Origin: Methylopila sp. M107
Lineage (GTDB): Bacteria; Pseudomonadota; Alphaproteobacteria; Rhizobiales; Methylopilaceae
Length of the DNA: 64,000 nucleotides
NCBI RefSeq assembly: GCF_000384475.1
Contig: NZ_ARWB01000001.1
Location: forward strand, 1,032,022-1,096,021
Direction: 5' to 3'
Every line of letters begins with the position of its first letter. Position 1 is the first letter of the stretch. The notes below the pieces were generated by a model. The model was given only the letters and a program-made list of their open reading frames with translations. It had not been told where the DNA came from and made no database searches. The position numbers and the translations under genes were made by a program. Below are positions 1 through 64,000 of this stretch, piece after piece.

Positions 1-162
1 CGGCAGGTCGCCGACCTGAATCTCCGCGGGCTTGTCCTCCCCGAGCGGCAACAGCCGCAGCACGCCGCCGGTCTGGCCGACGACCGCGACCACGGGAGCG
101 TCAGCTTCAGCCGGCGTCGTGGCGGCGAGGGTCGCCGCGAGCAGGAGCGCGAAAACCCTCAC
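1..162 (-). CDS. Partial secreted protein downstream of mxaD (mxaE position)
   Basis: This is the 5' part of a gene that leaves the window; 54 codons are visible. Translation starts at a GTG at 162 that overlaps the mxaD stop codon in a GTGA junction, so it is probably translationally coupled to mxaD. The first 20 or so residues (VRVFALLLAATLAATTPAEA) look like a cleavable signal peptide, followed by a short beta-rich stretch. In Methylobacterium the gene after mxaD is mxaE, which makes that the positional guess. I do not recognise the sequence itself, and too little is present to assign a family. Confidence 0.6.
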   Translation of the reverse strand, partial: MRVFALLLAATLAATTPAEADAPVVAVVGQTGGVLRLLPLGEDKPAEIQVGDLP

Positions 163-674
163 CCCTGACCCTCGGCCTTCTTCTTGAGGCCTTCGAGGCC
201 CGCCTTGAAGTGGTCCGACAGCGCCTTGACGGCCGAGGCGTCGTCCTTGCCCTCCGGCGGTTCGTTGGAGGTGTCGAGCCGGTAGCCGCGGCCCTGCCAG
301 ACCACTTCCGAGCCGCCGTCCTTGACCTTGACCGTGATAGTCGCGGAATAGGAACTGGTCGGGAAAGCCTCGCTCCCCTCGTTCGACAGGCGATAGCCGA
401 GCGTCATCGAGGCGTCGTCGTTCTCATCCTGGCTTTCGACGAGCTCTGCGCCGCCCTTCACCTTGAGGGTGCGCTCGCCCTCCTTCGCCTCGACGCTTTC
501 GACCGACGGGTGCCAGGCCTTGATCTCCCCGAAGTTCTTGACCAGAGCCCAGACCTTCGCCGGCTCGGCCTTGATCTCGATCTTCTCCTCGACCTTTTGC
601 GGCGTCGGGCCGTGCGCCAGCGCCGCAAACGGCGTGAGCACGCAGAAGGCGGCGGCGAGTATCAGGGGACGCAT
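159..674 (-). CDS. mxaD: MxaD, periplasmic methanol oxidation accessory protein (SRPBCC fold)
   Basis: A 171-residue exported protein with a signal peptide ending near the sequence ALAHG. The rest resembles an SRPBCC/START-like domain (the stretch KIEIKAEPAKVWALVKNF is typical of its first strand and helix). MxaD is a periplasmic protein needed for normal methanol oxidation and is proposed to help methanol dehydrogenase interact with cytochrome cL. The assignment rests on the fold signature plus its place at the end of the mxa operon. Its ATG shares one base with the mxaL stop codon (TGATG), so the two genes are tightly coupled. Confidence 0.88.
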   Translation of the reverse strand: MRPLILAAAFCVLTPFAALAHGPTPQKVEEKIEIKAEPAKVWALVKNFGEIKAWHPSVESVEAKEGERTLKVKGGAELVESQDENDDASMTLGYRLSNEGSEAFPTSSYSATITVKVKDGGSEVVWQGRGYRLDTSNEPPEGKDDASAVKALSDHFKAGLEGLKKKAEGQG

Positions 675-1654
675 CAGATTGCTCCTTTGAATGCGATCCG
701 CCGCCGAAGCCCGGTGATGAGCGGCGCGCCGTAGAGGAGGGCGAGCGCGATCAGCGCGAGGGCGGCAGGGAGGGGGGAAAGATCGACCGCGACCGCGAGG
801 GGCCGGGGCTTGGCGTTCGCCTCGAGAGCGCGGGCGAGCGCCTCGGGCTCGTCGAGCCGGACGTAACCGAGGCCGGTCGCCTCGGCGATCTGGCGAAGGT
901 AGTTCTCCTTCACCGAGGTCAGATGTTCGTCGCCCTCGGGCATCTCGCCGAACGGGGCGTTGCGCGGATTGTAGCCGGGGCGGTCTTCCATGCCCTCCGG
1001 CGGCGGCCCGAGCCGGGAGGCCTGCGGCACGTCCTGCATGGTGAAGAAGCCGGATTCCCGGCCGAAGTCGTCATATTTCGGAATCGGCACGCGGTCGGTC
1101 CCGCCGACGCCGACGATCAGGCCCTTCAACTTGTTCCTGTCCGCGTCGAACGACTGCGGGATGTCGGCGCGGATCGGCGGGGCTTCGTGGCCGTCGGTGA
1201 GGAACGCGACGTCGGCGCCGATCGGCTCCGTGGTCTCGATCGCGGCCGTCAGGCCGTTCGCGATCCGGCTGTCGCCCTCCCACGCCATCCGCCAGTCGAG
1301 ACCCTGGATCGCGCCTGCGATCGCGCCGAAGTTCCGGCAGGTCTCCATCGGCTCGAACAGCAGGAACACGCGGCGCTCGCTGAACACGCCGAGCCCGAAG
1401 CGCGACCCGCAGGGCAGCCGCCCGATCGCCGCCGGCAGCCGCTGCTTGATCGCGTCGAACCGGCTTTGCGGCGCGCCCTTGGCGCCGTAGTCACGCGCGT
1501 TCATGGAGCCGGTGATGTCGACATAGCCGACGATGTCGTAGGTCGCGCGCTCGGCCTCGATCTCGGGCTGCGCCGCCGCCGCGACCGCGAGCGCGACCGC
1601 GCCGCCGAGCGCGACCGTGCGCCAGTCTGGCCTTCGGATCATCGCCCGGCTCAC
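674..1654 (-). CDS. mxaL: MxaL, von Willebrand factor A-type methanol dehydrogenase maturation protein
   Basis: About 326 residues. An N-terminal hydrophobic segment (roughly residues 15-30) is followed by a von Willebrand A domain. Its metal-binding loop reads DITGSMNARD, close to the MIDAS consensus DxSxS. A second hydrophobic segment lies near the C terminus (around ALALIALALLYGAPL), so it is probably membrane anchored with the VWA domain in the periplasm. In Methylobacterium mxaA, mxaK and mxaL are required for calcium insertion into methanol dehydrogenase. I chose the GTG at 1654 because it overlaps the mxaK stop (GTGA) and has a purine-rich GAGGGGG ribosome site just upstream; the ATG at 1642 has none. 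Confidence 0.88.
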   Translation of the reverse strand: MSRAMIRRPDWRTVALGGAVALAVAAAAQPEIEAERATYDIVGYVDITGSMNARDYGAKGAPQSRFDAIKQRLPAAIGRLPCGSRFGLGVFSERRVFLLFEPMETCRNFGAIAGAIQGLDWRMAWEGDSRIANGLTAAIETTEPIGADVAFLTDGHEAPPIRADIPQSFDADRNKLKGLIVGVGGTDRVPIPKYDDFGRESGFFTMQDVPQASRLGPPPEGMEDRPGYNPRNAPFGEMPEGDEHLTSVKENYLRQIAEATGLGYVRLDEPEALARALEANAKPRPLAVAVDLSPLPAALALIALALLYGAPLITGLRRRIAFKGAI

Positions 1655-2208
1655 GGCAGCCCCCTCGGCCGGCCGGGGAGGTCGGTCCAGAGCTTCTTCG
1701 GCTGGGCCTTGGTCTCTTCTTCGGCGGCCTCGAGTTCGGGGAAGTCGCGGACGAGCCGCATCACCACGTCGAGATTGTAGCGGGCGTCCCAGAGCTGCGG
1801 ATCGGCCTTCAGCGCGGAGCGGTAAGCGTCCTTGGCGAGCCGGACTTCGGGGATCGCCCTGTTGATCTGGCTCGACTCGATCGCGCCGACGGCGCGGCGC
1901 GCGCGCGCGTTGCCGACGTCGTAGAAGAACTTCGCCGCGACCGGCGGGCCGCCGCGCTCGACGATCCGGCCGACCAGCGCCTGCGCCTCGTCGATCCGGT
2001 CGCGGACGAGCAGGAAATGCGCGCGCGCGAACAGCAGGTCGCCGCTGGCGTCGTCCGGCGGCTGGACCTCGCGGTTCGCCGCGAGCGCGTCCGCGACCGC
2101 GCGTTCGCTCCGTTCGCCGTGCAGCGTCCACAGCGTCTGGCCGAGCCAGACGAGCGCCGTGACCACGGCCACGACCGGCAGAAGGCATTTCAGCGCGCCG
2201 AGCCTCAT
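1651..2208 (-). CDS. mxaK: MxaK, methanol dehydrogenase maturation protein
   Basis: A 185-residue protein with one N-terminal membrane anchor (around LLPVVAVVTALVWLGQTL). The soluble part is helical and TPR-like, with a segment resembling the N-terminal region of other VWA-operon TPR proteins (FFYDVGNARARRAVGAIESS, then KDAYRSALKADPQLWDARYNLD). Family knowledge places MxaK in the calcium-insertion group with MxaA and MxaL. Its ATG overlaps the mxaC stop by four bases (ATGA), and its stop overlaps the mxaL GTG. Identification is by operon position between mxaC and mxaL plus the topology. Confidence 0.85.
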   Translation of the reverse strand: MRLGALKCLLPVVAVVTALVWLGQTLWTLHGERSERAVADALAANREVQPPDDASGDLLFARAHFLLVRDRIDEAQALVGRIVERGGPPVAAKFFYDVGNARARRAVGAIESSQINRAIPEVRLAKDAYRSALKADPQLWDARYNLDVVMRLVRDFPELEAAEEETKAQPKKLWTDLPGRPRGLP

Positions 2209-3467
2209 GACGCCCTCGCTGGTAGGGCGTTCGCATTTGAGGTCGGGCGCCGGCCTTCACCTCTCCCCGGTGGGGAGAGGTCGGCGCGCAGCGCCGGGTG
2301 AGGGGGCGCCGCCCTCTCCGGAAAGCCCTGATCCCCCTCACCCGCTTCGGCTTCGCCGCGCGACCTCTCCCCACCGGGGAGAGATGAAGAAAGAGCCGCC
2401 TGAGACACATGCGATAATCCTGCTCTCGCCGCAGTATTTTTGGCGTCCCAGTCGTGCGAGCGTTCGTCCTCGGACAGCCCGTCGTCGAGGCGACTCTCTG
2501 TGAGCTTGGCGGCGAGCAGCAGCGCCGCGGCGAGGGCCGCCAGCCAGTAGAACATCCAGTCGAGATCCTGCCGGGGGATCGTCTCCTTGTAGATCGTCGG
2601 CCGCTGTTCGAGCTGGTCGATCTCGCGGATCGCGTCCGACACATCGGTCGCGCTCTTGGCCTCGAACGCCCGATAAGGCAGGCCGAGGCTCTTCAGGAAC
2701 ACGTCGAGATGACGCTCCGGATAGATCTGCGGCGTGTCGGCCTCGCCGGGCGGCGGCCTGTCGTAGATGCCCTTCGACCCCTGCGTGCGCAGGAACAGCC
2801 AGTAGAGCCGCACCGGATCGCGCCTCGCGGCGTCGCGGAGCGCGTCCTGCACGCGCCGGTCGATCACCGCCGCGCCGTCGGAGACCAGCACCAGCGCACG
2901 CGAGGTCTCGCTGGAAGCGTCGTCGAACATCGAGAAGGCGAGCGTCAGGCCGCGCCCGACATCGGTGTGGGCGAGCCCCGGTCGGTCGATCGCCGCGATC
3001 GCGGCCCGCACCGCGTCATGGTGGTCGGTCATCGGCACGATCGGCATCGGCGAGGTGGAGAACGCCGCGACCGCGACCCGGTCGGCGGGACGACGCGCCG
3101 CGAAATCGGTCAGGAGCCTTCGGGCGGCGACCGACTTCGACTCCTCCCTGCCCTCCGGCGAACGGTTGGCGAAGGTCGAATCCATGCTGGACGAGCGGTC
3201 GATCAGCAGGACGATGTTGGCCCCGACGCCGCGCCGCTCGATTGTCTGGTCGCGCCGGTGAATCCCGGACAGCCCGAGCGCGAGCGCCGAGATCGCGAGC
3301 GCGCCGAAGACCGACATCGCGATCGAGATCGCGGATGACAGCGGATCGTCGGGGACGACGTCGCTCGACGGCGCCGACGACAGCCGGAGCGGCGACGCGA
3401 AGAGCGGCAGAAGCGCGAGCGGCAGAAGCAGCAGCAGCCAGGGGTGGTCAAAGCCGAAGGCGCTCAT
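2205..3467 (-). CDS. mxaC: MxaC, VWA-domain membrane protein with a repeat-derived C-terminal extension
   Basis: A 420-residue protein. It has two N-terminal membrane segments (near residues 8-25 and 45-66), a periplasmic von Willebrand A domain whose MIDAS motif reads DRSSSMDS, and a third membrane segment around LDWMFYWLAALAAALLLAAKL (near residue 315). It belongs to the MoxR/VWA machinery for methanol dehydrogenase assembly. The oddity is the end. From about residue 359 to 405 the protein is encoded by a dispersed palindromic repeat (2254-2391) whose other copies in this window are intergenic. The tail is Gly/Pro/Arg/Glu-rich with no family resemblance. The frame stays open and still ends in the ATGA junction with mxaK, so the insertion appears tolerated rather than disruptive. 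Confidence 0.9.
   Translation of the reverse strand: MSAFGFDHPWLLLLLPLALLPLFASPLRLSSAPSSDVVPDDPLSSAISIAMSVFGALAISALALGLSGIHRRDQTIERRGVGANIVLLIDRSSSMDSTFANRSPEGREESKSVAARRLLTDFAARRPADRVAVAAFSTSPMPIVPMTDHHDAVRAAIAAIDRPGLAHTDVGRGLTLAFSMFDDASSETSRALVLVSDGAAVIDRRVQDALRDAARRDPVRLYWLFLRTQGSKGIYDRPPPGEADTPQIYPERHLDVFLKSLGLPYRAFEAKSATDVSDAIREIDQLEQRPTIYKETIPRQDLDWMFYWLAALAAALLLAAKLTESRLDDGLSEDERSHDWDAKNTAARAGLSHVSQAALSSSLPGGERSRGEAEAGEGDQGFPERAAPPHPALRADLSPPGRGEGRRPTSNANALPARAS
2254..2391. repeat. Dispersed palindromic repeat, copy A1 (inside mxaC)
   Basis: A composite inverted repeat. A terminal hairpin of the type CCTCTCCCCGGTGGGGAGAG stands at each end, with an inner pair GGGTGAGGGG/CCCCCTCACCC and a central CTCTCCGGAAAG block. 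Near-identical copies lie at 18880-19010 and 23650-23787, with a rearranged copy at 35556-35680. Unlike those, this copy lies inside an open reading frame and is translated on the minus strand as the C-terminal tail of MxaC. Confidence 0.9.
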
Positions 3468-4363
3468 GACGACCTCTCCGCCGCGGCGAGCTCGCGGGAG
3501 AGCCGCAGCAGGTCGTCGGCCGGCAGCTCGAAGCCTCGGCCCGCGCCAAAGAACGCCGTCCGGGACGCCGCGAAGAAGCTGGCGATCGAAGGTTCAAGGC
3601 CCTTGAAGGCCGGCCGGCCGGCGAGGAAGTCGGCAAGGTCGTCGCCGAGCAGCCTGCGGCCGGCCGCGACGTCGAAGGCGCGATGCAGCGCGAGCGCCGC
3701 CGCGCGCCACCCATGCTCGCCCGCGCGCGCCTCCCGCGCGACCGTCCGCGCGGCCGCCGCGAATGGCCGCGACGGCCGGCGATGGAACGGCGGCCAGGCG
3801 CGGCTCCACGCGACGAGCAGCAGCGCGAGGGCCGCCGCGGAGGCGGCGGTCGCGACGGCGATCTCGGCCGATCGCAAGCTCTTGCGGACCGGAGCCGCGT
3901 CGGGACGCAGGGTGTATGCGGAGCCGCCGCCGGCCGTACCGACGATGGGGCGCAGCGGCGACGTCAGGAACGTCCAGCGCCCGCCTTCCGCTTCGACGCG
4001 CTTGCCCTCGCCATCGGTCGCGGCGAGCTTGAACGGCGGGACGGTCTGCTCGATCGCCTCCATCGGGGCGTAGAAGGTTTGATACTCGGCGTCGATCCGA
4101 TAGCGCGTCACGCCGTTCGGCCCGGCCTCCTCGGAGATCTTCAGGGTCCTAAGGTCGAGCCAGTAGGTCACCGGTCCCGGTTTCGGCAGGGCGGAGGCGT
4201 CCAGCCGGAACGGCGGGGCGACGTCGAGCCTCGTCGTCAGCGTGAAGACGTCGCCGAGAATGAGGCCGAACGGGCGCGGCCCGTTCATCTGCACACCGCT
4301 GATCTGCGCCCCGGCGGGGGAGGCGATGAGGAGCAATGCGAAGGCGAAGACCGTGGCGCGCAT
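3464..4363 (-). CDS. mxaA: MxaA, methanol dehydrogenase calcium-insertion protein
   Basis: A 299-residue exported and membrane-anchored protein. A signal peptide (MRATVFAFALLLIASPAGAQ) is followed by a periplasmic domain, a membrane segment near residue 180 (EIAVATAASAAALALLLVAW) and a cytoplasmic tail. Mutants of mxaA in methylotrophs make inactive methanol dehydrogenase that lacks Ca2+; that function is taken from the family. The ATG at 4363 is followed directly by the signal peptide and lies three bases from the end of mxaS. The stop overlaps the mxaC start (ATGA). Confidence 0.88.
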   Translation of the reverse strand: MRATVFAFALLLIASPAGAQISGVQMNGPRPFGLILGDVFTLTTRLDVAPPFRLDASALPKPGPVTYWLDLRTLKISEEAGPNGVTRYRIDAEYQTFYAPMEAIEQTVPPFKLAATDGEGKRVEAEGGRWTFLTSPLRPIVGTAGGGSAYTLRPDAAPVRKSLRSAEIAVATAASAAALALLLVAWSRAWPPFHRRPSRPFAAAARTVAREARAGEHGWRAAALALHRAFDVAAGRRLLGDDLADFLAGRPAFKGLEPSIASFFAASRTAFFGAGRGFELPADDLLRLSRELAAAERSS

Positions 4364-4365
4364 GA

Positions 4366-5244
4366 TCAGACGCCGCCCGACAGCAGATGGTCCGCGAACG
4401 CGTCCGGATCGAACCGGTCGATGAGATCGAAGGCGGGACGGCCGTGCCGACGGAACGCGAGATCGAGCGCAGCGCGGCGTTTGCGCGCCTGCGCCAGCCA
4501 TTTCTCGCGTAGCGAGCGGCGCATCAGCACGAGCTTGCGCCGGCCGGTCTCGAGATCGCGCGTCTCGACGAGACCGAAGCGCGGCAGCCGAGTCTCGGCG
4601 GCGCTCGATCGCACGACGATCGGGGCGACGTCGTGCCGCCAGAGTTTGCCGAGCAGGTCTTCGAGCTCGGGCTCGGGCATCAGGAAGTCGGAGACGAAGA
4701 AAACCAGCGAACGCCGCTGCGGCAATTCCTCAACTGCCGAAAGAAGTCCCGAAACGCCGCGTCCCGAAGCATCGGCCTCGATCACCCGCCGCCAGACGTC
4801 GTCGGGCGCGCCGGCTCGGCGGGTCGCGCGCATCGCCATCTCGGCGCGTCGGCGCGGGCCGGCCGCGATCATCCCAAACCGGTCCTGGCCGCGGATCGCC
4901 GCATGGGCAATCGCGGCGCAGAGGTCGGCGACCGGGTCGCGGCCGTCCGCCTTGCGGCCGAAGGCCATCGAGCCAGACAGGTCGAGGACGACGAAGACGT
5001 CGATCCGCGCGCGATGCTCGAACCGGCGCACCTTCAGCCCGCCGAACGGATCGGTGATCGACGCGCGGACGTCGATCCTCCGTGCGTCCGGCATTTCGAG
5101 GATCGAGGCGTGCCGCAGAAACGCGCCGTTGAAGCCCGCGCCGATCGCCCGATGCGCGCCGGGCGCGACCCCGCGCGCGCGGCCGAACAGCCGATAGGGC
5201 AGGTCGACCCGCGGCGGGCCGTCGGCCGCCACGCCGGGGCTCAC
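4366..5244 (-). CDS. mxaS: MxaS, DUF58-type protein of the methanol dehydrogenase assembly complex
   Basis: About 292 residues without an obvious signal peptide. A DUF58-like segment includes a MIDAS-like motif in VLDLSGSMAFGRKADGRD. MxaS pairs with the AAA+ ATPase MxaR, as DUF58 proteins generally do in MoxR systems, and probably works as a cytoplasmic adaptor. The GTG start at 5244 overlaps the mxaR stop (GTGA) and has GAAGGTG upstream. An open frame continues much further upstream inside mxaR, but that is a shadow of mxaR. Confidence 0.87.
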   Translation of the reverse strand: MSPGVAADGPPRVDLPYRLFGRARGVAPGAHRAIGAGFNGAFLRHASILEMPDARRIDVRASITDPFGGLKVRRFEHRARIDVFVVLDLSGSMAFGRKADGRDPVADLCAAIAHAAIRGQDRFGMIAAGPRRRAEMAMRATRRAGAPDDVWRRVIEADASGRGVSGLLSAVEELPQRRSLVFFVSDFLMPEPELEDLLGKLWRHDVAPIVVRSSAAETRLPRFGLVETRDLETGRRKLVLMRRSLREKWLAQARKRRAALDLAFRRHGRPAFDLIDRFDPDAFADHLLSGGV

Positions 5245-6293
5245 GGCGCCGGCACCTTCTCGAACACCTTTCCGCAGAGTTCGCGCACGATTCGGTCGCG
5301 GCGGACCTCGTAGATCGGGTCGAGGAAGATGCGGTGCGCGATCACCGGCGCGAACACGGCGCGGACGTCCTCCGGCACGACCATGTCGCGCCCCTCGAGC
5401 CAGGCGCGGACGCGGGCGCAGCGCACGAGCGCGCTGAGGCCGCGCGGGCTGCCGCCGCCGAGGATCAGCCGCTCCATGTCGACGCCGTCGATCGCGACGC
5501 CGACGCTCGCCGGCGACCGCAGCGCGTCCCAAAGGCCGAGCACGTACTGTTCGAGCGTGCGGCTCGTGGCGACCAATGTCTGGATCGCCCGCCCGGCGTC
5601 GTTCAGTCCGCGATGGTCGAGCACGCCCTCGCTCAGGGAGCCGATCAGGCGGTCGACGTCGTGGAAGCGGGGATCGAAAACGAGTTCGCGCCGGACCTCG
5701 ACGTCGCGCGGCGTCTCAACTCCGATCTCCATGACGAAACGGTCGCGGGCGGCGGCGGGGAGCTCGAAGGTCTCCTCCTTCTCGACGCGGTTGCGGTCCG
5801 CGAAGACCTGGAGGTGCGGGAACGACCACTCCTTGCCGAACGCGCTGACGCTGCGTTCCGCCATCAGCCGAAGCAGCAGGGAATGGACCTGCGGGCGGGC
5901 GCGGTTGATCTCGTTGAAGAAGAAGACCGCGAGGTCCTCGCCGTGGCGCAGCACCGGGCCCGGCTCGACGCGCGGCTTGCCGTCGTCGTCGACATAGGCC
6001 GCGTAGAGCATGTCGGTCGGCATCAGGTCGACCGTGCCCTCGATGCGCTCGAACGGTCCGCCCAGCGCGCGGGCGACCGCCCTGAGGATGGTGGTCTTGC
6101 CGACGCCGACGTCGCCTTCGAGCAGCACGTGGCCGCGCGCGAACAGCGCGATCGTCAGCAGCCGCACGACATGAGGCTGGCCGACGACGGCGCGCCCGAC
6201 CTCGGCCTCGAACGCCTGCGCCTGCCGTCTCCAATCATCGAGCGAACCGTCGGCCTCGCGACGGCGCTCGGCGATCGACGTTGTGGTCGCCAT
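5241..6293 (-). CDS. mxaR: MxaR, MoxR-family AAA+ ATPase
   Basis: About 350 residues. A Walker A motif (GDVGVGKTT) and a Walker B-type stretch (LAVFFFNEINRA) are followed by a C-terminal lid domain, as in the MoxR family of AAA+ ATPases. It probably uses ATP to act with the VWA proteins MxaS, MxaC and MxaL in maturing methanol dehydrogenase. The ATG at 6293 is preceded by AGAAGG at about 11 bases; an in-frame ATG at 6317 is possible but has no better ribosome site. A gap of nearly 200 bp to mxaI suggests a change of expression level within the operon. Confidence 0.92.
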   Translation of the reverse strand: MATTTSIAERRREADGSLDDWRRQAQAFEAEVGRAVVGQPHVVRLLTIALFARGHVLLEGDVGVGKTTILRAVARALGGPFERIEGTVDLMPTDMLYAAYVDDDGKPRVEPGPVLRHGEDLAVFFFNEINRARPQVHSLLLRLMAERSVSAFGKEWSFPHLQVFADRNRVEKEETFELPAAARDRFVMEIGVETPRDVEVRRELVFDPRFHDVDRLIGSLSEGVLDHRGLNDAGRAIQTLVATSRTLEQYVLGLWDALRSPASVGVAIDGVDMERLILGGGSPRGLSALVRCARVRAWLEGRDMVVPEDVRAVFAPVIAHRIFLDPIYEVRRDRIVRELCGKVFEKVPAP

Positions 6294-6487
6294 TTTCGGA
6301 TCGGCCTTCTGTCGCATGAGGGCGCAAAAGGCGGCCGCCGCGCCGGACCGTTCGGGGAGCCGAACCGGCCTCGGTCGCAGGCGGCCGTCAGGTGCGCGTC
6401 GTCATCCCATGGGGCGGCCGGAAGAGATCCGCCCCGACGACGAGAGGGAGCGGCCAGGTTTCATCCGGGCCGTGAGGGATCTTGTGA

Positions 6488-6796
6488 TCAGTTCGCGATC
6501 TTCGAGACGTCGTATTCGAACTTGCCGGTCTTCGCGAAGTTGTCGGAGCGCTTCTTGTTGCGCGCTTCCATGTCCTTGATGGAGTCCGCCTGTTTGACGA
6601 CCTGCTTGGGGTCGTGCTTCGGGTCGTACTTGGAGCCCGTGATCTTGTCCTTGGCGGGATAATTCGGCTTCGGCTCCCAGCAGACGCCGGGTTCCTTGCA
6701 GTTCGTGCCGTCATAGGCCAGGGCCGGCGCCGCCGCGAAAGCGACGGTCAGAGCGGCGGCCGCGGCGACGCTGGCGAAGCGAGACATGGTCGACAT
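6488..6796 (-). CDS. mxaI: MxaI, methanol dehydrogenase small (beta) subunit
   Basis: A 102-residue precursor with a signal peptide ending in ALAYDG. The mature part is the characteristic lysine-rich small subunit, with the conserved start YDGTNCKEPGVCWEPKP (two cysteines) and the block KHDPKQVVKQADSIKDMEARNKKR. Two copies wrap two MxaF subunits in the periplasmic alpha2-beta2 enzyme. GAGGA lies about nine bases upstream of the ATG at 6796. MxaI exists only with calcium MxaF-type enzymes, which supports the MxaF call. Confidence 0.97.
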   Translation of the reverse strand: MSTMSRFASVAAAAALTVAFAAAPALAYDGTNCKEPGVCWEPKPNYPAKDKITGSKYDPKHDPKQVVKQADSIKDMEARNKKRSDNFAKTGKFEYDVSKIAN

Positions 6797-6895
6797 AGGT
6801 GCGTTTCCTCTTCTCTTGATTTTGCTTTGCGTCTTGCAGTCGTCAGGCCGCGATCACGCGTCCCGTCCCGCGCCAGTTAGCCGGCGCAGATCTGG

Positions 6896-7483
6896 TCAGC
6901 CGCCCATCTTGCATTCTTGGGGGGCGTCGGGGCCGGGCGCCGGAACCGGATCGCCCTCCTTGTGCGGCTTGAGCGTCTTGCGGGCGTCGGCCTCGAGCCA
7001 TTCGGCGTTTTCGGGCTTGCCGTCGTAGAGGTGACGGACCCAGGCCATGGCGAGCAGCATCTCGTCGACATTGACCGAGTTGTACATCGGCCCCATCTGG
7101 CCGCTCGCGCCGCCGAAGACGGTCTCGAACATGCCCTTGTCGGTCGCGTTCTGCGGGTAGGTCCAGTAGTCGTCCTTGAGCGCCGGCCCGATCTTGCCCT
7201 CTGCAAGATGGCCATGGCAGCCCGAGCAAGCGCCGTTGAAAAGCTCCTGACCCTTGGCCAGGCAGTCGACCTTGCCGTTGTACGGGTTTTTGCCGCTCTG
7301 CATGAACTCCTTGAACCCGGCGACGTCCCTTCCGTCCGCCGGCGCGTCGTCGAGGTTCAGCGGCTCGCCCGTCACGGTGTTGTTCAGGGTGATGTCGGCC
7401 TGCGCGACGCCTGGGCCGATCAGCAGAACGGCGCAAGCGAACGCAGCTTTCAGGGGGAGATGTTTCAGCATCGGAACTCGCAT
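6896..7483 (-). CDS. mxaG: MxaG, cytochrome cL, electron acceptor of methanol dehydrogenase
   Basis: A 195-residue precursor with a signal peptide ending near GVAQAD and one covalent haem site, C86-SG-C89-H90. A likely axial methionine lies in the stretch GGASGQMGPMYNS. Cytochrome cL takes electrons from the PQQ of MxaF and passes them to a smaller cytochrome c and then an oxidase. The start is uncertain: ATG 7483 lacks a good ribosome site, and the ATG at 7471 gives an equally good signal peptide. It sits between mxaJ and mxaI, as in other methylotrophs. Confidence 0.95.
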   Translation of the reverse strand: MRVPMLKHLPLKAAFACAVLLIGPGVAQADITLNNTVTGEPLNLDDAPADGRDVAGFKEFMQSGKNPYNGKVDCLAKGQELFNGACSGCHGHLAEGKIGPALKDDYWTYPQNATDKGMFETVFGGASGQMGPMYNSVNVDEMLLAMAWVRHLYDGKPENAEWLEADARKTLKPHKEGDPVPAPGPDAPQECKMGG

Positions 7484-7529
7484 CTGCTGGAGGCGGAATC
7501 GGACGTGGCCGTTCGGCCGCCTCGAGACC

Positions 7530-8375
7530 TCACGTGTTGGGCTTCAGGACGGGCACGCCTTCGTCGGCGAGCGTCTTCTCGATCTCCGGCGCCGCCTTCA
7601 CGAGGGCCGCGTCGAGCGCGGCGGCGAGTTCGGCGTCGTCCTTGCGGACGCCGATCGCCTGGTCGAAGTGCAGCGGGATCCTGAGGCCGTCGGCGCGCGC
7701 GAAGTCGTCGTCGATCATCGTCATCTTGAGCGGCGTCGAGGACGCCTTGACGTAGCGGGCGACGTCGGACGCGAAGGCGATCGAGGCGTCCGCCTCGCCG
7801 CTCGCGACCTCGCTCACCAGCCTGTCGGCCGCGACCTGGGTGTATTTGTTGCGCTTGTCCTCGAAGTTCACGAGCGACAGGCCGTAGGAGACGTTCTCCT
7901 CGTACTTGCCCGCGGCCTTGAGGATCAGCTCGCCCGGCGTCGCGAAGCGCACCGCGATCTTGCCGGTCGGCGTGGTCTCGACGTTCTTCCAGCTCGTTCC
8001 GAGCTTCGGACCGTCTTCCTTCGTGACGTAGACATAGCCGGTGCGGAAATAGGGCTTGGTCGCCTTGACCCGCTCGTCGTCGGCGTCGACGCCGAACACG
8101 ACGTCGCAGACATTCTTGTCGAGCCCGTCGCGGACCAGGTAGATCGCGGCCTTGTCGAACCAGACGAAATCGACCTCCCGGCCCATGGCGCCGGCTACGA
8201 TCGTCGCGATCCTGTTCTCGAGGCCGTCCGCCTTGGCGGTGGAGTAGGGGGCCTCGATCCTGGAGGCGCAGACCTTCAGCTTTTCCGCGGCTTCGGCGGA
8301 GCCTGCGACTGCAAACGGAGCGACGATCGCGGCTCCAAGCAGCGCGCGCCGGAGGGCGTTCGAATGATGCGTCAT
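7530..8375 (-). CDS. mxaJ: MxaJ, periplasmic solute-binding-like methanol oxidation protein
   Basis: A 281-residue exported protein. After a signal peptide (to about residue 29, AGSAEA) it has a bilobed extracellular solute-binding fold, starting LKVCASRIEAPYSTAKADG. MxaJ is required for active methanol dehydrogenase and can co-purify with it, though its exact role is not settled. It starts 169 bp after mxaF. That gap contains a strong hairpin likely to set the expression ratio between mxaF and the following genes. Confidence 0.93.
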   Translation of the reverse strand: MTHHSNALRRALLGAAIVAPFAVAGSAEAAEKLKVCASRIEAPYSTAKADGLENRIATIVAGAMGREVDFVWFDKAAIYLVRDGLDKNVCDVVFGVDADDERVKATKPYFRTGYVYVTKEDGPKLGTSWKNVETTPTGKIAVRFATPGELILKAAGKYEENVSYGLSLVNFEDKRNKYTQVAADRLVSEVASGEADASIAFASDVARYVKASSTPLKMTMIDDDFARADGLRIPLHFDQAIGVRKDDAELAAALDAALVKAAPEIEKTLADEGVPVLKPNT

Positions 8376-8483
8376 GGGTGTCGTCTCCCTTGAGGCCGCG
8401 GGCGCTTCTCGACCGGCATGTCGTCGGCGGGCGCACCGTCTGGCCCCGAACCCGAAATCCGGTGTGCTGGTGGTTTTGGGGTC

Positions 8484-8513
8484 TCCGCCGACCGGGGCGT
8501 CCCGGCCGGCGGA
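8484..8513 (-). promoter_or_regulatory. Intercistronic stem-loop between mxaF and mxaJ
   Basis: A 30-base inverted repeat with arms TCCGCCGACCGGG and CCCGGCCGGCGGA (13 pairs with one G-U) around a 4-base loop GCGT. It lies 20-60 bases beyond the mxaF stop. No T-run follows on the minus strand, so it looks more like an RNA-stabilising or partially terminating structure than a classical terminator. It would help explain high mxaF and lower downstream expression. Confidence 0.55.
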
Positions 8514-8544
8514 AACTTCAGGTCGTCAGGTCAGGCGCGGGGCG

Positions 8545-10440
8545 TCAGCCGCCCTGCTTCCCCGTCCACTCGCCGACATTGACGTCGTCGTAGGGGTTCT
8601 TGCCGTTCAGCGAGAACACCTGAACGCCGCCGCCCATCTGGGTGTAGTTGGCGAGGTTCTTGAACGCGCCCACCGCGCCGAGACCGGCCGTCGGGTCGTT
8701 CAGGTCGAACACCAGCCCGACGCCCGGCCAGCCGCCGACGCCGTAGTAAATGGCGACGTACTGCGTGCCTTTGTGCGTGTAGGTCATCGGATGGCCGATC
8801 ACGCCGGACGGCAGGCGGTACTTCCAGACGAGGTCGCCGGTCTTGCTGTTGCGGGCCTTCAGGAAGCCGTCGAGCGTGCCGTAGAACACCAGGTCGCCGG
8901 CGGTCGCGAGCGTGCCGCCCCAGACCGCGAAGCGCTCCATCTTCTCCCAGTCGTACTTGTTGTTGATCGCGTCATACGACTTGATCTGACCGAGACCTTC
9001 GAAGTTCTGGCGGTCGCCCTTCGGGCCGGGATACATCCACAGGGTCGCGCCGACGAAGAACTGACCGGCGCGGTAGGGGAGCATGAAGGGCTCCCAGTCC
9101 ATGCAGATGTGGTTGATGCCCATGAAGAAGCGCTGCTTCTCGGGGTCGTAGCTGTCGTGGCCCTGGTTGTGATAGCCCATCGCCGACGGGCAGATTTCCG
9201 TCGCCTTGTGGTCCATGCGGGTCGCGAATTCGGGATCGCGGATCGGGATGCCGGTCTTCAGATCGACCTGCTTCACCCAGTTCACGGTGTCGTCGAGCTT
9301 GTCGGCCGAGACGAGCGTGCCGTCGGTGCGGTCGAGCGTGTAGACGATGCCGTTGCGGTCCGGATGAGTCAGCAGCTTGCGCAGCTTGCCGGTTTTGTCC
9401 TTCTGCTCCGACAGCATCATCACGTTGACGCCGGCGTAGTCCCATTCGTCATGCGGCGTCTTCTGGTAGCCGAACTTGGCCTCGCCGGTGTCGATGTCGC
9501 GACCCCAGATGGTCATCGTCCACTTGTTGTCGCCCGGACGCATGGTCTCGTTCCACGGGGCCGGGTTGCCCGAGCCGTAGTAGAAGAGGTTCGTGTCCGG
9601 ATCGAAGGCGTACCAGCCCCAGTTGGTGCCGCCGCCGATCTTCCAGGCGTCGCCTTCCCAGGTCTTGTTGGTGCCGAGACCCTTCTGGCCGTAGTGCGGG
9701 TTCGCCAGGTTGAAGTCCTTGGCGAGCTTGATGTCCTCGTCCGGACCGGTGGCGTAGGCGCGCCACTTCTGGGCGCCGGTCTTGACGTCGTAGGCCGTGA
9801 CATAGCCGCGGACGCCGAGCTCCGCTCCGGAAGATCCGACCAGCACCACATCCTTCACGACGTAAGGCGCGATCGTGAGCGTGGAGCCGACCTTGATGTC
9901 GGAGTTCTCCATCTTCCAGAACTCTTCGCCGGTCTCGGCGTTGAGCGCCACGATGTGGCCGTCGAGCTGCGTCTTCAGGATCAGAGCGGGCGTCTTGCCT
10001 TCGCCGGGCCAGTAGGCGAGGCCGCGGTTGACGACGTCGCAACACGCGACGGCGCGCGCGGTCGGAGCCTGCTTGGGCTTGTGCTGCCACAGGATCTTGC
10101 CCGGCTCGTTCAGGTCGAGCGCGAAGGTCGGGTTCGGGAATGCCCCGTGCACATACATTTTATCGCCGATCACGAGAGGCGTGCCCTCGTGGCCGTGCAG
10201 CACGCCGGTCGAGAACGCCCAGGCCGGCTTGAGGTCCTTGACGTTCTCGACGTTGATCTGCTTCGCCTTGGAGTAGTTCTGGGCCTTGTAGGTCTTGCCC
10301 GTCATGGGCCAGTTTTCTTCGCTGTTCGACAGCTCGACAAGCTTGTCGTTGGCGAAGGCGGGGAGAGCCGCTCCCGCCACGCCGATCGCCGCAGCGGCCG
10401 TCAGCGTGAACGCCGAGACGGTCGTTCGAAATGTCATCAT
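8545..10440 (-). CDS. mxaF: MxaF, PQQ- and calcium-dependent methanol dehydrogenase large subunit
   Basis: A 631-residue precursor of the periplasmic quinoprotein that oxidises methanol to formaldehyde. The signal peptide ends near ALPAFAN. PQQ-dehydrogenase hallmarks are visible: the vicinal disulfide C133-C134 in [10 protein letters not shown], repeated beta-propeller tryptophan motifs (for example [12 protein letters not shown]), and the catalytic aspartate D334 in DEWDYAGVN. Two residues later is A336. Lanthanide XoxF enzymes carry an aspartate there, so this is the Ca2+-type enzyme. AAGGGG lies six bases before the ATG at 10440. It is first in the operon and followed by mxaJGIRSACKLD. 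Confidence 0.98.
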
Positions 10441-10866
10441 CTGAAACCCCTTGCGTTTCCCGTTCTTATTCTGCGGCGCCGGCCGGCTGGGCAGCCGGCC
10501 TTGTCGGCGCTCTGCATTGCGCGCGATCCCTGAGGCGATCAGGTCGCGTTGGTTTTTACTTTGCGCCTTGCGGGCTTATTGCGCTTTGCAGTGGGGTAAA
10601 TCTTTCGGAAGTGGCCGGGGCTGTCTGTATCCAAAGTGGAAAAAGCAGCCGGGAACTTTTGGCATGGCGGCTGCCGCGCTCAGGCAGTATGATCTCCGCA
10701 CATGTCGAAATAAGAAAAAACTAACAATCGCAGAGGCCTAACGAAATGTTGGCGACGCGGCGGTTCGCTGCTATCGCGACCATTCCGCCGCGCCCGGTTT
10801 CGACCTTATCCCGCGTGGATCGCTGTCATGTTAGTATAAAGTCGACGTATGGAAAGAAATAGAACT
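10441..10866. promoter_or_regulatory. Divergent control region between mxaF and the mxaZYX-like operon
   Basis: A 426-bp gap, locally more AT-rich than its flanks, that must hold promoters for both directions. In the mxaF leader, a hairpin with 8-bp arms (GGCCGGCT/AGCCGGCC, 10481-10500) stands about 40 bases before the start codon. Two similar 11-mers, TTGCGCCTTGC (10561) and TTGCGCTTTGC (10579), lie 18 bp apart, with another TTGCGC at 10517; they could be regulator sites. On the minus strand CAGACA (10622-10627) resembles the AAGACA -35 element of Methylobacterium mxa promoters, but I see no convincing TAGAAA partner. On the plus strand TATAAA at 10835 could be part of a -10 for the regulator operon. 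Confidence 0.5.
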
Positions 10867-11406
10867 ATGACATCTCAATATTCATTTATTAAGAGGGTCG
10901 CGACGATCAGCGCAGCGGCGGCGCTGTTCTTGACGGGCTGTGATGAACAGGCTCCGAAAGAACCCGCCGCCGCGTCGGTGAAGCCGGCGAGCCGAGATTT
11001 CGCGATCGCCGCGCGCGGCTGGATCGACCATTCCGACAAGATCTCGCCCGCAGTCTGGCTCGCGAGCCGCGAGGCCGGCCGCGACGTCGCGCCGGACGAC
11101 CCCGCGGCGCAATCGATGCGCGGTCTGCTCGACGACGCCGACGCGCGCTTCACCGAAGGGCCGCGGATGATCGCCAATCGCGCGGTGCAAGTGGAGAGCA
11201 TGCTCGCCGAGCGCGGGGTGAAGGAAACGCCACGCGACGTGATCGAGGCGCTGGTGTCGATCGCGCCGGTCGGCGAGCGGGCGGGCTTCGGAGAGACCTG
11301 CCAGCACTACGTCAATGCGCGCGCCGCGACGGAGACGCGGGTCGCGGCGCTTCAGGCGCTGCGGCGCGAACCGCTCCCGGCGGCCGGACCCGGCGACGAG
11401 CGATGA
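10867..11406 (+). CDS. Small lipoprotein upstream of the sensor kinase (MxaZ-like)
   Basis: About 179 residues. The N terminus has a signal peptide and lipobox (ALFLTGC), so the mature protein is probably lipid-anchored in the periplasm, followed by a helical domain of unknown family. The ATG at 10867 has GGAAAG about ten bases upstream; the in-frame ATG at 10849 has no ribosome site. Its stop overlaps the kinase start (ATGA). In Paracoccus denitrificans the methanol dehydrogenase genes are preceded by divergent mxaZ, mxaY and mxaX, and this gene takes the mxaZ position. The match is by position and exported nature, not by recognised sequence. It may sense or modulate the kinase. Confidence 0.7.
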   Translation: MTSQYSFIKRVATISAAAALFLTGCDEQAPKEPAAASVKPASRDFAIAARGWIDHSDKISPAVWLASREAGRDVAPDDPAAQSMRGLLDDADARFTEGPRMIANRAVQVESMLAERGVKETPRDVIEALVSIAPVGERAGFGETCQHYVNARAATETRVAALQALRREPLPAAGPGDER

Positions 11407-12863
11407 CGACAGGCGCGGCCCGTGCCCTTGCACATCCGTTCGACCGGGCGCGCGCCAAAACCCGTCCGTTCGGCGGCGCCTCGCTTCGAACCCGCATCCT
11501 CGGGCTGCTGGCGGCCGTCAATCTCGCCTGCGCGGGCGCCGCGGCGGTGGTCACGATCTACAATGCGCGTCAGGCCACCAAGGTCGAGATCGCGTCGTCG
11601 CTCGACATTGCGAGCCGGTTGGTGCGCGAGACGGTGACGCGGCTCCAGCGCGACGTCGGGCGGCTGCGCACCGTCGCCGACCTGCAGTCGACGCTGCCGG
11701 CGGTCCGGCATGCGCGCATCGTCGTGCGGGATCCGGAGGGCGCCGAAGTCGCCTCCCGGGTCGCTGGCGGCCGCGCGCGCGAGGACAGGAGGGTCGCCGT
11801 TCCGGACTGGTTCGCGGGCCTGATCGCGCCGCCGCCGGACGCGGTGACCATTCCCGTCGTCATTCGGGGCGAGCCTGCGGGCTCGGTCGTGGTGGAAGGC
11901 GACGCTTCCGACGAGATCGCGGAGGTGTGGGACGACGTGATCACGCTTGCGGGCCTGTTCGTCGCGCTGAACGCGGCGGCGCTCGGGGTGTTCGCGATCC
12001 TGCTCGGCCGCGTTCTCGCGCCGCTCGCGACGCTCGCCGACGGCATGTCGGACCTTCGGCTCGGCCGGCTTCAGCGGCGCCTCGAGACGCCGAAGAGCCG
12101 CGAGCTCGCTTCGATCGTCGAGCGCTTCAATTCGCTCGGCCAGTCGCTCGCCGCCGAGCGGGCGACCAACGGGCGGATGTCCTGGCGCATGGTGACGCTT
12201 CAGGACGACGAGCGCCGTCAGATCGCAAAGGAGCTGCACGACGAGCTCGGCCCCTGCCTTTTCGGGCTGCGGGCGAATCTCGCCTCGCTCGAGCGCGAGC
12301 TCGCTGCGGCGCCGTCGCCGCCGACGCCGCGCATGGTCGAGCGGCTGGAGGCGGTTTCCGATCTCTCGGAGCGGCTGGCGGGGATGAACCGCCGGCTGCT
12401 GACGCGGCTGCGCCCGATGGCGCTCGGCGCCGCGCCGCTTTCCGAGGTGCTGGACGGCCTGATCGCGGACTTCCGCCGTCACCATCCCGAACGCCGGTTC
12501 GAGCTCGCGACCTCGGGGCTCGGCATCAGCTATGGCGAGGCCGTCGACCTCACAGTCTATCGCTCCGTCCAGGAGGGCGTCACCAACGCCATCCGGCATG
12601 CGGCCTGCGCGCGGGTCGTCGTCTCTGTCGAGCGCGGCCGGGACGCCGACGGCGCCGAGGCCGTCCTGCTGCGCGTGCTCGACGACGGCGGCGGCGTGAC
12701 CGAGCCGGCGCCGGCAGGCTTCGGCCTTGTCGGGCTCGGCGAACGGCTGCGCGCGCTCGGCGGCAGCTTCCACCTTCATAACGTCCGCGACGGCGCCGCG
12801 CTCGACGTGGTCGTGCCGCTCGCGCACGCCCCCGTCCGCCGGCCTGAACCCCACAAGGCATGA
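11403..12863 (+). CDS. mxaY: Sensor histidine kinase, NarX/UhpB type (MxaY-like)
   Basis: A 486-residue membrane kinase. One membrane segment (about residues 30-52), a periplasmic loop, a second membrane segment with a HAMP-like linker (about 180-230), then a HisKA_3 dimerisation domain with the phosphoacceptor H279 in RRQIAKELHDELG. The HATPase domain shows an N-box (EGVTNAIRHA), a G1 box (VLDDGGGV) and FGLVGLGERLRALGG. It should phosphorylate the NarL-type regulator encoded 13 bp downstream. By location next to mxaF and by kinase subclass it matches MxaY, the Paracoccus sensor controlling methanol dehydrogenase. The signal is not shown by the sequence; formaldehyde or a related methanol metabolite is the usual proposal. 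Confidence 0.85.
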   Translation: MTTGAARALAHPFDRARAKTRPFGGASLRTRILGLLAAVNLACAGAAAVVTIYNARQATKVEIASSLDIASRLVRETVTRLQRDVGRLRTVADLQSTLPAVRHARIVVRDPEGAEVASRVAGGRAREDRRVAVPDWFAGLIAPPPDAVTIPVVIRGEPAGSVVVEGDASDEIAEVWDDVITLAGLFVALNAAALGVFAILLGRVLAPLATLADGMSDLRLGRLQRRLETPKSRELASIVERFNSLGQSLAAERATNGRMSWRMVTLQDDERRQIAKELHDELGPCLFGLRANLASLERELAAAPSPPTPRMVERLEAVSDLSERLAGMNRRLLTRLRPMALGAAPLSEVLDGLIADFRRHHPERRFELATSGLGISYGEAVDLTVYRSVQEGVTNAIRHAACARVVVSVERGRDADGAEAVLLRVLDDGGGVTEPAPAGFGLVGLGERLRALGGSFHLHNVRDGAALDVVVPLAHAPVRRPEPHKA

Positions 12864-12876
12864 GAATCGATCCGCC

Positions 12877-13506
12877 ATGACAGTCGCGCTCGTCATCGAC
12901 GACCATCCGATCGTGCTCGAAGGCTGCCGCCGGGTGCTGCTCGACGCAGGCTTCGACCAGGTGCTGGAGGCGGCCTCTCCGCTCGAAGGGTTTCGGCTCT
13001 ACCGGCGGTCGCGGCCGGACCTGGTGATCGTCGACCTCTCAATCCGGGGCGCGGGTCTCGCGGGCCTGTCGCTCATCCGGCGACTGCGCCTCAACGACGA
13101 GCGCACGCCGATCCTGGTGTTCTCGATGCATGGCGACCCGGTGATCGCCCGCCGCGCGCTGAAGGCCGGCGCCACCGGCTTCCTCGTCAAGGATACGGGC
13201 CCGAAAACCCTGCTGGAGGCGATCGAGAAGGTCCGGCGCAACCAGCACTACATCGCGCATGACATGGCCGTGCAGGTCGCGCTGCTCGGCTCGCGCGCGA
13301 AGGCGGACCAGCGCGACCTGACGTCACGCGAACTGCAGACGCTCTCCCTGCTCGGGGAGGGCCGGTCCTATGCCCAGATCGCGGACTCGCTGGGCGTCAG
13401 CTACAAGACCGTCGCCAACACCTGCTCGAGCCTCAAGGACAAGCTGAACGCCGGCAGCCTGCAGGACCTTGTGCGGGTCGCGGTGATGCACCAGGTGGCG
13501 CGCTGA
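12877..13506 (+). CDS. mxaX: NarL/FixJ-type response regulator (MxaX-like)
   Basis: A 209-residue regulator with a receiver domain (acidic pair D8-D9, phosphoacceptor D53 in VIVDLS, switch S83 and conserved K105) and a C-terminal LuxR-type helix-turn-helix (LTSRELQTLSLLGEGRSYAQ to SYKTVAN). It is likely the activator of the divergent mxa operon, as MxaX is in Paracoccus. The ATG at 12877 places it just after the kinase; an open frame running further upstream overlaps the kinase and is not used. The receiver has an unusual GAGLAG insertion-like loop after the phosphorylation site. Confidence 0.85.
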   Translation: MTVALVIDDHPIVLEGCRRVLLDAGFDQVLEAASPLEGFRLYRRSRPDLVIVDLSIRGAGLAGLSLIRRLRLNDERTPILVFSMHGDPVIARRALKAGATGFLVKDTGPKTLLEAIEKVRRNQHYIAHDMAVQVALLGSRAKADQRDLTSRELQTLSLLGEGRSYAQIADSLGVSYKTVANTCSSLKDKLNAGSLQDLVRVAVMHQVAR

Positions 13507-13689
13507 CCGCTTCGCGTGGCAAGCGAACAGCGCGCGGCCGCAAGTTGTTTCATGAGATTATTATCAGTTTTGCTGCCCGTGAGGCGAGTGGTTATTCTTA
13601 TGTTTCTTTCAGATTGCGTATTGAATAAACCCAGACCCTCGCGCAGGATCGCTCTCGTCTTCACCTGAGCCACGCTGCGGAGGGCGAGA

Positions 13690-14943
13690 ATGACGCCGCT
13701 CATGCGCCAGTCCGTCGTGTGCGCCATCGTGGTCGCGGGGCTTGGCTTTGCGGTTCTGGGCGGCCTCGTCGTGGGCGAGGCGCGGGAGACGGGCCACACG
13801 ATGGCGAGCCGCTTCAAGCGGCCGGACGCCGAGCGCGCCGCCCGCGCCGCCTGCGCGTCCCGCGCGCCTTTCGTTGTGCTCGACACCTTCGCGCATTTCC
13901 GCCCCGTGAACATCGACGACGCGCCCGCGCGGCGCGGCGTCCAGCATGGCGACGTCGTCGCCGCGATCGTCGAGGCGAACCATCCGGGGACGCTCGTCTA
14001 CCAGACCGACCCGATCTTCAACGTGTCGACGCTTGCAGCCGATTTCGGCCGGCTCGCATCCGACATCGAGGCGGGGAGGGTGGCGAAGCCCGCCGCCATC
14101 GTGTCGTCGATCGTGCTTCCGGTCGACCTCGCGCATGTCAACGCGGCCCGCGCCGGCGCAAAGCCGCTGAGAAGCAGCGACGTCGCGGCGCATCGGGCGG
14201 ACGTGCTCGACGCGCTGACGGACGGGAAGAACCCGGAAAACCCCTATACGGAGATCGACCGCCAGATCGGCCGGCTTTCAGCCGCGGGCGTGCCCGTGTT
14301 CGTCGCCGCCGGCAATTCGGGCCCCGACGAGACGGTGAACGCGCTCGCGCTGTCGGACGGCGTCTACGCGGTCGGCGCGCTCGACCGCGACGGGACCGAG
14401 GCCGCCTACACCAGCGCCGCCGGTTTCGTGTCGGTCTGGAGCCCGGGCTTCGTGGTGCTGACCGAGGCGCCCGGAGGCCTCAGCGTCAGCGGCGGCCGCA
14501 AGGTCGAGCTGAAGGGCGCCGACATTCCCGAGCAGCGCGCGGTGATCGCCCGATTCTCGGGAAAGCGCGCCGCCGACGTCGTGCTGCGCACGCCGGCCGA
14601 GCTCGGCTATCTCGGCGATGTCGCGCCGTCGCGCCAGCGCAACCGCCATCTCGCCAAGATGCTGCGGCCCGGCGTCTATCGCACCGAGCATTTGATGGCG
14701 GCCTACGGCTATGCGAGCGGGTCCGGCACCTTCGCGCGCGCCGTCGCGGACGGGCCCTACATGCATTTTCCGTCGGACACGATTTTTCGCGCGACCGCGG
14801 ACGGCGTGCTGGATTTCGACCCGATCGGCGACCGCTCGGAGGGCCAGCTCGAGGTCGCTGACGCGACCTCCTTCGCCGCCCCGAACATCTGCGCCACGGC
14901 CCTGTTCCAGCCGCGACTAGCCTATGCGGGCGGGCGGAACTGA
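13690..14943 (+). CDS. Exported subtilisin-like (S8 family) serine protease
   Basis: A 417-residue protein with an N-terminal hydrophobic segment (about residues 8-28) that may be a signal peptide or anchor. The subtilase catalytic residues are in order: D65 in VVLDTF, H86 in GVQHGDVVA, the oxyanion N209 in AAGNSGP and S394 in DATSFAAPN. The usual GTS before the nucleophile is ATS here, and the region after H86 is degenerate compared with classical subtilases. It follows the methanol regulator genes by 184 bp with its own AT-rich upstream region, so a link to methanol metabolism is only positional. Substrate unknown. Confidence 0.75.
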   Translation: MTPLMRQSVVCAIVVAGLGFAVLGGLVVGEARETGHTMASRFKRPDAERAARAACASRAPFVVLDTFAHFRPVNIDDAPARRGVQHGDVVAAIVEANHPGTLVYQTDPIFNVSTLAADFGRLASDIEAGRVAKPAAIVSSIVLPVDLAHVNAARAGAKPLRSSDVAAHRADVLDALTDGKNPENPYTEIDRQIGRLSAAGVPVFVAAGNSGPDETVNALALSDGVYAVGALDRDGTEAAYTSAAGFVSVWSPGFVVLTEAPGGLSVSGGRKVELKGADIPEQRAVIARFSGKRAADVVLRTPAELGYLGDVAPSRQRNRHLAKMLRPGVYRTEHLMAAYGYASGSGTFARAVADGPYMHFPSDTIFRATADGVLDFDPIGDRSEGQLEVADATSFAAPNICATALFQPRLAYAGGRN

Positions 14944-15135
14944 AGCCTGGGTGTGGTCGCCTGACCTGATCGAGAGACCGGTCGCATAGGCGGCGCCTCC
15001 CGTCGTTCGACGGCGTGCGCTGAACTCGTGGGCGTCCGGCTTCGCCGGGCATGACGGCTGGTGGCTCGTGGCGCTACGACGGATTCGCCGCATCGGCGGA
15101 GGCGCTTTCCGTTACGAATCTGATCAAAAGCGAAG

Positions 15136-15209
15136 TGGAGGCCACGCCCGGAATCGAACCGGGATACAAGGATTTGCAGTCCTCTGCGTAACCATTCCGC
15201 CACGTGGCC
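15136..15209 (-). tRNA. tRNA-Cys (GCA)
   Basis: A 74-base cloverleaf on the minus strand with an encoded CCA end. The acceptor stem GGCCACG pairs with CGTGGCC, the discriminator is U73, the anticodon stem GAGGA/TCCTT frames the loop CTGCAAA (anticodon GCA), and the T arm is CCCGG-TTCGATT-CCGGG. The rest of the 469-bp gap 14944-15412 has no further gene. A half-copy of a palindromic repeat (CGTCCGGCTTCGCCGGGCAT) lies near 15039. Confidence 0.97.
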
Positions 15210-15412
15210 CCGTGCGCTGTCGCTTGTCGGCCGGCGCGTAAAGCTCCTGACGGGGCTGTCGGCGTCGGCGTTTCGCGAAATGGCGGGCGCTACATAGCCT
15301 GCGGCCTTCCCGCCCGCAACAGACAGCGCGCACGCTTGCAAGCCGGAAGCGGCTCAAGCAAAACACTTTGGTCGGGTTCCAGACGCCCGGCCTCATGGAA
15401 AGGCGCGGCGGC

Positions 15413-16063
15413 ATGGCGGATTTCGAGCGGCTCAGGCTCGGCATGGTCGACGGACAGATCCGAACCGCCGACGTCACCGACCATCGCGTGCTGAACGCCT
15501 TCCTGACGGTCCCGCGCGAGGACTACGTGCCGCAAACGCGGCGCGACATCGCCTATCTCGACGCCCGCGCGCCGCTCGGCGTGCCCGGCCGCGCGACGCT
15601 CGACCCGATGACATTGGCCAAGCTCGTGCAGTTCGCCGATCCGCAGGATGAGGAGAGGGTGCTGGTCGTCGGCTGCGGGCTCGGTTACTCGGTCGCGATC
15701 TTCGCGGAGCTTGCGCGGACCATCGTCGGGCTCGAGGTCGAGCCGACGCTCGCGGTGGTGCTCAGCGACAAGTTCGCGGGACGTCCCGGCGTGCGGATCG
15801 TCGAGGGGCCGTTGCCGCAGGGCGCGGCGATCGACGCGCCTTACGACCTGATCTTCTGCGACGGCTCCGTCGCGGCCGGGCTGGAAGGCCTCGGACGCCA
15901 GCTGAAGCCGGCCGGCCGGCTGGTCGCGATCGCGGGCGAGGGGCGCTCGACCAAGGCGACGGCGTTCCGCCGCGCGGGCGAGGGCCTATCGTCCACGACC
16001 GCGTTCGACGCGAGCGGCCCGGCGCTGCCGGGCTTCGAACGCGAGGAAGCCTTCGCGTTCTGA
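15413..16063 (+). CDS. Protein-L-isoaspartate O-methyltransferase family protein
   Basis: A 216-residue cytoplasmic SAM-dependent methyltransferase of the PCMT family. It contains the family's N-terminal feature FLTVPREDYVP and a Rossmann glycine motif VLVVGCGLGYSVA. True Pcm enzymes recognise isoaspartyl residues. This shorter alphaproteobacterial version, which sits directly before tolC in many Hyphomicrobiales, may have another substrate. The ATG at 15413 is preceded by GGAAAGG. Confidence 0.8.
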   Translation: MADFERLRLGMVDGQIRTADVTDHRVLNAFLTVPREDYVPQTRRDIAYLDARAPLGVPGRATLDPMTLAKLVQFADPQDEERVLVVGCGLGYSVAIFAELARTIVGLEVEPTLAVVLSDKFAGRPGVRIVEGPLPQGAAIDAPYDLIFCDGSVAAGLEGLGRQLKPAGRLVAIAGEGRSTKATAFRRAGEGLSSTTAFDASGPALPGFEREEAFAF

Positions 16064-16225
16064 ACGGCGCCCTGTGGCCGCTTTGCGCCACCTCGCCCGA
16101 ACATCGACGAAAGTGGGGCGGGACGGTTTCCTCGAAGGCTGCGTGCCGATAGCTTCCGCGCGGGGTCGCGTCACGCGGCGCTGCACGGAAACATCCGGCG
16201 GCGCGGGAATCCGGTGAGCAGTACA

Positions 16226-17719
16226 ATGTCGACGAGCGTATCGTCCGGCCGAAGCAGCCTGCTGTGCGCAGCGGCGGCTCTCGGCCTCGTCCTGGCGTTC
16301 AGCCAGCAGGATTCCGCGCGCGCCCAGACGCTGGAGCAGGCGATCTCGCGCGCCTATGCGGCCAATCCAACGCTCAACGCCCAGCGCGCCAATGTGCGGG
16401 CGATCGACGAGCAGGTGCCGCAGGCGCTGTCCGGCTACCGCCCGACAGTGTCAGTGACGGCGGACGTCGGCGCGCAATACACCAACGTCAAGCGCAAGGG
16501 CTCCGGCGGCGGAGGCCAGTTCGCCCCGACGGGCAACCCGGCGACCGACGCGAATTTTCAGGCCCTCGGCCAGACCCTCGGCTCGCTCGGCGGACCGAAC
16601 AAGGGCAGGACCTATCCCCGCAGCGCGGGCATCCAGGCGAGCCAGAACGTGTTTGACGGCTTTCGCACCAAGAATCAGGTCCGCTCCGCCGAATCGAACA
16701 TTCTCGCTGCCCGCGAGGACCTGAGGAACACCGAGCAGAACGTGCTGTTCGACGTGGCGCAGGCCTATATGGACGTGCTGCGCGACTACGCGATCCTGGA
16801 CATCCGCAAGAACAATGTGGACGTCCTGAAGGAGGAGCAGCGCGCGGCGGACGAGCGCTTCAAGGTCGGCGAGGTCACCCGCACCGACACTGCGCAGGCG
16901 GAAGCCCGCGTGCAGGGCGCGCTGACCGCCGTCAGCCAGGCGGAGGCGCAGCTCAACACCAGCCGTGCGACCTACCGCCAGGTGGTCGGCGACGAGATCG
17001 GCCGGCCCAAGGCCGCCAAGTCGATCGACCGCGTTCTTCCGAAGAGCCTGCCTGCGGCGATCAATCTCAGCCAGGCCCAGCACCCGGCGATCCTCGCCTC
17101 GCTGCACGGGATCGACGCCGCGACGCTCCAGATTCGCGTTTTCGAAGCCGATCTGATGCCGCAGGTGAGCCTGCAGGGCTCCCTGCAGCGCAGCTGGGAC
17201 GACAGCCTGTCGACCAAGGGCTACCGCACGACGGCCGCCTCGGTCGTCGGCCAGCTGACCATCCCGATTTATCAGGGCGGCGCGCCGTCCTCTCGGATCC
17301 GGCAGGCGAAGGAAACCGCCGGCCAGCGCCGGCTCGACGCCGACACGGCGCGCGACCAGGTCCGCCAGTCGGTGGTCTCGGCCTGGGGCACGGTGCAGGG
17401 CGCGACCGCCTCGATCAAATCCGCGCAGGCGCAGATCGAGGCGAACCAGGTGGCGCTGAACGGCGTCCGCGAAGAGGCCAAGGTCGGACAGCGCACGACG
17501 CTCGACGTGCTGAACGCCCAGCAGGAAGTGCTCGTCGCGCGCGAGTCGCTGATCAACGCGCAGCGCGACCGCATGGTCGGCGCCTACGCGCTGCTCTCGG
17601 CCGTCGGCTGGCTCTCGGCGCAGAAGCTGTCGCTGAAGGTCGCGGGCTACGATCCCAACGTCCATTACGACCAGGTCCGCGACAAATGGGGCGGGCTGCG
17701 GACGCCGGACGGCCGCTGA
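16226..17719 (+). CDS. tolC: TolC-family outer membrane channel protein
   Basis: About 497 residues. A signal peptide ending in SARAQ is followed by two tandem TolC/OEP halves beginning LEQAISRAYAANPTLNAQRA. Long amphipathic helices and the pattern VGEVTRTDTAQAEARVQ are diagnostic. It forms the trimeric outer-membrane exit duct for type I secretion and RND pumps. The type I secretion ABC and fusion proteins at 38988-42076 lack their own outer membrane component, so this could serve them. The ATG at 16226 has GGTGAG seven bases upstream; the GTG at 16214 is an alternative. Confidence 0.93.
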   Translation: MSTSVSSGRSSLLCAAAALGLVLAFSQQDSARAQTLEQAISRAYAANPTLNAQRANVRAIDEQVPQALSGYRPTVSVTADVGAQYTNVKRKGSGGGGQFAPTGNPATDANFQALGQTLGSLGGPNKGRTYPRSAGIQASQNVFDGFRTKNQVRSAESNILAAREDLRNTEQNVLFDVAQAYMDVLRDYAILDIRKNNVDVLKEEQRAADERFKVGEVTRTDTAQAEARVQGALTAVSQAEAQLNTSRATYRQVVGDEIGRPKAAKSIDRVLPKSLPAAINLSQAQHPAILASLHGIDAATLQIRVFEADLMPQVSLQGSLQRSWDDSLSTKGYRTTAASVVGQLTIPIYQGGAPSSRIRQAKETAGQRRLDADTARDQVRQSVVSAWGTVQGATASIKSAQAQIEANQVALNGVREEAKVGQRTTLDVLNAQQEVLVARESLINAQRDRMVGAYALLSAVGWLSAQKLSLKVAGYDPNVHYDQVRDKWGGLRTPDGR

Positions 17720-17893
17720 GGCGCTCCCCGCTAGGAGCTGTGGAGACGGCTCGGTTCGGCTTGTCGTGAGCCGCGGCCGCCCCAATACTCGCCACGCAAC
17801 GAGGCTGGAGTCTCCAAGCGATTCGTGAGCCGGGCGCGGTCATGCCGCGTCCAGCGTCGCAAGGAGCGGCCTTCGAGCTTGAGCGGAGAGCGT

Positions 17894-18541
17894 ATGAACA
17901 GCCCGGCCAAGGCTCACGAGCCGACCATGGAGGAGATCCTGGCGTCCATCCGCCGTATCATCTCCGACGACGACAAGCCGTCCGGGAAGCCGGCCGCGCC
18001 GTCGGCGCCGGCCGTGAAGGCGGTCGCGCCGGAGCCGTTGAAAGCCGCCGACGACACCGTCGGCCAGGACGACATTGACGCGCTGTTCGCAGCAGCCGAC
18101 GAGCAGACCGCCATCGGGCAGGGCGACATCGACGCCCTGTTCCTCGACGAGGCGCCTGCGCCGGCCGCGGCCGAGAAGCCTGCGCCCGTGCTCGAGGACG
18201 ACCTCGACATCCTCGAACTGACCGAGGAGATGGAAGAGCCGGCCGCCGCGCCCCCGAAACCCGCTCCGGCTCCCGCGCCAAAGTCCGCGCCCGCGCCGGT
18301 CGCCCGACCGGCGGCGCAGGACGACCATGCGCTGATCTCTTCCGCGGTCGGCGATCAGGTCGCGTCCGCCTTCGGGTCTCTCGCGCATACGGTTCTGGCC
18401 GGCAACGCCAGGACGCTCGACGACATCGTCCGCGAGATGCTGCGGCCGATGCTGAAGACCTGGCTCGACGACAACCTGCCGCCGATGGTCGAGCGGCTCG
18501 TGCGCGCCGAGATCGAGCGTGTCGCGCGCGGTGGCCGCTGA
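17894..18541 (+). CDS. popZ: PopZ, polar organizing protein (DUF2497)
   Basis: A 215-residue protein with the three-part PopZ layout: a conserved N-terminal helix (MEEILASIRRIISDDD, residues 12-27), a Pro/Ala/acid-rich disordered middle (about 28-150) and a conserved C-terminal helical oligomerisation region (IVREMLRPMLKTWLDDNLPPMVERLVRAEI). PopZ condenses at the cell pole and tethers the ParB-parS centromere and polarity kinases. The disordered region carries two copies of a GQxDIDALF motif (57-65 and 75-83), like the CheY-binding N terminus of flagellar FliM. It lies between tolC and valS, a common order in this group. Confidence 0.92.
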   Translation: MNSPAKAHEPTMEEILASIRRIISDDDKPSGKPAAPSAPAVKAVAPEPLKAADDTVGQDDIDALFAAADEQTAIGQGDIDALFLDEAPAPAAAEKPAPVLEDDLDILELTEEMEEPAAAPPKPAPAPAPKSAPAPVARPAAQDDHALISSAVGDQVASAFGSLAHTVLAGNARTLDDIVREMLRPMLKTWLDDNLPPMVERLVRAEIERVARGGR

Positions 18542-18598
18542 CCGCTCGCGCGTGACGCTTGGCGATGGCATGGGACTGGCGTTGAGGGACGCTCTTCG

Positions 18599-18844
18599 AT
18601 GAAGACCGCTGTCGCCCATTTCGGACACAAGGTCGATCCCGGCCGAAACGACGTGGTCTATCTCTGCCTCGACCGCTGCATCCGGCTCGACGGCGCCCGC
18701 GACATGCTGATCAGCCTCGACCTCAGAAGCGCCGACGACGTCGACGAGGCGATTTCGGAACTGCGCAAGCAGCTCGAGATCGCCGGCAAGAGCGCCAAGG
18801 CCGCGCTGAAGGAGCGGGCCGGCCGCCGCAAGGGCAAGCACTGA
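18599..18844 (+). CDS. Conserved hypothetical small protein
   Basis: An 81-residue protein with no signal peptide or membrane segment. The N-terminal half is mixed beta/alpha and contains VVYLCLDRCIRLDGARDM; the C terminus is a basic helix ending RRKGKH. GAGG lies about eleven bases before the ATG. It is placed between popZ and valS. I do not recognise the family. The even spacing and a codon pattern like its neighbours suggest that it is real. Confidence 0.6.
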   Translation: MKTAVAHFGHKVDPGRNDVVYLCLDRCIRLDGARDMLISLDLRSADDVDEAISELRKQLEIAGKSAKAALKERAGRRKGKH

Positions 18845-18879
18845 TCCTGGGGCGGGCCGCATCAAGCAGAAGCGCGGAT

Positions 18880-19010
18880 CTTCTCTCCCCGGCGGGGAGA
18901 GATCGGCCGAAGGGCCGGGCGAGGGGCGTCGCCCACTCCGGAAAGCCCTCATCCGCCTCACCCGCCGCCGCTTCGCGGTCTTCACCTCTCCCCGCCGGGG
19001 AGAGGTGAAG
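18880..19010. repeat. Dispersed palindromic repeat, copy A2
   Basis: An intergenic copy between the 81-residue gene and valS. Terminal hairpins CTCTCCCCGGCGGGGAGAG and CCTCTCCCCGCCGGGGAGAGG flank a central CACTCCGGAAAGCCCTCATC block. It has the same architecture as the repeats at 2254 and 23650. Confidence 0.9.
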
Positions 19011-19137
19011 ACCGGCGGCCCTGCTTCGAGCGGTTGCCTCGGTCCGTTCGTCCCGCCCTTGACGCCCGGGCGGGGCTTCGCTTCAAGGACATCCCCTTGA
19101 CGCATACGGGCCCCGCGGCCCCGGACAGCTTTGCCAG

Positions 19138-21831
19138 ATGCTCGAAAAGACCTATTCGCCGGCCGATATCGAGCCTCGCATCGCCGCGCGCTGGGACGAG
19201 ACCGGCGCGTTCCGGGCCGGCGCGGGCGCGAAGCCGGGCGCTGAGCCGTTCTCGATCGTGATCCCGCCGCCGAACGTCACCGGCTCGCTCCACATGGGGC
19301 ACGCGCTCAACAACACGCTGCAGGACATTCTTGCGCGTTTCGAGCGGATGCGCGGTAAGGACGTGCTGTGGCAGCCCGGCATGGACCATGCCGGAATCGC
19401 GACGCAGATGGTCGTCGAGCGCCAGCTGATGGAGCGACAGCTGCCCGGCCGCCGCGACATGGGCCGCGAAAAGTTCGTCGAGCGCGTCTGGGAATGGAAG
19501 GCCGAATCCGGCGGGCGGATCTTCGAGCAGCTGAAACGCCTCGGCGCCTCGTGCGACTGGTCGCGCGAGCGCTTCACGATGGACGAGGGTCTGTCGCGCG
19601 CCGTCACGAAGCTGTTCGTGAAGATGCACCGCGAGGGCCTGATCTATCGCGACAAGCGCCTCGTGAACTGGGACCCGAAGCTGCAGACCGCGATCTCGGA
19701 CATCGAGGTCCAGTCGATCGAGACCAAGGGCTTTCTCTGGCACTTGCGCTATCCGATCGAGGGGACGGACGAGTCGATCGTGGTCGCGACCACGCGGCCC
19801 GAGACCATGCTGGGCGACAGCGGCGTCGCGGTTCATCCGGATGACGAGCGCTACAAGCATCTCGTGGGCAAGCACGTCATCCTGCCGCTGGTCGGCCGGC
19901 GCATTCCGATCGTCGCGGACGAGTATTCCGACCCCGAAAAGGGCACCGGCGCAGTGAAGATCACCCCGGCGCACGACTTCAACGACTTCGAGGTCGGCAA
20001 GCGCAACGGGCTTAAGCTGATCAACATCCTCGATGCTGAAGGGAAGCTCGCGGTCGCGGGCAACGAGGCGTTCCTCGAGGGCGTGCCGCCGTCGGAAGAT
20101 CTCGACCTCGTGCTGGCGATGCAGGGCGTCGACCGCGCCGACGCGCGTAAAAAAGTGCTCGCGCTGCTGGAAGAGCGCGAGCTGATGCTCGAGGCCGAAC
20201 CGCATCTCAACCAGGTGCCGCATGGCGACCGCTCGGGCGTCGTGATCGAGCCGTTCCTGACCGACCAGTGGTATGTCGACGCCGAAAAGCTCGCGGTCGA
20301 CGCGATGGCGGCGGTGCGCGACGGGCGCACCAAGTTCACGCCCGAAAACTGGTCGAAGACCTACTTCGAGTGGATGGAGAACATCCAGCCCTGGTGCGTC
20401 TCGCGCCAGCTCTGGTGGGGGCACCGCATCCCGGCATGGTTCGGTTCGGACGGCGAGATCTTCGTCGAGGAGACCGAAGCCGAGGCGCTCGCGGCGGCCG
20501 AAAAGCACTTTGGCGCGAAGACCGTGCTCGTCCGCGACGAGGACGTCCTCGACACATGGTTCTCGTCAGGCCTCTGGCCGTTCTCCACCATGGGCTGGCC
20601 GGACCAGACGGCGGAGCTCCAAAAATACTATCCGACCTCGGTGCTGGTCACCGGCTTCGACATCATCTTCTTCTGGGTCGCCCGGATGATGATGATGGGC
20701 CTCTACGTCACCGACGAGGTTCCGTTCCGGGACGTCTACATCCACGCCCTCGTCCGCGACGAGAAGGGCGCCAAGATGTCGAAGTCCAAGGGCAACGTCA
20801 TCGATCCGCTGGAACTCGTCGACGCCTATGGCGCGGACGCGCTGCGCTTCACGCTGGCCGCCATGGCCGCGCAGGGCAGGGACGTGAAGCTCGCCCGGTC
20901 CCGCGTCGAGGGCTATCGCAACTTCGCGACAAAACTCTGGAACGCCTCGCGCTTCGCCGAGATGAACGGCTCCGCGCCGGTCGAGGGGTTCGATCCGAAA
21001 TCGGTCAAGTCGACGCTCAACCGCTGGATTCTGGGCGAGGCCGAGAAGGCCGCGGCCGAGACGACGACGGCGATCACGGCTTTCCGCTTCAACGATGCGG
21101 CGGCTTCGGTCTATCGCTTCGTCTGGAACGTCGTCTGCGACTGGTATGTCGAACTGGCGAAGCCCGTGCTGCAGGGCGAGGGCGGGGGACCGGACGTCGA
21201 GGAGACCCGCGCGACGCTCGCCTTCATTCTCGACCAGTCGGCGGCGCTGCTGCACCCCTTCATGCCGTTCATCACCGAGGAGCTCTGGGCCGCGCGCGCG
21301 ACCCGCGACGGCATGCTGGCGCTCTCTCGCTGGCCGGACCTCAAGGGCCTCGGCGACGCGGAGGCCGAGAACGAGATCGGCTGGCTGGTGGAGCTCGTGA
21401 CCGAGCTCCGCTCAGCCCGCACCGAGATGGGCGTCGCCCCCGGCGCGACGCTGCCGCTGGTGATCGTCGGCGCCGACGCCGCCCAGACGGATCGCGCCAC
21501 CCGCTCCGCCCCGACGCTCGCCCGCATCGCCCGGGTCTCGAATGTCTCGTTCGCGGACGTCGCGCCGAAGGGCGCGATCCAGCTCTTGGTGCGCGGCGAA
21601 GTGGTCGCGGTGCCGCTCGAAGGCGTGGTGGACATCGAGGCCGAGCGCCAGCGCCTCTCCAAGGAGCGCGACAAGACGCTTGGCGAGATCAAGCGCATCG
21701 ACGGCAAGCTCTCCAACGAGAGCTTTGTCGCGCGCGCGCCCGAGGAGGTCGTCGAGGCGGAGCGCGAGAAGCGCGCCGACTACGAGGCGCGGCTTGCCAA
21801 GATCGAAGCGGCCCTGCGCCAGCTCGGCTGA
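19138..21831 (+). CDS. valS: Valyl-tRNA synthetase
   Basis: An 897-residue class Ia aminoacyl-tRNA synthetase. The HIGH-type motif HMGH is at residues 52-55 and KMSKS begins at residue 546. The editing CP1 domain lies between, and the C-terminal coiled-coil arm (IEAERQRLSKERDKTLGEIK) is typical of ValRS. It charges tRNA-Val and hydrolyses mischarged threonine. Length and motifs are normal for the bacterial enzyme. Confidence 0.98.
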   Translation: MLEKTYSPADIEPRIAARWDETGAFRAGAGAKPGAEPFSIVIPPPNVTGSLHMGHALNNTLQDILARFERMRGKDVLWQPGMDHAGIATQMVVERQLMERQLPGRRDMGREKFVERVWEWKAESGGRIFEQLKRLGASCDWSRERFTMDEGLSRAVTKLFVKMHREGLIYRDKRLVNWDPKLQTAISDIEVQSIETKGFLWHLRYPIEGTDESIVVATTRPETMLGDSGVAVHPDDERYKHLVGKHVILPLVGRRIPIVADEYSDPEKGTGAVKITPAHDFNDFEVGKRNGLKLINILDAEGKLAVAGNEAFLEGVPPSEDLDLVLAMQGVDRADARKKVLALLEERELMLEAEPHLNQVPHGDRSGVVIEPFLTDQWYVDAEKLAVDAMAAVRDGRTKFTPENWSKTYFEWMENIQPWCVSRQLWWGHRIPAWFGSDGEIFVEETEAEALAAAEKHFGAKTVLVRDEDVLDTWFSSGLWPFSTMGWPDQTAELQKYYPTSVLVTGFDIIFFWVARMMMMGLYVTDEVPFRDVYIHALVRDEKGAKMSKSKGNVIDPLELVDAYGADALRFTLAAMAAQGRDVKLARSRVEGYRNFATKLWNASRFAEMNGSAPVEGFDPKSVKSTLNRWILGEAEKAAAETTTAITAFRFNDAAASVYRFVWNVVCDWYVELAKPVLQGEGGGPDVEETRATLAFILDQSAALLHPFMPFITEELWAARATRDGMLALSRWPDLKGLGDAEAENEIGWLVELVTELRSARTEMGVAPGATLPLVIVGADAAQTDRATRSAPTLARIARVSNVSFADVAPKGAIQLLVRGEVVAVPLEGVVDIEAERQRLSKERDKTLGEIKRIDGKLSNESFVARAPEEVVEAEREKRADYEARLAKIEAALRQLG

Positions 21832-21916
21832 AACCGGCGCATTCGGTCGCACTGTCGACGCGTTCCAAAACCCTATCTTTCGAGCAGGGCGGCCGGCAGC
21901 GAGGCCAAAGATCGAC

Positions 21917-23518
21917 ATGATGACCCGACGCGACGCAGTGGCGCTGATCGGAGCAGGAGCCGGCGTATTGGCCCCGGGCTTCGCGCTCGCGCAGCAGAGC
22001 GGACCGCCGTCCTCGGCCGGCCAGCCGAGGCGCGAGGGCGCCGACGGCCGCGTGCTGTTCGAGCACGGCGTGGTGATCGAGCGCGCCCGCCAGCTCGCGA
22101 CGCAGCCCTATGCGAGGCCCGGACCCGATCTGCCGCAGGAGCTCGACCAGCTCTCCTTCGACCAGTACCGCGCGATCCGCTTCAAGCGCGATAAGGCGTT
22201 CTTCGGCCAGACCAAGAGCGGCTACCGGCTCGAGCTGTTTCCCCGCGGCTTCCTGTTCAAGACGCCGGTCGTCGTCAACCTGATCCGGGACGGCGTGCCG
22301 TCGCCGATCCCTTACGACCCCTCGCTGTTCGATTTTGGCGAGACGAAGCTCAAGGGCCGCCTGCCGGTCGACTTCGGCTTTGCGGGCGTCCGCCTGCTCT
22401 ACCCTCTCAACCGCCCGACCGTGATGGACGAACTCGCGGTGTTCATCGGCGCGAGCTACTTCCGGGTGCTCGGCGCCGGCCAGCAATACGGCATCTCCGG
22501 ACGCGGGATCGCGATCGGCACCGGCGACGAGAAGCCGGAGGAGTTTCCGGATTTCCGCGAGTTCTGGATCGAGGAGCCGGGCGCCAACGCGGCCGAACTC
22601 GTCATCCACGCGCTGCTCGACGGCCCGTCGCTCACCGGCGCCTACCGCATGGTGCTGACGCCGGGCGAGGAGACGACGCTCGCGGTCGGCACCACGCTGT
22701 TTCCGCGCGTCGACATCCCGAAGCTCGGCGTCGCGCCGCTGACCTCGATGTTCTTCTACGGCGAGAACGACCGCGCGCAGTATCGCGGCTTCCGCCCCGA
22801 GGTGCACGATTCCGACGGGCTGCTGGTCAAGACCAGCACGGGCGAATGGACCTGGCGCCCGCTGATGAACCCGGCCCAGCTGACGAAGACGCCCTATCCC
22901 GAACAGAACGTGCGCGGCTTCGGCCTGCTGCAGCGAGACCGGCTGTTCGAGCACTACCAGGACCTCGAGGTGCGCTACGACCTCAGGCCGAGCTACTGGG
23001 TCGAACCGCAGGGCGACTGGGGCCCGGGCCGCGTCGAGCTGGTGGAGATTCCGACCGAGACTGAGACCTTCGACAACATCGCGGCCTACTGGGTGCCCGA
23101 AGCCGCGCCGAAGGCCGGCGAGACGCTGCGGCGCAACTACGTCGTCCGCTCGCTGAAACTCGCCGAGAAGCTCACCCCCAAGGCGCGCGCGATCCACACT
23201 TTCGTCACCGAGGCGCAGGCGTCGGGCGGCGCCGGCAAGGGGCCGGAGAACATCCGCCGCTTCATTGTCGATTTCGCGGGCGGCGACCTCGCCTACTGGC
23301 TCGACGATCCCAAGCGGGTGGTCACCGAGACCACCGCAACGACGGGCAAGATCAACGCGGCCTATGTGGTGCCGAACCTCGAGACCAAGGGGTTCCGGCT
23401 GTTCCTCGACCACGAGATCGGCCAGCCGGGCGAAGAGGCGCATCTGCGCGGCGTGCTGAAGGTGGGCGACGCGATCCTGACGGAGACCTGGACGTTCCAG
23501 TGGAAGCGCCCGGGGTAG
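21917..23518 (+). CDS. Periplasmic glucan biosynthesis protein, OpgD/OpgG type (MdoG family)
   Basis: A 533-residue protein with a Tat-like signal (MTRRDAVALIGAGAG to FALAQ) and the MdoG beta-sandwich family sequence (for example FDQYRAIRFKRDKAFF, GVAPLTSMFFYGEN, GRVELVEIPTETETFDNIAAYWVP). Family members shape the backbone of osmoregulated periplasmic beta-glucans. It stands alone 85 bp after valS. A second paralogue at 60097-61635 is coupled to the synthase gene opgH. The Tat signal favours an OpgD-like role here, but I cannot separate OpgD from OpgG by eye. Confidence 0.9.
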   Translation: MMTRRDAVALIGAGAGVLAPGFALAQQSGPPSSAGQPRREGADGRVLFEHGVVIERARQLATQPYARPGPDLPQELDQLSFDQYRAIRFKRDKAFFGQTKSGYRLELFPRGFLFKTPVVVNLIRDGVPSPIPYDPSLFDFGETKLKGRLPVDFGFAGVRLLYPLNRPTVMDELAVFIGASYFRVLGAGQQYGISGRGIAIGTGDEKPEEFPDFREFWIEEPGANAAELVIHALLDGPSLTGAYRMVLTPGEETTLAVGTTLFPRVDIPKLGVAPLTSMFFYGENDRAQYRGFRPEVHDSDGLLVKTSTGEWTWRPLMNPAQLTKTPYPEQNVRGFGLLQRDRLFEHYQDLEVRYDLRPSYWVEPQGDWGPGRVELVEIPTETETFDNIAAYWVPEAAPKAGETLRRNYVVRSLKLAEKLTPKARAIHTFVTEAQASGGAGKGPENIRRFIVDFAGGDLAYWLDDPKRVVTETTATTGKINAAYVVPNLETKGFRLFLDHEIGQPGEEAHLRGVLKVGDAILTETWTFQWKRPG

Positions 23519-23649
23519 GGCGGGGCGCCGGCTCGGGGTCTGACGCCCCGTGGGGCCTTTTGTCGGCGCTCAACCTGAAACGGGGCGACGGCGCTCTCAT
23601 CCACCCATTGCGTTGTGAGCCAGGGCTTTCGCGTCTGAGTGCGCTCTGA

Positions 23650-23787
23650 CCTTCACCTCTCCCCGGCGGGGAGAGATCGGCCCGGAGGGCCGGGTGAGGG
23701 GGATCCGCCCTCTCCGGAAAGCGCTGATCCCCCTCACCCGCTTCGGCTTCGCCTCGCGACCTCTCCCCGCCGGGGAGAGGTGAAGAA
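23650..23787. repeat. Dispersed palindromic repeat, copy A3
   Basis: An intergenic copy between the convergent glucan gene and the asparaginase gene. Terminal hairpins CCTCTCCCCGGCGGGGAGAG and CCTCTCCCCGCCGGGGAGAGG flank inner GGGTGAGGGGG and CCCCCTCACCCG arms. It ends only 15 bp before the asparaginase stop codon, so in the convergent position it may also act as an mRNA 3'-end structure. Confidence 0.9.
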
Positions 23788-23801
23788 GGGCCGGCCCGTC
23801 C

Positions 23802-24932
23802 TCAATACTTGTACAGGATTTTCTCGATCTCCTTCGGGTCCTGCGTCTTGGTCAGCGCGAGCGAGGTGAGGATGCGGGCCTTCTGCGGGGTCTGGTCGGC
23901 CGCGACGATCCAGTCGTTTTCGTCGTCCTTCTCCTCGCCATTGTGGACCACCTGGCCCGAACCGGTGCGGGTCGCGCGGACGACGATCAGGCCCTTCTTG
24001 CGGACCTCCTTCAGCGGCTCCTCCATGTAGTCGGCGACCGAGCCGTTGCCGGTGCCGCCATAGATCAGCGCCTTGCCGCCACGATCGGCGATCGCGCCGA
24101 GGATGCCGGGGTCCATCGAGGTGTGGGCGTAGAACACGTCGACCTTCGGAAGGCTGGTGATCTGGTCGATGTCGAACTCGCTCGCCGTGGTGTGGGGCCG
24201 CGCGGGCAGGCGGTAGTAATAGGCCTTCGATTCCACCACGACCCCGAGCGGGCCGTAAAGCGACTTGAAGGTCTCGACCTTCAGCGCGTTCGACTTGGTC
24301 ACGTCGCGCGCAGAATGGATCTCGTCGTTCAGCACGACCAGCACGCCCTTGCCCTTGGACTCCGGCGCGGCCGCCGTCACGGTCGCGTTGTAGAGGTTGA
24401 GCGGGCCGTCGGCCGAGAGCGCCGTTCCGGGGCGCATCGCGCCCACGATCACCACCGGCTTGTCGGTCTTCAGCGTCAGGTTGAGGAAGTAGGAGGTTTC
24501 CTCGATCGTGTCGGTGCCGTGGGTGATCAGGACGGCGTCGACGTCGGGCTGCTTGACGAGCTCGGAAACGCGCTTGGCGAGCTTCAGCGTGCGTTCGTCG
24601 TTGTAGCTTTCCGAGCCGATCTGAAAAATCTGCTCGCCGCGGACATTGGCGACCTGCTTCATCTCGGGCACCGCCGCGATGATCTTGTCGACCGCGACCT
24701 TGGCGCTGTCATAGTCGCCGGTGTTGACCGTCGACGCGCCCGCGCCCGCGATCGTGCCGCCTGTGCCGATGACGACGATGTTGGGCTTCTTCGCCTCCGT
24801 CGCGGCCTCCGGCTTCGGCGCGGGCGCCTCCTGCGCGGTCGCGACGGCCGGTCCCGCCAGCATCAGCCCCGCCGTGATGGCCCCGAGGATGGCCGGCTTG
24901 AGCGCGCGTCGTTCGGTCTGACGTCCCATCAT
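23802..24932 (-). CDS. ansB: Type II (periplasmic) L-asparaginase
   Basis: A 376-residue precursor with a signal peptide ending near AVATAQ. The asparaginase signatures are clear: the first catalytic threonine in IGTGGTIAGAG, the second in THGTDTIEETSYFL, and MRPGTALSADGPLNLYNA. It hydrolyses asparagine, and often glutamine, to the acid and ammonia outside the cytoplasm. The start is one of two adjacent ATGs (24932 or 24929). It is transcribed divergently from the acyl-CoA synthetase gene. Confidence 0.94.
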   Translation of the reverse strand: MMGRQTERRALKPAILGAITAGLMLAGPAVATAQEAPAPKPEAATEAKKPNIVVIGTGGTIAGAGASTVNTGDYDSAKVAVDKIIAAVPEMKQVANVRGEQIFQIGSESYNDERTLKLAKRVSELVKQPDVDAVLITHGTDTIEETSYFLNLTLKTDKPVVIVGAMRPGTALSADGPLNLYNATVTAAAPESKGKGVLVVLNDEIHSARDVTKSNALKVETFKSLYGPLGVVVESKAYYYRLPARPHTTASEFDIDQITSLPKVDVFYAHTSMDPGILGAIADRGGKALIYGGTGNGSVADYMEEPLKEVRKKGLIVVRATRTGSGQVVHNGEEKDDENDWIVAADQTPQKARILTSLALTKTQDPKEIEKILYKY

Positions 24933-25146
24933 CGCTGTTCTCTCGCTTTCCCGAATGGCGGCCGCAGCTCGGCCGGCGCGACTTAAGTCGCGGTCGGGAG
25001 AGCTTACAGTCCGTTCTACGCGCTCGAAAACGACGAATGCGCTATCCGGCGTCGAAAGTTGCCACGCTCGCTTCTTCGAAAGCATGAGCGCCAAGGGCCG
25101 ACCGGCAGGGTATGGCTGCGAGCCCCGCAATCCATCGCCTCGAGAC

Positions 25147-26682
25147 ATGTCGACCGAAACCCAGGCCCTTCCGAACCGCTTCAACCTCGCGCGCGGCTGC
25201 CTCGCCGAGAACGCGCGGCTGCGCGGCGCCAGGACCGCGCTGACCGTCGCGGACGGGGCGGGCGGCGAAACGCTCTCGATGAGCTTCACCGAGGCGGAAG
25301 CTGCGGTGCTGGCGCTTGCGGGCGGGTTCGACGCGCTTGGCCTCGCGCCCGGGTCGCGGGTGGTGATCCGGATGGGCAATGAGGTCGACACCATCCTCGT
25401 GTTCTTCGCCGTCATCGCGGCCGGCCACGTCGCTGTCCCGACCTCGATGATGCTGACGCCGGACGAGGCGCGCTTCGTGGTCGCGAATTCGGAAGCCGCC
25501 GCCGTCGTGCTCGGGAGCGAGGCCGCCGACGAGACCGGCTATGGCGACGCGCTCGTGATCGACGCAGCGCGGCTCGCCGGGCTGAAGCGGTCGGCGCCGC
25601 TCGCCGACTACGCCGACACCGCGGGCGAGGACCCCGCTTATCTGGTCTACACCTCCGGCACGACCGGCAAGCCCAAGGGCGTCGTCCACGCGCATCGCGT
25701 CGCGCTCGGCCGCCGGCCGATGCACAGCCACTGGCTCGACCTGCGCGAGACCGACGTCGTGCTGCACGCCGGCGCGTTCAACTGGACCTACACGATCGGC
25801 GTCGGCGTGCTCGATCCGTGGGTCTGCGGCGCCGCGGCGACGCTGGCGCGCAACGTCTCCGATCCGTCGGTCTGGCCGGAGCTGATACGACGTCATCGCG
25901 TAACGATTTTTGCGGCTGTTCCAGGCGTCTATCGACAGATATTAAAGCGCGGCATGAGCGACGCCGGCGCGCTCGCCACGCTTCGCCACGGCGTCACCGC
26001 CGGCGAGGCGTTCCCGGCCGCGCTGCTCGACGAATGGCGGGAGCGGACCGGCCGGGAGATCTACGAGGCGTTCGGGATGAGCGAGATCTCGACCTTCATC
26101 TCGTCCTGTCCCTCGGTCCCGACGAAGTCCGGATCGCCCGGAAAACCGCAACCAGGCCGCACCGTCGTGGCGCTGCCGGCCGAGGGCGGCGAGACTCCGC
26201 TGCGCCAGGGCGAGACCGGCCTGCTCGCCGTCCGCCGCTCCGATCCCGGCCTCATGCTCGGCTACTGGAAGCGGCCGGACGAGGAGGCGACGGCGTTCCG
26301 CGGCGACTGGTTCGTGGCCGGGGACCTCGTCTCCTTCGACGAGGACGGCTACATGCGCCATCACGGCCGGGACGACGATGTCATGAACGCGCTCGGCTAC
26401 CGCGTCTCCCCCACGGAGGTCGAGGAGGCGGTGGCGGCGCATCCCTCGGTCGCCGAAGTCGGCGTCACGGAATGGCGCGCGCGGGCCGACCTCACCTTGA
26501 TCGCGGCCTTCGTTGTGCTGCGCGAAGGGTTTGGGCCGGACGAGACCGGCATCGCGGAGACCTGCGCGGCGCGGCTCGCCTCCTACAAGCGGCCGAAGGT
26601 GCTTCATTTCGTGGAAAAGCTGCCGCGTTCCGCCAACGGCAAGCTGCTCAGGCGGAAGCTCGCGGAGACGGTCGGGGCATGA
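25147..26682 (+). CDS. AMP-forming acyl-CoA synthetase family protein
   Basis: A 511-residue adenylating enzyme of the ANL superfamily. It has the P-loop-like motif YTSGTTGKPKGVVHAHR, the A5-like motif YEAFGMSEIS, the hinge and ATP-binding block GDLVSFDEDGYMRHHGRDDD, and the C-terminal catalytic lysine in RSANGKLLRRKL. The sequence resembles benzoate- or medium-chain acyl-CoA ligases, but the substrate cannot be read with confidence. The ATG at 25147 is preferred; an in-frame ATG at 25084 would add 21 residues without a visible domain. Confidence 0.88.
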   Translation: MSTETQALPNRFNLARGCLAENARLRGARTALTVADGAGGETLSMSFTEAEAAVLALAGGFDALGLAPGSRVVIRMGNEVDTILVFFAVIAAGHVAVPTSMMLTPDEARFVVANSEAAAVVLGSEAADETGYGDALVIDAARLAGLKRSAPLADYADTAGEDPAYLVYTSGTTGKPKGVVHAHRVALGRRPMHSHWLDLRETDVVLHAGAFNWTYTIGVGVLDPWVCGAAATLARNVSDPSVWPELIRRHRVTIFAAVPGVYRQILKRGMSDAGALATLRHGVTAGEAFPAALLDEWRERTGREIYEAFGMSEISTFISSCPSVPTKSGSPGKPQPGRTVVALPAEGGETPLRQGETGLLAVRRSDPGLMLGYWKRPDEEATAFRGDWFVAGDLVSFDEDGYMRHHGRDDDVMNALGYRVSPTEVEEAVAAHPSVAEVGVTEWRARADLTLIAAFVVLREGFGPDETGIAETCAARLASYKRPKVLHFVEKLPRSANGKLLRRKLAETVGA

Positions 26683-26765
26683 GTTGTCAGCACCATATTC
26701 CGCGCCGGGCGCGGTGACCTCAACCGTCCGGGCCTCGTGAAGACGCGGGCAGGACGGCGGAGCAT

Positions 26766-28160
26766 CTAGCGCCACGTCAACACCAGCCCCGCGGCCGCGC
26801 AGGCGGCGAGCGTCGGCAGCATGCCGACCTTGAAGCGCAGCATCGCGACCATTGCGGCGCCCGCCAGCAGGCCTGCGCGCCAGTCGAGCGAGGTCAGGAC
26901 CGGCAGGTCCGGCCCGAACGCGAACGGCCGCGCGGTCTCGCGGAAGAGCGTGTGCACGGCGAACCAGACCGCGAGGTTGGCGATCACGCCGACGACCGCG
27001 GCCGTGATGGCCGAAAGCGCGCCGCCGAGCGGGCGATGCGCGCGCAGCGCCTCGACATAGGGGCCGCCGACGAAGATCCAGAGGAAAGAGGGCGCGAAGG
27101 TGACCCAGGTGGTGAGCAGCGCCCCGAGCGTCCCAGCGACGATCGGGCTCAGCGCGCCGGGCTCGCGGAAGGCCGCGAGGAAGCCGACGAACTGGGTGAC
27201 CATGATGAGCGGGCCGGGCGTCGTCTCGGCGAGGCCGAGCCCGTCCGCCATCTCGCCCGGCCTCAGCCAGCCGAAGCTCTCGACCGCGGCCTGCGCCACG
27301 TAGGACAGCACTGCGTAGGCGCCGCCGAAGGTGACGACCGCCATGGAGGCGAAGAAGGTCGAGATCTCGCTCCAGACCGAGCCGCTTCCGAACGCGGCCC
27401 AGAGCGCCGCCACCGGCGCGAGCCAGAGCGGCAGCCAGACCGAAAGAACCTTCAGCGCCCGGCCCCGCGACGGTTCGGCATGGGCGAGTTCGCCGCGCGC
27501 GAACATCGCGTCGACGATGCCGGTCACGGGCGCGCCCTGCGCGGCGTGGCCGCCGCCGCCCGCGAAAAGCCCCGGAGAGCGCCGCGCGCCGATCCAGCCG
27601 AACAGGCCGGCCGCGAGGATGATGAGCGGGAAGGGCAGGCGGAACGCGAAGATCGCGATGAAGGCCAGGACCGAGATGGCGACCATGACGCGGTTCTTCA
27701 GCGCGCGGCGGCCGACGCGGATCAGCGCCTCGACCACGACCGCGAGCACGGCGGCCTTCACGCCGAAGAACAGCGCCTTCACGAGCGGCGCGTCGCCATG
27801 GAGCGCATAGACGACGCTGAGGCCCAGCATGACGAGCGCGCCGGGCAGGACGAACAGCAGCCCGGCGATCAGCCCGCCGACCGTGCGGTGCATCAGCCAG
27901 CCGACATAGGTGGCGAGCTGCTGCGCCTCGGGGCCGGGCAGAAGCATGCAGTAGTTCAGCGCGTGGAGAAAACGCTCCTCGCCGATCCACCGGCGCTGCT
28001 CGACCAGCTCGCGATGCATCAGCGCGATCTGGCCCGCCGGCCCGCCGAAGCTGAGCATTCCGATTCGCGCCCAGACGCGCGTCGCTTCGGCGAGCGTCGG
28101 CGGCTGCGGGCCGGGCGACGCGGCCTGCGGGTCGAAATCGAAGGTCTGTGTCGAAGGCAT
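26766..28160 (-). CDS. chrA: ChrA chromate ion transporter
   Basis: A 464-residue membrane protein made of two homologous CHR domains. The first has SFGGPAGQIALMH and LLPGPEAQQLATYVGW. The second has TFGGAYAVLSYVAQ and LAETTPGPLIMVTQFVGF. It exports chromate, giving Cr(VI) resistance, and some homologues carry sulfate-like anions. No chrB regulator is adjacent. Confidence 0.94.
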   Translation of the reverse strand: MPSTQTFDFDPQAASPGPQPPTLAEATRVWARIGMLSFGGPAGQIALMHRELVEQRRWIGEERFLHALNYCMLLPGPEAQQLATYVGWLMHRTVGGLIAGLLFVLPGALVMLGLSVVYALHGDAPLVKALFFGVKAAVLAVVVEALIRVGRRALKNRVMVAISVLAFIAIFAFRLPFPLIILAAGLFGWIGARRSPGLFAGGGGHAAQGAPVTGIVDAMFARGELAHAEPSRGRALKVLSVWLPLWLAPVAALWAAFGSGSVWSEISTFFASMAVVTFGGAYAVLSYVAQAAVESFGWLRPGEMADGLGLAETTPGPLIMVTQFVGFLAAFREPGALSPIVAGTLGALLTTWVTFAPSFLWIFVGGPYVEALRAHRPLGGALSAITAAVVGVIANLAVWFAVHTLFRETARPFAFGPDLPVLTSLDWRAGLLAGAAMVAMLRFKVGMLPTLAACAAAGLVLTWR

Positions 28161-28539
28161 GGGCGCCCGCGCTCCCTGATGGAGTTTTGGACGCGAGCTT
28201 TGGGCCGGGGTCTAGGGATTGCGGCCTTGCAGGGGTAGTCGCGACGGACCCCTTGCGGAGAGCCTATCCGGGGCCGGCGCCGCGATCAATCGCCGGCCGC
28301 CGCGGCCCGTTAACCTAGGCATGGGTTGAATTTTCTGGCCGCGATGCGCATTTAAGCGCCTTGGCTGCGCGCCGTGCGACAATCGCGGCGCCACAATCGG
28401 CGCCCGTTGAAGACGGCGGGCGACACTGCGGCGGCGATCTCGCCCTCGCGACGCGGGCGCCGCACGGGCGCCGGACGCTTTCGCCATTCCTCAAACTGCG
28501 ACGCCAGCGCAACGACGAGCTGGCGGTCAGGAGTTCTTT
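28161..28539. other. Intergenic region between divergent chrA and rpsU
   Basis: A 379-bp gap that must hold the promoters of both divergent genes. A somewhat AT-richer patch lies at about 28310-28360 (GTTAACC and a TTGAATTTT tract). I see no gene, tRNA or clear terminator. The only decisive site is the AGGAG ribosome site at 28529-28533 that sets the rpsU start. Confidence 0.4.
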
Positions 28540-28833
28540 TTGCAAGTCCTCGTTCGAGACAACAATGTCGACCAGGCCCTCAAGGTCCTGAAGAAGAAGA
28601 TGCAGCGCGAAGGCGTCTTCCGCGAAATGAAGATGCGCAAGGCCTATGAGAAGCCTTCCGAGAAGCGGGCGCGCGAGAAGGGCGAAGCGGTCCGGCGTGC
28701 GCGCAAGGCCGCCCGCAAGCAGGCGCAGCGCGAGGGCCTGATTCCCGGCCCGAAGAAGAAGCCGCGTCCCGCCTTCGGCCGTCCCGCCGCGGGCGCTGGG
28801 GCTGGCGCCGGCGCCGGCGCCGGCGCGCGCTGA
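28540..28833 (+). CDS. rpsU: 30S ribosomal protein S21
   Basis: A 97-residue S21 starting [20 protein letters not shown], the canonical sequence. The start codon is TTG, fixed by AGGAG six bases upstream. The basic core ends near residue 75. After that comes a low-complexity tail of repeated Gly-Ala pairs, encoded by a run of GGCGCC-type repeats (about 28790-28830), which is longer than in typical S21. The repeat tract is a plausible place for length variation. Confidence 0.95.
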
Positions 28834-28866
28834 ACGGCGCCTCGTCGAGGCTGTCGAACGGTCGAT

Positions 28867-28898
28867 GATCCGCCGCGGGTGAAAGCCCGGGGCGGATC
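28867..28898. terminator. Inverted repeat downstream of rpsU, possible bidirectional terminator
   Basis: A strong hairpin. Outer arms GATCCGCC/GGCGGATC and inner arms CGGG/CCCG surround the loop TGAAAG. It lies between the convergent rpsU and the gene at 28971-29978. The downstream sequence GGCTTT has only a short T-run, so efficiency is uncertain. Confidence 0.5.
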
Positions 28899-28970
28899 GG
28901 CTTTCGGATCAGAGCGCGTCGGCGCAAGGCGCCGACGTGCGGCGGCGCAGAAATCCGAGACGGGTTCGGG

Positions 28971-29978
28971 TCAATAGGCGGCGGTCGCCGCCTCGACGGG
29001 CCTCTGCTTTGGTTCCTCCTCTTCCTCGCTCTCGGCCTCTGCTTCGAGAGGGCGCTGCGGCTGCGCCGCGGCGTCGACCACTGGCGCATCGGGATCGCCC
29101 GTCCCTCCCGGCGGATGGGTCGCCGGCTGTGGATTGGCCGGAGTCTTCGTGCCGCCCCCGATAGGGGTCGCTGTCGCCGAGACCGTTCCGGTCTGGGGCG
29201 GCTGGACGGCGGCGCCGCCCGTTCCCTGTCCCTGGTCCAAGATGGGCGTTTCGCCGCCCGTGATCGGCTTTGCGACTGCGCTGTCGCCGGGCTTCGCGCC
29301 GAAATAGAAGCCGATCATCGCCGCGAGCATCGTCGACAACATGGTCAGCGTCTGTTTCGAGACGTCGTCCGACAGCTGGAAATCGGCCTTCGGCCAGAAC
29401 TTGACGTCGTAGAGCTGGGCCGCCGCGCCTCCGTCAGGCCCGCCGCCGCCAGCACCGCCGCCGCCTCCGGGCCCGCCCCCTCCCGGAGGCGCTCCCGGTC
29501 CCGGGGGCGGACCGTCGTGCGGCGTGATCAGCAACAGGCCGGCCCCGGCGTTCTGCTTGACCAGCGCTTGCGCGGCCTCCAGCTGCAAGCCGGAACCGAG
29601 CGTCATCGCGTTCTTCTCGTAAACGGACCGGCCGCCGGTGCTCGTCAGCAGGTAGCTGGAGAGCACCCCGACGACCACGATGAACGCGATCGTCAAGATC
29701 GCCCGCACGGTTCCCTCAGGCAGTCCAAAGGGTTGGGCAGGGTCGGCGATGCCGATCCACTGCGCGGTGAAGCTCAGAATGTTCATGATGGCGATGAACG
29801 CCGCCAGGTCGACCAGGATCAGCACCGCAACGTCTGCGAAGGTCGCAACGTCTCGGGAAAAAACGTTCCAGAGGCTGTAGGCGACGAAAATAAGGAAAAC
29901 CACGGTGACGACCCCGCCGCCGACAGCGCGGACGCTGGGCCTCGTCGAGGTGAGTTTGCCGTTGGGGGCTGCAGGCAT
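28971..29978 (-). CDS. Hypothetical membrane protein with Gly-rich linker
   Basis: A 335-residue protein of unrecognised family. There are probable membrane segments near residues 18-36, 44-66 and 86-108, then a soluble domain (about 110-160) and a Gly/Pro-rich linker (about 160-190). A possible fourth membrane segment lies around LSTMLAAMIGFYFGAK, and the Pro/Thr/Gly-rich tail ends in a run of glutamates. The ATG at 29978 follows AAGGGTG at a good distance; an upstream in-frame ATG at 30107 has none. It is divergent from gyrA, and nothing in the context suggests a pathway. Confidence 0.65.
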   Translation of the reverse strand: MPAAPNGKLTSTRPSVRAVGGGVVTVVFLIFVAYSLWNVFSRDVATFADVAVLILVDLAAFIAIMNILSFTAQWIGIADPAQPFGLPEGTVRAILTIAFIVVVGVLSSYLLTSTGGRSVYEKNAMTLGSGLQLEAAQALVKQNAGAGLLLITPHDGPPPGPGAPPGGGGPGGGGGAGGGGPDGGAAAQLYDVKFWPKADFQLSDDVSKQTLTMLSTMLAAMIGFYFGAKPGDSAVAKPITGGETPILDQGQGTGGAAVQPPQTGTVSATATPIGGGTKTPANPQPATHPPGGTGDPDAPVVDAAAQPQRPLEAEAESEEEEEPKQRPVEAATAAY

Positions 29979-30278
29979 GTCGACACCCTTTTTCGCAAGA
30001 CAAGCTGCTGGTTCTGCGCTGCCGATCGAACTCTGGACGCCGCCGCGTTCAGCAAGACGAAATGCAACCATAGAGTGCAGTAGATGCTGCGCGCGCCTTT
30101 TGCGCAAGAGGCATTCGTCCCGTGAACGAGGGTGCGCCGGCCGAAGCTGAGGCCGTAGTTTAAGTGTCTGATTTTGCTATATGAATCGCAGTCAAAAATC
30201 TGACTTGGCGAATTGGCGTTTGGTCGCGGAATCGTCTAGGTTCCGGCCCGACTGAAATGATCCGAAAGCCCCAAGATT
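29979..30278. other. Divergent intergenic region before gyrA
   Basis: About 300 bp that must contain the promoters of gyrA (plus) and the unknown membrane protein gene (minus). An AT-richer stretch lies at 30160-30200 (TTTAAGTGTCTGATTTTGCTATATG). TTGCTATAT could be a -10 region for gyrA, but no clear -35 pairs with it. No gene is seen. Confidence 0.35.
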
Positions 30279-33005
<2,727 letters not shown>

Positions 33006-33265
33006 GGACTGGCCGGCTCCGGTTGCGGCAAGCGAGCCGCAGGCCGGCGCCGTCCTGCCCGCTCGGACAGGTCCGCGAAGGCGGGCGTGACGCGGGAGCG
33101 TGACGCTCGTGGGCTGCGGTCAGATGACCGAAGCCAGTGCTGACGAGCGCCGCCGGGCAAGACGTCCGGTCCCGCGCCGCCACTCCCCAAGCGGCTGAAA
33201 TCGTTAACCTTGACCACGCGTTAAGGGTTGCTGCGCGCGATCCCACATGCGAAATTTCCAGCGTC

Positions 33266-33340
33266 GGCCCGGTGGAGGAATGGCTACTCAGGGGACGGGA
33301 ACGTTCTCGCATCCTGGTTCAAATCCAGGCTGGGCCTCCA
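33266..33340 (+). tRNA. Non-canonical tRNA-Cys-like RNA with altered anticodon arm
   Basis: A 75-base cloverleaf-like RNA. The acceptor GGCCCGG pairs with CTGGGCC (one G-U), followed by U73 and encoded CCA. The D arm GAG-GAATGGCTA-CTC and the T arm CCTGG-TTCAAAT-CCAGG are intact. Outside the anticodon loop it matches the tRNA-Cys at 15136-15209 in about 52 of 67 positions by my count. The differences in the acceptor, D and T stems are mostly compensatory, so the fold is under selection. The anticodon arm is abnormal. GGGGA pairs with TTCTC around an 8-base loop CGGGAACG (or a 6-base GGGAAC loop if C-G also pairs), with G at the position of the universal U33. It cannot be a standard elongator tRNA. 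A perfect terminator follows after 6 bases, and TTGACC at 33210 could be a -35 element. Confidence 0.75.
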
Positions 33341-33346
33341 GATTTG

Positions 33347-33384
33347 AAACGGCGTTCCTGAGGGCTCGGGAACGCCGTTTTTCT
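33347..33384 (+). terminator. Rho-independent terminator of the tRNA-like gene
   Basis: An 11-bp perfect hairpin (arms AACGGCGTTCC and GGAACGCCGTT, 10-base loop) running into TTTTTCTT. It is the clearest intrinsic terminator in the window and shows that the 33266-33340 RNA is a transcription unit of its own. Confidence 0.93.
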
Positions 33385-33507
33385 TGGCGGGGACCGCCGA
33401 GCGATCCGAATGAGTCAAAAGAAGTCGCCCGGCCGCTCCCCATGCGGCCGGGCGTCCTCGGGCGTCTCCGACACGGAGAGGGGCGGGTATCCGTGACCGG
33501 TCGCGTT

Positions 33508-33696
33508 TCACCGCGAGGGGGCGGCGCCCGAGGGGTTCTGTTGAGGATCAGCCGCGCCGTGGTCCAGCGCCTGCGCCTGCCGGTCGCCGGCGGGCGTGGC
33601 CGTCGCGAGCACCGCGAGAGACGCCGCCGCGTACAGGATCGCCAGCGCGGCCATGACCGCCTTGAGTCCCCCGAATCGCGACATCGCTCCCGTCAT
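33508..33696 (-). CDS. Small membrane or secreted hypothetical protein
   Basis: A 62-residue ORF starting MTGAMSRFGGLKAVMAALAI. One hydrophobic helix (about residues 10-32) is followed by a short polar Ala/Gln/Asp-rich tail. It could be a single-pass membrane peptide or a small exported protein. GAGGGAG lies about seven bases before the ATG at 33696, which is the main support. The family is not recognised. Confidence 0.5.
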   Translation of the reverse strand: MTGAMSRFGGLKAVMAALAILYAAASLAVLATATPAGDRQAQALDHGAADPQQNPSGAAPSR

Positions 33697-33904
33697 GCGC
33701 GAGCTCCCTCGTTGTTTCGATGGCCGGCATGCTAGGCGACGCGACTGAACCTTAGCCGGTCCCGGCATTCATCCGGCGTTCACCGCCTTGCGGCCGACCC
33801 GACGGGCGGGGTACAGACGGCGGCTTGTCAGCGGGCGGACCTTCTTGAAGGAGGCCGCCTGCGCGTCGTCCGAAGGGTCGGATCGGCCATCGCTAAGGGG
33901 ACAG

Positions 33905-34402
33905 ATGCAGCGCATCGCCTTCTATCCGGGCTCGTTCGATCCCGTGACGAACGGCCATCTCGATGTGGCGGCGCGCGCGTGCCGGCTCGCCGACAGGCTC
34001 GTCGTCGCGATCGGCGTGCATCACGGCAAGGCGCCGATGTTTTCGGTCGAGGAGCGCCGCGAGATGCTGGGCGAAACGCTCGCGGTCGTGGCCGAAAAGG
34101 CCGGCGTCGCATTCGAGGTGCGCACCTTTGACGGGCTGGTGGTCCAGGCGGCGCGCGACGCCGGGGCGTCGATCCTGGTCCGCGGCGTCCGCGACGGGAC
34201 CGATTTCGACTACGAGGTGCAGATGGCCGGCATGAACGCCGAGATGGCCCCGGACGTCACGACTGTGCTTTTGCCGCCGTCGGCGTCCGTCCGCTCGATC
34301 AGCGCCACATTTGTCCGGCAGATCGCGTCGATGGGCGGCGACGTGTCGTCCTTCGCGCCGCCGTCGGTGGTCGCGCGCCTCGCGCGGCGTTTGGAAAAGT
34401 GA
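33905..34402 (+). CDS. coaD: Phosphopantetheine adenylyltransferase
   Basis: A 165-residue nucleotidyltransferase with the conserved start [15 protein letters not shown] (the HxGH-type motif is NGH) and the C-terminal motif SISATFVR. It transfers AMP from ATP to 4'-phosphopantetheine, the fourth step of coenzyme A synthesis. The ATG at 33905 is preceded by AAGGGGAC. It leads a run of same-strand genes (two cyclophilins, a transporter, queA, tgt). Confidence 0.97.
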
Positions 34403-34436
34403 CCGTCGCGGTCCGCCCGCACAGTTGAGGATTTCT

Positions 34437-34970
34437 ATGAAGCTCCTGTTCGCACTGCTGTTCGCCGTCGGGTTCGCCTCGGCGCCGGCCGCCGCCGCGC
34501 CGTCCGGCCCGGTCGTCGTGCTCGAGACCACCAAGGGCGCGGTGAAGATCCGCCTCCGGCCCGACCTCGCGCCAAAACATGTCGAGCGCATCAAGCAGCT
34601 CGTGGCCGAGAAGTTCTACGACGGCGTGCCGTTCCATCGCGTGATCGCGGGCTTCATGGCGCAGACCGGCGATCCGACCGGCACCGGCACGGGCGGCTCG
34701 AAATATCCCGACGTCGCGGCCGAATTCTCGCGCGAGAGCTTCAAGCGCGGCTCCGTCGGCATGGCGCGCAGCGCCGATCCGGACAGCGCGAACAGCCAGT
34801 TCTTCATCTGCTTCGCGTCCGCCCCCTGGCTCGACGGCCAATACACGCTCGTCGGCGAAGTGACGTCCGGCATGGACGTCGTCGACAAGCTCAAGAAGGG
34901 CGCGGAGGGCAGCGGGACTGTCTCGCAGCCCGACAAGGTCACGACCGTGAGGCTCGAAGGCGCCAACTGA
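34437..34970 (+). CDS. ppiA: Periplasmic peptidyl-prolyl cis-trans isomerase (cyclophilin)
   Basis: A 177-residue cyclophilin with a signal peptide (MKLLFALLFAVGFASAPAAA), so it is exported. Cyclophilin motifs are visible: the catalytic arginine in FHRVIAGFMAQTGD, GTGGSKYPD and NSQFFICF. It speeds proline isomerisation of periplasmic proteins. It starts 34 bp after coaD with GAGG upstream and is followed by a cytoplasmic paralogue. Confidence 0.95.
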   Translation: MKLLFALLFAVGFASAPAAAAPSGPVVVLETTKGAVKIRLRPDLAPKHVERIKQLVAEKFYDGVPFHRVIAGFMAQTGDPTGTGTGGSKYPDVAAEFSRESFKRGSVGMARSADPDSANSQFFICFASAPWLDGQYTLVGEVTSGMDVVDKLKKGAEGSGTVSQPDKVTTVRLEGAN

Positions 34971-35011
34971 AGCGCCCGGCCAGACCCCCAAAAATTTCCA
35001 AGGAGACTGCA

Positions 35012-35473
35012 ATGAGCGACCCCGAAAACACGCTGCTGCTCGAGACCACGAAGGGCAGCGTCAAGATTGAGCTGCGGCCCGACCTCGCGCCCGGCCATGT
35101 CGCGCGCATCAAGGAGCTCGCGCGCGAGGGCTTCTACGACGGCATCGTGTTCCACCGCGTGATCGACGGCTTCATGGCGCAGACCGGCTGCCCGAACGGC
35201 ACCGGCACGGGCGGCTCCGGCAAGAAGCTGAAGGCGGAGTTCTCCAAGGAGAAGCACGTGCGCGGCACCGTCTCGGCCGCGCGCGCCTCGGATCCGAACT
35301 CGGCCGACAGCCAGTTCTTCATCGTCTTCGAGGACGCGCCCTGGCTCGACAACCAGTACTCCGTCTGGGGCAAGGTGGTTGAGGGCATGGAGAACGTCGA
35401 CAAGATCAAGCGCGGCGAGCCGGTGCGTGATCCCGACAAGATCGTCTCGCTGAAGGTCGCAGCCGACGCGTGA
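35012..35473 (+). CDS. ppiB: Cytoplasmic peptidyl-prolyl cis-trans isomerase (cyclophilin)
   Basis: A 153-residue cyclophilin without a signal peptide, paralogous to the preceding gene. Motifs FHRVIDGFMAQTGC, GTGGSGKKL and SQFFIVFEDAPWLDNQY are present. The start follows a strong AAGGAG site. The tandem exported and cytoplasmic cyclophilin pair is common in alphaproteobacteria. Confidence 0.96.
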   Translation: MSDPENTLLLETTKGSVKIELRPDLAPGHVARIKELAREGFYDGIVFHRVIDGFMAQTGCPNGTGTGGSGKKLKAEFSKEKHVRGTVSAARASDPNSADSQFFIVFEDAPWLDNQYSVWGKVVEGMENVDKIKRGEPVRDPDKIVSLKVAADA

Positions 35474-35484
35474 ACTAGGATCGT

Positions 35485-35510
35485 CCTGAGGCGGATGCGT
35501 CCGCCTCGGG
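35485..35510 (+). terminator. Hairpin after ppiB, probable terminator
   Basis: An 11-bp stem (CCTGAGGCGGA/TCCGCCTCGGG) with the tetraloop TGCG, 12 bases after the ppiB stop. Only a weak T-rich stretch (TTCGACCTTGG) follows, so termination is likely but not certain. Confidence 0.55.
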
Positions 35511-35555
35511 TTCGACCTTGGCTGGAAGGTCGCGACGAACATCGGAAGCCGTCCG

Positions 35556-35680
35556 CCCCCTCACCCGGATGACGATGTGTCATCCGACCTCTCCCACAGG
35601 GGAGAGGTGAAGAGGCGCCGCCGTCCCTACACCTCTCCCCACCGGGGAGAGGTCGCCCCGAAGGGGCGGGTGAGGGGGAC
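35556..35680. repeat. Dispersed palindromic repeat, copy A4 (rearranged)
   Basis: A copy of the CCTCTCC-hairpin family with its modules in a different order. A CCCCCTCACCCG arm comes first, then CCTCTCCCACAGGGGAGAGG, then CCTCTCCCCACCGGGGAGAGG and GGGTGAGGGGG. It lies between ppiB and the transporter gene. An open reading frame runs through it into that transporter, but the real start is downstream. Confidence 0.85.
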
Positions 35681-35741
35681 TTCCGTTTTCAAGCACAAGT
35701 TCTCAACGGCGGATCCCGACAGCGAACGATCGGAAGGCGAC

Positions 35742-36194
35742 ATGCCTGACAAGATGATCTTCGTCGTCATGGCCTTCGCGGCGGGGCTCGGCCTCGCGGT
35801 GCAGGGCGCGATCAACGCCGGGCTTGCGCGCGGGGTCGGCTCCGCGCTCTACGCCGCGACCGTCTCGTTCTGGGTCGGAGGAACCGCGCTGACGATGCTG
35901 TCGCTCGCAAGCGGCGGCTTCTTCGCCGGCCTCGCGCAGGGGCGCAGCCTCGGGATCGGTTGGTGGATCACCGGCGGCCTGCTCGGCGCCGTCTTCGTCT
36001 CGACCATGACGGTCGCGATCCCGCGCATCGGGGTCGCGGCCGTGACCGCCTTCATGATCGCGGGCCAGCTGCTGTCGGCCGCGATCCTCGACCATTTCGG
36101 CCTGTTCGGACTGCCAGTGCAGCCGATCAGCCTGCTTCGCGTCGTCGGCGTGGTGCTCTTGATCTCAGGCGCGCTGCTGGTGCGTTTCTTCTGA
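35742..36194 (+). CDS. YdcZ-like (DUF606) DMT-superfamily membrane transporter
   Basis: A 150-residue protein with about five membrane helices and the DUF606 start [33 protein letters not shown]. Members are half-size relatives of EamA drug/metabolite exporters; the substrate is unknown. The ATG at 35742 has GGAAGG upstream. It ends 4 bp before queA, so the two are probably co-transcribed. Confidence 0.85.
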
Positions 36195-36198
36195 CCGG

Positions 36199-37302
36199 AT
36201 GACTTTCCCCTTGGACGTCTCCTTGTTCGATTTCGACCTCCCCGACGGGTTGATCGCGCTGCGCCCCGCTGCGCCGCGGGATTCCGCGCGCTTGCTGGTG
36301 GTGCGGCCGGGGGCTGCGAACGAGCTCGAGGACCTGACCGTCGCGGACCTTCCGAGCCTGCTCGGCCCGGGCGACTCGCTGGTGGTGAACGCGACCCGCG
36401 TCATCCCCGCGCGCCTCCACGGCCGCCGCGCGCGCGGCGAGGCGGTCGCGCGGATCGAATGCCTGCTCCACCGCCGGCTCGACGGCGCCCGCTGGCTCGC
36501 CTTCGCGCGGCCGGCGAAGAAGCTCGCGCCCGGCGACCGCATCTCGTTCGGCGAGGCGGGGGGCGGCGAAACCTGCCTTCTCGGGCGGCTCGACGCGACG
36601 ATCGAGGCGCGGGGAGAGGAGGGCGAGGTCACGCTCGCCTTCGACCTCTCGGGCCCCGACCTCGACATGGCCATCGCGAGCGCCGGCGAGATACCGCTGC
36701 CGCCCTACATCGCCGGCAAGCGTCCGGCCGACGCGACAGACGCGACCGACTACCAGACCATGTTCGCGCGCGAGCTCGGCGCCGTCGCCGCGCCGACCGC
36801 GGGTCTGCACTTTACGCCCGCCCTCGATGCGGCCCTTTCCGCAAAGGGCGTGACGCGTCGCGAGACGGTGCTGCATGTCGGTGCCGGCACCTTCCTGCCC
36901 GTGAAGGCCCAAAACACCGACGATCACCGCATGCACGCCGAATATGGCGTGCTGGACGCCGCGACCGCTGACGCGCTCAACGCCGACCGCGACGCCGGCG
37001 GGCGGATCGTCGCGGTCGGGACCACCTCGGCGCGGCTGCTCGAAAGCGCCGTCGGGCCGGACGGGCGGCTCCATCCCTTCGCCAGGGAAACCGACATCTT
37101 CATCACGCCGGGCTACCGCTTCGGCGCGGTCGACGCGCTGATGACCAACTTCCACCTGCCGCGCTCGACGCTGATGATGCTGATCTCGGCCTTCGCCGGG
37201 CTCGACGTCGTGAAGCGCGCCTACGCTCACGCGGTGAAGGAGCGCTACCGGTTCTACTCCTACGGCGACGCCTGCCTGTTTTTGCCGCCGGAGCGAAGAT
37301 GA
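36199..37302 (+). CDS. queA: S-adenosylmethionine:tRNA ribosyltransferase-isomerase
   Basis: A 367-residue QueA with the typical start [20 protein letters not shown] and the motifs [22 protein letters not shown] and [19 protein letters not shown]. It builds the epoxycyclopentanediol of queuosine on preQ1-modified tRNA (Tyr, His, Asn, Asp). The tgt gene follows 248 bp later, with a repeat between them. Confidence 0.97.
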
Positions 37303-37330
37303 ACAGCATCGTCCAGCTCGCCCGCCTCCT

Positions 37331-37474
37331 GTCCCCCTCCCCCTTGCGGGGAGGGGTTAGGGGTGGGGGTGGTTCAAAGTTCAGCGTCGAGGGTCAACCT
37401 GCTCTACGCCGGACGCCTGAGCCTTATCCGGAACGACCCCCACCCCTAACCCCTCCCCGCAAGGGGGAGGGGAA
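37331..37474. repeat. Dispersed palindromic repeat, family B
   Basis: A long inverted repeat between queA and tgt. The arms contain CCCCTCCCCCTTGCGGGGAG, GGGTTAGGGGTGGGGGTGG and their complements CCCCCACCCCTAACCCC and CTCCCCGCAAGGGGGAGGGG, separated by about 50 bases. It differs in sequence from family A but shares the two-hairpin design. Confidence 0.88.
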
Positions 37475-37549
37475 CGGAACTGTCGCGCCTGAAATCAGAA
37501 GGCTGGCGACCTCACAGGACATGCCAGACTTCGGCAACGGTAGATTCGC

Positions 37550-38668
37550 GTGAGCAAAATCCCCTTCCGCATCGCCGCGACCGACGGCGCCGCGCGCACC
37601 GGCGCGCTGTCGTTTCCGCGCGGCGACATCCGCACGCCGGCCTTCATGCCGGTCGGCACCGCCGCGACCGTGAAGGCCATGACGGTCGAGCAGGTGGCCT
37701 CCACCGGCGCGGACGTGGTGCTCGGCAACGTCTACCACCTGATGCTGCGCCCCGGCGCGGAGCGGGTCGCGTCGCTCGGCGGCCTGCATCATTTCATGCG
37801 CTGGGATCGTCCGATCCTGACCGACAGCGGCGGCTTCCAGGTCATGTCGCTCTCGGCGCTTCGAAAGCTCGACAAGGACGGGGTGACGTTCCAGTCGCAC
37901 ATCGACGGCTCGACCCATCGGCTCACCCCTGAGCGCTCCGTCGAGATCCAGCGCCTGCTCGGCGCCGACGTCACCATGCAATTCGACGAATGCGTGCGCC
38001 TCCCCGCGCCGCGCGACGACGTCGAGCGCGCGATGCGGCTCTCGCTCGCCTGGGCCGAGCGCTCCAAGGCGGCGTTCGGGAGCCCCGAGGGCCGGGCGCT
38101 GTTCGGCATCGTGCAGGGCGGCGATCTCGCGGACCTGCGCCGGATTTCGGCCAAAAGCCTCGTCGACATCGGCTTCGACGGCTACGCGGTCGGCGGGCTC
38201 GCGGTCGGAGAGCCGCAGGACGTGATGCTCGCCATGCTGGACGAGACCGTTCCCGAACTGCCGGCGGACCGGCCGCGCTATCTGATGGGGGTCGGCACGC
38301 CGGACGACATCCTGAAATCGATCGCGCGCGGGATCGACATGTTCGACTGCGTGATGCCGACCCGCGCCGGCCGCCATGGTCAGGCCTTCACGCGGTTCGG
38401 CAAGGTCAACCTTAAGAACGCCCGCTTCGCCGACGACCCGAGGCCGCTCGACGAGGAGAGCGATTGCCCGGCCGCGCGCGACTATTCGCGGGCCTATCTG
38501 CACCACCTCGTGAAGTGCGGCGAGATTCTTGGCATGACGCTGCTGAGCTGGGCCAACATCGCCTATTACCAGCAGCTGACGGCGGACGCGCGGGCCGCGA
38601 TCGCCGGCGGCCGCTTCGCGGATTTCGCCGCCGCCGCGTCGGCGGGCTGGACGAGGGGCCTCGACTGA
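37550..38668 (+). CDS. tgt: tRNA-guanine transglycosylase
   Basis: A 372-residue TIM-barrel enzyme with GTG start. Active-site motifs are [17 protein letters not shown] and the zinc-binding region near [17 protein letters not shown]. It exchanges guanine-34 of four tRNAs for preQ1, the step before QueA. Length and motifs are normal. Confidence 0.97.
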
Positions 38669-38712
38669 CGCGGCGTTCGGTCGGGCGACGTGAGCGAGAC
38701 TGTCAGATTGCG

Positions 38713-38824
38713 CGTCATTCCGGCTGAAGCGGAGCGGAACGCCGGAATCCAGATACGCACGCGTTCCTGATAATGGCGGCGACCGTCAGGGATCTGGATC
38801 CCGGCCCTTCGGCCGGGATGACGG
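38713..38824. repeat. Dispersed palindromic repeat, family C
   Basis: An imperfect inverted element between tgt and the secretion genes. It begins CGTCATTCCGGCTGAAGCGG and ends with a GGATCTGGATCCCGGCCC / TTCGGCCGGGATGACGG complement of the start. This sequence type (CGTCATTCCGG...CCGGGATGACGG) is widespread in alphaproteobacterial intergenic regions. The rest of the gap to 38987 is AT-richer near 38860-38900 and probably holds the promoter of the type I secretion operon. Confidence 0.8.
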
Positions 38825-38987
38825 TTTCGCTTGAAGCGGTCAGGCTTTAGCAATCCGTCTGAATTGTAATTCAACGAGAAATATCGCGGTAAGTTGCGGT
38901 AAAGAACGTGAGTTTCGCGGCGTGGCGCATCTGCGCGCGGCCTTGCTCGTGTAGCCTTGTGCAGAAGCCGAGAGTTGAGTGGAGCGC

Positions 38988-40730
38988 ATGGCGCGGGCAG
39001 AGCCGAAAGGGCCGGGGGTCGAGATCCTCCGCAGGGTGCGGAGCGAACTCAATTCCGCGATCGGCCTGCTGGCGGTGTTCTCGATCGCGATCAACCTGCT
39101 GCTGCTCGTGCCGTCGATCTACATGATGCAGGTCTACGACCGCGTGCTGCGCTCGGGCGTAGTGGAGACGCTGGTCTACATCACGCTGATGGCGGCCGGC
39201 GCGATCGCGGTCTACGCTTGGCTCGAGGCGCTGCGCCTGCGCGCGCTCGCCCGCGTCGGCGAGTGGATCGAGGACACGCTGTTCGAGCCCGTCTTCGCCG
39301 CCGCCATGTCGGCGGAGCGCGGCATGATCAAGCTCGGCGCGCAGGACGGCGCGCCGTTCAACGACCTGCGCACCGTGCGAGGCTTCCTGGCGGGCCCCAC
39401 CCTGGCCTCGCTCTGCGACGTGCCGTGGATGCCGCTGTTCCTGTTCGGCTGCACGCTGATCCACCCCTATCTCGGGCTGCTCGGCCTCGTCTTCGCGGTT
39501 CTGATCATCGCGCTCGCGCTGATCAACGACCGGCTGACGAAACCCGCCGCCGAGAAGGTCGCGCAGGGCCACGCCGAGGCGCAGCGCGTGCTGGCGGAGG
39601 CCGCGCGCAACGTCGACACCGTCTCGGCGATGGGCATGGGGCGGCCGCTCGCCAGGAAGGCGAGCGAGGCGAATGCGCTCTCCATGGCGCTGCTCGCGGA
39701 AGCGACCGACCGCGGCGCGACGATGACCGGCTCCGGCAAGTTTTTGCGGGTGGTCGCGCAGATCTGCACGCTGGCGCTCGGCGCATGGCTCGTGCTGGGC
39801 GGCCACATCACGCCGGGCGGCATGATCGCGAGCTCGATCCTGCTGTCGCGCGCGCTCGCGCCGCTCGACCAGTCGATCGCGGCCTGGCGCGGCCTGCAGC
39901 AGTGCCGGCTCGCCTGGGGCCGCATCAAGGACCTGCTGAACGCCGCGGGCCGCACGATCGAGGACCCGATCGCGCTGCCGACGCCCGAGGGCAAGCTCAC
40001 GATCGAGGGCGTCACGATCCTCACCCCCGCACGCGACAAGGCGATCCTCGCCAATGTCTCGCTCGCCGTCGCGCCGGGGCAGAGCCTCGCCTTCATCGGC
40101 CCGTCCGGCTCCGGCAAGAGCACGCTCTGCCGCGCGGTCGTCGGCAGCCGCACGCCGGAGCGCGGGGTCGTCAGGCTCGACGGCGGCGACGTGATGCTGT
40201 GGCGGGACGACCAGCGCCGCAAATATATCGGCTACCTCGCGCAAGGCACCGAGCTGTTCTCGGGCCGCGTGCGCGACGTCATCGCCCGGTTCGACATGCC
40301 GGACGACGCGGCCGTGGTCGCGGCCGCGAAGCTCGCCGGTTGCCACGACCTCATCCTGTCGCTGCCGCAGGGCTACGACACCATGCTCGCGAATGGCGGC
40401 TCGATGCTCTCCGGCGGACAGCGCCAGCGCATCGCGCTCGCCCGCGCGGTCTATGGCGAGACGCGACTCGTGGTGCTGGACGAACCCAACGCCAGCCTCG
40501 ACGGCGAAGGCGAACGCGCGCTCGTGAACTGCATTGCGGCGCTGAAAGCGCGTAAGGTCACGGTGCTGATCGTGACCCACAAGCCGGCGCTCGCCAATCT
40601 CGCGGACCGGGTCGCGGTAATGCAGAGCGGGCACGTCACGAAGCTCGGCCCCGCGACCGAGGTGCTGCGCGAGCTCGTTTCGACCGTGAAGTCCGGGGAA
40701 GTCCGCACCATTCCGGAGGCCGCCCGATGA
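38988..40730 (+). CDS. prtD: Type I secretion ABC transporter (permease/ATPase, PrtD type)
   Basis: A 580-residue fused permease and ATPase. The membrane domain has about six helices (residues 25-320, with NLLLLVPSIYMMQVYDRVLRSG typical of PrtD/HlyB-like exporters). The ATPase has Walker A GPSGSGKST, signature LSGGQRQR and Walker B VVLDEPNASLD. It lacks the N-terminal C39-like domain, which fits RTX-protein exporters. The ATG at 38988 is preferred over a GTG at 38979. It overlaps the next gene by four bases. No substrate gene is adjacent. Confidence 0.93.
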   Translation: MARAEPKGPGVEILRRVRSELNSAIGLLAVFSIAINLLLLVPSIYMMQVYDRVLRSGVVETLVYITLMAAGAIAVYAWLEALRLRALARVGEWIEDTLFEPVFAAAMSAERGMIKLGAQDGAPFNDLRTVRGFLAGPTLASLCDVPWMPLFLFGCTLIHPYLGLLGLVFAVLIIALALINDRLTKPAAEKVAQGHAEAQRVLAEAARNVDTVSAMGMGRPLARKASEANALSMALLAEATDRGATMTGSGKFLRVVAQICTLALGAWLVLGGHITPGGMIASSILLSRALAPLDQSIAAWRGLQQCRLAWGRIKDLLNAAGRTIEDPIALPTPEGKLTIEGVTILTPARDKAILANVSLAVAPGQSLAFIGPSGSGKSTLCRAVVGSRTPERGVVRLDGGDVMLWRDDQRRKYIGYLAQGTELFSGRVRDVIARFDMPDDAAVVAAAKLAGCHDLILSLPQGYDTMLANGGSMLSGGQRQRIALARAVYGETRLVVLDEPNASLDGEGERALVNCIAALKARKVTVLIVTHKPALANLADRVAVMQSGHVTKLGPATEVLRELVSTVKSGEVRTIPEAAR

Positions 40731-42076
40731 CCGACAGTTCCGACCTCCGTTCCGCCTTGCCGTCTCCCGACAGGCGCCCCGAGCGGCTGGCGACGCGGCT
40801 GCGCGGGGTCGCGCTGACCGGCGGCGTGGTGATCTTCGGCTTCATGGGCGGATTCACCGTCTGGGCCGCGAGCGCGCCGCTTTCCGCCGGCGCGGTGGTG
40901 CAGGGCGTCATCGGCCCGGAGGCGAGCCGCAAGTCCGTCCAGCATCTTGAAGGCGGCATCGTCAGCGAGATTCTCGCCCGCGACGGCGATTTCGTGAAGA
41001 AGGGCCAGCTGCTGCTGACGCTCGAGCGCGCGCAGGCGCTGGCGGCCGTCGGCCAGAGCCGCGACACGCTCTCGCGGCGCCTCGCCGAGACCGCGCGGCT
41101 CCAGGCGCAGATCGACGGCGCGAAGGAGCCCGACTTCTCCGCCGCGATCGCGGTCGACCAGGGCGACCCCGACCTCGCCGGCTTCCTGAACGGCCAGCAG
41201 GCGCTGTTCGTCTCGACGGTCCGGGGCGTGAGCGAGCAGGAGACGCTGCTGCGCACGCAGATCGCCAGGCTCGCCGAGCAGGCGGCCGGCGCGCGGGCGC
41301 GCATCGTCGGCTCGCAAGCGCAGCGCCGGCTGGTCGACGTGCAGATCGCCGACACCGAGCAGCTGATGGTCAAGGGGCTGGCCCGCAAGCCCGTGCTGCT
41401 CGACCTCCAGCGCCGCAGGTCCGAGCTCGACACCGAGATCGCCGCGCTCGAATCCGACATCAAGCGGGCGGGGATCGAGCAGGTCGAGAAGAAGATCACG
41501 CTCGACAATGCGCGCACCACCTTCCTGAACGAAAGCTCCGCCGAACTCGCCAAGGCGCGATCGGAGGCGGCGGGGCTGCAGGCGCGCCTGAGCGCAAGCG
41601 CCGACGTCCTGACCCGCACCCAGGTGCTCTCCCCCGCGACCGGCTATGTGCTGAACAACCAGGTCAAGACCGTCGGCGGCGTGGTGAGGGCCGGCGAGTC
41701 GATCATGCAGGTGGTGCCGACCGAGGGCGACCTGATCATTGAGGGCAAGGTCTCGCCGCAGGACATCCGCAACATCGAGATCGGCCTGCCTGCGCGCGTG
41801 TCGTTCACGACCTTCCCGATGCGCGACATGCCGATGCTGCCCGGGCGCGTGACCCATGTCTCGGCCGACGCCATCATGGACGAGCAGACGCAAAAGTCCT
41901 GGTACAGCGCGAAGGTCGCGGTCGACCGGTCAGCCTTCGCGGCCTATGCGCGGATCGAGGACATGAAGCCGGGTTCGCCCGTCGAGGCCTATGTCGAGGC
42001 CAAGAAGCGGGTGGCGATGGAGTATTTCCTGGAGCCGATCATCCACTCGTTCCGCAGAAGTTTTCGCGAGCAGTGA
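40727..42076 (+). CDS. prtE: Type I secretion membrane fusion protein (HlyD/PrtE family)
   Basis: A 449-residue HlyD-family protein. One N-terminal membrane segment (about 28-52) is followed by a lipoyl-like half (GPEASRKSVQHLEGGIVSEIL), long coiled-coil helices (about 105-270) and the C-terminal barrel with the family sequence VEAKKRVAMEYFLEPII. It links the ABC transporter to an outer-membrane TolC channel. The ATG overlaps the prtD stop (ATGA). Confidence 0.95.
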   Translation: MTDSSDLRSALPSPDRRPERLATRLRGVALTGGVVIFGFMGGFTVWAASAPLSAGAVVQGVIGPEASRKSVQHLEGGIVSEILARDGDFVKKGQLLLTLERAQALAAVGQSRDTLSRRLAETARLQAQIDGAKEPDFSAAIAVDQGDPDLAGFLNGQQALFVSTVRGVSEQETLLRTQIARLAEQAAGARARIVGSQAQRRLVDVQIADTEQLMVKGLARKPVLLDLQRRRSELDTEIAALESDIKRAGIEQVEKKITLDNARTTFLNESSAELAKARSEAAGLQARLSASADVLTRTQVLSPATGYVLNNQVKTVGGVVRAGESIMQVVPTEGDLIIEGKVSPQDIRNIEIGLPARVSFTTFPMRDMPMLPGRVTHVSADAIMDEQTQKSWYSAKVAVDRSAFAAYARIEDMKPGSPVEAYVEAKKRVAMEYFLEPIIHSFRRSFREQ

Positions 42077-42300
42077 GCTGGCGTCGCTGGCAAGAAGTTG
42101 CCGTTCGCATGATCGGTCGATAAATAAATATTTGCCGCACCATAAAACGTCATAGTATTCAATAGTCTAAGTCATAGCCGAATTGTAATCAGTTCCAGCT
42201 TTCGATCGACGTGCTACTGTCGAACATCGTCGGTCGATGTTTCCAAGCTCCGGCGGCTGGGAGCTGCGGCGCGCTCTCGCTTGACCCGAGGGAGCGCGCC

Positions 42301-42510
42301 ATGAGCGACAAGGGAAAGTCGTTTTCGATCATCCGATTGAATCCCGAGGAGACCGGCTGGGGCGTGGTCGACGACGCGACCGGCGCACTGGTTCATCTCG
42401 ACGGGATGGCGCTCAGGCTGACCAAGCAGCGCGCGAAAGACGTCGCGACGCAACTGAACGACGAAGCGCGCGAGAGCGGCTCCGCCGCCGACGGCGACCG
42501 CCCGTCCTGA
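42301..42510 (+). CDS. Small hypothetical protein after the type I secretion genes
   Basis: A 69-residue ORF starting MSDKGKSFSIIRLNPEETGW with no signal peptide or membrane segment. It is predicted to be a small alpha/beta protein. GAGGGAG upstream of the ATG at 42301 and a compact composition support it. It follows an AT-rich 224-bp gap (42077-42300), so it has its own promoter region. The family is not recognised. Confidence 0.55.
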   Translation: MSDKGKSFSIIRLNPEETGWGVVDDATGALVHLDGMALRLTKQRAKDVATQLNDEARESGSAADGDRPS

Positions 42511-42671
42511 CCGGCCTCGGGGCGCTTTGCGCGGACTTGCGCCGAGATCGCGGCCAAAGCAATCCGCGAGGTCGCGGCGGAACGATCGCGAGCGGCCCGA
42601 GTTGCTTTTGTCGGGGGCGACACGCCGCTTCGCGACGCGCAGTCTCGCAGCGGCTGGCAGAGGAGGCTCCG

Positions 42672-42878
42672 ATGACTCAATCCGGGCCGAACGTCCCGAA
42701 CCCAGCCGGACCGGAGATTCCGCCGCAGCCCGACCATCCTGTCGTGCCGCCTGACGGTCCCGACGAGGCGCCGGTGCAGGACCCGGACATCGTGCCAAAT
42801 CCCGACCCTGACATCGATCCGTCGATCGACGAGCCGGGGCCGTCGGAGATTCCTGTCGGGGAGCCATCGCAGATCTGA
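42672..42878 (+). CDS. Small proline/aspartate-rich hypothetical protein
   Basis: A 68-residue protein made almost entirely of Pro, Asp, Glu and Gly (for example DPDIVPNPDPDIDPSIDEPG), hence disordered and acidic. A perfect AGGAGG ribosome site lies five bases before the ATG at 42672, which supports translation. Similar low-complexity small proteins are common in Hyphomicrobiales; the function is unknown. Confidence 0.6.
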   Translation: MTQSGPNVPNPAGPEIPPQPDHPVVPPDGPDEAPVQDPDIVPNPDPDIDPSIDEPGPSEIPVGEPSQI

Positions 42879-42913
42879 CGTCGGCGGCGGCATGGCCAAT
42901 ACGGGCGAAATGG

Positions 42914-42989
42914 TGGTGAGCGCGCTGGGACTCGAACCCAGGACCTACAGATTAAAAGTCCGTTGCTCTACCAGCTGAGCTACGCGCTC
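42914..42989 (-). tRNA. tRNA-Lys (TTT)
   Basis: A 76-base cloverleaf on the minus strand. Acceptor stem GAGCGCG/CGCGCTC, discriminator A73 and encoded CCA, D arm with GCTC...GAGC, anticodon loop CTTTTAA (anticodon TTT) and T arm CTGGG-TTCGAGT-CCCAG. Confidence 0.97.
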
Positions 42990-43161
42990 GCAGCCGCGGA
43001 GGGCGCGGCGCGGGCGGACCCTAGTGGGAGGCGCGCTCCGGTTCAAGCCGGTCACGCGCGAGGCCGCCGAATTCGTTCGCCGCGAAGGGCGCGGAGCGTC
43101 GCGGCTTCCGTCATGCGCGGCGCTGTCCCCGCGACGCGGCGCGGACCGGCGCGCGGACGCA

Positions 43162-43198
43162 GAAAACAAAGATGCCCGCGCGCGCGCGGGCATCTTGA
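43162..43198 (-). terminator. Intrinsic terminator of the secreted-protein gene
   Basis: A near-perfect GC-rich palindrome (AAGATGCCCGCG with its complement CGCGGGCATCTT around a CGCG core). On the minus strand it is followed by TTTGTTTTC. It lies 50 bp beyond the stop at 43249. Confidence 0.8.
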
Positions 43199-43248
43199 TC
43201 GCCGGTCGATTCCGGCGGGCGATCGGTCTTGCGATCGACGACGCGGCT

Positions 43249-43860
43249 TCAGTCTGCGAATGAGGCGGACGAGAAGCTGATCTTCGGCTGCTTCGAGGCG
43301 GTCCCGAACAGCCCGACCTTGCCACCCTTGTGCTGGCTGTCCTTCGCGGAGCAGACGAGCTTGCCATTGTAATAGAGCGACAGCGCCGTGCCGTTCGCCA
43401 CGAATTCGATGTTCTTTTCGTCGATCAGCTTGATGTCCTTGGTGCAGAGATCGAGGAAGCTGCCGGACGCCTGCTTGAGGTCGTAGCGGGTGAACCGATA
43501 GATGCGGGCGACCGTCACCTTGCCGGTGTTCTGGATCGCGCCGATGTAACCGGACAGTCGGGGTCCGACACTGCTCGCGCGCAGGACAAGGCCCGCGAGG
43601 CTCTTCGGCGTCAGGGTCGCGACGGACGTCCGCGCCGTGACGTTCGTGAACGTCGTGTCGACGACCGACGCCACAAAGCCGCTGCCAGCCTTGTCGGGGG
43701 CGTAGGCGCCGCCCGCCACCGTCCACGAACGTCCGGCCGGAACCTGTTTGAAGTCCGCGGCGTCGGCCTGCGTGGCGAAGGTGTACTCCAAGGTTTCGGC
43801 CTGGGCCGCGCCGGTGCAGAGCACGAAGGCGGCGGCGAACGCGACGGCAAGCTTTTTCAT
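43249..43860 (-). CDS. Secreted hypothetical protein, probable jelly-roll/LamG-like fold
   Basis: A 203-residue precursor with a signal peptide ending in AAQAE. The rest is beta-rich with motifs such as LVLRASSVGPRLSGYIGAIQ, IEFVANGTALSLYYNGKLVC and KGGKVGLFGTASK. This pattern resembles concanavalin-like (LamG or DUF1080-type) domains that bind sugars. Two cysteines (in LDLCTKD and KLVCSA) may form a disulfide. It is a single-gene unit with its own terminator; the role is unknown. Confidence 0.65.
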   Translation of the reverse strand: MKKLAVAFAAAFVLCTGAAQAETLEYTFATQADAADFKQVPAGRSWTVAGGAYAPDKAGSGFVASVVDTTFTNVTARTSVATLTPKSLAGLVLRASSVGPRLSGYIGAIQNTGKVTVARIYRFTRYDLKQASGSFLDLCTKDIKLIDEKNIEFVANGTALSLYYNGKLVCSAKDSQHKGGKVGLFGTASKQPKISFSSASFAD

Positions 43861-44028
43861 CTGCTGATGCTCTGTGAACTGGGCGGCCGGAGACTGGTTG
43901 CGAGGCGATCGACTGTCAACCTTCTCCGGGCCCGATCAACGTTTCGGAGGCCTCTGAAGCGAAAGTCGTCGCGAGCCGTTGCAGATCGACGACACTCGGC
44001 GGCGCGCGTCTCGCGCGCCCGCGCGATG

Positions 44029-44259
44029 TCACGCAGCCCCGCCGGAGCCGCAGACCACGAATCGCAGGCCGACCTCAGAGGGCTCAGCGAGCAGGATCTC
44101 TCCGCCCGCCTCGCGCGCGGCGTTCGGGATGTCGATTGCGGCGAGCGGATCGTCGCTCAGCACCTCGATGGCCTCGCCCGCCGGCAGCGCGCGCAGCGCC
44201 TTGCGCGTCTTGAGGGCGGGGAGTGGGCAGCGCAGCCCGCGCAGATCGAGCGTTTTCAC
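44029..44259 (-). CDS. TusA/SirA-family sulfur carrier protein
   Basis: A 76-residue protein with the TusA signature. It starts LDLRGLRCPLPALKTRKALR, and the first cysteine of CPxP is the persulfide carrier; the single-domain size is normal. TusA passes sulfur from cysteine desulfurase to tRNA thiolation or molybdenum enzymes. Standing next to a formate dehydrogenase operon, it is a candidate sulfur donor for maturation of the molybdenum cofactor, but it is on the opposite strand. Confidence 0.85.
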   Translation of the reverse strand: MKTLDLRGLRCPLPALKTRKALRALPAGEAIEVLSDDPLAAIDIPNAAREAGGEILLAEPSEVGLRFVVCGSGGAA

Positions 44260-44467
44260 GGCCGCCCCTCGCCACCGCGCGGAGCTGCGAATCCATACAC
44301 AGCTTTGCGATGCTGCAATGCGAGGCAGCTAAGTCGCCGAACCACCGTCGGTTTTTCGCGGTCCGCCGATCTGGAACAGTTTGACTTCACGCGGTCGACG
44401 ATCATAATTTTCAATCATACGATCCGGCATGACGCCGGAATGATCCGCCAACCGGCCCGGAGGGGCC

Positions 44468-47400
44468 ATGGCGCAGCGCAGGGAGGATGCTTCCCCGATG
44501 ATCGGCGACATTTCGCGACGGCAGTTCTTGAGAACTGCAGGAGCGGGCATCGCCGGGACGACGCTCGGAGCGATGGGCTTCGGCGGCGCCGAACAGGCTT
44601 TGGCCCAATCGGTGCGGCCCTTCAAGCTCGCGAAGACGACGGAGACCCGGAACACCTGCCCGTACTGCTCGGTTGCCTGCGGCGTCATCATGTATGGCAA
44701 GGGCGACGGCACGGCCGAGAACAAGCAGGCCGTGATGCACATCGAGGGCGACCCGGACCATCCGGTGAACCGCGGCACGCTCTGCCCCAAGGGCGCCGCG
44801 CTGCTCGACTTCGTGAAGTCCGACACGCGCCTCAAATATCCGATGCAGCGCAAGCCTGGCTCCGACAAGTTCGAGCGGGTTTCGTGGGACGTGGCGCTCG
44901 ACCGCATCGCGCGGCTCATGAAGGACGACCGCGACAAGAACTTCGTCGGCCAGAACAAGGACGGCGTGACGGTCAACCGCTGGACCACGACCGGCTTCCT
45001 CGCCGCGTCCGCGACGACCAACGAGACGGCGACGCTGACCTGGAAGGTCGTGCGGTCGACCGGCATGGTGGTGTTCGACAACCAGGCGCGCGTTTGACAC
45101 GGACCGACGGTGGCGAGTCTCGCCCCAACATTCGGTCGCGGCGCGATGACGAACTCCTGGGGCGACATCGGTCATACCGATCTCGTCGTGGTGATGGGCG
45201 GCAACGCTGCGGAAGCGCATCCGTGCGGATTCAAATGGGTCGTTGAGGCGAAAGCCAATCGCGGCGCGAAACTTATCGTCGTCGATCCGCGCTTCACGCG
45301 GACGGCTTCGGTCGCGGACTTCTATTGTCCGATCCGGCCCGGCACCGACATCGCCTTCCTCGGCGGCGTCATCAAGTATCTGCTCGACAACGACAAGATC
45401 CAGCACGAATACGTCAAGAACTACACGAACGTCGCCTATCTGGTGAAGCCCGAGTTCGGCTTCTCGGAAGGGCTCTTCACGGGCTACGACGAGACGAAGC
45501 GCGGCTACGACATGTCCAACTGGGAGTACCAGCTGGGCGACGACGGCTTCGCCAAGCTCGACGTGACGCTGCAGGATCCGAACTGCGTCTTCCAGCTGAT
45601 GAAGAAGCACTTTGCGATCTACACGCCGGAGCTGGTCGAGAAGATCTGCGGTTCCCCGAAGGACAAGTTCCTGAAGGTCGCCGAGATGATCGCGACATGC
45701 TCGACGCCGACCAAGACCATGACGTCGATGTACGCGCTCGGCTGGACCCAGCATTCCAAGGGGTCGCAGAACATCCGCTGCATGGCGATGATCCAGCTGC
45801 TTCTCGGCAATATCGGCGTCCGGGGCGGCGGCATGAACGCGCTCCGCGGTCATTCCAACATCCAGGGGCTTACCGACCTCGGCCTGATGTCCAACCTGCT
45901 CCCCGGCTACATGACGATGCCGACGGAGAAGGAGCCGGACTTCAACGCCTACATGTCGACCAGAGGGTTCAAACCCTTGCGGCCGAACCAGATGAGCTTC
46001 TGGCAGAACTACAAGAAGTTCTACGTGTCGTTCGCCAAGTCCATGTGGGCCGACAAGGCGACCGCGGAGAACAACTGGGCCTATGACTGGCTGCCGAAGC
46101 TCGACGTGACCTACGACATCCTGCGCGCCTTCGACCTGATGGGTCAGGGCAAGATGACGGGCTATTTCTGCCAGGGCTTCAACCCGCTGATGACCTTCCC
46201 CAACCGGGGCAAGATCACCGAGGGGCTGTCGAAGCTGAAATTCCTCGTCACCATGGACCCGCTCGACACCGAGACCTCGCGCTTCTGGGAGAACCACGGC
46301 GAGTACAACGACGTCCGGACGGCCGACATCCAGACGGAGGTGTTCCAGCTGCCGACGAGCTGCTTCGCGGAGGACGAGGGCAGCCTCGTCAATTCCGGGC
46401 GCTGGCTGCAATGGCACTATCCGGGCCAGGAGCCGATCTTCGAGGCGAAGTTCGACACCTGGATCATGGCGCAGCTCCACCTGCGGCTGAAGGCGCTCTA
46501 CAAGACGGAAGGCGGCGCGTTCGCCGACCCGATCGTCAACCTCAACTGGCCCTACGCCAATCCGGAAGACCCGACGCCCCAGGAACTGGCGCGGGAGATG
46601 AACGGCTCGGCGCTGGGCGACGTGTTCGACCCGAAGGACGCGACCAAGGTCATCGTCCAGAAGGGCAAGCAGCTCGACGGCTTCGCGCAGCTGCGCGACG
46701 ACGGCTCCACGCAGAGCTTCTGCTGGATCTACGCCGGCTGCTGGACCGAGGCCGGCAACAACATGGCCAGGCGCGACAAGACCGACCCGGAAGGGGCGGG
46801 CCTGTCGCCGAAATGGGCCTGGGCGTGGCCGGCGAACCGCCGGATCCTCTACAACCGCGCCTCCGCGGACCCGTCCGGCAAGCCGTGGGACGACACCCGC
46901 AAGCTCGTCTACTGGACGGGCGAAAAGTGGGGCGGCATCGACGTGCCGGACTACAACCCGACCTTCAAGCCGGAGCAGGGCGTCGGGCCCTTCATCATGA
47001 ACCCGGAGGGCGTCGCACGGTTCTTCTCCCGCAAGATGATGCGGGATGGGCCGTTCCCGACCCACTACGAGCCGTTCGAGAGCCCGGTGGCGAACGCGAT
47101 CGCGCCGAAGATCCGCGGCAATCCCGCCGCGCGCATCTTCAAGGCCGACTTCGCGGCGCTCGGCTCGTCCGACAAGTACCCGTATGTCGGCACGAGCTAC
47201 CGGCTGACCGAGCACTTCCACCAGTGGACCAAGCACGTCTGGGTCAACGCGGTGCTGCAGCCGGAATTTTTCGTCGAGATCTCGGAAGAACTCGCGAAGG
47301 AGAAGGGCATCGTGAAGGGGGGCTGGGTGCGCGTCTGGTCCAACCGCGGATCGGTCAAGGCCAAGGCGGTGGTCACCAAGCGCATCAAGCCGCTGATCGT

Positions 47401-47581
47401 GGACGGCAAGCCGGTCCACGTCGTCGGCATTCCCCAGCACTGGGGATTCAAGGGCGCGGCGAAGAAGGGCATGAACCCCAATTCGCTCACCCCCTTCGTC
47501 GGAGACGCGAACATTGAGACGCCGGAATACAAGGCGTTTCTCGTCAACATCGAGGCGATCGCCTCGGGTCCAGTGGCGTGA
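44468..47581 (+). CDS. fdnG: Respiratory formate dehydrogenase alpha subunit, selenoprotein (FdnG/FdoG type)
   Basis: A 1037-residue molybdenum enzyme read through one UGA. The N terminus has a Tat signal (SRRQFLRT). The [4Fe-4S] motif is CPYCSVAC with a fourth Cys in GTLCPKG. The frame is interrupted only at codon 210 (UGA 45095-45097) within ARV-U-HGPTVASLAPTFG, exactly where E. coli FdnG has selenocysteine. After the UGA the same frame continues for over 800 codons to a normal end, and a SECIS hairpin follows at once. The enzyme oxidises formate to CO2 in the periplasm and sends electrons through FdnH and FdnI to quinone. SelA/SelB-dependent decoding genes lie in the same operon. GGAGGGG precedes the ATG. 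Confidence 0.97.
45102..45137 (+). promoter_or_regulatory. Bacterial SECIS element of fdnG
   Basis: A hairpin directly after the UGA. Basal arms GACCGA/TCGGTC and an upper stem GGCGA/TCGCC enclose the loop GTC, with an internal asymmetry below it. SelB binds the apical part of such a hairpin to bring Sec-tRNA to the paused ribosome. Sequence and spacing closely resemble the E. coli fdnG SECIS as I remember it. Confidence 0.85.
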
Positions 47582-47595
47582 GGGAGGGCTGAACC

Positions 47596-48537
47596 ATGAC
47601 TGACAACGCGCTCACCCTCATGCGTCGCTCGGCCTCGTCCGAAGTGCTGGCCCCGCTCGCCGGCGAAACGGTCGAGGTGGCGAAGCTCATCGACGTCTCG
47701 AAGTGCATCGGCTGCAAGGCCTGCCAGTCGGCGTGCCTGGAATGGAACAACCTCCGCGAGGAGGTCGGGATCAACACGGGCGTCTACGACAACCCGCATG
47801 ACCTGACCCCCAACACGTGGACGCTGATGCGCTTCACGGAGTGGGACAATCCGGACAACGGCAATTTCGAGTGGCTGATCCGCAAGGACGGCTGCATGCA
47901 TTGCGCCGATCCGGGCTGCCTCAAGGCGTGCCCGGCGCCCGGCGCGATCGTGCAGTACACCAACGGCATCGTGGATTTCATCCACGAGAACTGCATCGGC
48001 TGCGGCTACTGCCTGAAGGGCTGTCCCTTCAACATCCCGCGCGTCTCGAAGGTCGACCACAAGGCCTACAAGTGCTCGCTCTGTTCCGACCGTTCGGCGG
48101 TCGGGCAGGGGCCGGCCTGCGCCAAGGCTTGCCCGACGACCGCGATCATGTTCGGCACCAAGGCGCAGATGAAGGCGCAGGCCGAAAAGCGCGTCGTCGA
48201 CCTCAAGTCGCGCGGCTTCGCGAACGCCGGCCTCTACGATCCTGAGGGCGTCGGCGGCACGCATGTGATGTACGTGCTGCACCACAACGACAAGCCGAAC
48301 ATCTATGCGGGCCTGCCCGACAAGCCGACGATCAGCCCGCTGGTCGCGGCCTGGAAGGGGACCGGCAAGGTCTTCGCGCTCGGCGCGCTCGTCTTCGCGG
48401 CGGTCGGCGCTTTCGTGCACCACACCATCGTCGGGCCGAACAAGGTGACAGAGCATGACGAGGAGAACGCCGCCGAACTGATCGAGGACGGCAAGCGCGG
48501 CGATCCGCCCTCGGCTCCCGAGACGAGGCCCGTCTGA
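47596..48537 (+). CDS. fdnH: Formate dehydrogenase iron-sulfur (beta) subunit
   Basis: A 313-residue protein with four cysteine clusters for [4Fe-4S] centres ([45 protein letters not shown] to CAKACPT). A C-terminal membrane helix ([20 protein letters not shown], about residues 260-285) anchors it. It relays electrons from FdnG to cytochrome b. It starts 15 bp after fdnG. Confidence 0.97.
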
Positions 48538-49211
48538 TGGCGATCGACATCGAGAGGGCGCCCGCCAAAGCGCATGTCAGGACGTCGATCGACCGGTACT
48601 CGGCGTTCGCGCGCGCCAACCACTGGATCACCGCGCTCACCTTCATCCTGCTCACGCTGAGCGGGCTCGCGCTGTTCCATCCGAGCCTCTACTTCCTCTC
48701 GGGCCTCTTCGGCGGCGGGGCGTGGATGCGCGCCATCCACCCCTGGCTCGGGGTGATCCTGCTGATCAGCTTCGCCGGCATGTTCCTGCAATTCTGGCGC
48801 TACAACCTCTGGAACCGCGACGACACGCAGTGGGTCAGCCAGATCGGCGACGTGGTGAAGGGCGACGAGGAAAAGCTGCCCGAGCTCGAAAAGTACAACG
48901 CCGGCCAGAAGGGCGTGTTCTGGGGCCAGTCGCTGATGATCCTGGTGCTGTTCTGCACCGGGCTCGTCATCTGGGACCAGTATTTTGGCGGCTACGTCTC
49001 GATCGGGACCAACCGGCTGGCGGCGCTGGTCCATGCCGCGATGGCGTTCTTCGCCATCATGCTGATCATCGTCCACGTCTATGCCGGCATCTGGGTGCGC
49101 GGCACGGTGTCGAGCATGACGAAGGGTCGCGTCACCGGCGGCTGGGCCTGGCGCCACCACCGCAAATGGCTGCGCCGCGAAGCGGGAACCGACCAGACGC
49201 ACGTGGAGTGA
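48537..49211 (+). CDS. fdnI: Formate dehydrogenase cytochrome b556 (gamma) subunit
   Basis: A 224-residue integral membrane protein with four helices and histidines that can bind two haems b (for example RANHWITAL, RAIHPWLGV, LVHAAMAF, HVYAGIWVRG). It passes electrons to the quinone pool. The ATG shares one base with the fdnH stop (TGATG). The gamma subunit fixes this as the membrane-bound FDH-N/O class rather than the soluble NAD-linked type. Confidence 0.96.
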   Translation: MAIDIERAPAKAHVRTSIDRYSAFARANHWITALTFILLTLSGLALFHPSLYFLSGLFGGGAWMRAIHPWLGVILLISFAGMFLQFWRYNLWNRDDTQWVSQIGDVVKGDEEKLPELEKYNAGQKGVFWGQSLMILVLFCTGLVIWDQYFGGYVSIGTNRLAALVHAAMAFFAIMLIIVHVYAGIWVRGTVSSMTKGRVTGGWAWRHHRKWLRREAGTDQTHVE

Positions 49212-49238
49212 TTGGCCGCACCAGACGCGCCGCCGCCG

Positions 49239-49392
49239 TCCCCCTCTCCCGCGTGCGGGAGAGGGGCGGGGTGAGGGCGTCAGCGCCGCCGGTTCAGTCG
49301 CGAAGCGCTTCCGTTGCGGACGTGTTTTCCTGATCGGATGTTTGCGCCACGCCCCCTCATCCTTACCTTCTCCCGCAAGCGGGAGAAGGGGC
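49239..49392. repeat. Dispersed palindromic repeat between fdnI and fdhE
   Basis: An inverted element with outer hairpins CCCCTCTCCCGCGTGCGGGA and CTTCTCCCGCAAGCGGGAG and inner arms GGGGTGAGGG/CCCCCTCATCC. It is related in design to families A and B. It separates the structural fdn genes from fdhE-sel and may stabilise the fdnGHI message. An open frame runs out of it into fdhE. Confidence 0.85.
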
Positions 49393-49449
49393 GGCCGGCG
49401 TCTGTTCGTCTTCGGCCGTCGTTCTGTTTGCTTTCCGGAGTTCCCCCTC

Positions 49450-50409
49450 ATGGCCGGCCCTGCCGACATCCTGCCCCAGCCGGACGTCATCGGCGTCACG
49501 CCGCAGGCGGCCTTCGCGGTCGCGCCGGACCCCAAATCCATGTTCTCGGCGCGCGCCGCGCGGTTTACGGCCCTCGCGCCCGGCCATCCGCTGGAAGAGT
49601 ACCTCGTCTTCCTGGGCGAGCTGTCCCGCATCCAGCACGACATCCTGCCGTCGCTGCCCGAGCCGCGGCCGCCGGCGCCGGACGCGCTGGAGCGGGCCTA
49701 TGAATTCGGCATGCCGCCGCTCGATCGAGCGCGCTTCGAGCCCGACGAGGCGGCGCTCGCGACGCTGACGCGGCTGCTCGACCATGCGGTCGCGGTGAAG
49801 ATGCCCGAGCCGGCGTCGGAGGCGCGGGCCCGGCTCGCAAACGACGAGGCGCTCCGGCTGAAGATCATCGGCGAGGCGCTCGAAAGCGCCGCCGCCGTCG
49901 AGACGCTCGCCGACCACGTCTTCGCTTCCGCGGCGCTCCAGGTCCATTTCGCGCGGCTCGCGAGCGGGCTCGACGCCGCGCGGCTGAAGCCGGTCGGCGT
50001 CGGCGCATGCCCGTGCTGCGGCGGTCCGCCGGTCGCGAGCCTGGTGGTCGGCTGGGAGAGCGCGCATGGCGTGCGCTACGTCGTCTGCGCGCTCTGCGGC
50101 ACGATGTGGAACCATGTCCGGGTCAAATGCGTCGCCTGCGACGCGACCGCCGGCGTCGCCTATCGCGCGTTGACGCCGGACGGCGAGGCCGTCGAGCAGG
50201 AAAAGCCGGGAAAGGCCCGCGCCGACGCCGAGCCGGTCAAGGCCGAGACCTGCGACGCCTGCAAGTGCTATGTGAAGATCATGCAGCAACATGCTGTTCC
50301 GGGCATCGATCCGGTCGCCGACGACGTCGCGACGCTCGGCCTCGATCTCAAGGTCCGCGAGGCCGGCTGGGCGCGCGCGGCTTTCAATCCCTATCTGCTC
50401 GGCTATTGA
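49450..50409 (+). CDS. fdhE: Formate dehydrogenase accessory protein FdhE
   Basis: A 319-residue cytoplasmic protein with the zinc/iron cysteine motifs of FdhE (CPCCGG, CALCG, CVACD, CDACKC). FdhE is required for activity of Tat-exported respiratory formate dehydrogenases, as a chaperone that may bind iron. The ATG at 49450 has GGAG nine bases upstream. Confidence 0.93.
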   Translation: MAGPADILPQPDVIGVTPQAAFAVAPDPKSMFSARAARFTALAPGHPLEEYLVFLGELSRIQHDILPSLPEPRPPAPDALERAYEFGMPPLDRARFEPDEAALATLTRLLDHAVAVKMPEPASEARARLANDEALRLKIIGEALESAAAVETLADHVFASAALQVHFARLASGLDAARLKPVGVGACPCCGGPPVASLVVGWESAHGVRYVVCALCGTMWNHVRVKCVACDATAGVAYRALTPDGEAVEQEKPGKARADAEPVKAETCDACKCYVKIMQQHAVPGIDPVADDVATLGLDLKVREAGWARAAFNPYLLGY

Positions 50410-50461
50410 TGGGCGTCGCGCCGGACCGTCGTCCGGACGGAACGGAATCGATCGCTCTCGA

Positions 50462-51898
50462 ATGAACCAGCCGAGCGCCGCGCCACCTGAGGACCGCCAG
50501 CCGCTGCCCGCGGTCGACCGCGTGCTCGCGACCGACGCCGCGCAGGCCGCGGCGGAGCGATTCGGGCGCGTCGCGACCGTCGCGAGCGTCCGCGCGAGCA
50601 TCAATGAGGTGCGGCCCGCATGGCGGGCGGGCGCGCAAGTCGACGTCTCGCCCGAGCGGATCGCGACGGTCGCGGCGGCGCGGCTCGAAAGCGACGACCG
50701 GCCGAGCCAGCGCCGCGTCCTCAACCTTACCGGCACGGTGCTGCACACCAATCTCGGCCGCGCTCTGATCGCGGAGGAGGCGATCGCGGCCGTCGTCGCC
50801 GCCATGCGCAGCCCGACCTCGCTCGAATTCAACCTCTCGGACGGCGGCCGCGGCGAGCGCGACGACCATGTGCGCGGACTGCTGCGGGAGCTGACCGGCG
50901 CGGAGGACGCTGTCGCGGTCAACAACAACGCCGCCGCCGTCCTGCTCACGCTGAACTCGCTCTCGGAAGACCGCGAGACGATCGTGTCGCGCGGCGAGCT
51001 GATCGAGATCGGCGGCGCCTTCCGCATGCCCGCCATCATGAAGCGCGCCGGCGCGCGCCTCGTCGAGATCGGCACGACGAACCGCACCCATCTCGCCGAC
51101 TACGCCGACGCGATCGGCCCCGCGACGGCGCTTCTCATGAAGGTCCACCCCTCGAACTACCGGATCGAGGGGTTCGTGAAGGAGGTCTCGGCCGCCGAGC
51201 TCGCGCCGCTCGCCCGCGAGCGCGGGCTGCCGCTGGTCGACGATCTCGGATCGGGCGTGCTGGTCGATCTGGCGAAGTACGGGCTCGAACGCGAGCGCAC
51301 CGTGCAGGAGGCCGTGTCGGACGGCGCCGATCTCGTCACCTTCTCGGGCGACAAGCTGCTGGGCGGGCCGCAGGCGGGGCTCGTGGTCGGCCGGTCCGAC
51401 CTCGTGCGGCGGCTCGCGAAAAACCATCTGAAGCGCGCGCTCAGGCTCGACAAGCTGCGCCTCGCCGCGCTCGAGGCGACGCTGAAGCTCTATCGCGACC
51501 CCGACCGTCTCGCCGAAAAGCTGCCGACGCTGGCGCTGCTCGCCCGTCCGGCCGAGGCGCTGAAGACGCTCGCCGCAAAGCTGAGGCCGGCGGTGGCGGC
51601 GGCCGTCGGGCCGGCCTACGCGGTCGAGGTTGCTGACCTTTCCAGCCAGATCGGTTCCGGAGCCCTGCCGCTCGCCAAGATCCCGAGCGGCGGCTTCGCG
51701 ATCTCGGCGCCGGGGGAGAAGAGCGGCGGGGCGCTGGTGCGGCTCGCGGCGGCGTTCCGCGCGCTCGAGATCCCGGTGATCGGCCGGATCGCGGAGGACA
51801 GGCTGCTGCTCGACCTGCGCGGGCTCGACGACGAGGCGGCGCTTGTCGCCGGTCTCGCGCAGCTCGGCGCCGCCAATGCGGGCGAGCGCGCATGGTGA
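50462..51898 (+). CDS. selA: L-seryl-tRNA(Sec) selenium transferase
   Basis: A 478-residue PLP enzyme that converts seryl-tRNA(Sec) to selenocysteyl-tRNA(Sec) using selenophosphate. The PLP lysine is K298 in TFSGDKLLGGPQAG. Other SelA features are RRVLNLTGTVLHTNLGRA, AVNNNAAAVLL and VHPSNYRIEGF. It overlaps the next gene by seven bases. Confidence 0.97.
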   Translation: MNQPSAAPPEDRQPLPAVDRVLATDAAQAAAERFGRVATVASVRASINEVRPAWRAGAQVDVSPERIATVAAARLESDDRPSQRRVLNLTGTVLHTNLGRALIAEEAIAAVVAAMRSPTSLEFNLSDGGRGERDDHVRGLLRELTGAEDAVAVNNNAAAVLLTLNSLSEDRETIVSRGELIEIGGAFRMPAIMKRAGARLVEIGTTNRTHLADYADAIGPATALLMKVHPSNYRIEGFVKEVSAAELAPLARERGLPLVDDLGSGVLVDLAKYGLERERTVQEAVSDGADLVTFSGDKLLGGPQAGLVVGRSDLVRRLAKNHLKRALRLDKLRLAALEATLKLYRDPDRLAEKLPTLALLARPAEALKTLAAKLRPAVAAAVGPAYAVEVADLSSQIGSGALPLAKIPSGGFAISAPGEKSGGALVRLAAAFRALEIPVIGRIAEDRLLLDLRGLDDEAALVAGLAQLGAANAGERAW

Positions 51899-52725
51899 CG
51901 TGGCTGCAGCGTTTCTTCGGCCGGGGCAATCCCGAGGACGAGCCCTCCGAGGAGGAGCAGGAGACCGACGAGATCGACGCGCTGATGGACATGGCGTTCA
52001 AGGCGGCGCAGCGCGGCGACTACCAGACCGCGATCGGCGTGTGGCGGCCGCTTGCGAAGGAAAAGTGGCCCCGCGCGATGAGCAATCTCGGCGCCTGCTA
52101 CGCCGAGGGCCTCGGCGTGCCGCGCAACATCGACAAGGCCGCGCGGCTGTTCAGTTCGGCCTCGGAGGCCGGCGATTCCGTCGGCCGCCGCAATCTCGCG
52201 ACGCTCTATTTCAAGGGCGAGGGGGGCGTGGAGCAGGACGACCAGAGGGCCGCAGAACTGTTCGAGCTGGCCGCAGGCCAGGGCGACGCGGCCGCGCAGG
52301 ACATGCTGAGCTGGATGATGCTGGAGGGGCAGGGGGTCGAGTACGACCCGACCGAGGCGCGCGAATGGGCGCTCGCGGCGGCCGAGCAGGGCGTCGCGAC
52401 CTCGATGACAAGGCTCGGGCTGATCGCCCACAATGCGCTCGGCATGGATCGGGACGCCGAGGAGGCGGCGCGCTGGTGGTACGAGGCCGCCCGCCGCGGC
52501 GAGGCGGACGGGCAGGCGATGCTGGGCGCGGCGCTCCATCTCGGAGCCGGCGTCGAGCAGGACGACCGCGCCGCGATGATCTGGCTGCTGCGGGCCGAGC
52601 AGGGCGGCAGCGCGCTCGCGGCGGCCTTCATGGCGACGGTGCGCGAGGCGCTCTCGCCGGCCCAGCTGAAGACCGCGACCGACGCCGCCCGCAAGCGGCT
52701 GCCGCCGCTGGACGACGGCCGGTGA
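51892..52725 (+). CDS. Sel1-repeat (TPR-like) protein between selA and selB
   Basis: A 277-residue protein with about five Sel1 repeats (for example AMSNLGACYAEGLGVPRNID, ARLFSSASEAGD, GRRNLATLYFKGEGGVEQDD). There is no signal peptide; the N terminus has an acidic spacer. Sel1 repeats form solenoids for protein binding, and the name has nothing to do with selenium. It is fused into the operon, starting inside selA and overlapping the selB GTG (GTGA), so it is translated together with them. A role in selenoprotein assembly is possible but unproven. Confidence 0.88.
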   Translation: MVTWLQRFFGRGNPEDEPSEEEQETDEIDALMDMAFKAAQRGDYQTAIGVWRPLAKEKWPRAMSNLGACYAEGLGVPRNIDKAARLFSSASEAGDSVGRRNLATLYFKGEGGVEQDDQRAAELFELAAGQGDAAAQDMLSWMMLEGQGVEYDPTEAREWALAAAEQGVATSMTRLGLIAHNALGMDRDAEEAARWWYEAARRGEADGQAMLGAALHLGAGVEQDDRAAMIWLLRAEQGGSALAAAFMATVREALSPAQLKTATDAARKRLPPLDDGR

Positions 52726-54689
52726 TCGTCGGCACCGCCGGCCATGTCGATCACGGCAAGTCGGCGCTCGTGCGCGCGCTGACCGGCGTCGATCCCGACA
52801 GGCTGGAGGAGGAGAAGCGGCGCGGCGTCTCGATCGATCTCGGCTTCGCCTATCTGCCGCGGCCGGACGGCTCCGTGCTCGGCTTCGTCGACGTTCCCGG
52901 CCACGAGCGTTTCGTGCGCAACATGCTGGCCGGCGCGAGCGGGATCGACCTTGCGCTGCTGGTGGTCGCGGCCGACGACGGGCCGATGCCGCAGACCCGC
53001 GAGCACCTCGCGATCGTCGACCTGCTGGGCGTTCGCCGGGGGCTGGTGGCGCTGACGAAATGCGACCTCGTCGACGAGGCGCGCCGGGCGCAAGCCATGG
53101 CGGAGATCGCCGCGCTGCTCGAGGGCACGGCGCTCGACGGGGCCGAGATCGTGCCGGTCTCGGTCGTCACCGGCGAAGGGATCGAGCCGCTGCAGGCGAG
53201 GCTCGACGCGGCTGGCGCCACGGCGTCGCGGCCCTCGGCCGAAGGACGCTTCCGGCTCGCGGTCGACCGATGCTTTACGCTGAGCGGCGCCGGCACTGTG
53301 GTGACGGGTTCGGTGCGCGACGGGGTGGTGCGGGTCGGCGACCACGTGGTCGTGTCGCCCTCGGGGCTCGAGGCCCGCGTGCGCGCGATCCATGCGCAGA
53401 ACAGGCCGGCCGAGGAGGGCAGGCCCGGCGAGCGCTGCGCGCTCAACCTCGCAGGCCCCCGCATCTCTAAGGACGCGATCGCGCGCGGCGACGTGGTCGG
53501 CGCGGCCGAACTGCACGCGCCGACGGACCGCATCGACGTCGCGCTCGACGTGCTGGCGAGCGAGCCGAAGCCGCTTGGCCCATGGGCGCCTGTGCGCCTG
53601 CACTGTGGCGCGGCTGAAGTCGCCGCGCGGATTGTGCCGCTCGACGGCGAGGCGCTGGCGCCGGGCTCTCGCGCGCGCGCCCAGCTGGTGCTCGACCGGC
53701 CGATCGCGGCAGTCGCGCAGGACCGCTTCGTGCTGCGCGACACGAGCGGCGCGCGCACCGTCGCGGGCGGCCGGATCATCGATCTTCGGGCCCCCGCGCG
53801 CCGCAGGCGCTCGCCCGAGCGCCGCGCGCAACTCGACGCGCTCGCGCTGCCCCGCCATGAGGCCGCGCTCGGCGAACTGCTCGCCGTCCCGCCGCATGCG
53901 GTCGACCTCGACGCGTTCCTGCGCGACCGGAACGTCGGTCCCGAGGCGGCGGCCGACCTCGTGAAGCGGCTTGGGCTCGTGCGGCTTGGCGGCAGGAGCG
54001 GCGCGACGCTGTCGGCCGAGACATGGTCCGCGTTCAGGGCGGCCGCGACGGACGCGCTCGGCCGCCATCACGAGCAGAATCCCGATTTGCAGGGGATCGG
54101 CGCCGAGCGGCTTCGCCTGTCGGTCGAGCCGCGCCTGGCGGCGCCGGCCTTCCTCGCCGCGATCGGCGCGCTCCAGCGGGAAGGCGCGATCTCGGCGGAT
54201 GGCGCATGGATCCGGCTGCCGGGCCACATCGCCCGGCTCGGCGAATCCGACGAGGCGATCTGGGCCGGAGCCGCGCCGCGGCTTGCGGGCGAGGTCCGCT
54301 TCCGCCCGCCGCGGGTGCGCGATCTCGCAGGCGACCTCGGCGAGGACGAGGCCGACGTCCGGCGCGCGCTGAAACTCGTCGGCCGGCTCGGCCGCGTCGA
54401 CGAGGTGGCGCACGATCATTTCTTCCTCCGCGAGACCGTCGCCGAAATGGTCGAGATCGCGGCCGACATCGTCGCCGCCGACCCGTCGGGCGTGGTGACG
54501 GCCGCAAAATTCCGCGACCGGATGGACAACGGCCGCAAGGTCGCGATCCAGATCCTCGAATTCTTCGACCGGCACGGCGTCACCATCCGGCGCGGCGACG
54601 AGCGGCGGATCAACCGCCACCGTCGCGACCTCTTCCGCCGCGCCGACATCGTCGAACAGGCGCCAGCGCCGGACAGCGAGGCCACATGA
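52722..54689 (+). CDS. selB: Selenocysteine-specific elongation factor
   Basis: A 655-residue translation GTPase. G motifs are GTAGHVDHGKSAL, DVPGHERFV and TKCD. EF-Tu-like domains 2-3 (to about 340) are followed by the C-terminal winged-helix repeats that bind the SECIS hairpin (about 400-640, ending near DRMDNGRKVAIQILEFFDRHG). It delivers Sec-tRNA to UGA codons with a SECIS. The start is a GTG at 52722 overlapping the previous stop. Confidence 0.97.
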   Translation: MIVGTAGHVDHGKSALVRALTGVDPDRLEEEKRRGVSIDLGFAYLPRPDGSVLGFVDVPGHERFVRNMLAGASGIDLALLVVAADDGPMPQTREHLAIVDLLGVRRGLVALTKCDLVDEARRAQAMAEIAALLEGTALDGAEIVPVSVVTGEGIEPLQARLDAAGATASRPSAEGRFRLAVDRCFTLSGAGTVVTGSVRDGVVRVGDHVVVSPSGLEARVRAIHAQNRPAEEGRPGERCALNLAGPRISKDAIARGDVVGAAELHAPTDRIDVALDVLASEPKPLGPWAPVRLHCGAAEVAARIVPLDGEALAPGSRARAQLVLDRPIAAVAQDRFVLRDTSGARTVAGGRIIDLRAPARRRRSPERRAQLDALALPRHEAALGELLAVPPHAVDLDAFLRDRNVGPEAAADLVKRLGLVRLGGRSGATLSAETWSAFRAAATDALGRHHEQNPDLQGIGAERLRLSVEPRLAAPAFLAAIGALQREGAISADGAWIRLPGHIARLGESDEAIWAGAAPRLAGEVRFRPPRVRDLAGDLGEDEADVRRALKLVGRLGRVDEVAHDHFFLRETVAEMVEIAADIVAADPSGVVTAAKFRDRMDNGRKVAIQILEFFDRHGVTIRRGDERRINRHRRDLFRRADIVEQAPAPDSEAT

Positions 54690-55222
54690 CGATCTTCCGT
54701 CCCGCCGCCCTCGACACGCTCGAGGCGACCGCAATCGAGTTCGGGACCGCCGAACGCGAATTCCGCGAAAGCTACGCCCGCGAGATCGCGCGGCTCGAGA
54801 CCGAGCGTCGGCGCGCCTATCGCCGGTTCAACCTCGTCGCGACCCTGGTCGCGGCGGACGCCGGGGCGGCGGACCGCGAGGCCTCGCACGCGGCGCAGCG
54901 GCAGGCGGCGCTCGACGAACTTGGCTGGGGCGTCGCCGAGGCCGCGGCCCTCGAGGCCATGACGCCGCTCGCCGACGCGATCCATGACGAGCGGCTGCTC
55001 GCCGAGGCCGAGGCCGGGGTCGTGTCGGAGGGCGAGGACGACCCCGACGCCGCCGAACTGGTCGCGGTCTCGGCCGCGCCCGACAGTCCTGCTTCCGCGC
55101 GCGCCGCCGCGATCCTGTTCGCGCTGCAGGCCTTCGAGGAGGGGTTCGAGGCGACCGAAGGCAAGCCGTTCGCGGCCCAGTTCGACAGGACCTTTCCGGA
55201 GACGCCGCTTGTCGACTTCTGA
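54686..55222 (+). CDS. Hypothetical protein in the sel/fdh operon
   Basis: A 178-residue acidic, helix-rich protein without a signal peptide or recognised domain. It contains FREFYA-like positions (EREFRESYAREIARLETER), a possible coiled coil (about 25-50), and a C terminus ending FPETPLVDF. The ATG overlaps the selB stop (ATGA), and its own 3' end overlaps the next gene. Position suggests a part in formate dehydrogenase or selenoprotein synthesis. Confidence 0.7.
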   Translation: MTIFRPAALDTLEATAIEFGTAEREFRESYAREIARLETERRRAYRRFNLVATLVAADAGAADREASHAAQRQAALDELGWGVAEAAALEAMTPLADAIHDERLLAEAEAGVVSEGEDDPDAAELVAVSAAPDSPASARAAAILFALQAFEEGFEATEGKPFAAQFDRTFPETPLVDF

Positions 55223-55601
55223 GGCGACGCTCGACTTCGACGACTGGATGCAGGCGGCCTACGCCGAGACCGCGGGCTTCACCGCGCTCGCCGTGCTGGT
55301 CGAGATCGGCGACACGGACGCGAAACCCGTCGCCTCGACCTTCTTCCACGTGATCGGCGACGAGGCGCGCTGGACGGACATCCGAAAACTGTTCGCCACC
55401 GCCCCCGGCGGCTGGGACGGCGTGGTGTTCTTCACCGCGAGCTCCCGCGCCGGCGGGCCCGTCGAGGATCCGTTGGCGCGGATCGAGCTCCGGCGCGTCG
55501 AGCAGACGATCCATGACGACCGGCTCGCGATCAACGAGGGCGCGTTCTTCGACCGCAAGGGGCGGCGCATGCGCATCGACGAGGACGAGGCCGGATCATG
55601 A
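55209..55601 (+). CDS. Hypothetical protein in the sel/fdh operon
   Basis: A 130-residue protein of unknown family. The likely start is TTG at 55209 with GGAG seven bases upstream, overlapping the previous gene by 14 bases. The body is mixed alpha/beta (FTALAVLVEIGDTDAKP, DGVVFFTASSRAGGPVED) and the C terminus RKGRRMRIDEDEAGS is charged. It overlaps moeA by four bases. Confidence 0.65.
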   Translation: MSTSEATLDFDDWMQAAYAETAGFTALAVLVEIGDTDAKPVASTFFHVIGDEARWTDIRKLFATAPGGWDGVVFFTASSRAGGPVEDPLARIELRRVEQTIHDDRLAINEGAFFDRKGRRMRIDEDEAGS

Positions 55602-56860
55602 GCGGCGCGGCTGCGCCCCTCTGGACCGACGACGGCTGCGCCGCGCCCGGCCTGCTCTCGATCGCCGAAGCGCAACTGCGCGCGGCGGGAATCGCGACGG
55701 CCCCGGTCGGCGCCGAGACGGTGGGGCTCATCGGGCTCGCCGGGCGGGTGAGCGCCGCGGACGTCGTCAGCCCGACGCCGCTGCCGCCCTTCGACCACTC
55801 GGCCATGGACGGCTATGCGCTCGGCTCGTCTGGCGCGGAGTTCGTGGTGCGCGCGCGGCTCGCAGCGGGGCATTCCGGTCGACGCGAGCCGCTCGCGCCG
55901 GGCGAGGCGGTCCGCATCATGACGGGCGCGCCCGTCCCGCCGGGCGCGGTCGCGGTCGCGATGCAGGAACGCGTCGCGCGCGAAGGCGAGACCATCAGGC
56001 TGCGCGCAAGCGTCGAGGCTGGCGCAAACATCCGCCGGGAGGGCGAAGACGTGCGCGTCGGCGACGTGATCGTCCCGGCGCGCGTGCGGCTCGACGCGCG
56101 GCACGTCGCGATCCTTGCGGCCGCCGGCGTCGCCGAGATCTCCGTGAGGCGAAAGGTCCGCGTCGGCCTGCTCTCGACCGGCGACGAACTGCTGCGGCCG
56201 GGCCGCGCGCTCGGGCCGGGGATGATCCACGACGCCAACCGCCCCATGCTCGCGGCCCTGCTGTCGCAGCCCGCGATTGAGATTCTGGACCTCGGCGTGG
56301 CGCCGGACGATCGCGCGGAGCTGACGCGGCTCATGGCGGAGGCGGGCGAGGCCTGCGACCTCATCGTGTCGAGCGGCGCGACGTCGGTCGGCGAGGAGGA
56401 CCATCTCACGGCCGCAGTTCTGGCGGCCGGCGGGACGCTCGGCGTCGCGCGTGTGGCGCTGAAGCCCGGCAAGCCGGTGGTCGCGGGCAAGATCGGCGGC
56501 GCCGCCCTCGTCGGACTGCCCGGAAACCCGTTCGCGGCGCTGGTCGCGTGGCTGCTCGTCGGCCGGGTCGTGCTGGAGACGCTTGCGGGGCTGGAGCCGA
56601 AGCCGCTCGCCCCTCTCGCCGCCACGGCGGGCTTTTCGCAAAAGGGCCCGGGCGGCCGCACCGAATTCGCGCCGGCCCGCATCGTCGGAACCGGCCCTGA
56701 GGGCCTTCCGCTGGTGAAGAAGCTCGGCCGCGGCGGCTCGGCGCGCCTTGCGCCGCTGATCGCGGCCGACGGCCTCGCGGTCATCCCCGCGGGGCGCGAC
56801 GACGTCAGCCGCGGCGACCGGATCGGCTTCCTGCCGTTCGAGGCCGCGGCGGAGCTTTGA
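55598..56860 (+). CDS. moeA: Molybdopterin molybdenumtransferase (MoeA)
   Basis: A 420-residue MoeA with the motifs FDHSAMDGYAL, RIMTGAPVPPGAVAV, GLLSTGDELLRPG, SSGATSVGEEDH and VGLPGNPFAALV. It inserts molybdate into adenylated molybdopterin. Its place at the end of the selenoprotein formate dehydrogenase operon ties cofactor supply to the enzyme. It may be a dedicated second moeA; no other moeA is in the window. Confidence 0.93.
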   Translation: MSGAAAPLWTDDGCAAPGLLSIAEAQLRAAGIATAPVGAETVGLIGLAGRVSAADVVSPTPLPPFDHSAMDGYALGSSGAEFVVRARLAAGHSGRREPLAPGEAVRIMTGAPVPPGAVAVAMQERVAREGETIRLRASVEAGANIRREGEDVRVGDVIVPARVRLDARHVAILAAAGVAEISVRRKVRVGLLSTGDELLRPGRALGPGMIHDANRPMLAALLSQPAIEILDLGVAPDDRAELTRLMAEAGEACDLIVSSGATSVGEEDHLTAAVLAAGGTLGVARVALKPGKPVVAGKIGGAALVGLPGNPFAALVAWLLVGRVVLETLAGLEPKPLAPLAATAGFSQKGPGGRTEFAPARIVGTGPEGLPLVKKLGRGGSARLAPLIAADGLAVIPAGRDDVSRGDRIGFLPFEAAAEL

Positions 56861-56970
56861 GAGGCGGCCGATATCGGTTCACATTGCGCCTGAGCCGTCA
56901 TGCCCGCGTGTTGCATGTAGCTCGGCTCGCCGCAGACGCAAATTTAGGAATTTGGACCGCGCGACTTCGG

Positions 56971-57066
56971 CCGTCATGCCCGGCGGCAGCCGGGTATCTA
57001 CGACTTCCTAAATCGTAGGGCGTTGCGGCCAAGGCGTGGATACCCGGCTGCCGCCGGGCATGACGG
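56971..57066. repeat. Dispersed palindromic repeat, family D
   Basis: A perfect 28-bp inverted repeat (arms beginning CCGTCATGCCCGGCGGCAGC) around a 40-base centre that contains a smaller hairpin (CTACGA/TCGTAG). A partial arm of the same type stands at about 56895, and 9-base complements ATTTAGGAA/TTCCTAAAT link the two sides. It lies between convergent moeA and the gene at 57107. Confidence 0.88.
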
Positions 57067-57106
57067 CTCAAGGTGACGCTTGCCTCCGTCCCAAACCAGG
57101 TCCCCG

Positions 57107-57781
57107 TCAGATCCGCTCGCCCTGCGGCAAGGGCGGCTTCGGTTCGACCGGCACGGGCGCGGGCACCGGCGAGGTCGGCTGGGTCGCCGGGCCGTTGCTG
57201 AACGGCTGCGTCGGGCCCGCATTCGGCGCGAAAGGCTGCGTCGGCCGTTGGCTCGCGGCCATCAGCGACACGCAGTCGGCGAGCCGGCCCATGATGTAGC
57301 GCGAGCCGCGCATGCTGATCTGCCAGGGCCGCTCGTTGCCGTCCGGGAAGGCGACGACGAGTTCGTGGGCGCCGGCGAACTGGCCGACGAACGACTTGAT
57401 CGACGACAGCGGAATGGTCGTCTCGAGCAGGGAAGCGTGCTTCGTCGCATAGGCGACGCCGCTCCAAGGCGAACGCTGGTCGAAATGCATGAACACGCGC
57501 GTCTGGGAGCCGGAGGGAATCCGCCAGTTGGTCTTGGCGATGTGCACCGTGATCTTCGGGCTGTTGGCGTAGATTTTGACCGCCATGTAGATCTGCGTGC
57601 CGGTCGTCGCGGCCGAGCACACCTGCGTGCCGCCCTCGTCGACGCCCGCCGCGAGCGTCCAGTCGCCTCTGGCCACGATGGTCTTGACGAGCGCTTGGCC
57701 CGGCGACGCGTAAGCCAGTCCGCCGAACAAGACCGCTGCCGACAGGGCGACGTTGCGCCGTCCGGTGGTGGTTGGCCTCAT
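57107..57781 (-). CDS. Secreted hypothetical protein, IalB-like
   Basis: A 224-residue exported protein with signal peptide (VALSAAVLFGGLAYASPGQA). The beta-rich body (WTLAAGVDEGGTQVCSAATT ... ISMRGSRYIMGRLADCVSLM) has two cysteines spaced as in invasion-associated locus B-like proteins of Hyphomicrobiales. The Pro-rich tail is typical of periplasmic proteins. The ATG at 57781 follows GGAGG. Function is unknown; the IalB likeness is by pattern only. Confidence 0.6.
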   Translation of the reverse strand: MRPTTTGRRNVALSAAVLFGGLAYASPGQALVKTIVARGDWTLAAGVDEGGTQVCSAATTGTQIYMAVKIYANSPKITVHIAKTNWRIPSGSQTRVFMHFDQRSPWSGVAYATKHASLLETTIPLSSIKSFVGQFAGAHELVVAFPDGNERPWQISMRGSRYIMGRLADCVSLMAASQRPTQPFAPNAGPTQPFSNGPATQPTSPVPAPVPVEPKPPLPQGERI

Positions 57782-57952
57782 GGGCGACCGTCCTCCGTCA
57801 CGGCGGCTCGAGCGCCGTCCGCGACGCGCCGCAGGATCCCGCATCCGGACACGCCGGGTTGTATCGGGATATTGCCGCAGAGAGCGTCGAGCCCGCAACC
57901 TGTCGTTGCCCGGCGCCGCCGACATATCCGTGAACGCGGGGGCGCCCGTCGG

Positions 57953-60100
57953 TCAGGGCTGGCCCGCGGGCAGCCTCGCGGCGAGCGAGAGCAGCGCCCG
58001 GTCGTGGAGCAGAGCGGTCTTCTCCTTCGGGGTCAGCCAGGAGATCGCCTCGTCGAGCGTTTCAGCCTCGGTGATCTTGGCGGCCGCCATCACGGTGTCG
58101 GGCTCGATCTGGCCGCGGGGCCGTGAGGCGCCCTTCGGCAGCATGCGGCCGTGCTCGCGCAGCAGCGCCTCGTCGGAATGGAGCGCCCTAAGCCCGTCCG
58201 CGCCGTCGACGCCAAGTTCCGCGAGACGCCGCCCGTAGTCGCGCGCCGCGGTCGCGATCGGCGGGACGTTGGTCTCCTCCGGGATGAGCATCAGCCCGAG
58301 CCGCTTCAGCGCGAGGCCCCAAGCGAGGTTGCCGGAGGCCCAGGAGAGCGGGATGGCGAGCAAGAGGCCCGCGATCGTGGGCGACATCCAGGCGACCAGC
58401 GACGGCGCGATGAGCGCGCCCGAGACCAGCGTCACGGCGCCGAGCGCGGTGTGCCAGCCATGGGTGCGGGCGATGTCCTTGAACGGGATCGAGCCGTCGT
58501 CGCGCCGCTGCGGGTTCCAGCCGGTCGCGCGGCCCGCGAGGATCTCGAACACCGAACTCGACTGCACCAGCATCATGATCGGCGCGAACAGCGACGACAG
58601 GATGATCTCGAGGATCGACGAGATCACGGTGCGGATCGCGCCGCCGGAGCCGCGCCGCGAGGCGCCGTTCATGAGATGGACGATGAGCCCGAAGACCTTC
58701 GGCGCGATCAGGATCGCCATGGTGACGGCGAACAGCGTCAAGGCGCGTTCGGCGTCGAAGCGCGGCCAGGCCGGGAACATCGCGAATTCGTCGGTGAAGT
58801 ATTCCGGCCGGATGAACTTCGACTGCAGCGCCAGCGCGATGCCGCAGAGCAGCATGAACATCCAGAACGGCGAGGCGAGGTAGGAGAAGATGCCGTTCAG
58901 GAAATGCTGGCGGCTGAGCGGGTAGAGGCCGCGGGTCGCGAGCAGCGCCGAGTGCTGCAGGTTGCCCTGGCACCAGCGCCGGTCGCGCGCCGAGAGGTCG
59001 ATCAGCGAGGGCGGGCTCTCCTCGTAGGAGCCCTCCAGCCGCGGCAGCATGTAGACCGCCCAGCCCTTGCGCCGGATCAGCGCCGCCTCGACGAAGTCGT
59101 GGCTCATGATGAGGCCGCCGAAGGGCGGGCGGCCCTTCAGGTCCGGCAGGCCCGCGCCGTCCGCGAAGGCCTCCATGCGGATGATGGCGTTGTGGCCCCA
59201 ATAGTTGCCGTCGCGGCCGTACCAGACGCCGATGCCGGCCGCGATGATCGGGCCGTAGACGCGGCTCGCGAACTGCTGGGTGCGTGCGAACAGGGTGTTG
59301 CGGTTGATGACCAGCGGCAGCGTCTGGATGATGCCGGCGTCGGGGTCGGCCTCCATGGCGGCGGTGAGCGCCACGATGGCGTGGCCGGTCATCAGGCTGT
59401 CGGCGTCGAAGATGACCATGTGGTCGTAGGACCCGCCCCAGCGGGTGACAAAGTCCTCGATATTGCCGGCCTTGCGGCGGTGGTTCTTCGGGCGGTGCCG
59501 GTAATAGACCCGGGCGTCCGGCCCGAGCGCCTCGCGCAGCGCGATGAACGCCCGCTCCTCCGCGATCCAGACGTCCGGATCGGTGGTGTCGGACACGAGG
59601 AAGCAGTCGTAGTGGCCGGCGAAGCCGAGCTTGGCGATCTCCTCATAGACCGCCTGCATGGCCCCGAACACGCGGCTCGGCTGCTCGTTGTAGATCGGCA
59701 TCACGAGCGCGTTGCGGGAGACGAGCTTGTCGGGCGGCTCGGGCGTGGCGATGGCGGCTTTTCCGAACAAGGCGACGAAGCCGACGATCGCCGACACGAA
59801 GGCGAGCGCGATCCAGGAGAAGTTGACGAGGAACAGGCCGAGCAGCGCCCATTCGAGCACCGTGACGCCGCCGACCTCGACGACGCCGTACATCTCGCGG
59901 CCGCCGAGCACGACCGCGATCGCGAGCCCGCTGAAGACGAAGATGCGGCTGAACCAGGGCGTCCGCCACGCCTTCGGCGCGACGAGTTCGCGGACCTGGT
60001 CCTTGGACCACCGCTTCAGCGGCTGGGTCGGCATGGCGAGCGGCGCTTCCGGCGGCATCGCCTCCGGCGTGTTGGTCGCTAGGGCTTCGACGGTCGTCAT
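57953..60100 (-). CDS. opgH: Glucan biosynthesis glucosyltransferase OpgH (MdoH)
   Basis: A 715-residue inner-membrane GT2 glycosyltransferase. Two N-terminal membrane helices precede the catalytic loop with the acidic motif in VIFDADSLM and the acceptor motif RDRRWCQGNLQH. Further helices follow (about 405-600) with a C-terminal cytoplasmic part. It polymerises the beta-1,2-glucose backbone from UDP-glucose. The ATG at 60100 overlaps the opgG stop (ATGA). Confidence 0.95.
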   Translation of the reverse strand: MTTVEALATNTPEAMPPEAPLAMPTQPLKRWSKDQVRELVAPKAWRTPWFSRIFVFSGLAIAVVLGGREMYGVVEVGGVTVLEWALLGLFLVNFSWIALAFVSAIVGFVALFGKAAIATPEPPDKLVSRNALVMPIYNEQPSRVFGAMQAVYEEIAKLGFAGHYDCFLVSDTTDPDVWIAEERAFIALREALGPDARVYYRHRPKNHRRKAGNIEDFVTRWGGSYDHMVIFDADSLMTGHAIVALTAAMEADPDAGIIQTLPLVINRNTLFARTQQFASRVYGPIIAAGIGVWYGRDGNYWGHNAIIRMEAFADGAGLPDLKGRPPFGGLIMSHDFVEAALIRRKGWAVYMLPRLEGSYEESPPSLIDLSARDRRWCQGNLQHSALLATRGLYPLSRQHFLNGIFSYLASPFWMFMLLCGIALALQSKFIRPEYFTDEFAMFPAWPRFDAERALTLFAVTMAILIAPKVFGLIVHLMNGASRRGSGGAIRTVISSILEIILSSLFAPIMMLVQSSSVFEILAGRATGWNPQRRDDGSIPFKDIARTHGWHTALGAVTLVSGALIAPSLVAWMSPTIAGLLLAIPLSWASGNLAWGLALKRLGLMLIPEETNVPPIATAARDYGRRLAELGVDGADGLRALHSDEALLREHGRMLPKGASRPRGQIEPDTVMAAAKITEAETLDEAISWLTPKEKTALLHDRALLSLAARLPAGQP

Positions 60101-61635
60101 GCAGTCCACCGGTAGAGCCAGGTCTCGCCGATCCGGCCGGTGTCCGACTCGAGGAACAGCCTGAGCTCGCAGAGCTCTTCGTCGTTCGGGTTCAGCGTGA
60201 AGGCGACGCGATAGCCCTTGATGTCGGGGTTCGCCATGCCGACGACGTCGCGGATCTCGCCGACATTGGTCGAGACGTTGGCGCGGATCGACGGCGCGCG
60301 CGCCGGGTCGGCCACGGCGTCGCCCTGGAAGTCGACCACGAAGCGGCGCCGCTTGCCGCCCGCTGTCCCGCAGGCGGTCTGCACCACGAAGGCGCCGCCG
60401 GCGCGGTCGGGCGGGGTCCAGCACCAGTGCATGCGGTAGGACATGCTGAAGGGCTTGCCGGGCTCGATCGGCGCCTTGGGCCGCCAGTAGGCGACGATGT
60501 TCTCGTGGATGTCGGTGTCGGTCGGGATCTCGACCAGCTGGAGCTGGCCCTCGCCCCAGTCGCCGATCGGCTGGACCCACACGCTCGGCATGCGGTCGTA
60601 GCGCCGGGTGAGGTCGTTATACGGCCGGAAGCCGCGCTCGCGCTGGTAGAGCCCGAAGCCGCGCGGGCTGTTGTCGCCGAACACGCTGATCTGCAGCTCG
60701 GACGGGTTGGCGAGCGGCCGCCAGACCCATTCGCCGCCGCCGTACCAGATCTGCAGCCCGTCGCTGCGATGGACCTCGCCGCGCACGTCGTCGAATCCGA
60801 TGCGGTCGTTCGGGCCGAACAGGAACATCGAGGTCATCGGCGCGACGCCGACATGGCCGAGCTTCTCGCGGGCGAACAGCGTCAGCTCGACGTCGACCGT
60901 GGTGATCTCGCCCGACCTGATGATGAAGCGGTACGCGCCGGCGACGCGCCGGCTGTCGAGCAGGCCGTGGACGGTCAGCGCGTCCGACCCCTGCCGCGGG
61001 CGCTCGATCCAGAGCGCGCGGAACAGCGGGAATTCTTCGCCGTTCTGTTCCGCGACGTCGATCGCCAGGCCGCGCGAGGAGGCGCCGAAGATCTGGCCGC
61101 GCGCCAGCGCCCGGAAGATCGTCGCGCCCTGGTAGGCGAGGAAGTCGCGCAGCTCGTCCGGCTTGTCGATCGGCGCCCGCGCGACGAAGCCCGAGAGCGG
61201 GAACGCGTCCTCGGGCTTCAGCTGCGGCGCGCGGCCGAAATCGAACCAGCCCGCATCGTCGGCCAGCATCCGGACCTTGCCGTCCTCGACGATCCCGACC
61301 CGGATCGGCTGGCGGTAGATCGAGCCGCCCGGCAGCGGCGCGACCGCGAAGCCGCGCGACTCATTGGTCCACAGCGCGCGCTCGGGCTTGGGCTGGATCG
61401 AGCGGTAGACGTCGAGCGGCAGGTCGGCGAACGCCTGCGGCAGGAAACCTTTCGGCTCCTCATAGCCGCGGCTCGCGAGCGATCTCGCGACGTCCTGCAG
61501 CGCCTCTCGGCTGAACGGGGCGTCGTTCGCCAGAAGGTCGGGCGGCGCCGGCGGCTTCGCCTGGTCCTGGGCGCGCGCCGCGGTGGCGAGGAGCGCGCTC
61601 GCGGCTACGCCTGTGAGGAGTTCTCGACGATTCAT
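60097..61635 (-). CDS. opgG: Glucan biosynthesis protein G (MdoG/OpgG)
   Basis: A 512-residue periplasmic protein of the MdoG family, coupled to opgH. The Tat-like N terminus is MNRRELLTGVAASALLATAARAQ. Family motifs include GVAPMTSMFLFGPNDR, VWVQPIGDWGEGQLQLVEIP and FVVDFQGD. It shapes or transfers the glucan made by OpgH. It is paralogous to the gene at 21917-23518. The ATG 61635 has only a weak AGG site. Confidence 0.93.
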   Translation of the reverse strand: MNRRELLTGVAASALLATAARAQDQAKPPAPPDLLANDAPFSREALQDVARSLASRGYEEPKGFLPQAFADLPLDVYRSIQPKPERALWTNESRGFAVAPLPGGSIYRQPIRVGIVEDGKVRMLADDAGWFDFGRAPQLKPEDAFPLSGFVARAPIDKPDELRDFLAYQGATIFRALARGQIFGASSRGLAIDVAEQNGEEFPLFRALWIERPRQGSDALTVHGLLDSRRVAGAYRFIIRSGEITTVDVELTLFAREKLGHVGVAPMTSMFLFGPNDRIGFDDVRGEVHRSDGLQIWYGGGEWVWRPLANPSELQISVFGDNSPRGFGLYQRERGFRPYNDLTRRYDRMPSVWVQPIGDWGEGQLQLVEIPTDTDIHENIVAYWRPKAPIEPGKPFSMSYRMHWCWTPPDRAGGAFVVQTACGTAGGKRRRFVVDFQGDAVADPARAPSIRANVSTNVGEIRDVVGMANPDIKGYRVAFTLNPNDEELCELRLFLESDTGRIGETWLYRWTA

Positions 61636-61760
61636 AAAACCTGTTTGGAACGGCGATGGACTTTGGCGCCTTGGAATTCCTCCAGCGGCCCCGAAGAGAT
61701 GAGGCGCCCGTAAAAACATTCCAGTGTGCGGATCGACGCCGCGCGCGAACGGCGGCGTCG

Positions 61761-62369
61761 CTACAGGCGACCGAGCGGGTCGCCCGTATAGTCGGTCGTA
61801 TCGCAGGCGAGGCCCTGCTCCGCAAGCAGTCCGCAGATCTGTTCGGCCTCGACGCGGCTGGTATAGGGGCCGGCGACCAGGTCGAACATCGGCTTCGGGC
61901 CCTGTTCGCGCTGCACGCGCGGGCTGAGGCGGGCGAGCTGCTGCGGGAAACGCGCGGACAGCGCCGCCCAGCGTCGCTTGGCCGCGTCGAGCGACGGCTC
62001 CATGCCGAGCGACAGCGCGAACCGCGCGCCCGAGGCGGCGGCCGGCTTTTGAACCGATCCGGTGGTCTCCGGATCGGAGGCGCGCTGGGCGACCTTCATG
62101 TCGCCGACGCCGCGCTCCAGCGCCGCGAGGCGGACCGACAGCGCGTCGCGCTCGGCGCTCAGCCGCGCCATGTCGCGGCGCAGCGCCTCGTCTCCGGCGG
62201 CGATAAGCCGCTGCTCGGGCATGTGGGACGCGCGCCAGACGGTGAAGCCCGCGCAGCCGATCGAGGCGGCCATCAGAAACCCCCAGATCAGCGCGGGGGC
62301 CGCGGGCGACAGGCGCTTGTCCTGCGCGGTCTCGTCATAGACCGCGTCGTCGTACTGCCGCTTCGCCAC
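61761..62369 (-). CDS. Membrane-anchored SPOR-like domain protein
   Basis: A 202-residue protein. The N-terminal cytoplasmic tail, one membrane helix (about 28-48), and a helical linker (about 60-95, EALRRDMARLSAERDALSVRLAALE) precede a C-terminal SPOR-like domain (about 125-200). SPOR domains bind denuded peptidoglycan at division sites. The GTG start at 62369 has GGAG seven bases upstream. The SPOR call is by pattern. Confidence 0.65.
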   Translation of the reverse strand: MAKRQYDDAVYDETAQDKRLSPAAPALIWGFLMAASIGCAGFTVWRASHMPEQRLIAAGDEALRRDMARLSAERDALSVRLAALERGVGDMKVAQRASDPETTGSVQKPAAASGARFALSLGMEPSLDAAKRRWAALSARFPQQLARLSPRVQREQGPKPMFDLVAGPYTSRVEAEQICGLLAEQGLACDTTDYTGDPLGRL

Positions 62370-62547
62370 GCACAAGCTCCGAAGGATACCCGCGTCGAGT
62401 GTAACTGAGTCGCGTTGATTGCGACGGGCGTCGACGACTTCCGCGGCCACGCCCGTCGAGATGCGGTTGCGAGGACACGTCCGACGCGCCAAGGTCGCGC
62501 GCCTTGCGCCGCGAGTCCGCGGCGGGGCGAGCCGAGACGAGTGAAGA

Positions 62548-63909
62548 ATGACCGCTTCCCCATCCTCCCGCAGCTGTCTGACGGTGGTGCTCGCAGCCGG
62601 CGAAGGCACGCGGATGCGGTCGGACACGCCGAAGGTGCTGCACCGGGCGGCGGGACGCACGCTGGTCGCGCATGCGCTCGCGGCGGCCGAAGCCGCGGGG
62701 TCGACGGGGCTCGCGGTGGTGATCGGCCCGGATCGCGAGGACGTCGCCGACGAGGTCCGCCGCGCCGCGCCGGCCGCCCGGATCTATGTGCAGACCGAGC
62801 GGCGCGGCACCGCGCACGCCGTGCTCGCCGCGCGCGAGGCGATCGCGGACGGATTTGACGACCTCTTGATCGCCTATGGCGACACGCCGCTGGTGCGTCC
62901 CGAGACGCTGCGGCGTCTGCGCGCGCCGCTCGGCCATGGCGCGGCGGTCGTCGTGCTCGGCTTCGACGCGGCCAATCCGACCGGCTACGGCCGCCTGATC
63001 AGCGACGGTCCGAGCCTTGTCGCGATCCGCGAGGAGAAGGACGCGAGCGACGAGGAGCGCGCCATAAAGCTCTCGAACGGCGGCCTGATGGCGATCGACG
63101 GCCGGCGCGCGATCGAGCTGCTCGACAGGATTGGAAACCGCAACGCCAAGAACGAGTTCTATCTCACCGACGTGGTCGAGGTCGCGGTGCTGAGCGGGCT
63201 CGCGGTCGCGGTCGAACCGGCGCCGGAGGCGGAAGTGCAGGGGGTGAACGACCGCGCCCAGCTCGCGACCGTCGAGGCCGAGCTGCAGCGGCGCCTCCGC
63301 GCCGCCGCAATGGCGGGCGGCGTCACCATGGTCGCGCCCGAGACGGTCTTCCTCAGTCACGACACGACGTTCGGCCGCGACGTCGTCATCGAGCCCAACG
63401 TGGTGTTCGGGCCGGGCGTCACGGTCGCGGACCGCGCCGTGATCCACGCCTTCAGCCATCTCGAGGGCGCGAGCGTCGGGGAGGGCGTCTCGATCGGGCC
63501 GTTCGCGCGGCTTCGGCCGGGCGCCCGGATGGAGGCGGGCTCGAAGGCCGGCAATTTCGTCGAGGTGAAGAACGCGACCATCGGCGAGGACGCCAAGCTG
63601 AACCACCTCACTTATGTGGGCGACGCCGAGGTCGGCCCGCGCGCGAACCTCGGCGCCGGCACGATCACCTGCAACTATGACGGCTTCGCCAAGCACAGGA
63701 CGACGATCGGCGCCGACGCCTTCATCGGCGTGAACTCGGCCCTCGTCGCGCCCGTGACGGTGGGCGAGGGGGCCTATGTCGGCACGGGCAGCGTGGTGAC
63801 GGAGGACGTGCCCTCGGACGCGCTCGCGATCGCGCGGGCGCGCCAGGTCACGCTGCCGGGGCGCGGCGCGAAGCTGAAGGCGATGCTGAAGGCGAACAAG
63901 GAGGGGTAG
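62548..63909 (+). CDS. glmU: Bifunctional GlmU: N-acetylglucosamine-1-P uridyltransferase / glucosamine-1-P acetyltransferase
   Basis: A 453-residue enzyme. The N-terminal pyrophosphorylase has [20 protein letters not shown]. The C-terminal left-handed beta-helix acetyltransferase has the hexapeptide pattern ([34 protein letters not shown]). It makes UDP-N-acetylglucosamine for peptidoglycan and lipid A. It is divergent from the SPOR-like gene. Confidence 0.97.
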
Positions 63910-63939
63910 GGCGTTCGGGGCTTGGGTCCGGGAACCGCG

Positions 63940-64000
63940 AGCCCTACGCCCGCCCCCTCCACCGTGCTTCGCACGGTCCCCCTCCCCCGCTGCGCGGAGG
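63940..64000. repeat. Partial dispersed palindromic repeat at window edge
   Basis: A hairpin ACCGTGC-TTC-GCACGGT flanked by CCCCCTCC and CCCCCTCCCCC, resembling half of a family B-like element. It is truncated by the end of the window. Confidence 0.6.

Follow-up and report, generated by a model that had tools for sequence, protein, structure and literature searches.

The window, a 64,000-nucleotide stretch of the Methylopila sp. M107 genome, contains on its plus strand, at 33266..33340, a 75-nt tRNA-Cys-like RNA with an encoded CCA end. This assignment is supported by ARAGORN, by the presence of an orthologue in each of the 13 genomes of the genus (the Methylopila/Hansschlegelia/Chenggangzhangella group) and by covariation, and the RNA is designated tRNA-Cys* here. 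The gene lies between an upstream open reading frame that we take to be gyrA (30279..33005, plus strand) and a downstream one that is presumably coaD, coding for a phosphopantetheine adenylyltransferase-like protein (33788..34402, plus strand). With tblastn, gyrA was found within 1.5 kb on the 5' side in 12/13 genus loci, coaD within the same distance on the 3' side in 11/13, and at least one of them in all 13, which indicates that the 13 copies are orthologues at one locus. A canonical tRNA-Cys with the anticodon GCA, the decoding paralogue, is located at 15136..15209 on the minus strand, where it was recognized by the Rfam scan and called tRNA-Cys by ARAGORN. The ARAGORN call at 33266-33340 (+) was 'tRNA-??? 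(ggaa)', with no isotype, and the Rfam tRNA model did not list tRNA-Cys* at E ≤ 1 in the window or at E ≤ 10 in the genome.

tRNA-Cys* has intact acceptor, D and T arms and an encoded CCA, as an earlier sequence-only reading of this DNA had stated. The 5' strand of the 7-bp acceptor stem, GGCCCGG (33266..33272, +), pairs with 33330-33336 and was identical in 13/13 genomes. The D arm (33275..33289, +) has the stem GAG...CTC, which is GGG...CCC or CTC in relatives, and the GG of the D loop is kept. A variable region of 4 nt precedes the T arm, CCTGG-TTCAAAT-CCAGG (33313..33329, +), which has a loop of the TTC type and is supported by the genus alignment and covariation. U73, the discriminator base of tRNA-Cys, and the encoded CCA occupy 33337..33340 (+) and were present in 13/13 genomes of the genus. 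If the anticodon loop is left out, tRNA-Cys* shares 52 of 67 positions with the tRNA-Cys at 15136-15209 (-), exactly the figure previously given, and the stem swaps on which the earlier argument for a conserved fold was built (D stem GCG/CGC to GAG/CTC; T stem CCCGG/CCGGG to CCTGG/CCAGG) are present in the sequence.

The anticodon arm (33291..33308, +) is remodelled. RNAalifold, run without a given structure, closed an inner G-C pair, yielding a 7-bp stem (33291-33297/33302-33308) that pair counts also support, capped by a GGAA tetraloop (33298-33301, +) with neither U33 nor GCA. GGAA fits the GNRA class of tetraloops. The sequence-only reading was right that the loop CGGGAACG lacks U33, but the eight or six bases that it assigned to the loop do not agree with this fold, in which the effective loop is 4 nt. 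An alternative drawing of the 18-nt arm gives a stem of 5 bp and a loop of 8 nt. The minimum-energy fold computed for the window RNA alone is not a cloverleaf; the cloverleaf given here derives from the alignment and not from single-sequence folding. An RNA of this structure would be unable to present an anticodon to the ribosome.

The 5' intergenic region (33206..33265, +) is a possible promoter. TTGC or TTGT begins 37-40 nt upstream of the gene in 13/13 genus genomes and is a possible -35 element; a promoter scan gave no match to the sigma-70 consensus upstream of the window copy. Behind the gene, a terminator-like hairpin with a T tract (33347..33384, +) was detected by an inverted-repeat scan, by folding and at 13/13 loci. 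Its inverted repeat (33347-33362/33365-33380; 16 bp, 94%) ends in T, and the folding energy of -26.4 kcal/mol (z = -5.88) was not equalled or bettered by any of 200 shuffles. With a script that capped the stem at 15 bp, a hairpin of 14-15 bp with at most one mismatch was found 3' of the gene in all 13 genus genomes, with a weak T tract in several of them. The terminator scan of the window did not list a plus-strand hairpin after tRNA-Cys*, probably because the stem extends into the T tract. What had been called a perfect intrinsic terminator is therefore a strong hairpin, for which 'perfect' is an overstatement under the rule of that scan. Pairing of the anticodon loop with an arm of the terminator was considered, since both contain CGGGAACG in the window copy, and was rejected; the complementarity is missing in several relatives and was therefore treated as chance. 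A second GC-rich hairpin, terminator-like on the minus strand, is located between the terminator and coaD (33421-33459).

Two further elements of the window were recorded. A SECIS_3 element (45092-45150, +; 82.7 bits, E = 4.2e-18) accompanies an in-frame UGA at 45095-45097 (...NQARV-U-HGPTV...), in what is presumably a gene for a selenocysteine formate dehydrogenase, as expected for such a gene. A selenocysteine link of tRNA-Cys*, considered because the SECIS element is in the same window, was rejected, as tRNA-Cys* lacks both a UCA anticodon and an 8-bp acceptor stem. An inverted repeat of 45 nt (37331-37375/37431-37475; 96% complementary, 55-nt spacer) is flanked by open reading frames that we take to be queA and tgt, and the Rfam 'mir' matches at this repeat are probably palindrome artefacts.

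When the Methylopila sp. M107 genome and 60 relatives were searched, full-length matches with 79-100% identity were found in 13/13 genomes of the genus. One weaker full-length match was found in another family (genome G051), the remaining rows were short fragments (E = 0.019 or worse), and a plasmid collection gave no match to tRNA-Cys*. The gene is missing from none of these close relatives, its stems are intact in 13/13, and the loop G-GGAA-C is the same in 13/13, which speaks against a sequence error.

Conservation within the genus was highly uneven. Differences per site among the 13 genomes were 0 in the acceptor 5' strand, the CCA end and GGGAAC, 0.02 in the D arm, 0.04 in the acceptor 3' strand and 0.05 in the T arm, compared to 0.32 and 0.48 in the two strands of the anticodon stem and about 0.6 in the ungapped flanks. 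Variation was present in 10 of the 12 columns of the outer six anticodon-stem pairs and in none of the six loop columns (P = 0.0015 that all six are spared under random placement of 10 variable columns among the 18 of the arm). On the named cloverleaf, 242 of 242 pair cells in the 11 distinct genus sequences were standard, with double changes at five pairs; RNAalifold on the genus alignment reported four pairs with double changes. Covariation as high as that observed was reached in 0/500 shuffles on four measures and in 9/500 on the fifth. A single switch of a loop-closing pair, C-G to U-A, has occurred within the genus. The sequence of the anticodon stem can drift provided that its shape is maintained, and the cap does not change. 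In these 13 genomes, canonical tRNA-Cys had only three variants, all with the loop CTGCAAA. These results show that the body of tRNA-Cys*, an old duplicate of tRNA-Cys, is kept by purifying selection, and the earlier view that the fold is under selection is supported by the retention of all pairs, with double changes, in 13/13 genomes.

A decaying tRNA-Cys pseudogene is what the duplication of a housekeeping tRNA might leave behind, and the patchy distribution and variable anticodon arm of the gene, together with the lack of a perfect anticodon hairpin in 2 of 29 related genes parsed from the wider order (from a Salinarimonadaceae MAG and a Microvirga MAG), could be understood in this manner. 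However, broken stems or relaxed constraint were not seen in any of the 11 distinct genus sequences, in which all cells are paired and double changes occur, and the invariance of the acceptor 5' strand, loop and CCA in 13 genomes and the retention of the downstream hairpin are also contrary to decay. Covariation and conservation led to rejection of this explanation for the genus, and it is very improbable overall.

In order to follow the gene beyond the genus, 397 genomes of the order were searched with a covariance model of the genus copies, and 306 had a match at E ≤ 1e-9. Most of the matches listed outside the genus had the 74-nt length of canonical tRNA-Cys, and all of those inspected were canonical. 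Second Cys-like genes were also found, with a GRCCCGG or similar acceptor strand, U73 and T-arm features as in tRNA-Cys*, and with odd anticodon arms. The sister genus g3 has the paralogue in 4/4 genomes, with the loops CGGCAG, CAGCAA (twice) and AUGAAA; none was seen in the single genome of the sister genus g2, a soft negative because the same search missed canonical tRNA-Cys elsewhere. Paralogue loops are GUGCAA and GUGCAG in Afifella and mostly GUGCAA, GUGCAU and AUGCAU in f35, a family of large genomes that is probably Bradyrhizobium and kin. The prediction that the loop would be conserved thus holds inside the genus, where it is invariant, and fails across genera, where loop sequences differ. 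Enterovirga and Salinarimonas also have paralogues, as do Microvirga, Methylobacterium and other MAGs. In the NCBI taxonomy, the Hyphomicrobiales include Methylopila, Enterovirga, Afifella, Salinarimonas and Microvirga.

The strict pattern for the paralogue was matched by at least 41 of 295 f35 genomes, in 5 of 47 genera, which is a lower bound as G183, G330 and G375 have 76-nt model matches and no pattern match. A GTDB contig scan returned 24 records in which the D arm is of the type found in this genus; the titles from genera other than those named above are, we assume, also Hyphomicrobiales. In a class-wide search with the family model, 2/385 genomes had matches beyond E = 1e-16, the Methylopila sp. 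M107 genome itself and G051, a bar that would miss weaker paralogues such as that of Enterovirga and makes the class-wide negative soft. Among 40 genomes chosen as one per family, 36 matched the model and 4 gave no match; a clear second Cys-like gene was found in three (G041, G045 and G052) and not in 37, negatives that are likewise soft, and weak second matches of 39.6-42.7 bits were found in G020 (three), G047, G048 and G056. Negative results of the first-look genome searches are soft because these searches missed canonical tRNA-Cys genes later found by direct pattern. The distribution of the paralogue in the Hyphomicrobiales is patchy.

Other second copies of tRNA-Cys were encountered in these searches. 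L187 (G041, GUGCAA hexaloop) and L188 (G052, GUGCAUA loop) are divergent Cys-like second tRNAs on long branches and may be further, independent non-standard tRNA-Cys copies. L101, L102 and L103 (G198, G272 and G119), from another genus of the order, are second tRNA-Cys genes of another type; their D loop is shortened and their anticodon loop reads GUGCAAA.

The gene occupies different positions in different families. In f35 it is upstream of a gene that we take to be carB in 6/6 loci inspected, and directly upstream of the tRNA-like gene in the same 6/6 loci is an open reading frame that appears to code for a SAM methyltransferase-like protein. In g3 it is behind a presumed carB-greA pair in 4/4 loci; another position outside the genus is after an aminotransferase-like open reading frame. 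The proximity to carB in both f35 and g3 fits descent from a single old locus. No neighbour gene was common to all paralogue families among the loci compared, several of which are cut short on one side, and carB, greA and the SAM methyltransferase-like open reading frame, each considered as a linked partner, were rejected as they are not common to the other families. Protein matches between loci, for example between an Enterovirga open reading frame and those of g3, were weak (25-41% identity). These positions also bear on whether the RNA is a structural by-product, either an integration site or a stable RNA spacer or terminator element behind gyrA. The gene was intergenic in the loci inspected and tRNA genes often serve as integration sites, but the surroundings in the genus are constant, the loci in other families are different ones, and an integration site does not need pairing in the D or anticodon arm. 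Thus, a by-product of this kind hardly comes into consideration.

Features were parsed for 29 paralogues, labelled as such from acceptor, D-arm and loop features before any tree was made, and for 23 canonical tRNA-Cys. Closed anticodon loops were present in 25/29 paralogues (4 nt, n = 9; 6 nt, n = 16) versus 0/23 canonical genes; the script permits G-U pairs, and some 4-nt loops (e.g., that of G126) become 6-nt loops if a closing G-U is opened. The two copies in G104 have a 7-nt loop. Canonical loops were 7 nt in 19/23 and 5 nt in the 4/23 in which positions 32 and 38 can pair. A T stem of 6 bp was found in 15/29 paralogues and one of 5 bp in 23/23 canonical tRNA-Cys, so that approximately half of the family has a 13-bp acceptor/T branch, which is missing from the window genus and from f35. 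U73 was present in 29/29 paralogues, and all seven acceptor pairs were formed in 26 of the 27 members with acceptor output (6/7 in G015). In an alignment of 18 paralogues, fitted to the structure of a related model, all seven anticodon-stem pairs were double-changed and 93.6% of helix cells were paired.

A tree of 61 sequences was built from the tRNA body with the anticodon arm removed, which left only 52 columns and makes the tree weak; 5/13 genus paralogues and nine from f35 were sampled, two weak alignment rows (33 bits) were dropped, and nine further Cys-like second copies were labelled separately from the 29 paralogues. One branch (support, 96/91) separated 28/29 paralogues and two other rows from all 23 canonical tRNA-Cys. 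The two were the separately labelled copies G022b and G041b, which grouped with the paralogues, and the Salinarimonas paralogue fell on the canonical side. When the nine unassigned copies were counted as others, the starred branches forced three label changes and a single origin was recovered in 0% of 200 bootstraps. With paralogues and canonical rows alone, one clade was compatible with the data (p-AU, 0.484). A single origin of the paralogue family is consistent with part of this tree evidence and is not firm.

Canonical features that tRNA-Cys* retains include U73, CCA, a cloverleaf with a 7-bp acceptor and the TTC T loop; a 7-nt anticodon loop with U33 and GCA is lacking (G-GGAA-C in 13/13). 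This combination is that of a conserved duplicate freed from decoding. U33 is missing from the window genus, three of the four g3 members (G014, G016 and G017), G104, one Enterovirga and one of 41 f35 rows (G495). GCA has been lost in the window genus and in G015. Canonical tRNA-Cys was present in 13/13 genus genomes and 4/4 g3 genomes, and a direct pattern found it in 19/20 other genomes, the exception being the incomplete G104. The possibility that the paralogue is the sole tRNA-Cys of some f35 genomes had been raised by a first search, in which none was found in G051, G126, G205 and G364, and was rejected when the pattern found the canonical gene in 18/18. The presence of a normal tRNA-Cys alongside the paralogue in nearly all genomes in which it was sought and the loss of U33 in several lineages suggest that decoding is not what maintains the paralogues.

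It could nevertheless be proposed that the paralogue is an unusual decoding tRNA, with an open 8-base loop that reads cysteine codons or shifts the frame. The alternative drawing of the 18-nt arm with an 8-nt loop is in accordance with this proposal, as is the UGCA that most members outside family f1 keep in the loop, and such members could still decode weakly. However, neither GCA nor U33 is found in the genus, U33 has gone in several lineages, a normal tRNA-Cys is present in 19/20 genomes in which it was sought, and the C-G to U-A switch of a loop-closing pair in the genus indicates that the loop is closed and not 8 nt. Decoding is thus an improbable function for the family, and the frameshift tRNA that had been among the earlier suggestions is unlikely for the window copy, which has no U33 and keeps the pairs that close its loop.

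Whether tRNA-Cys* might be charged was evaluated from the cysteinyl-tRNA synthetases (CysRS) in the genomes. One full-length CysRS match was found per genus genome (13/13); the second, weak matches in 12/13 cover only profile positions ~241-300 and were taken to be other synthetases. According to passages of PMC7609411, which cites Pallanck 1992, CysRS uses the anticodon as a major determinant. The lack of GCA and the presence of one CysRS per genome suggest that charging of tRNA-Cys* may be poor in the genus. The same passages put CysRS enzymes without an anticodon-binding domain on record in the Desulfobacterales, and tolerance by CysRS is therefore possible. Among 40 genomes, only G059 (family f43) had no full-length CysRS (PF01406; best E = 2.2e-8, partial). 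This genome has a canonical-looking tRNA-Cys (L158), and the absence of the synthetase could be a gap, a search miss or a sign of another route to Cys-tRNA.

Enzymes that could accept cysteine from tRNA-Cys* were also sought. The PEARL/LanB domain (PF14028) was found in 0/40 genomes, a result that is uninformative because control genomes also gave 0. The MprF/LpiA-type aminoacyl-lipid synthase domain (PF09924) was found in 13/13 genus genomes (e.g., G000:C1:3461023-3461883), in 2/13 other paralogue carriers (g3, 1/4; Afifella, 1/2; f35, 0/6; G104, 0/1) and, among 14 genomes labelled paralogue-free, clearly in G056 and below the cut-off in G038. MprF was rejected as a family-wide partner, as the domain tracks the genus and not the wider family. 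Lipid aminoacylation is a conceivable use of tRNA-Cys* in the genus and is put forward as a hypothesis.

The evidence considered together indicates that tRNA-Cys* is very probably functional and non-decoding. This supports the sequence-only interpretation in part; the cysteine donation and the partner protein that it offered as possibilities are still possibilities. The parts that have been kept are those needed by processing enzymes, by a synthetase that checks the acceptor end and by tRNA-binding proteins, and what has been surrendered is the part that reads codons. The simplest interpretation is that the tRNA is retained either for its amino acid or for its body, and cysteine is the amino acid suggested by the acceptor end and U73. 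In this old duplicate of tRNA-Cys, the anticodon arm has been remodelled to give a longer stem and a small, closed loop. In the mechanism that we favor, the RNA would be transcribed from its own promoter and processed, and would be charged with cysteine by virtue of the tRNA-Cys acceptor end and U73. The closed arm, together with the 13-bp acceptor/T branch in many relatives, would exclude it from translation, and the cysteine would be handed to a putative enzyme outside the ribosome, in the manner of the staphylococcal non-ribosomal glycyl-tRNA. This whole mechanism, cysteine donation included, is assigned a probability of roughly 0.4. A broader version is offered tentatively, namely that the Hyphomicrobiales have a family of dedicated non-decoding cysteinyl-tRNAs, with the arm a closed tetraloop or a pinched hairpin, that serve an undescribed transfer of cysteine to a lipid, peptide, cofactor or cell wall; in the genus the GNRA loop may dock on the partner or the synthetase.

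The main alternative, only somewhat less probable, is that tRNA-Cys* is a tRNA-derived regulatory RNA that is uncharged or only incidentally charged and acts by titration or sensing and not by donating cysteine. Its body would then provide stability and a surface on which CysRS, a regulator that binds tRNA or an enzyme that modifies it could dock, and the arm with its GNRA cap would be an element that binds protein or RNA. The invariant GGAA tetraloop suggests a recognized or stabilized cap, the loss of GCA in the genus and in G015 argues against efficient charging, the gene has its own hairpin terminator, and the Bacillus cereus tRNAOther, as presented in parts of PMC3399842, is a precedent. 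However, every member parsed retains the acceptor end and U73, which is more than an uncharged small RNA seems to need, and the loops differ among families, so that no loop-specific target is common to them.

If cysteine donation, or alternatively regulation, is correct, a conserved case based on tRNA-Cys would imply a Cys-tRNA-dependent reaction that is not yet known or a new class of tRNA-derived regulators. Furthermore, tRNA-Cys*, with its free anticodon-stem sequence and nearly frozen body, is a natural test of how much of the constraint on a tRNA stems from decoding. To our knowledge, bacterial tRNAs kept for non-translational work are known in only a few cases. No description of tRNA-Cys* was found in open-licence PMC full texts, and an earlier mention in Mukai et al. 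2017 is possible.

Among known systems, the selC* tRNA-Cys and allo-tRNAs (Mukai et al. 2017, via PMC7609411) are also extra tRNA species, with U73 in selC*, and emerged from searches for unusual tRNAs. In the passages of PMC7609411 that describe them, selC* has an 8/4 branch, a longer variable arm and a GCA or UCA anticodon, with selB* or cysS* neighbours in some groups, whereas the tRNA-Cys* family has a 7/5 or 7/6 branch and a short variable region, and no anticodon in the genus. The 8-bp acceptor and long variable arm of tRNA-Sec and selC* are absent from tRNA-Cys* (7 bp and 4 nt), there is no selB* or cysS* neighbour within 1.5 kb (gyrA and coaD are there instead), and the 13 genus genomes have no second full-length CysRS. 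Membership in selC* or the allo-tRNAs was rejected on these differences in branch, variable region and neighbours. The yeast mitochondrial tRNA-Thr UAG with an 8-nt loop, as mentioned in PMC7609411, shares one extra nucleotide in the anticodon arm with tRNA-Cys* but decodes. In tRNA-Cys*, the extra base helps to form a pair and the loop is closed, in contrast to tRNAs with 8-nt loops. Frameshift suppressor tRNAs with 8-nt anticodon loops decode as well.

The non-ribosomal tRNA-Gly of Staphylococcus aureus, the donor for the pentaglycine bridge, is likewise an extra isoacceptor beside decoding copies, according to parts of PMC8007984. It is set aside for amino acid transfer outside the ribosome, which for tRNA-Cys* is a proposal only. 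It differs in carrying glycine, in keeping its UCC anticodon, in its altered D and T loops and in poor binding to EF-Tu, whereas tRNA-Cys* has a cysteine-type body, an altered anticodon arm and a normal T loop. The enzymes that use the staphylococcal tRNA are known. The B. cereus tRNAOther is, like tRNA-Cys*, a conserved tRNA-like RNA, and the sections of PMC3399842 that deal with it report that it acts outside translation, is poorly aminoacylated in vitro and is not on polysomes, and that its deletion alters cell-wall morphology and gene expression. It differs in having a Trp anticodon and weak lysine acceptance and in bordering a pathogenicity island (same sections of PMC3399842), whereas tRNA-Cys* has a tRNA-Cys body, no anticodon and a housekeeping locus, and is found in 13/13 genus genomes and in other families. 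By analogy, tRNA-Cys* may function most like the staphylococcal tRNA-Gly or the B. cereus tRNAOther, and it is a member of neither group.
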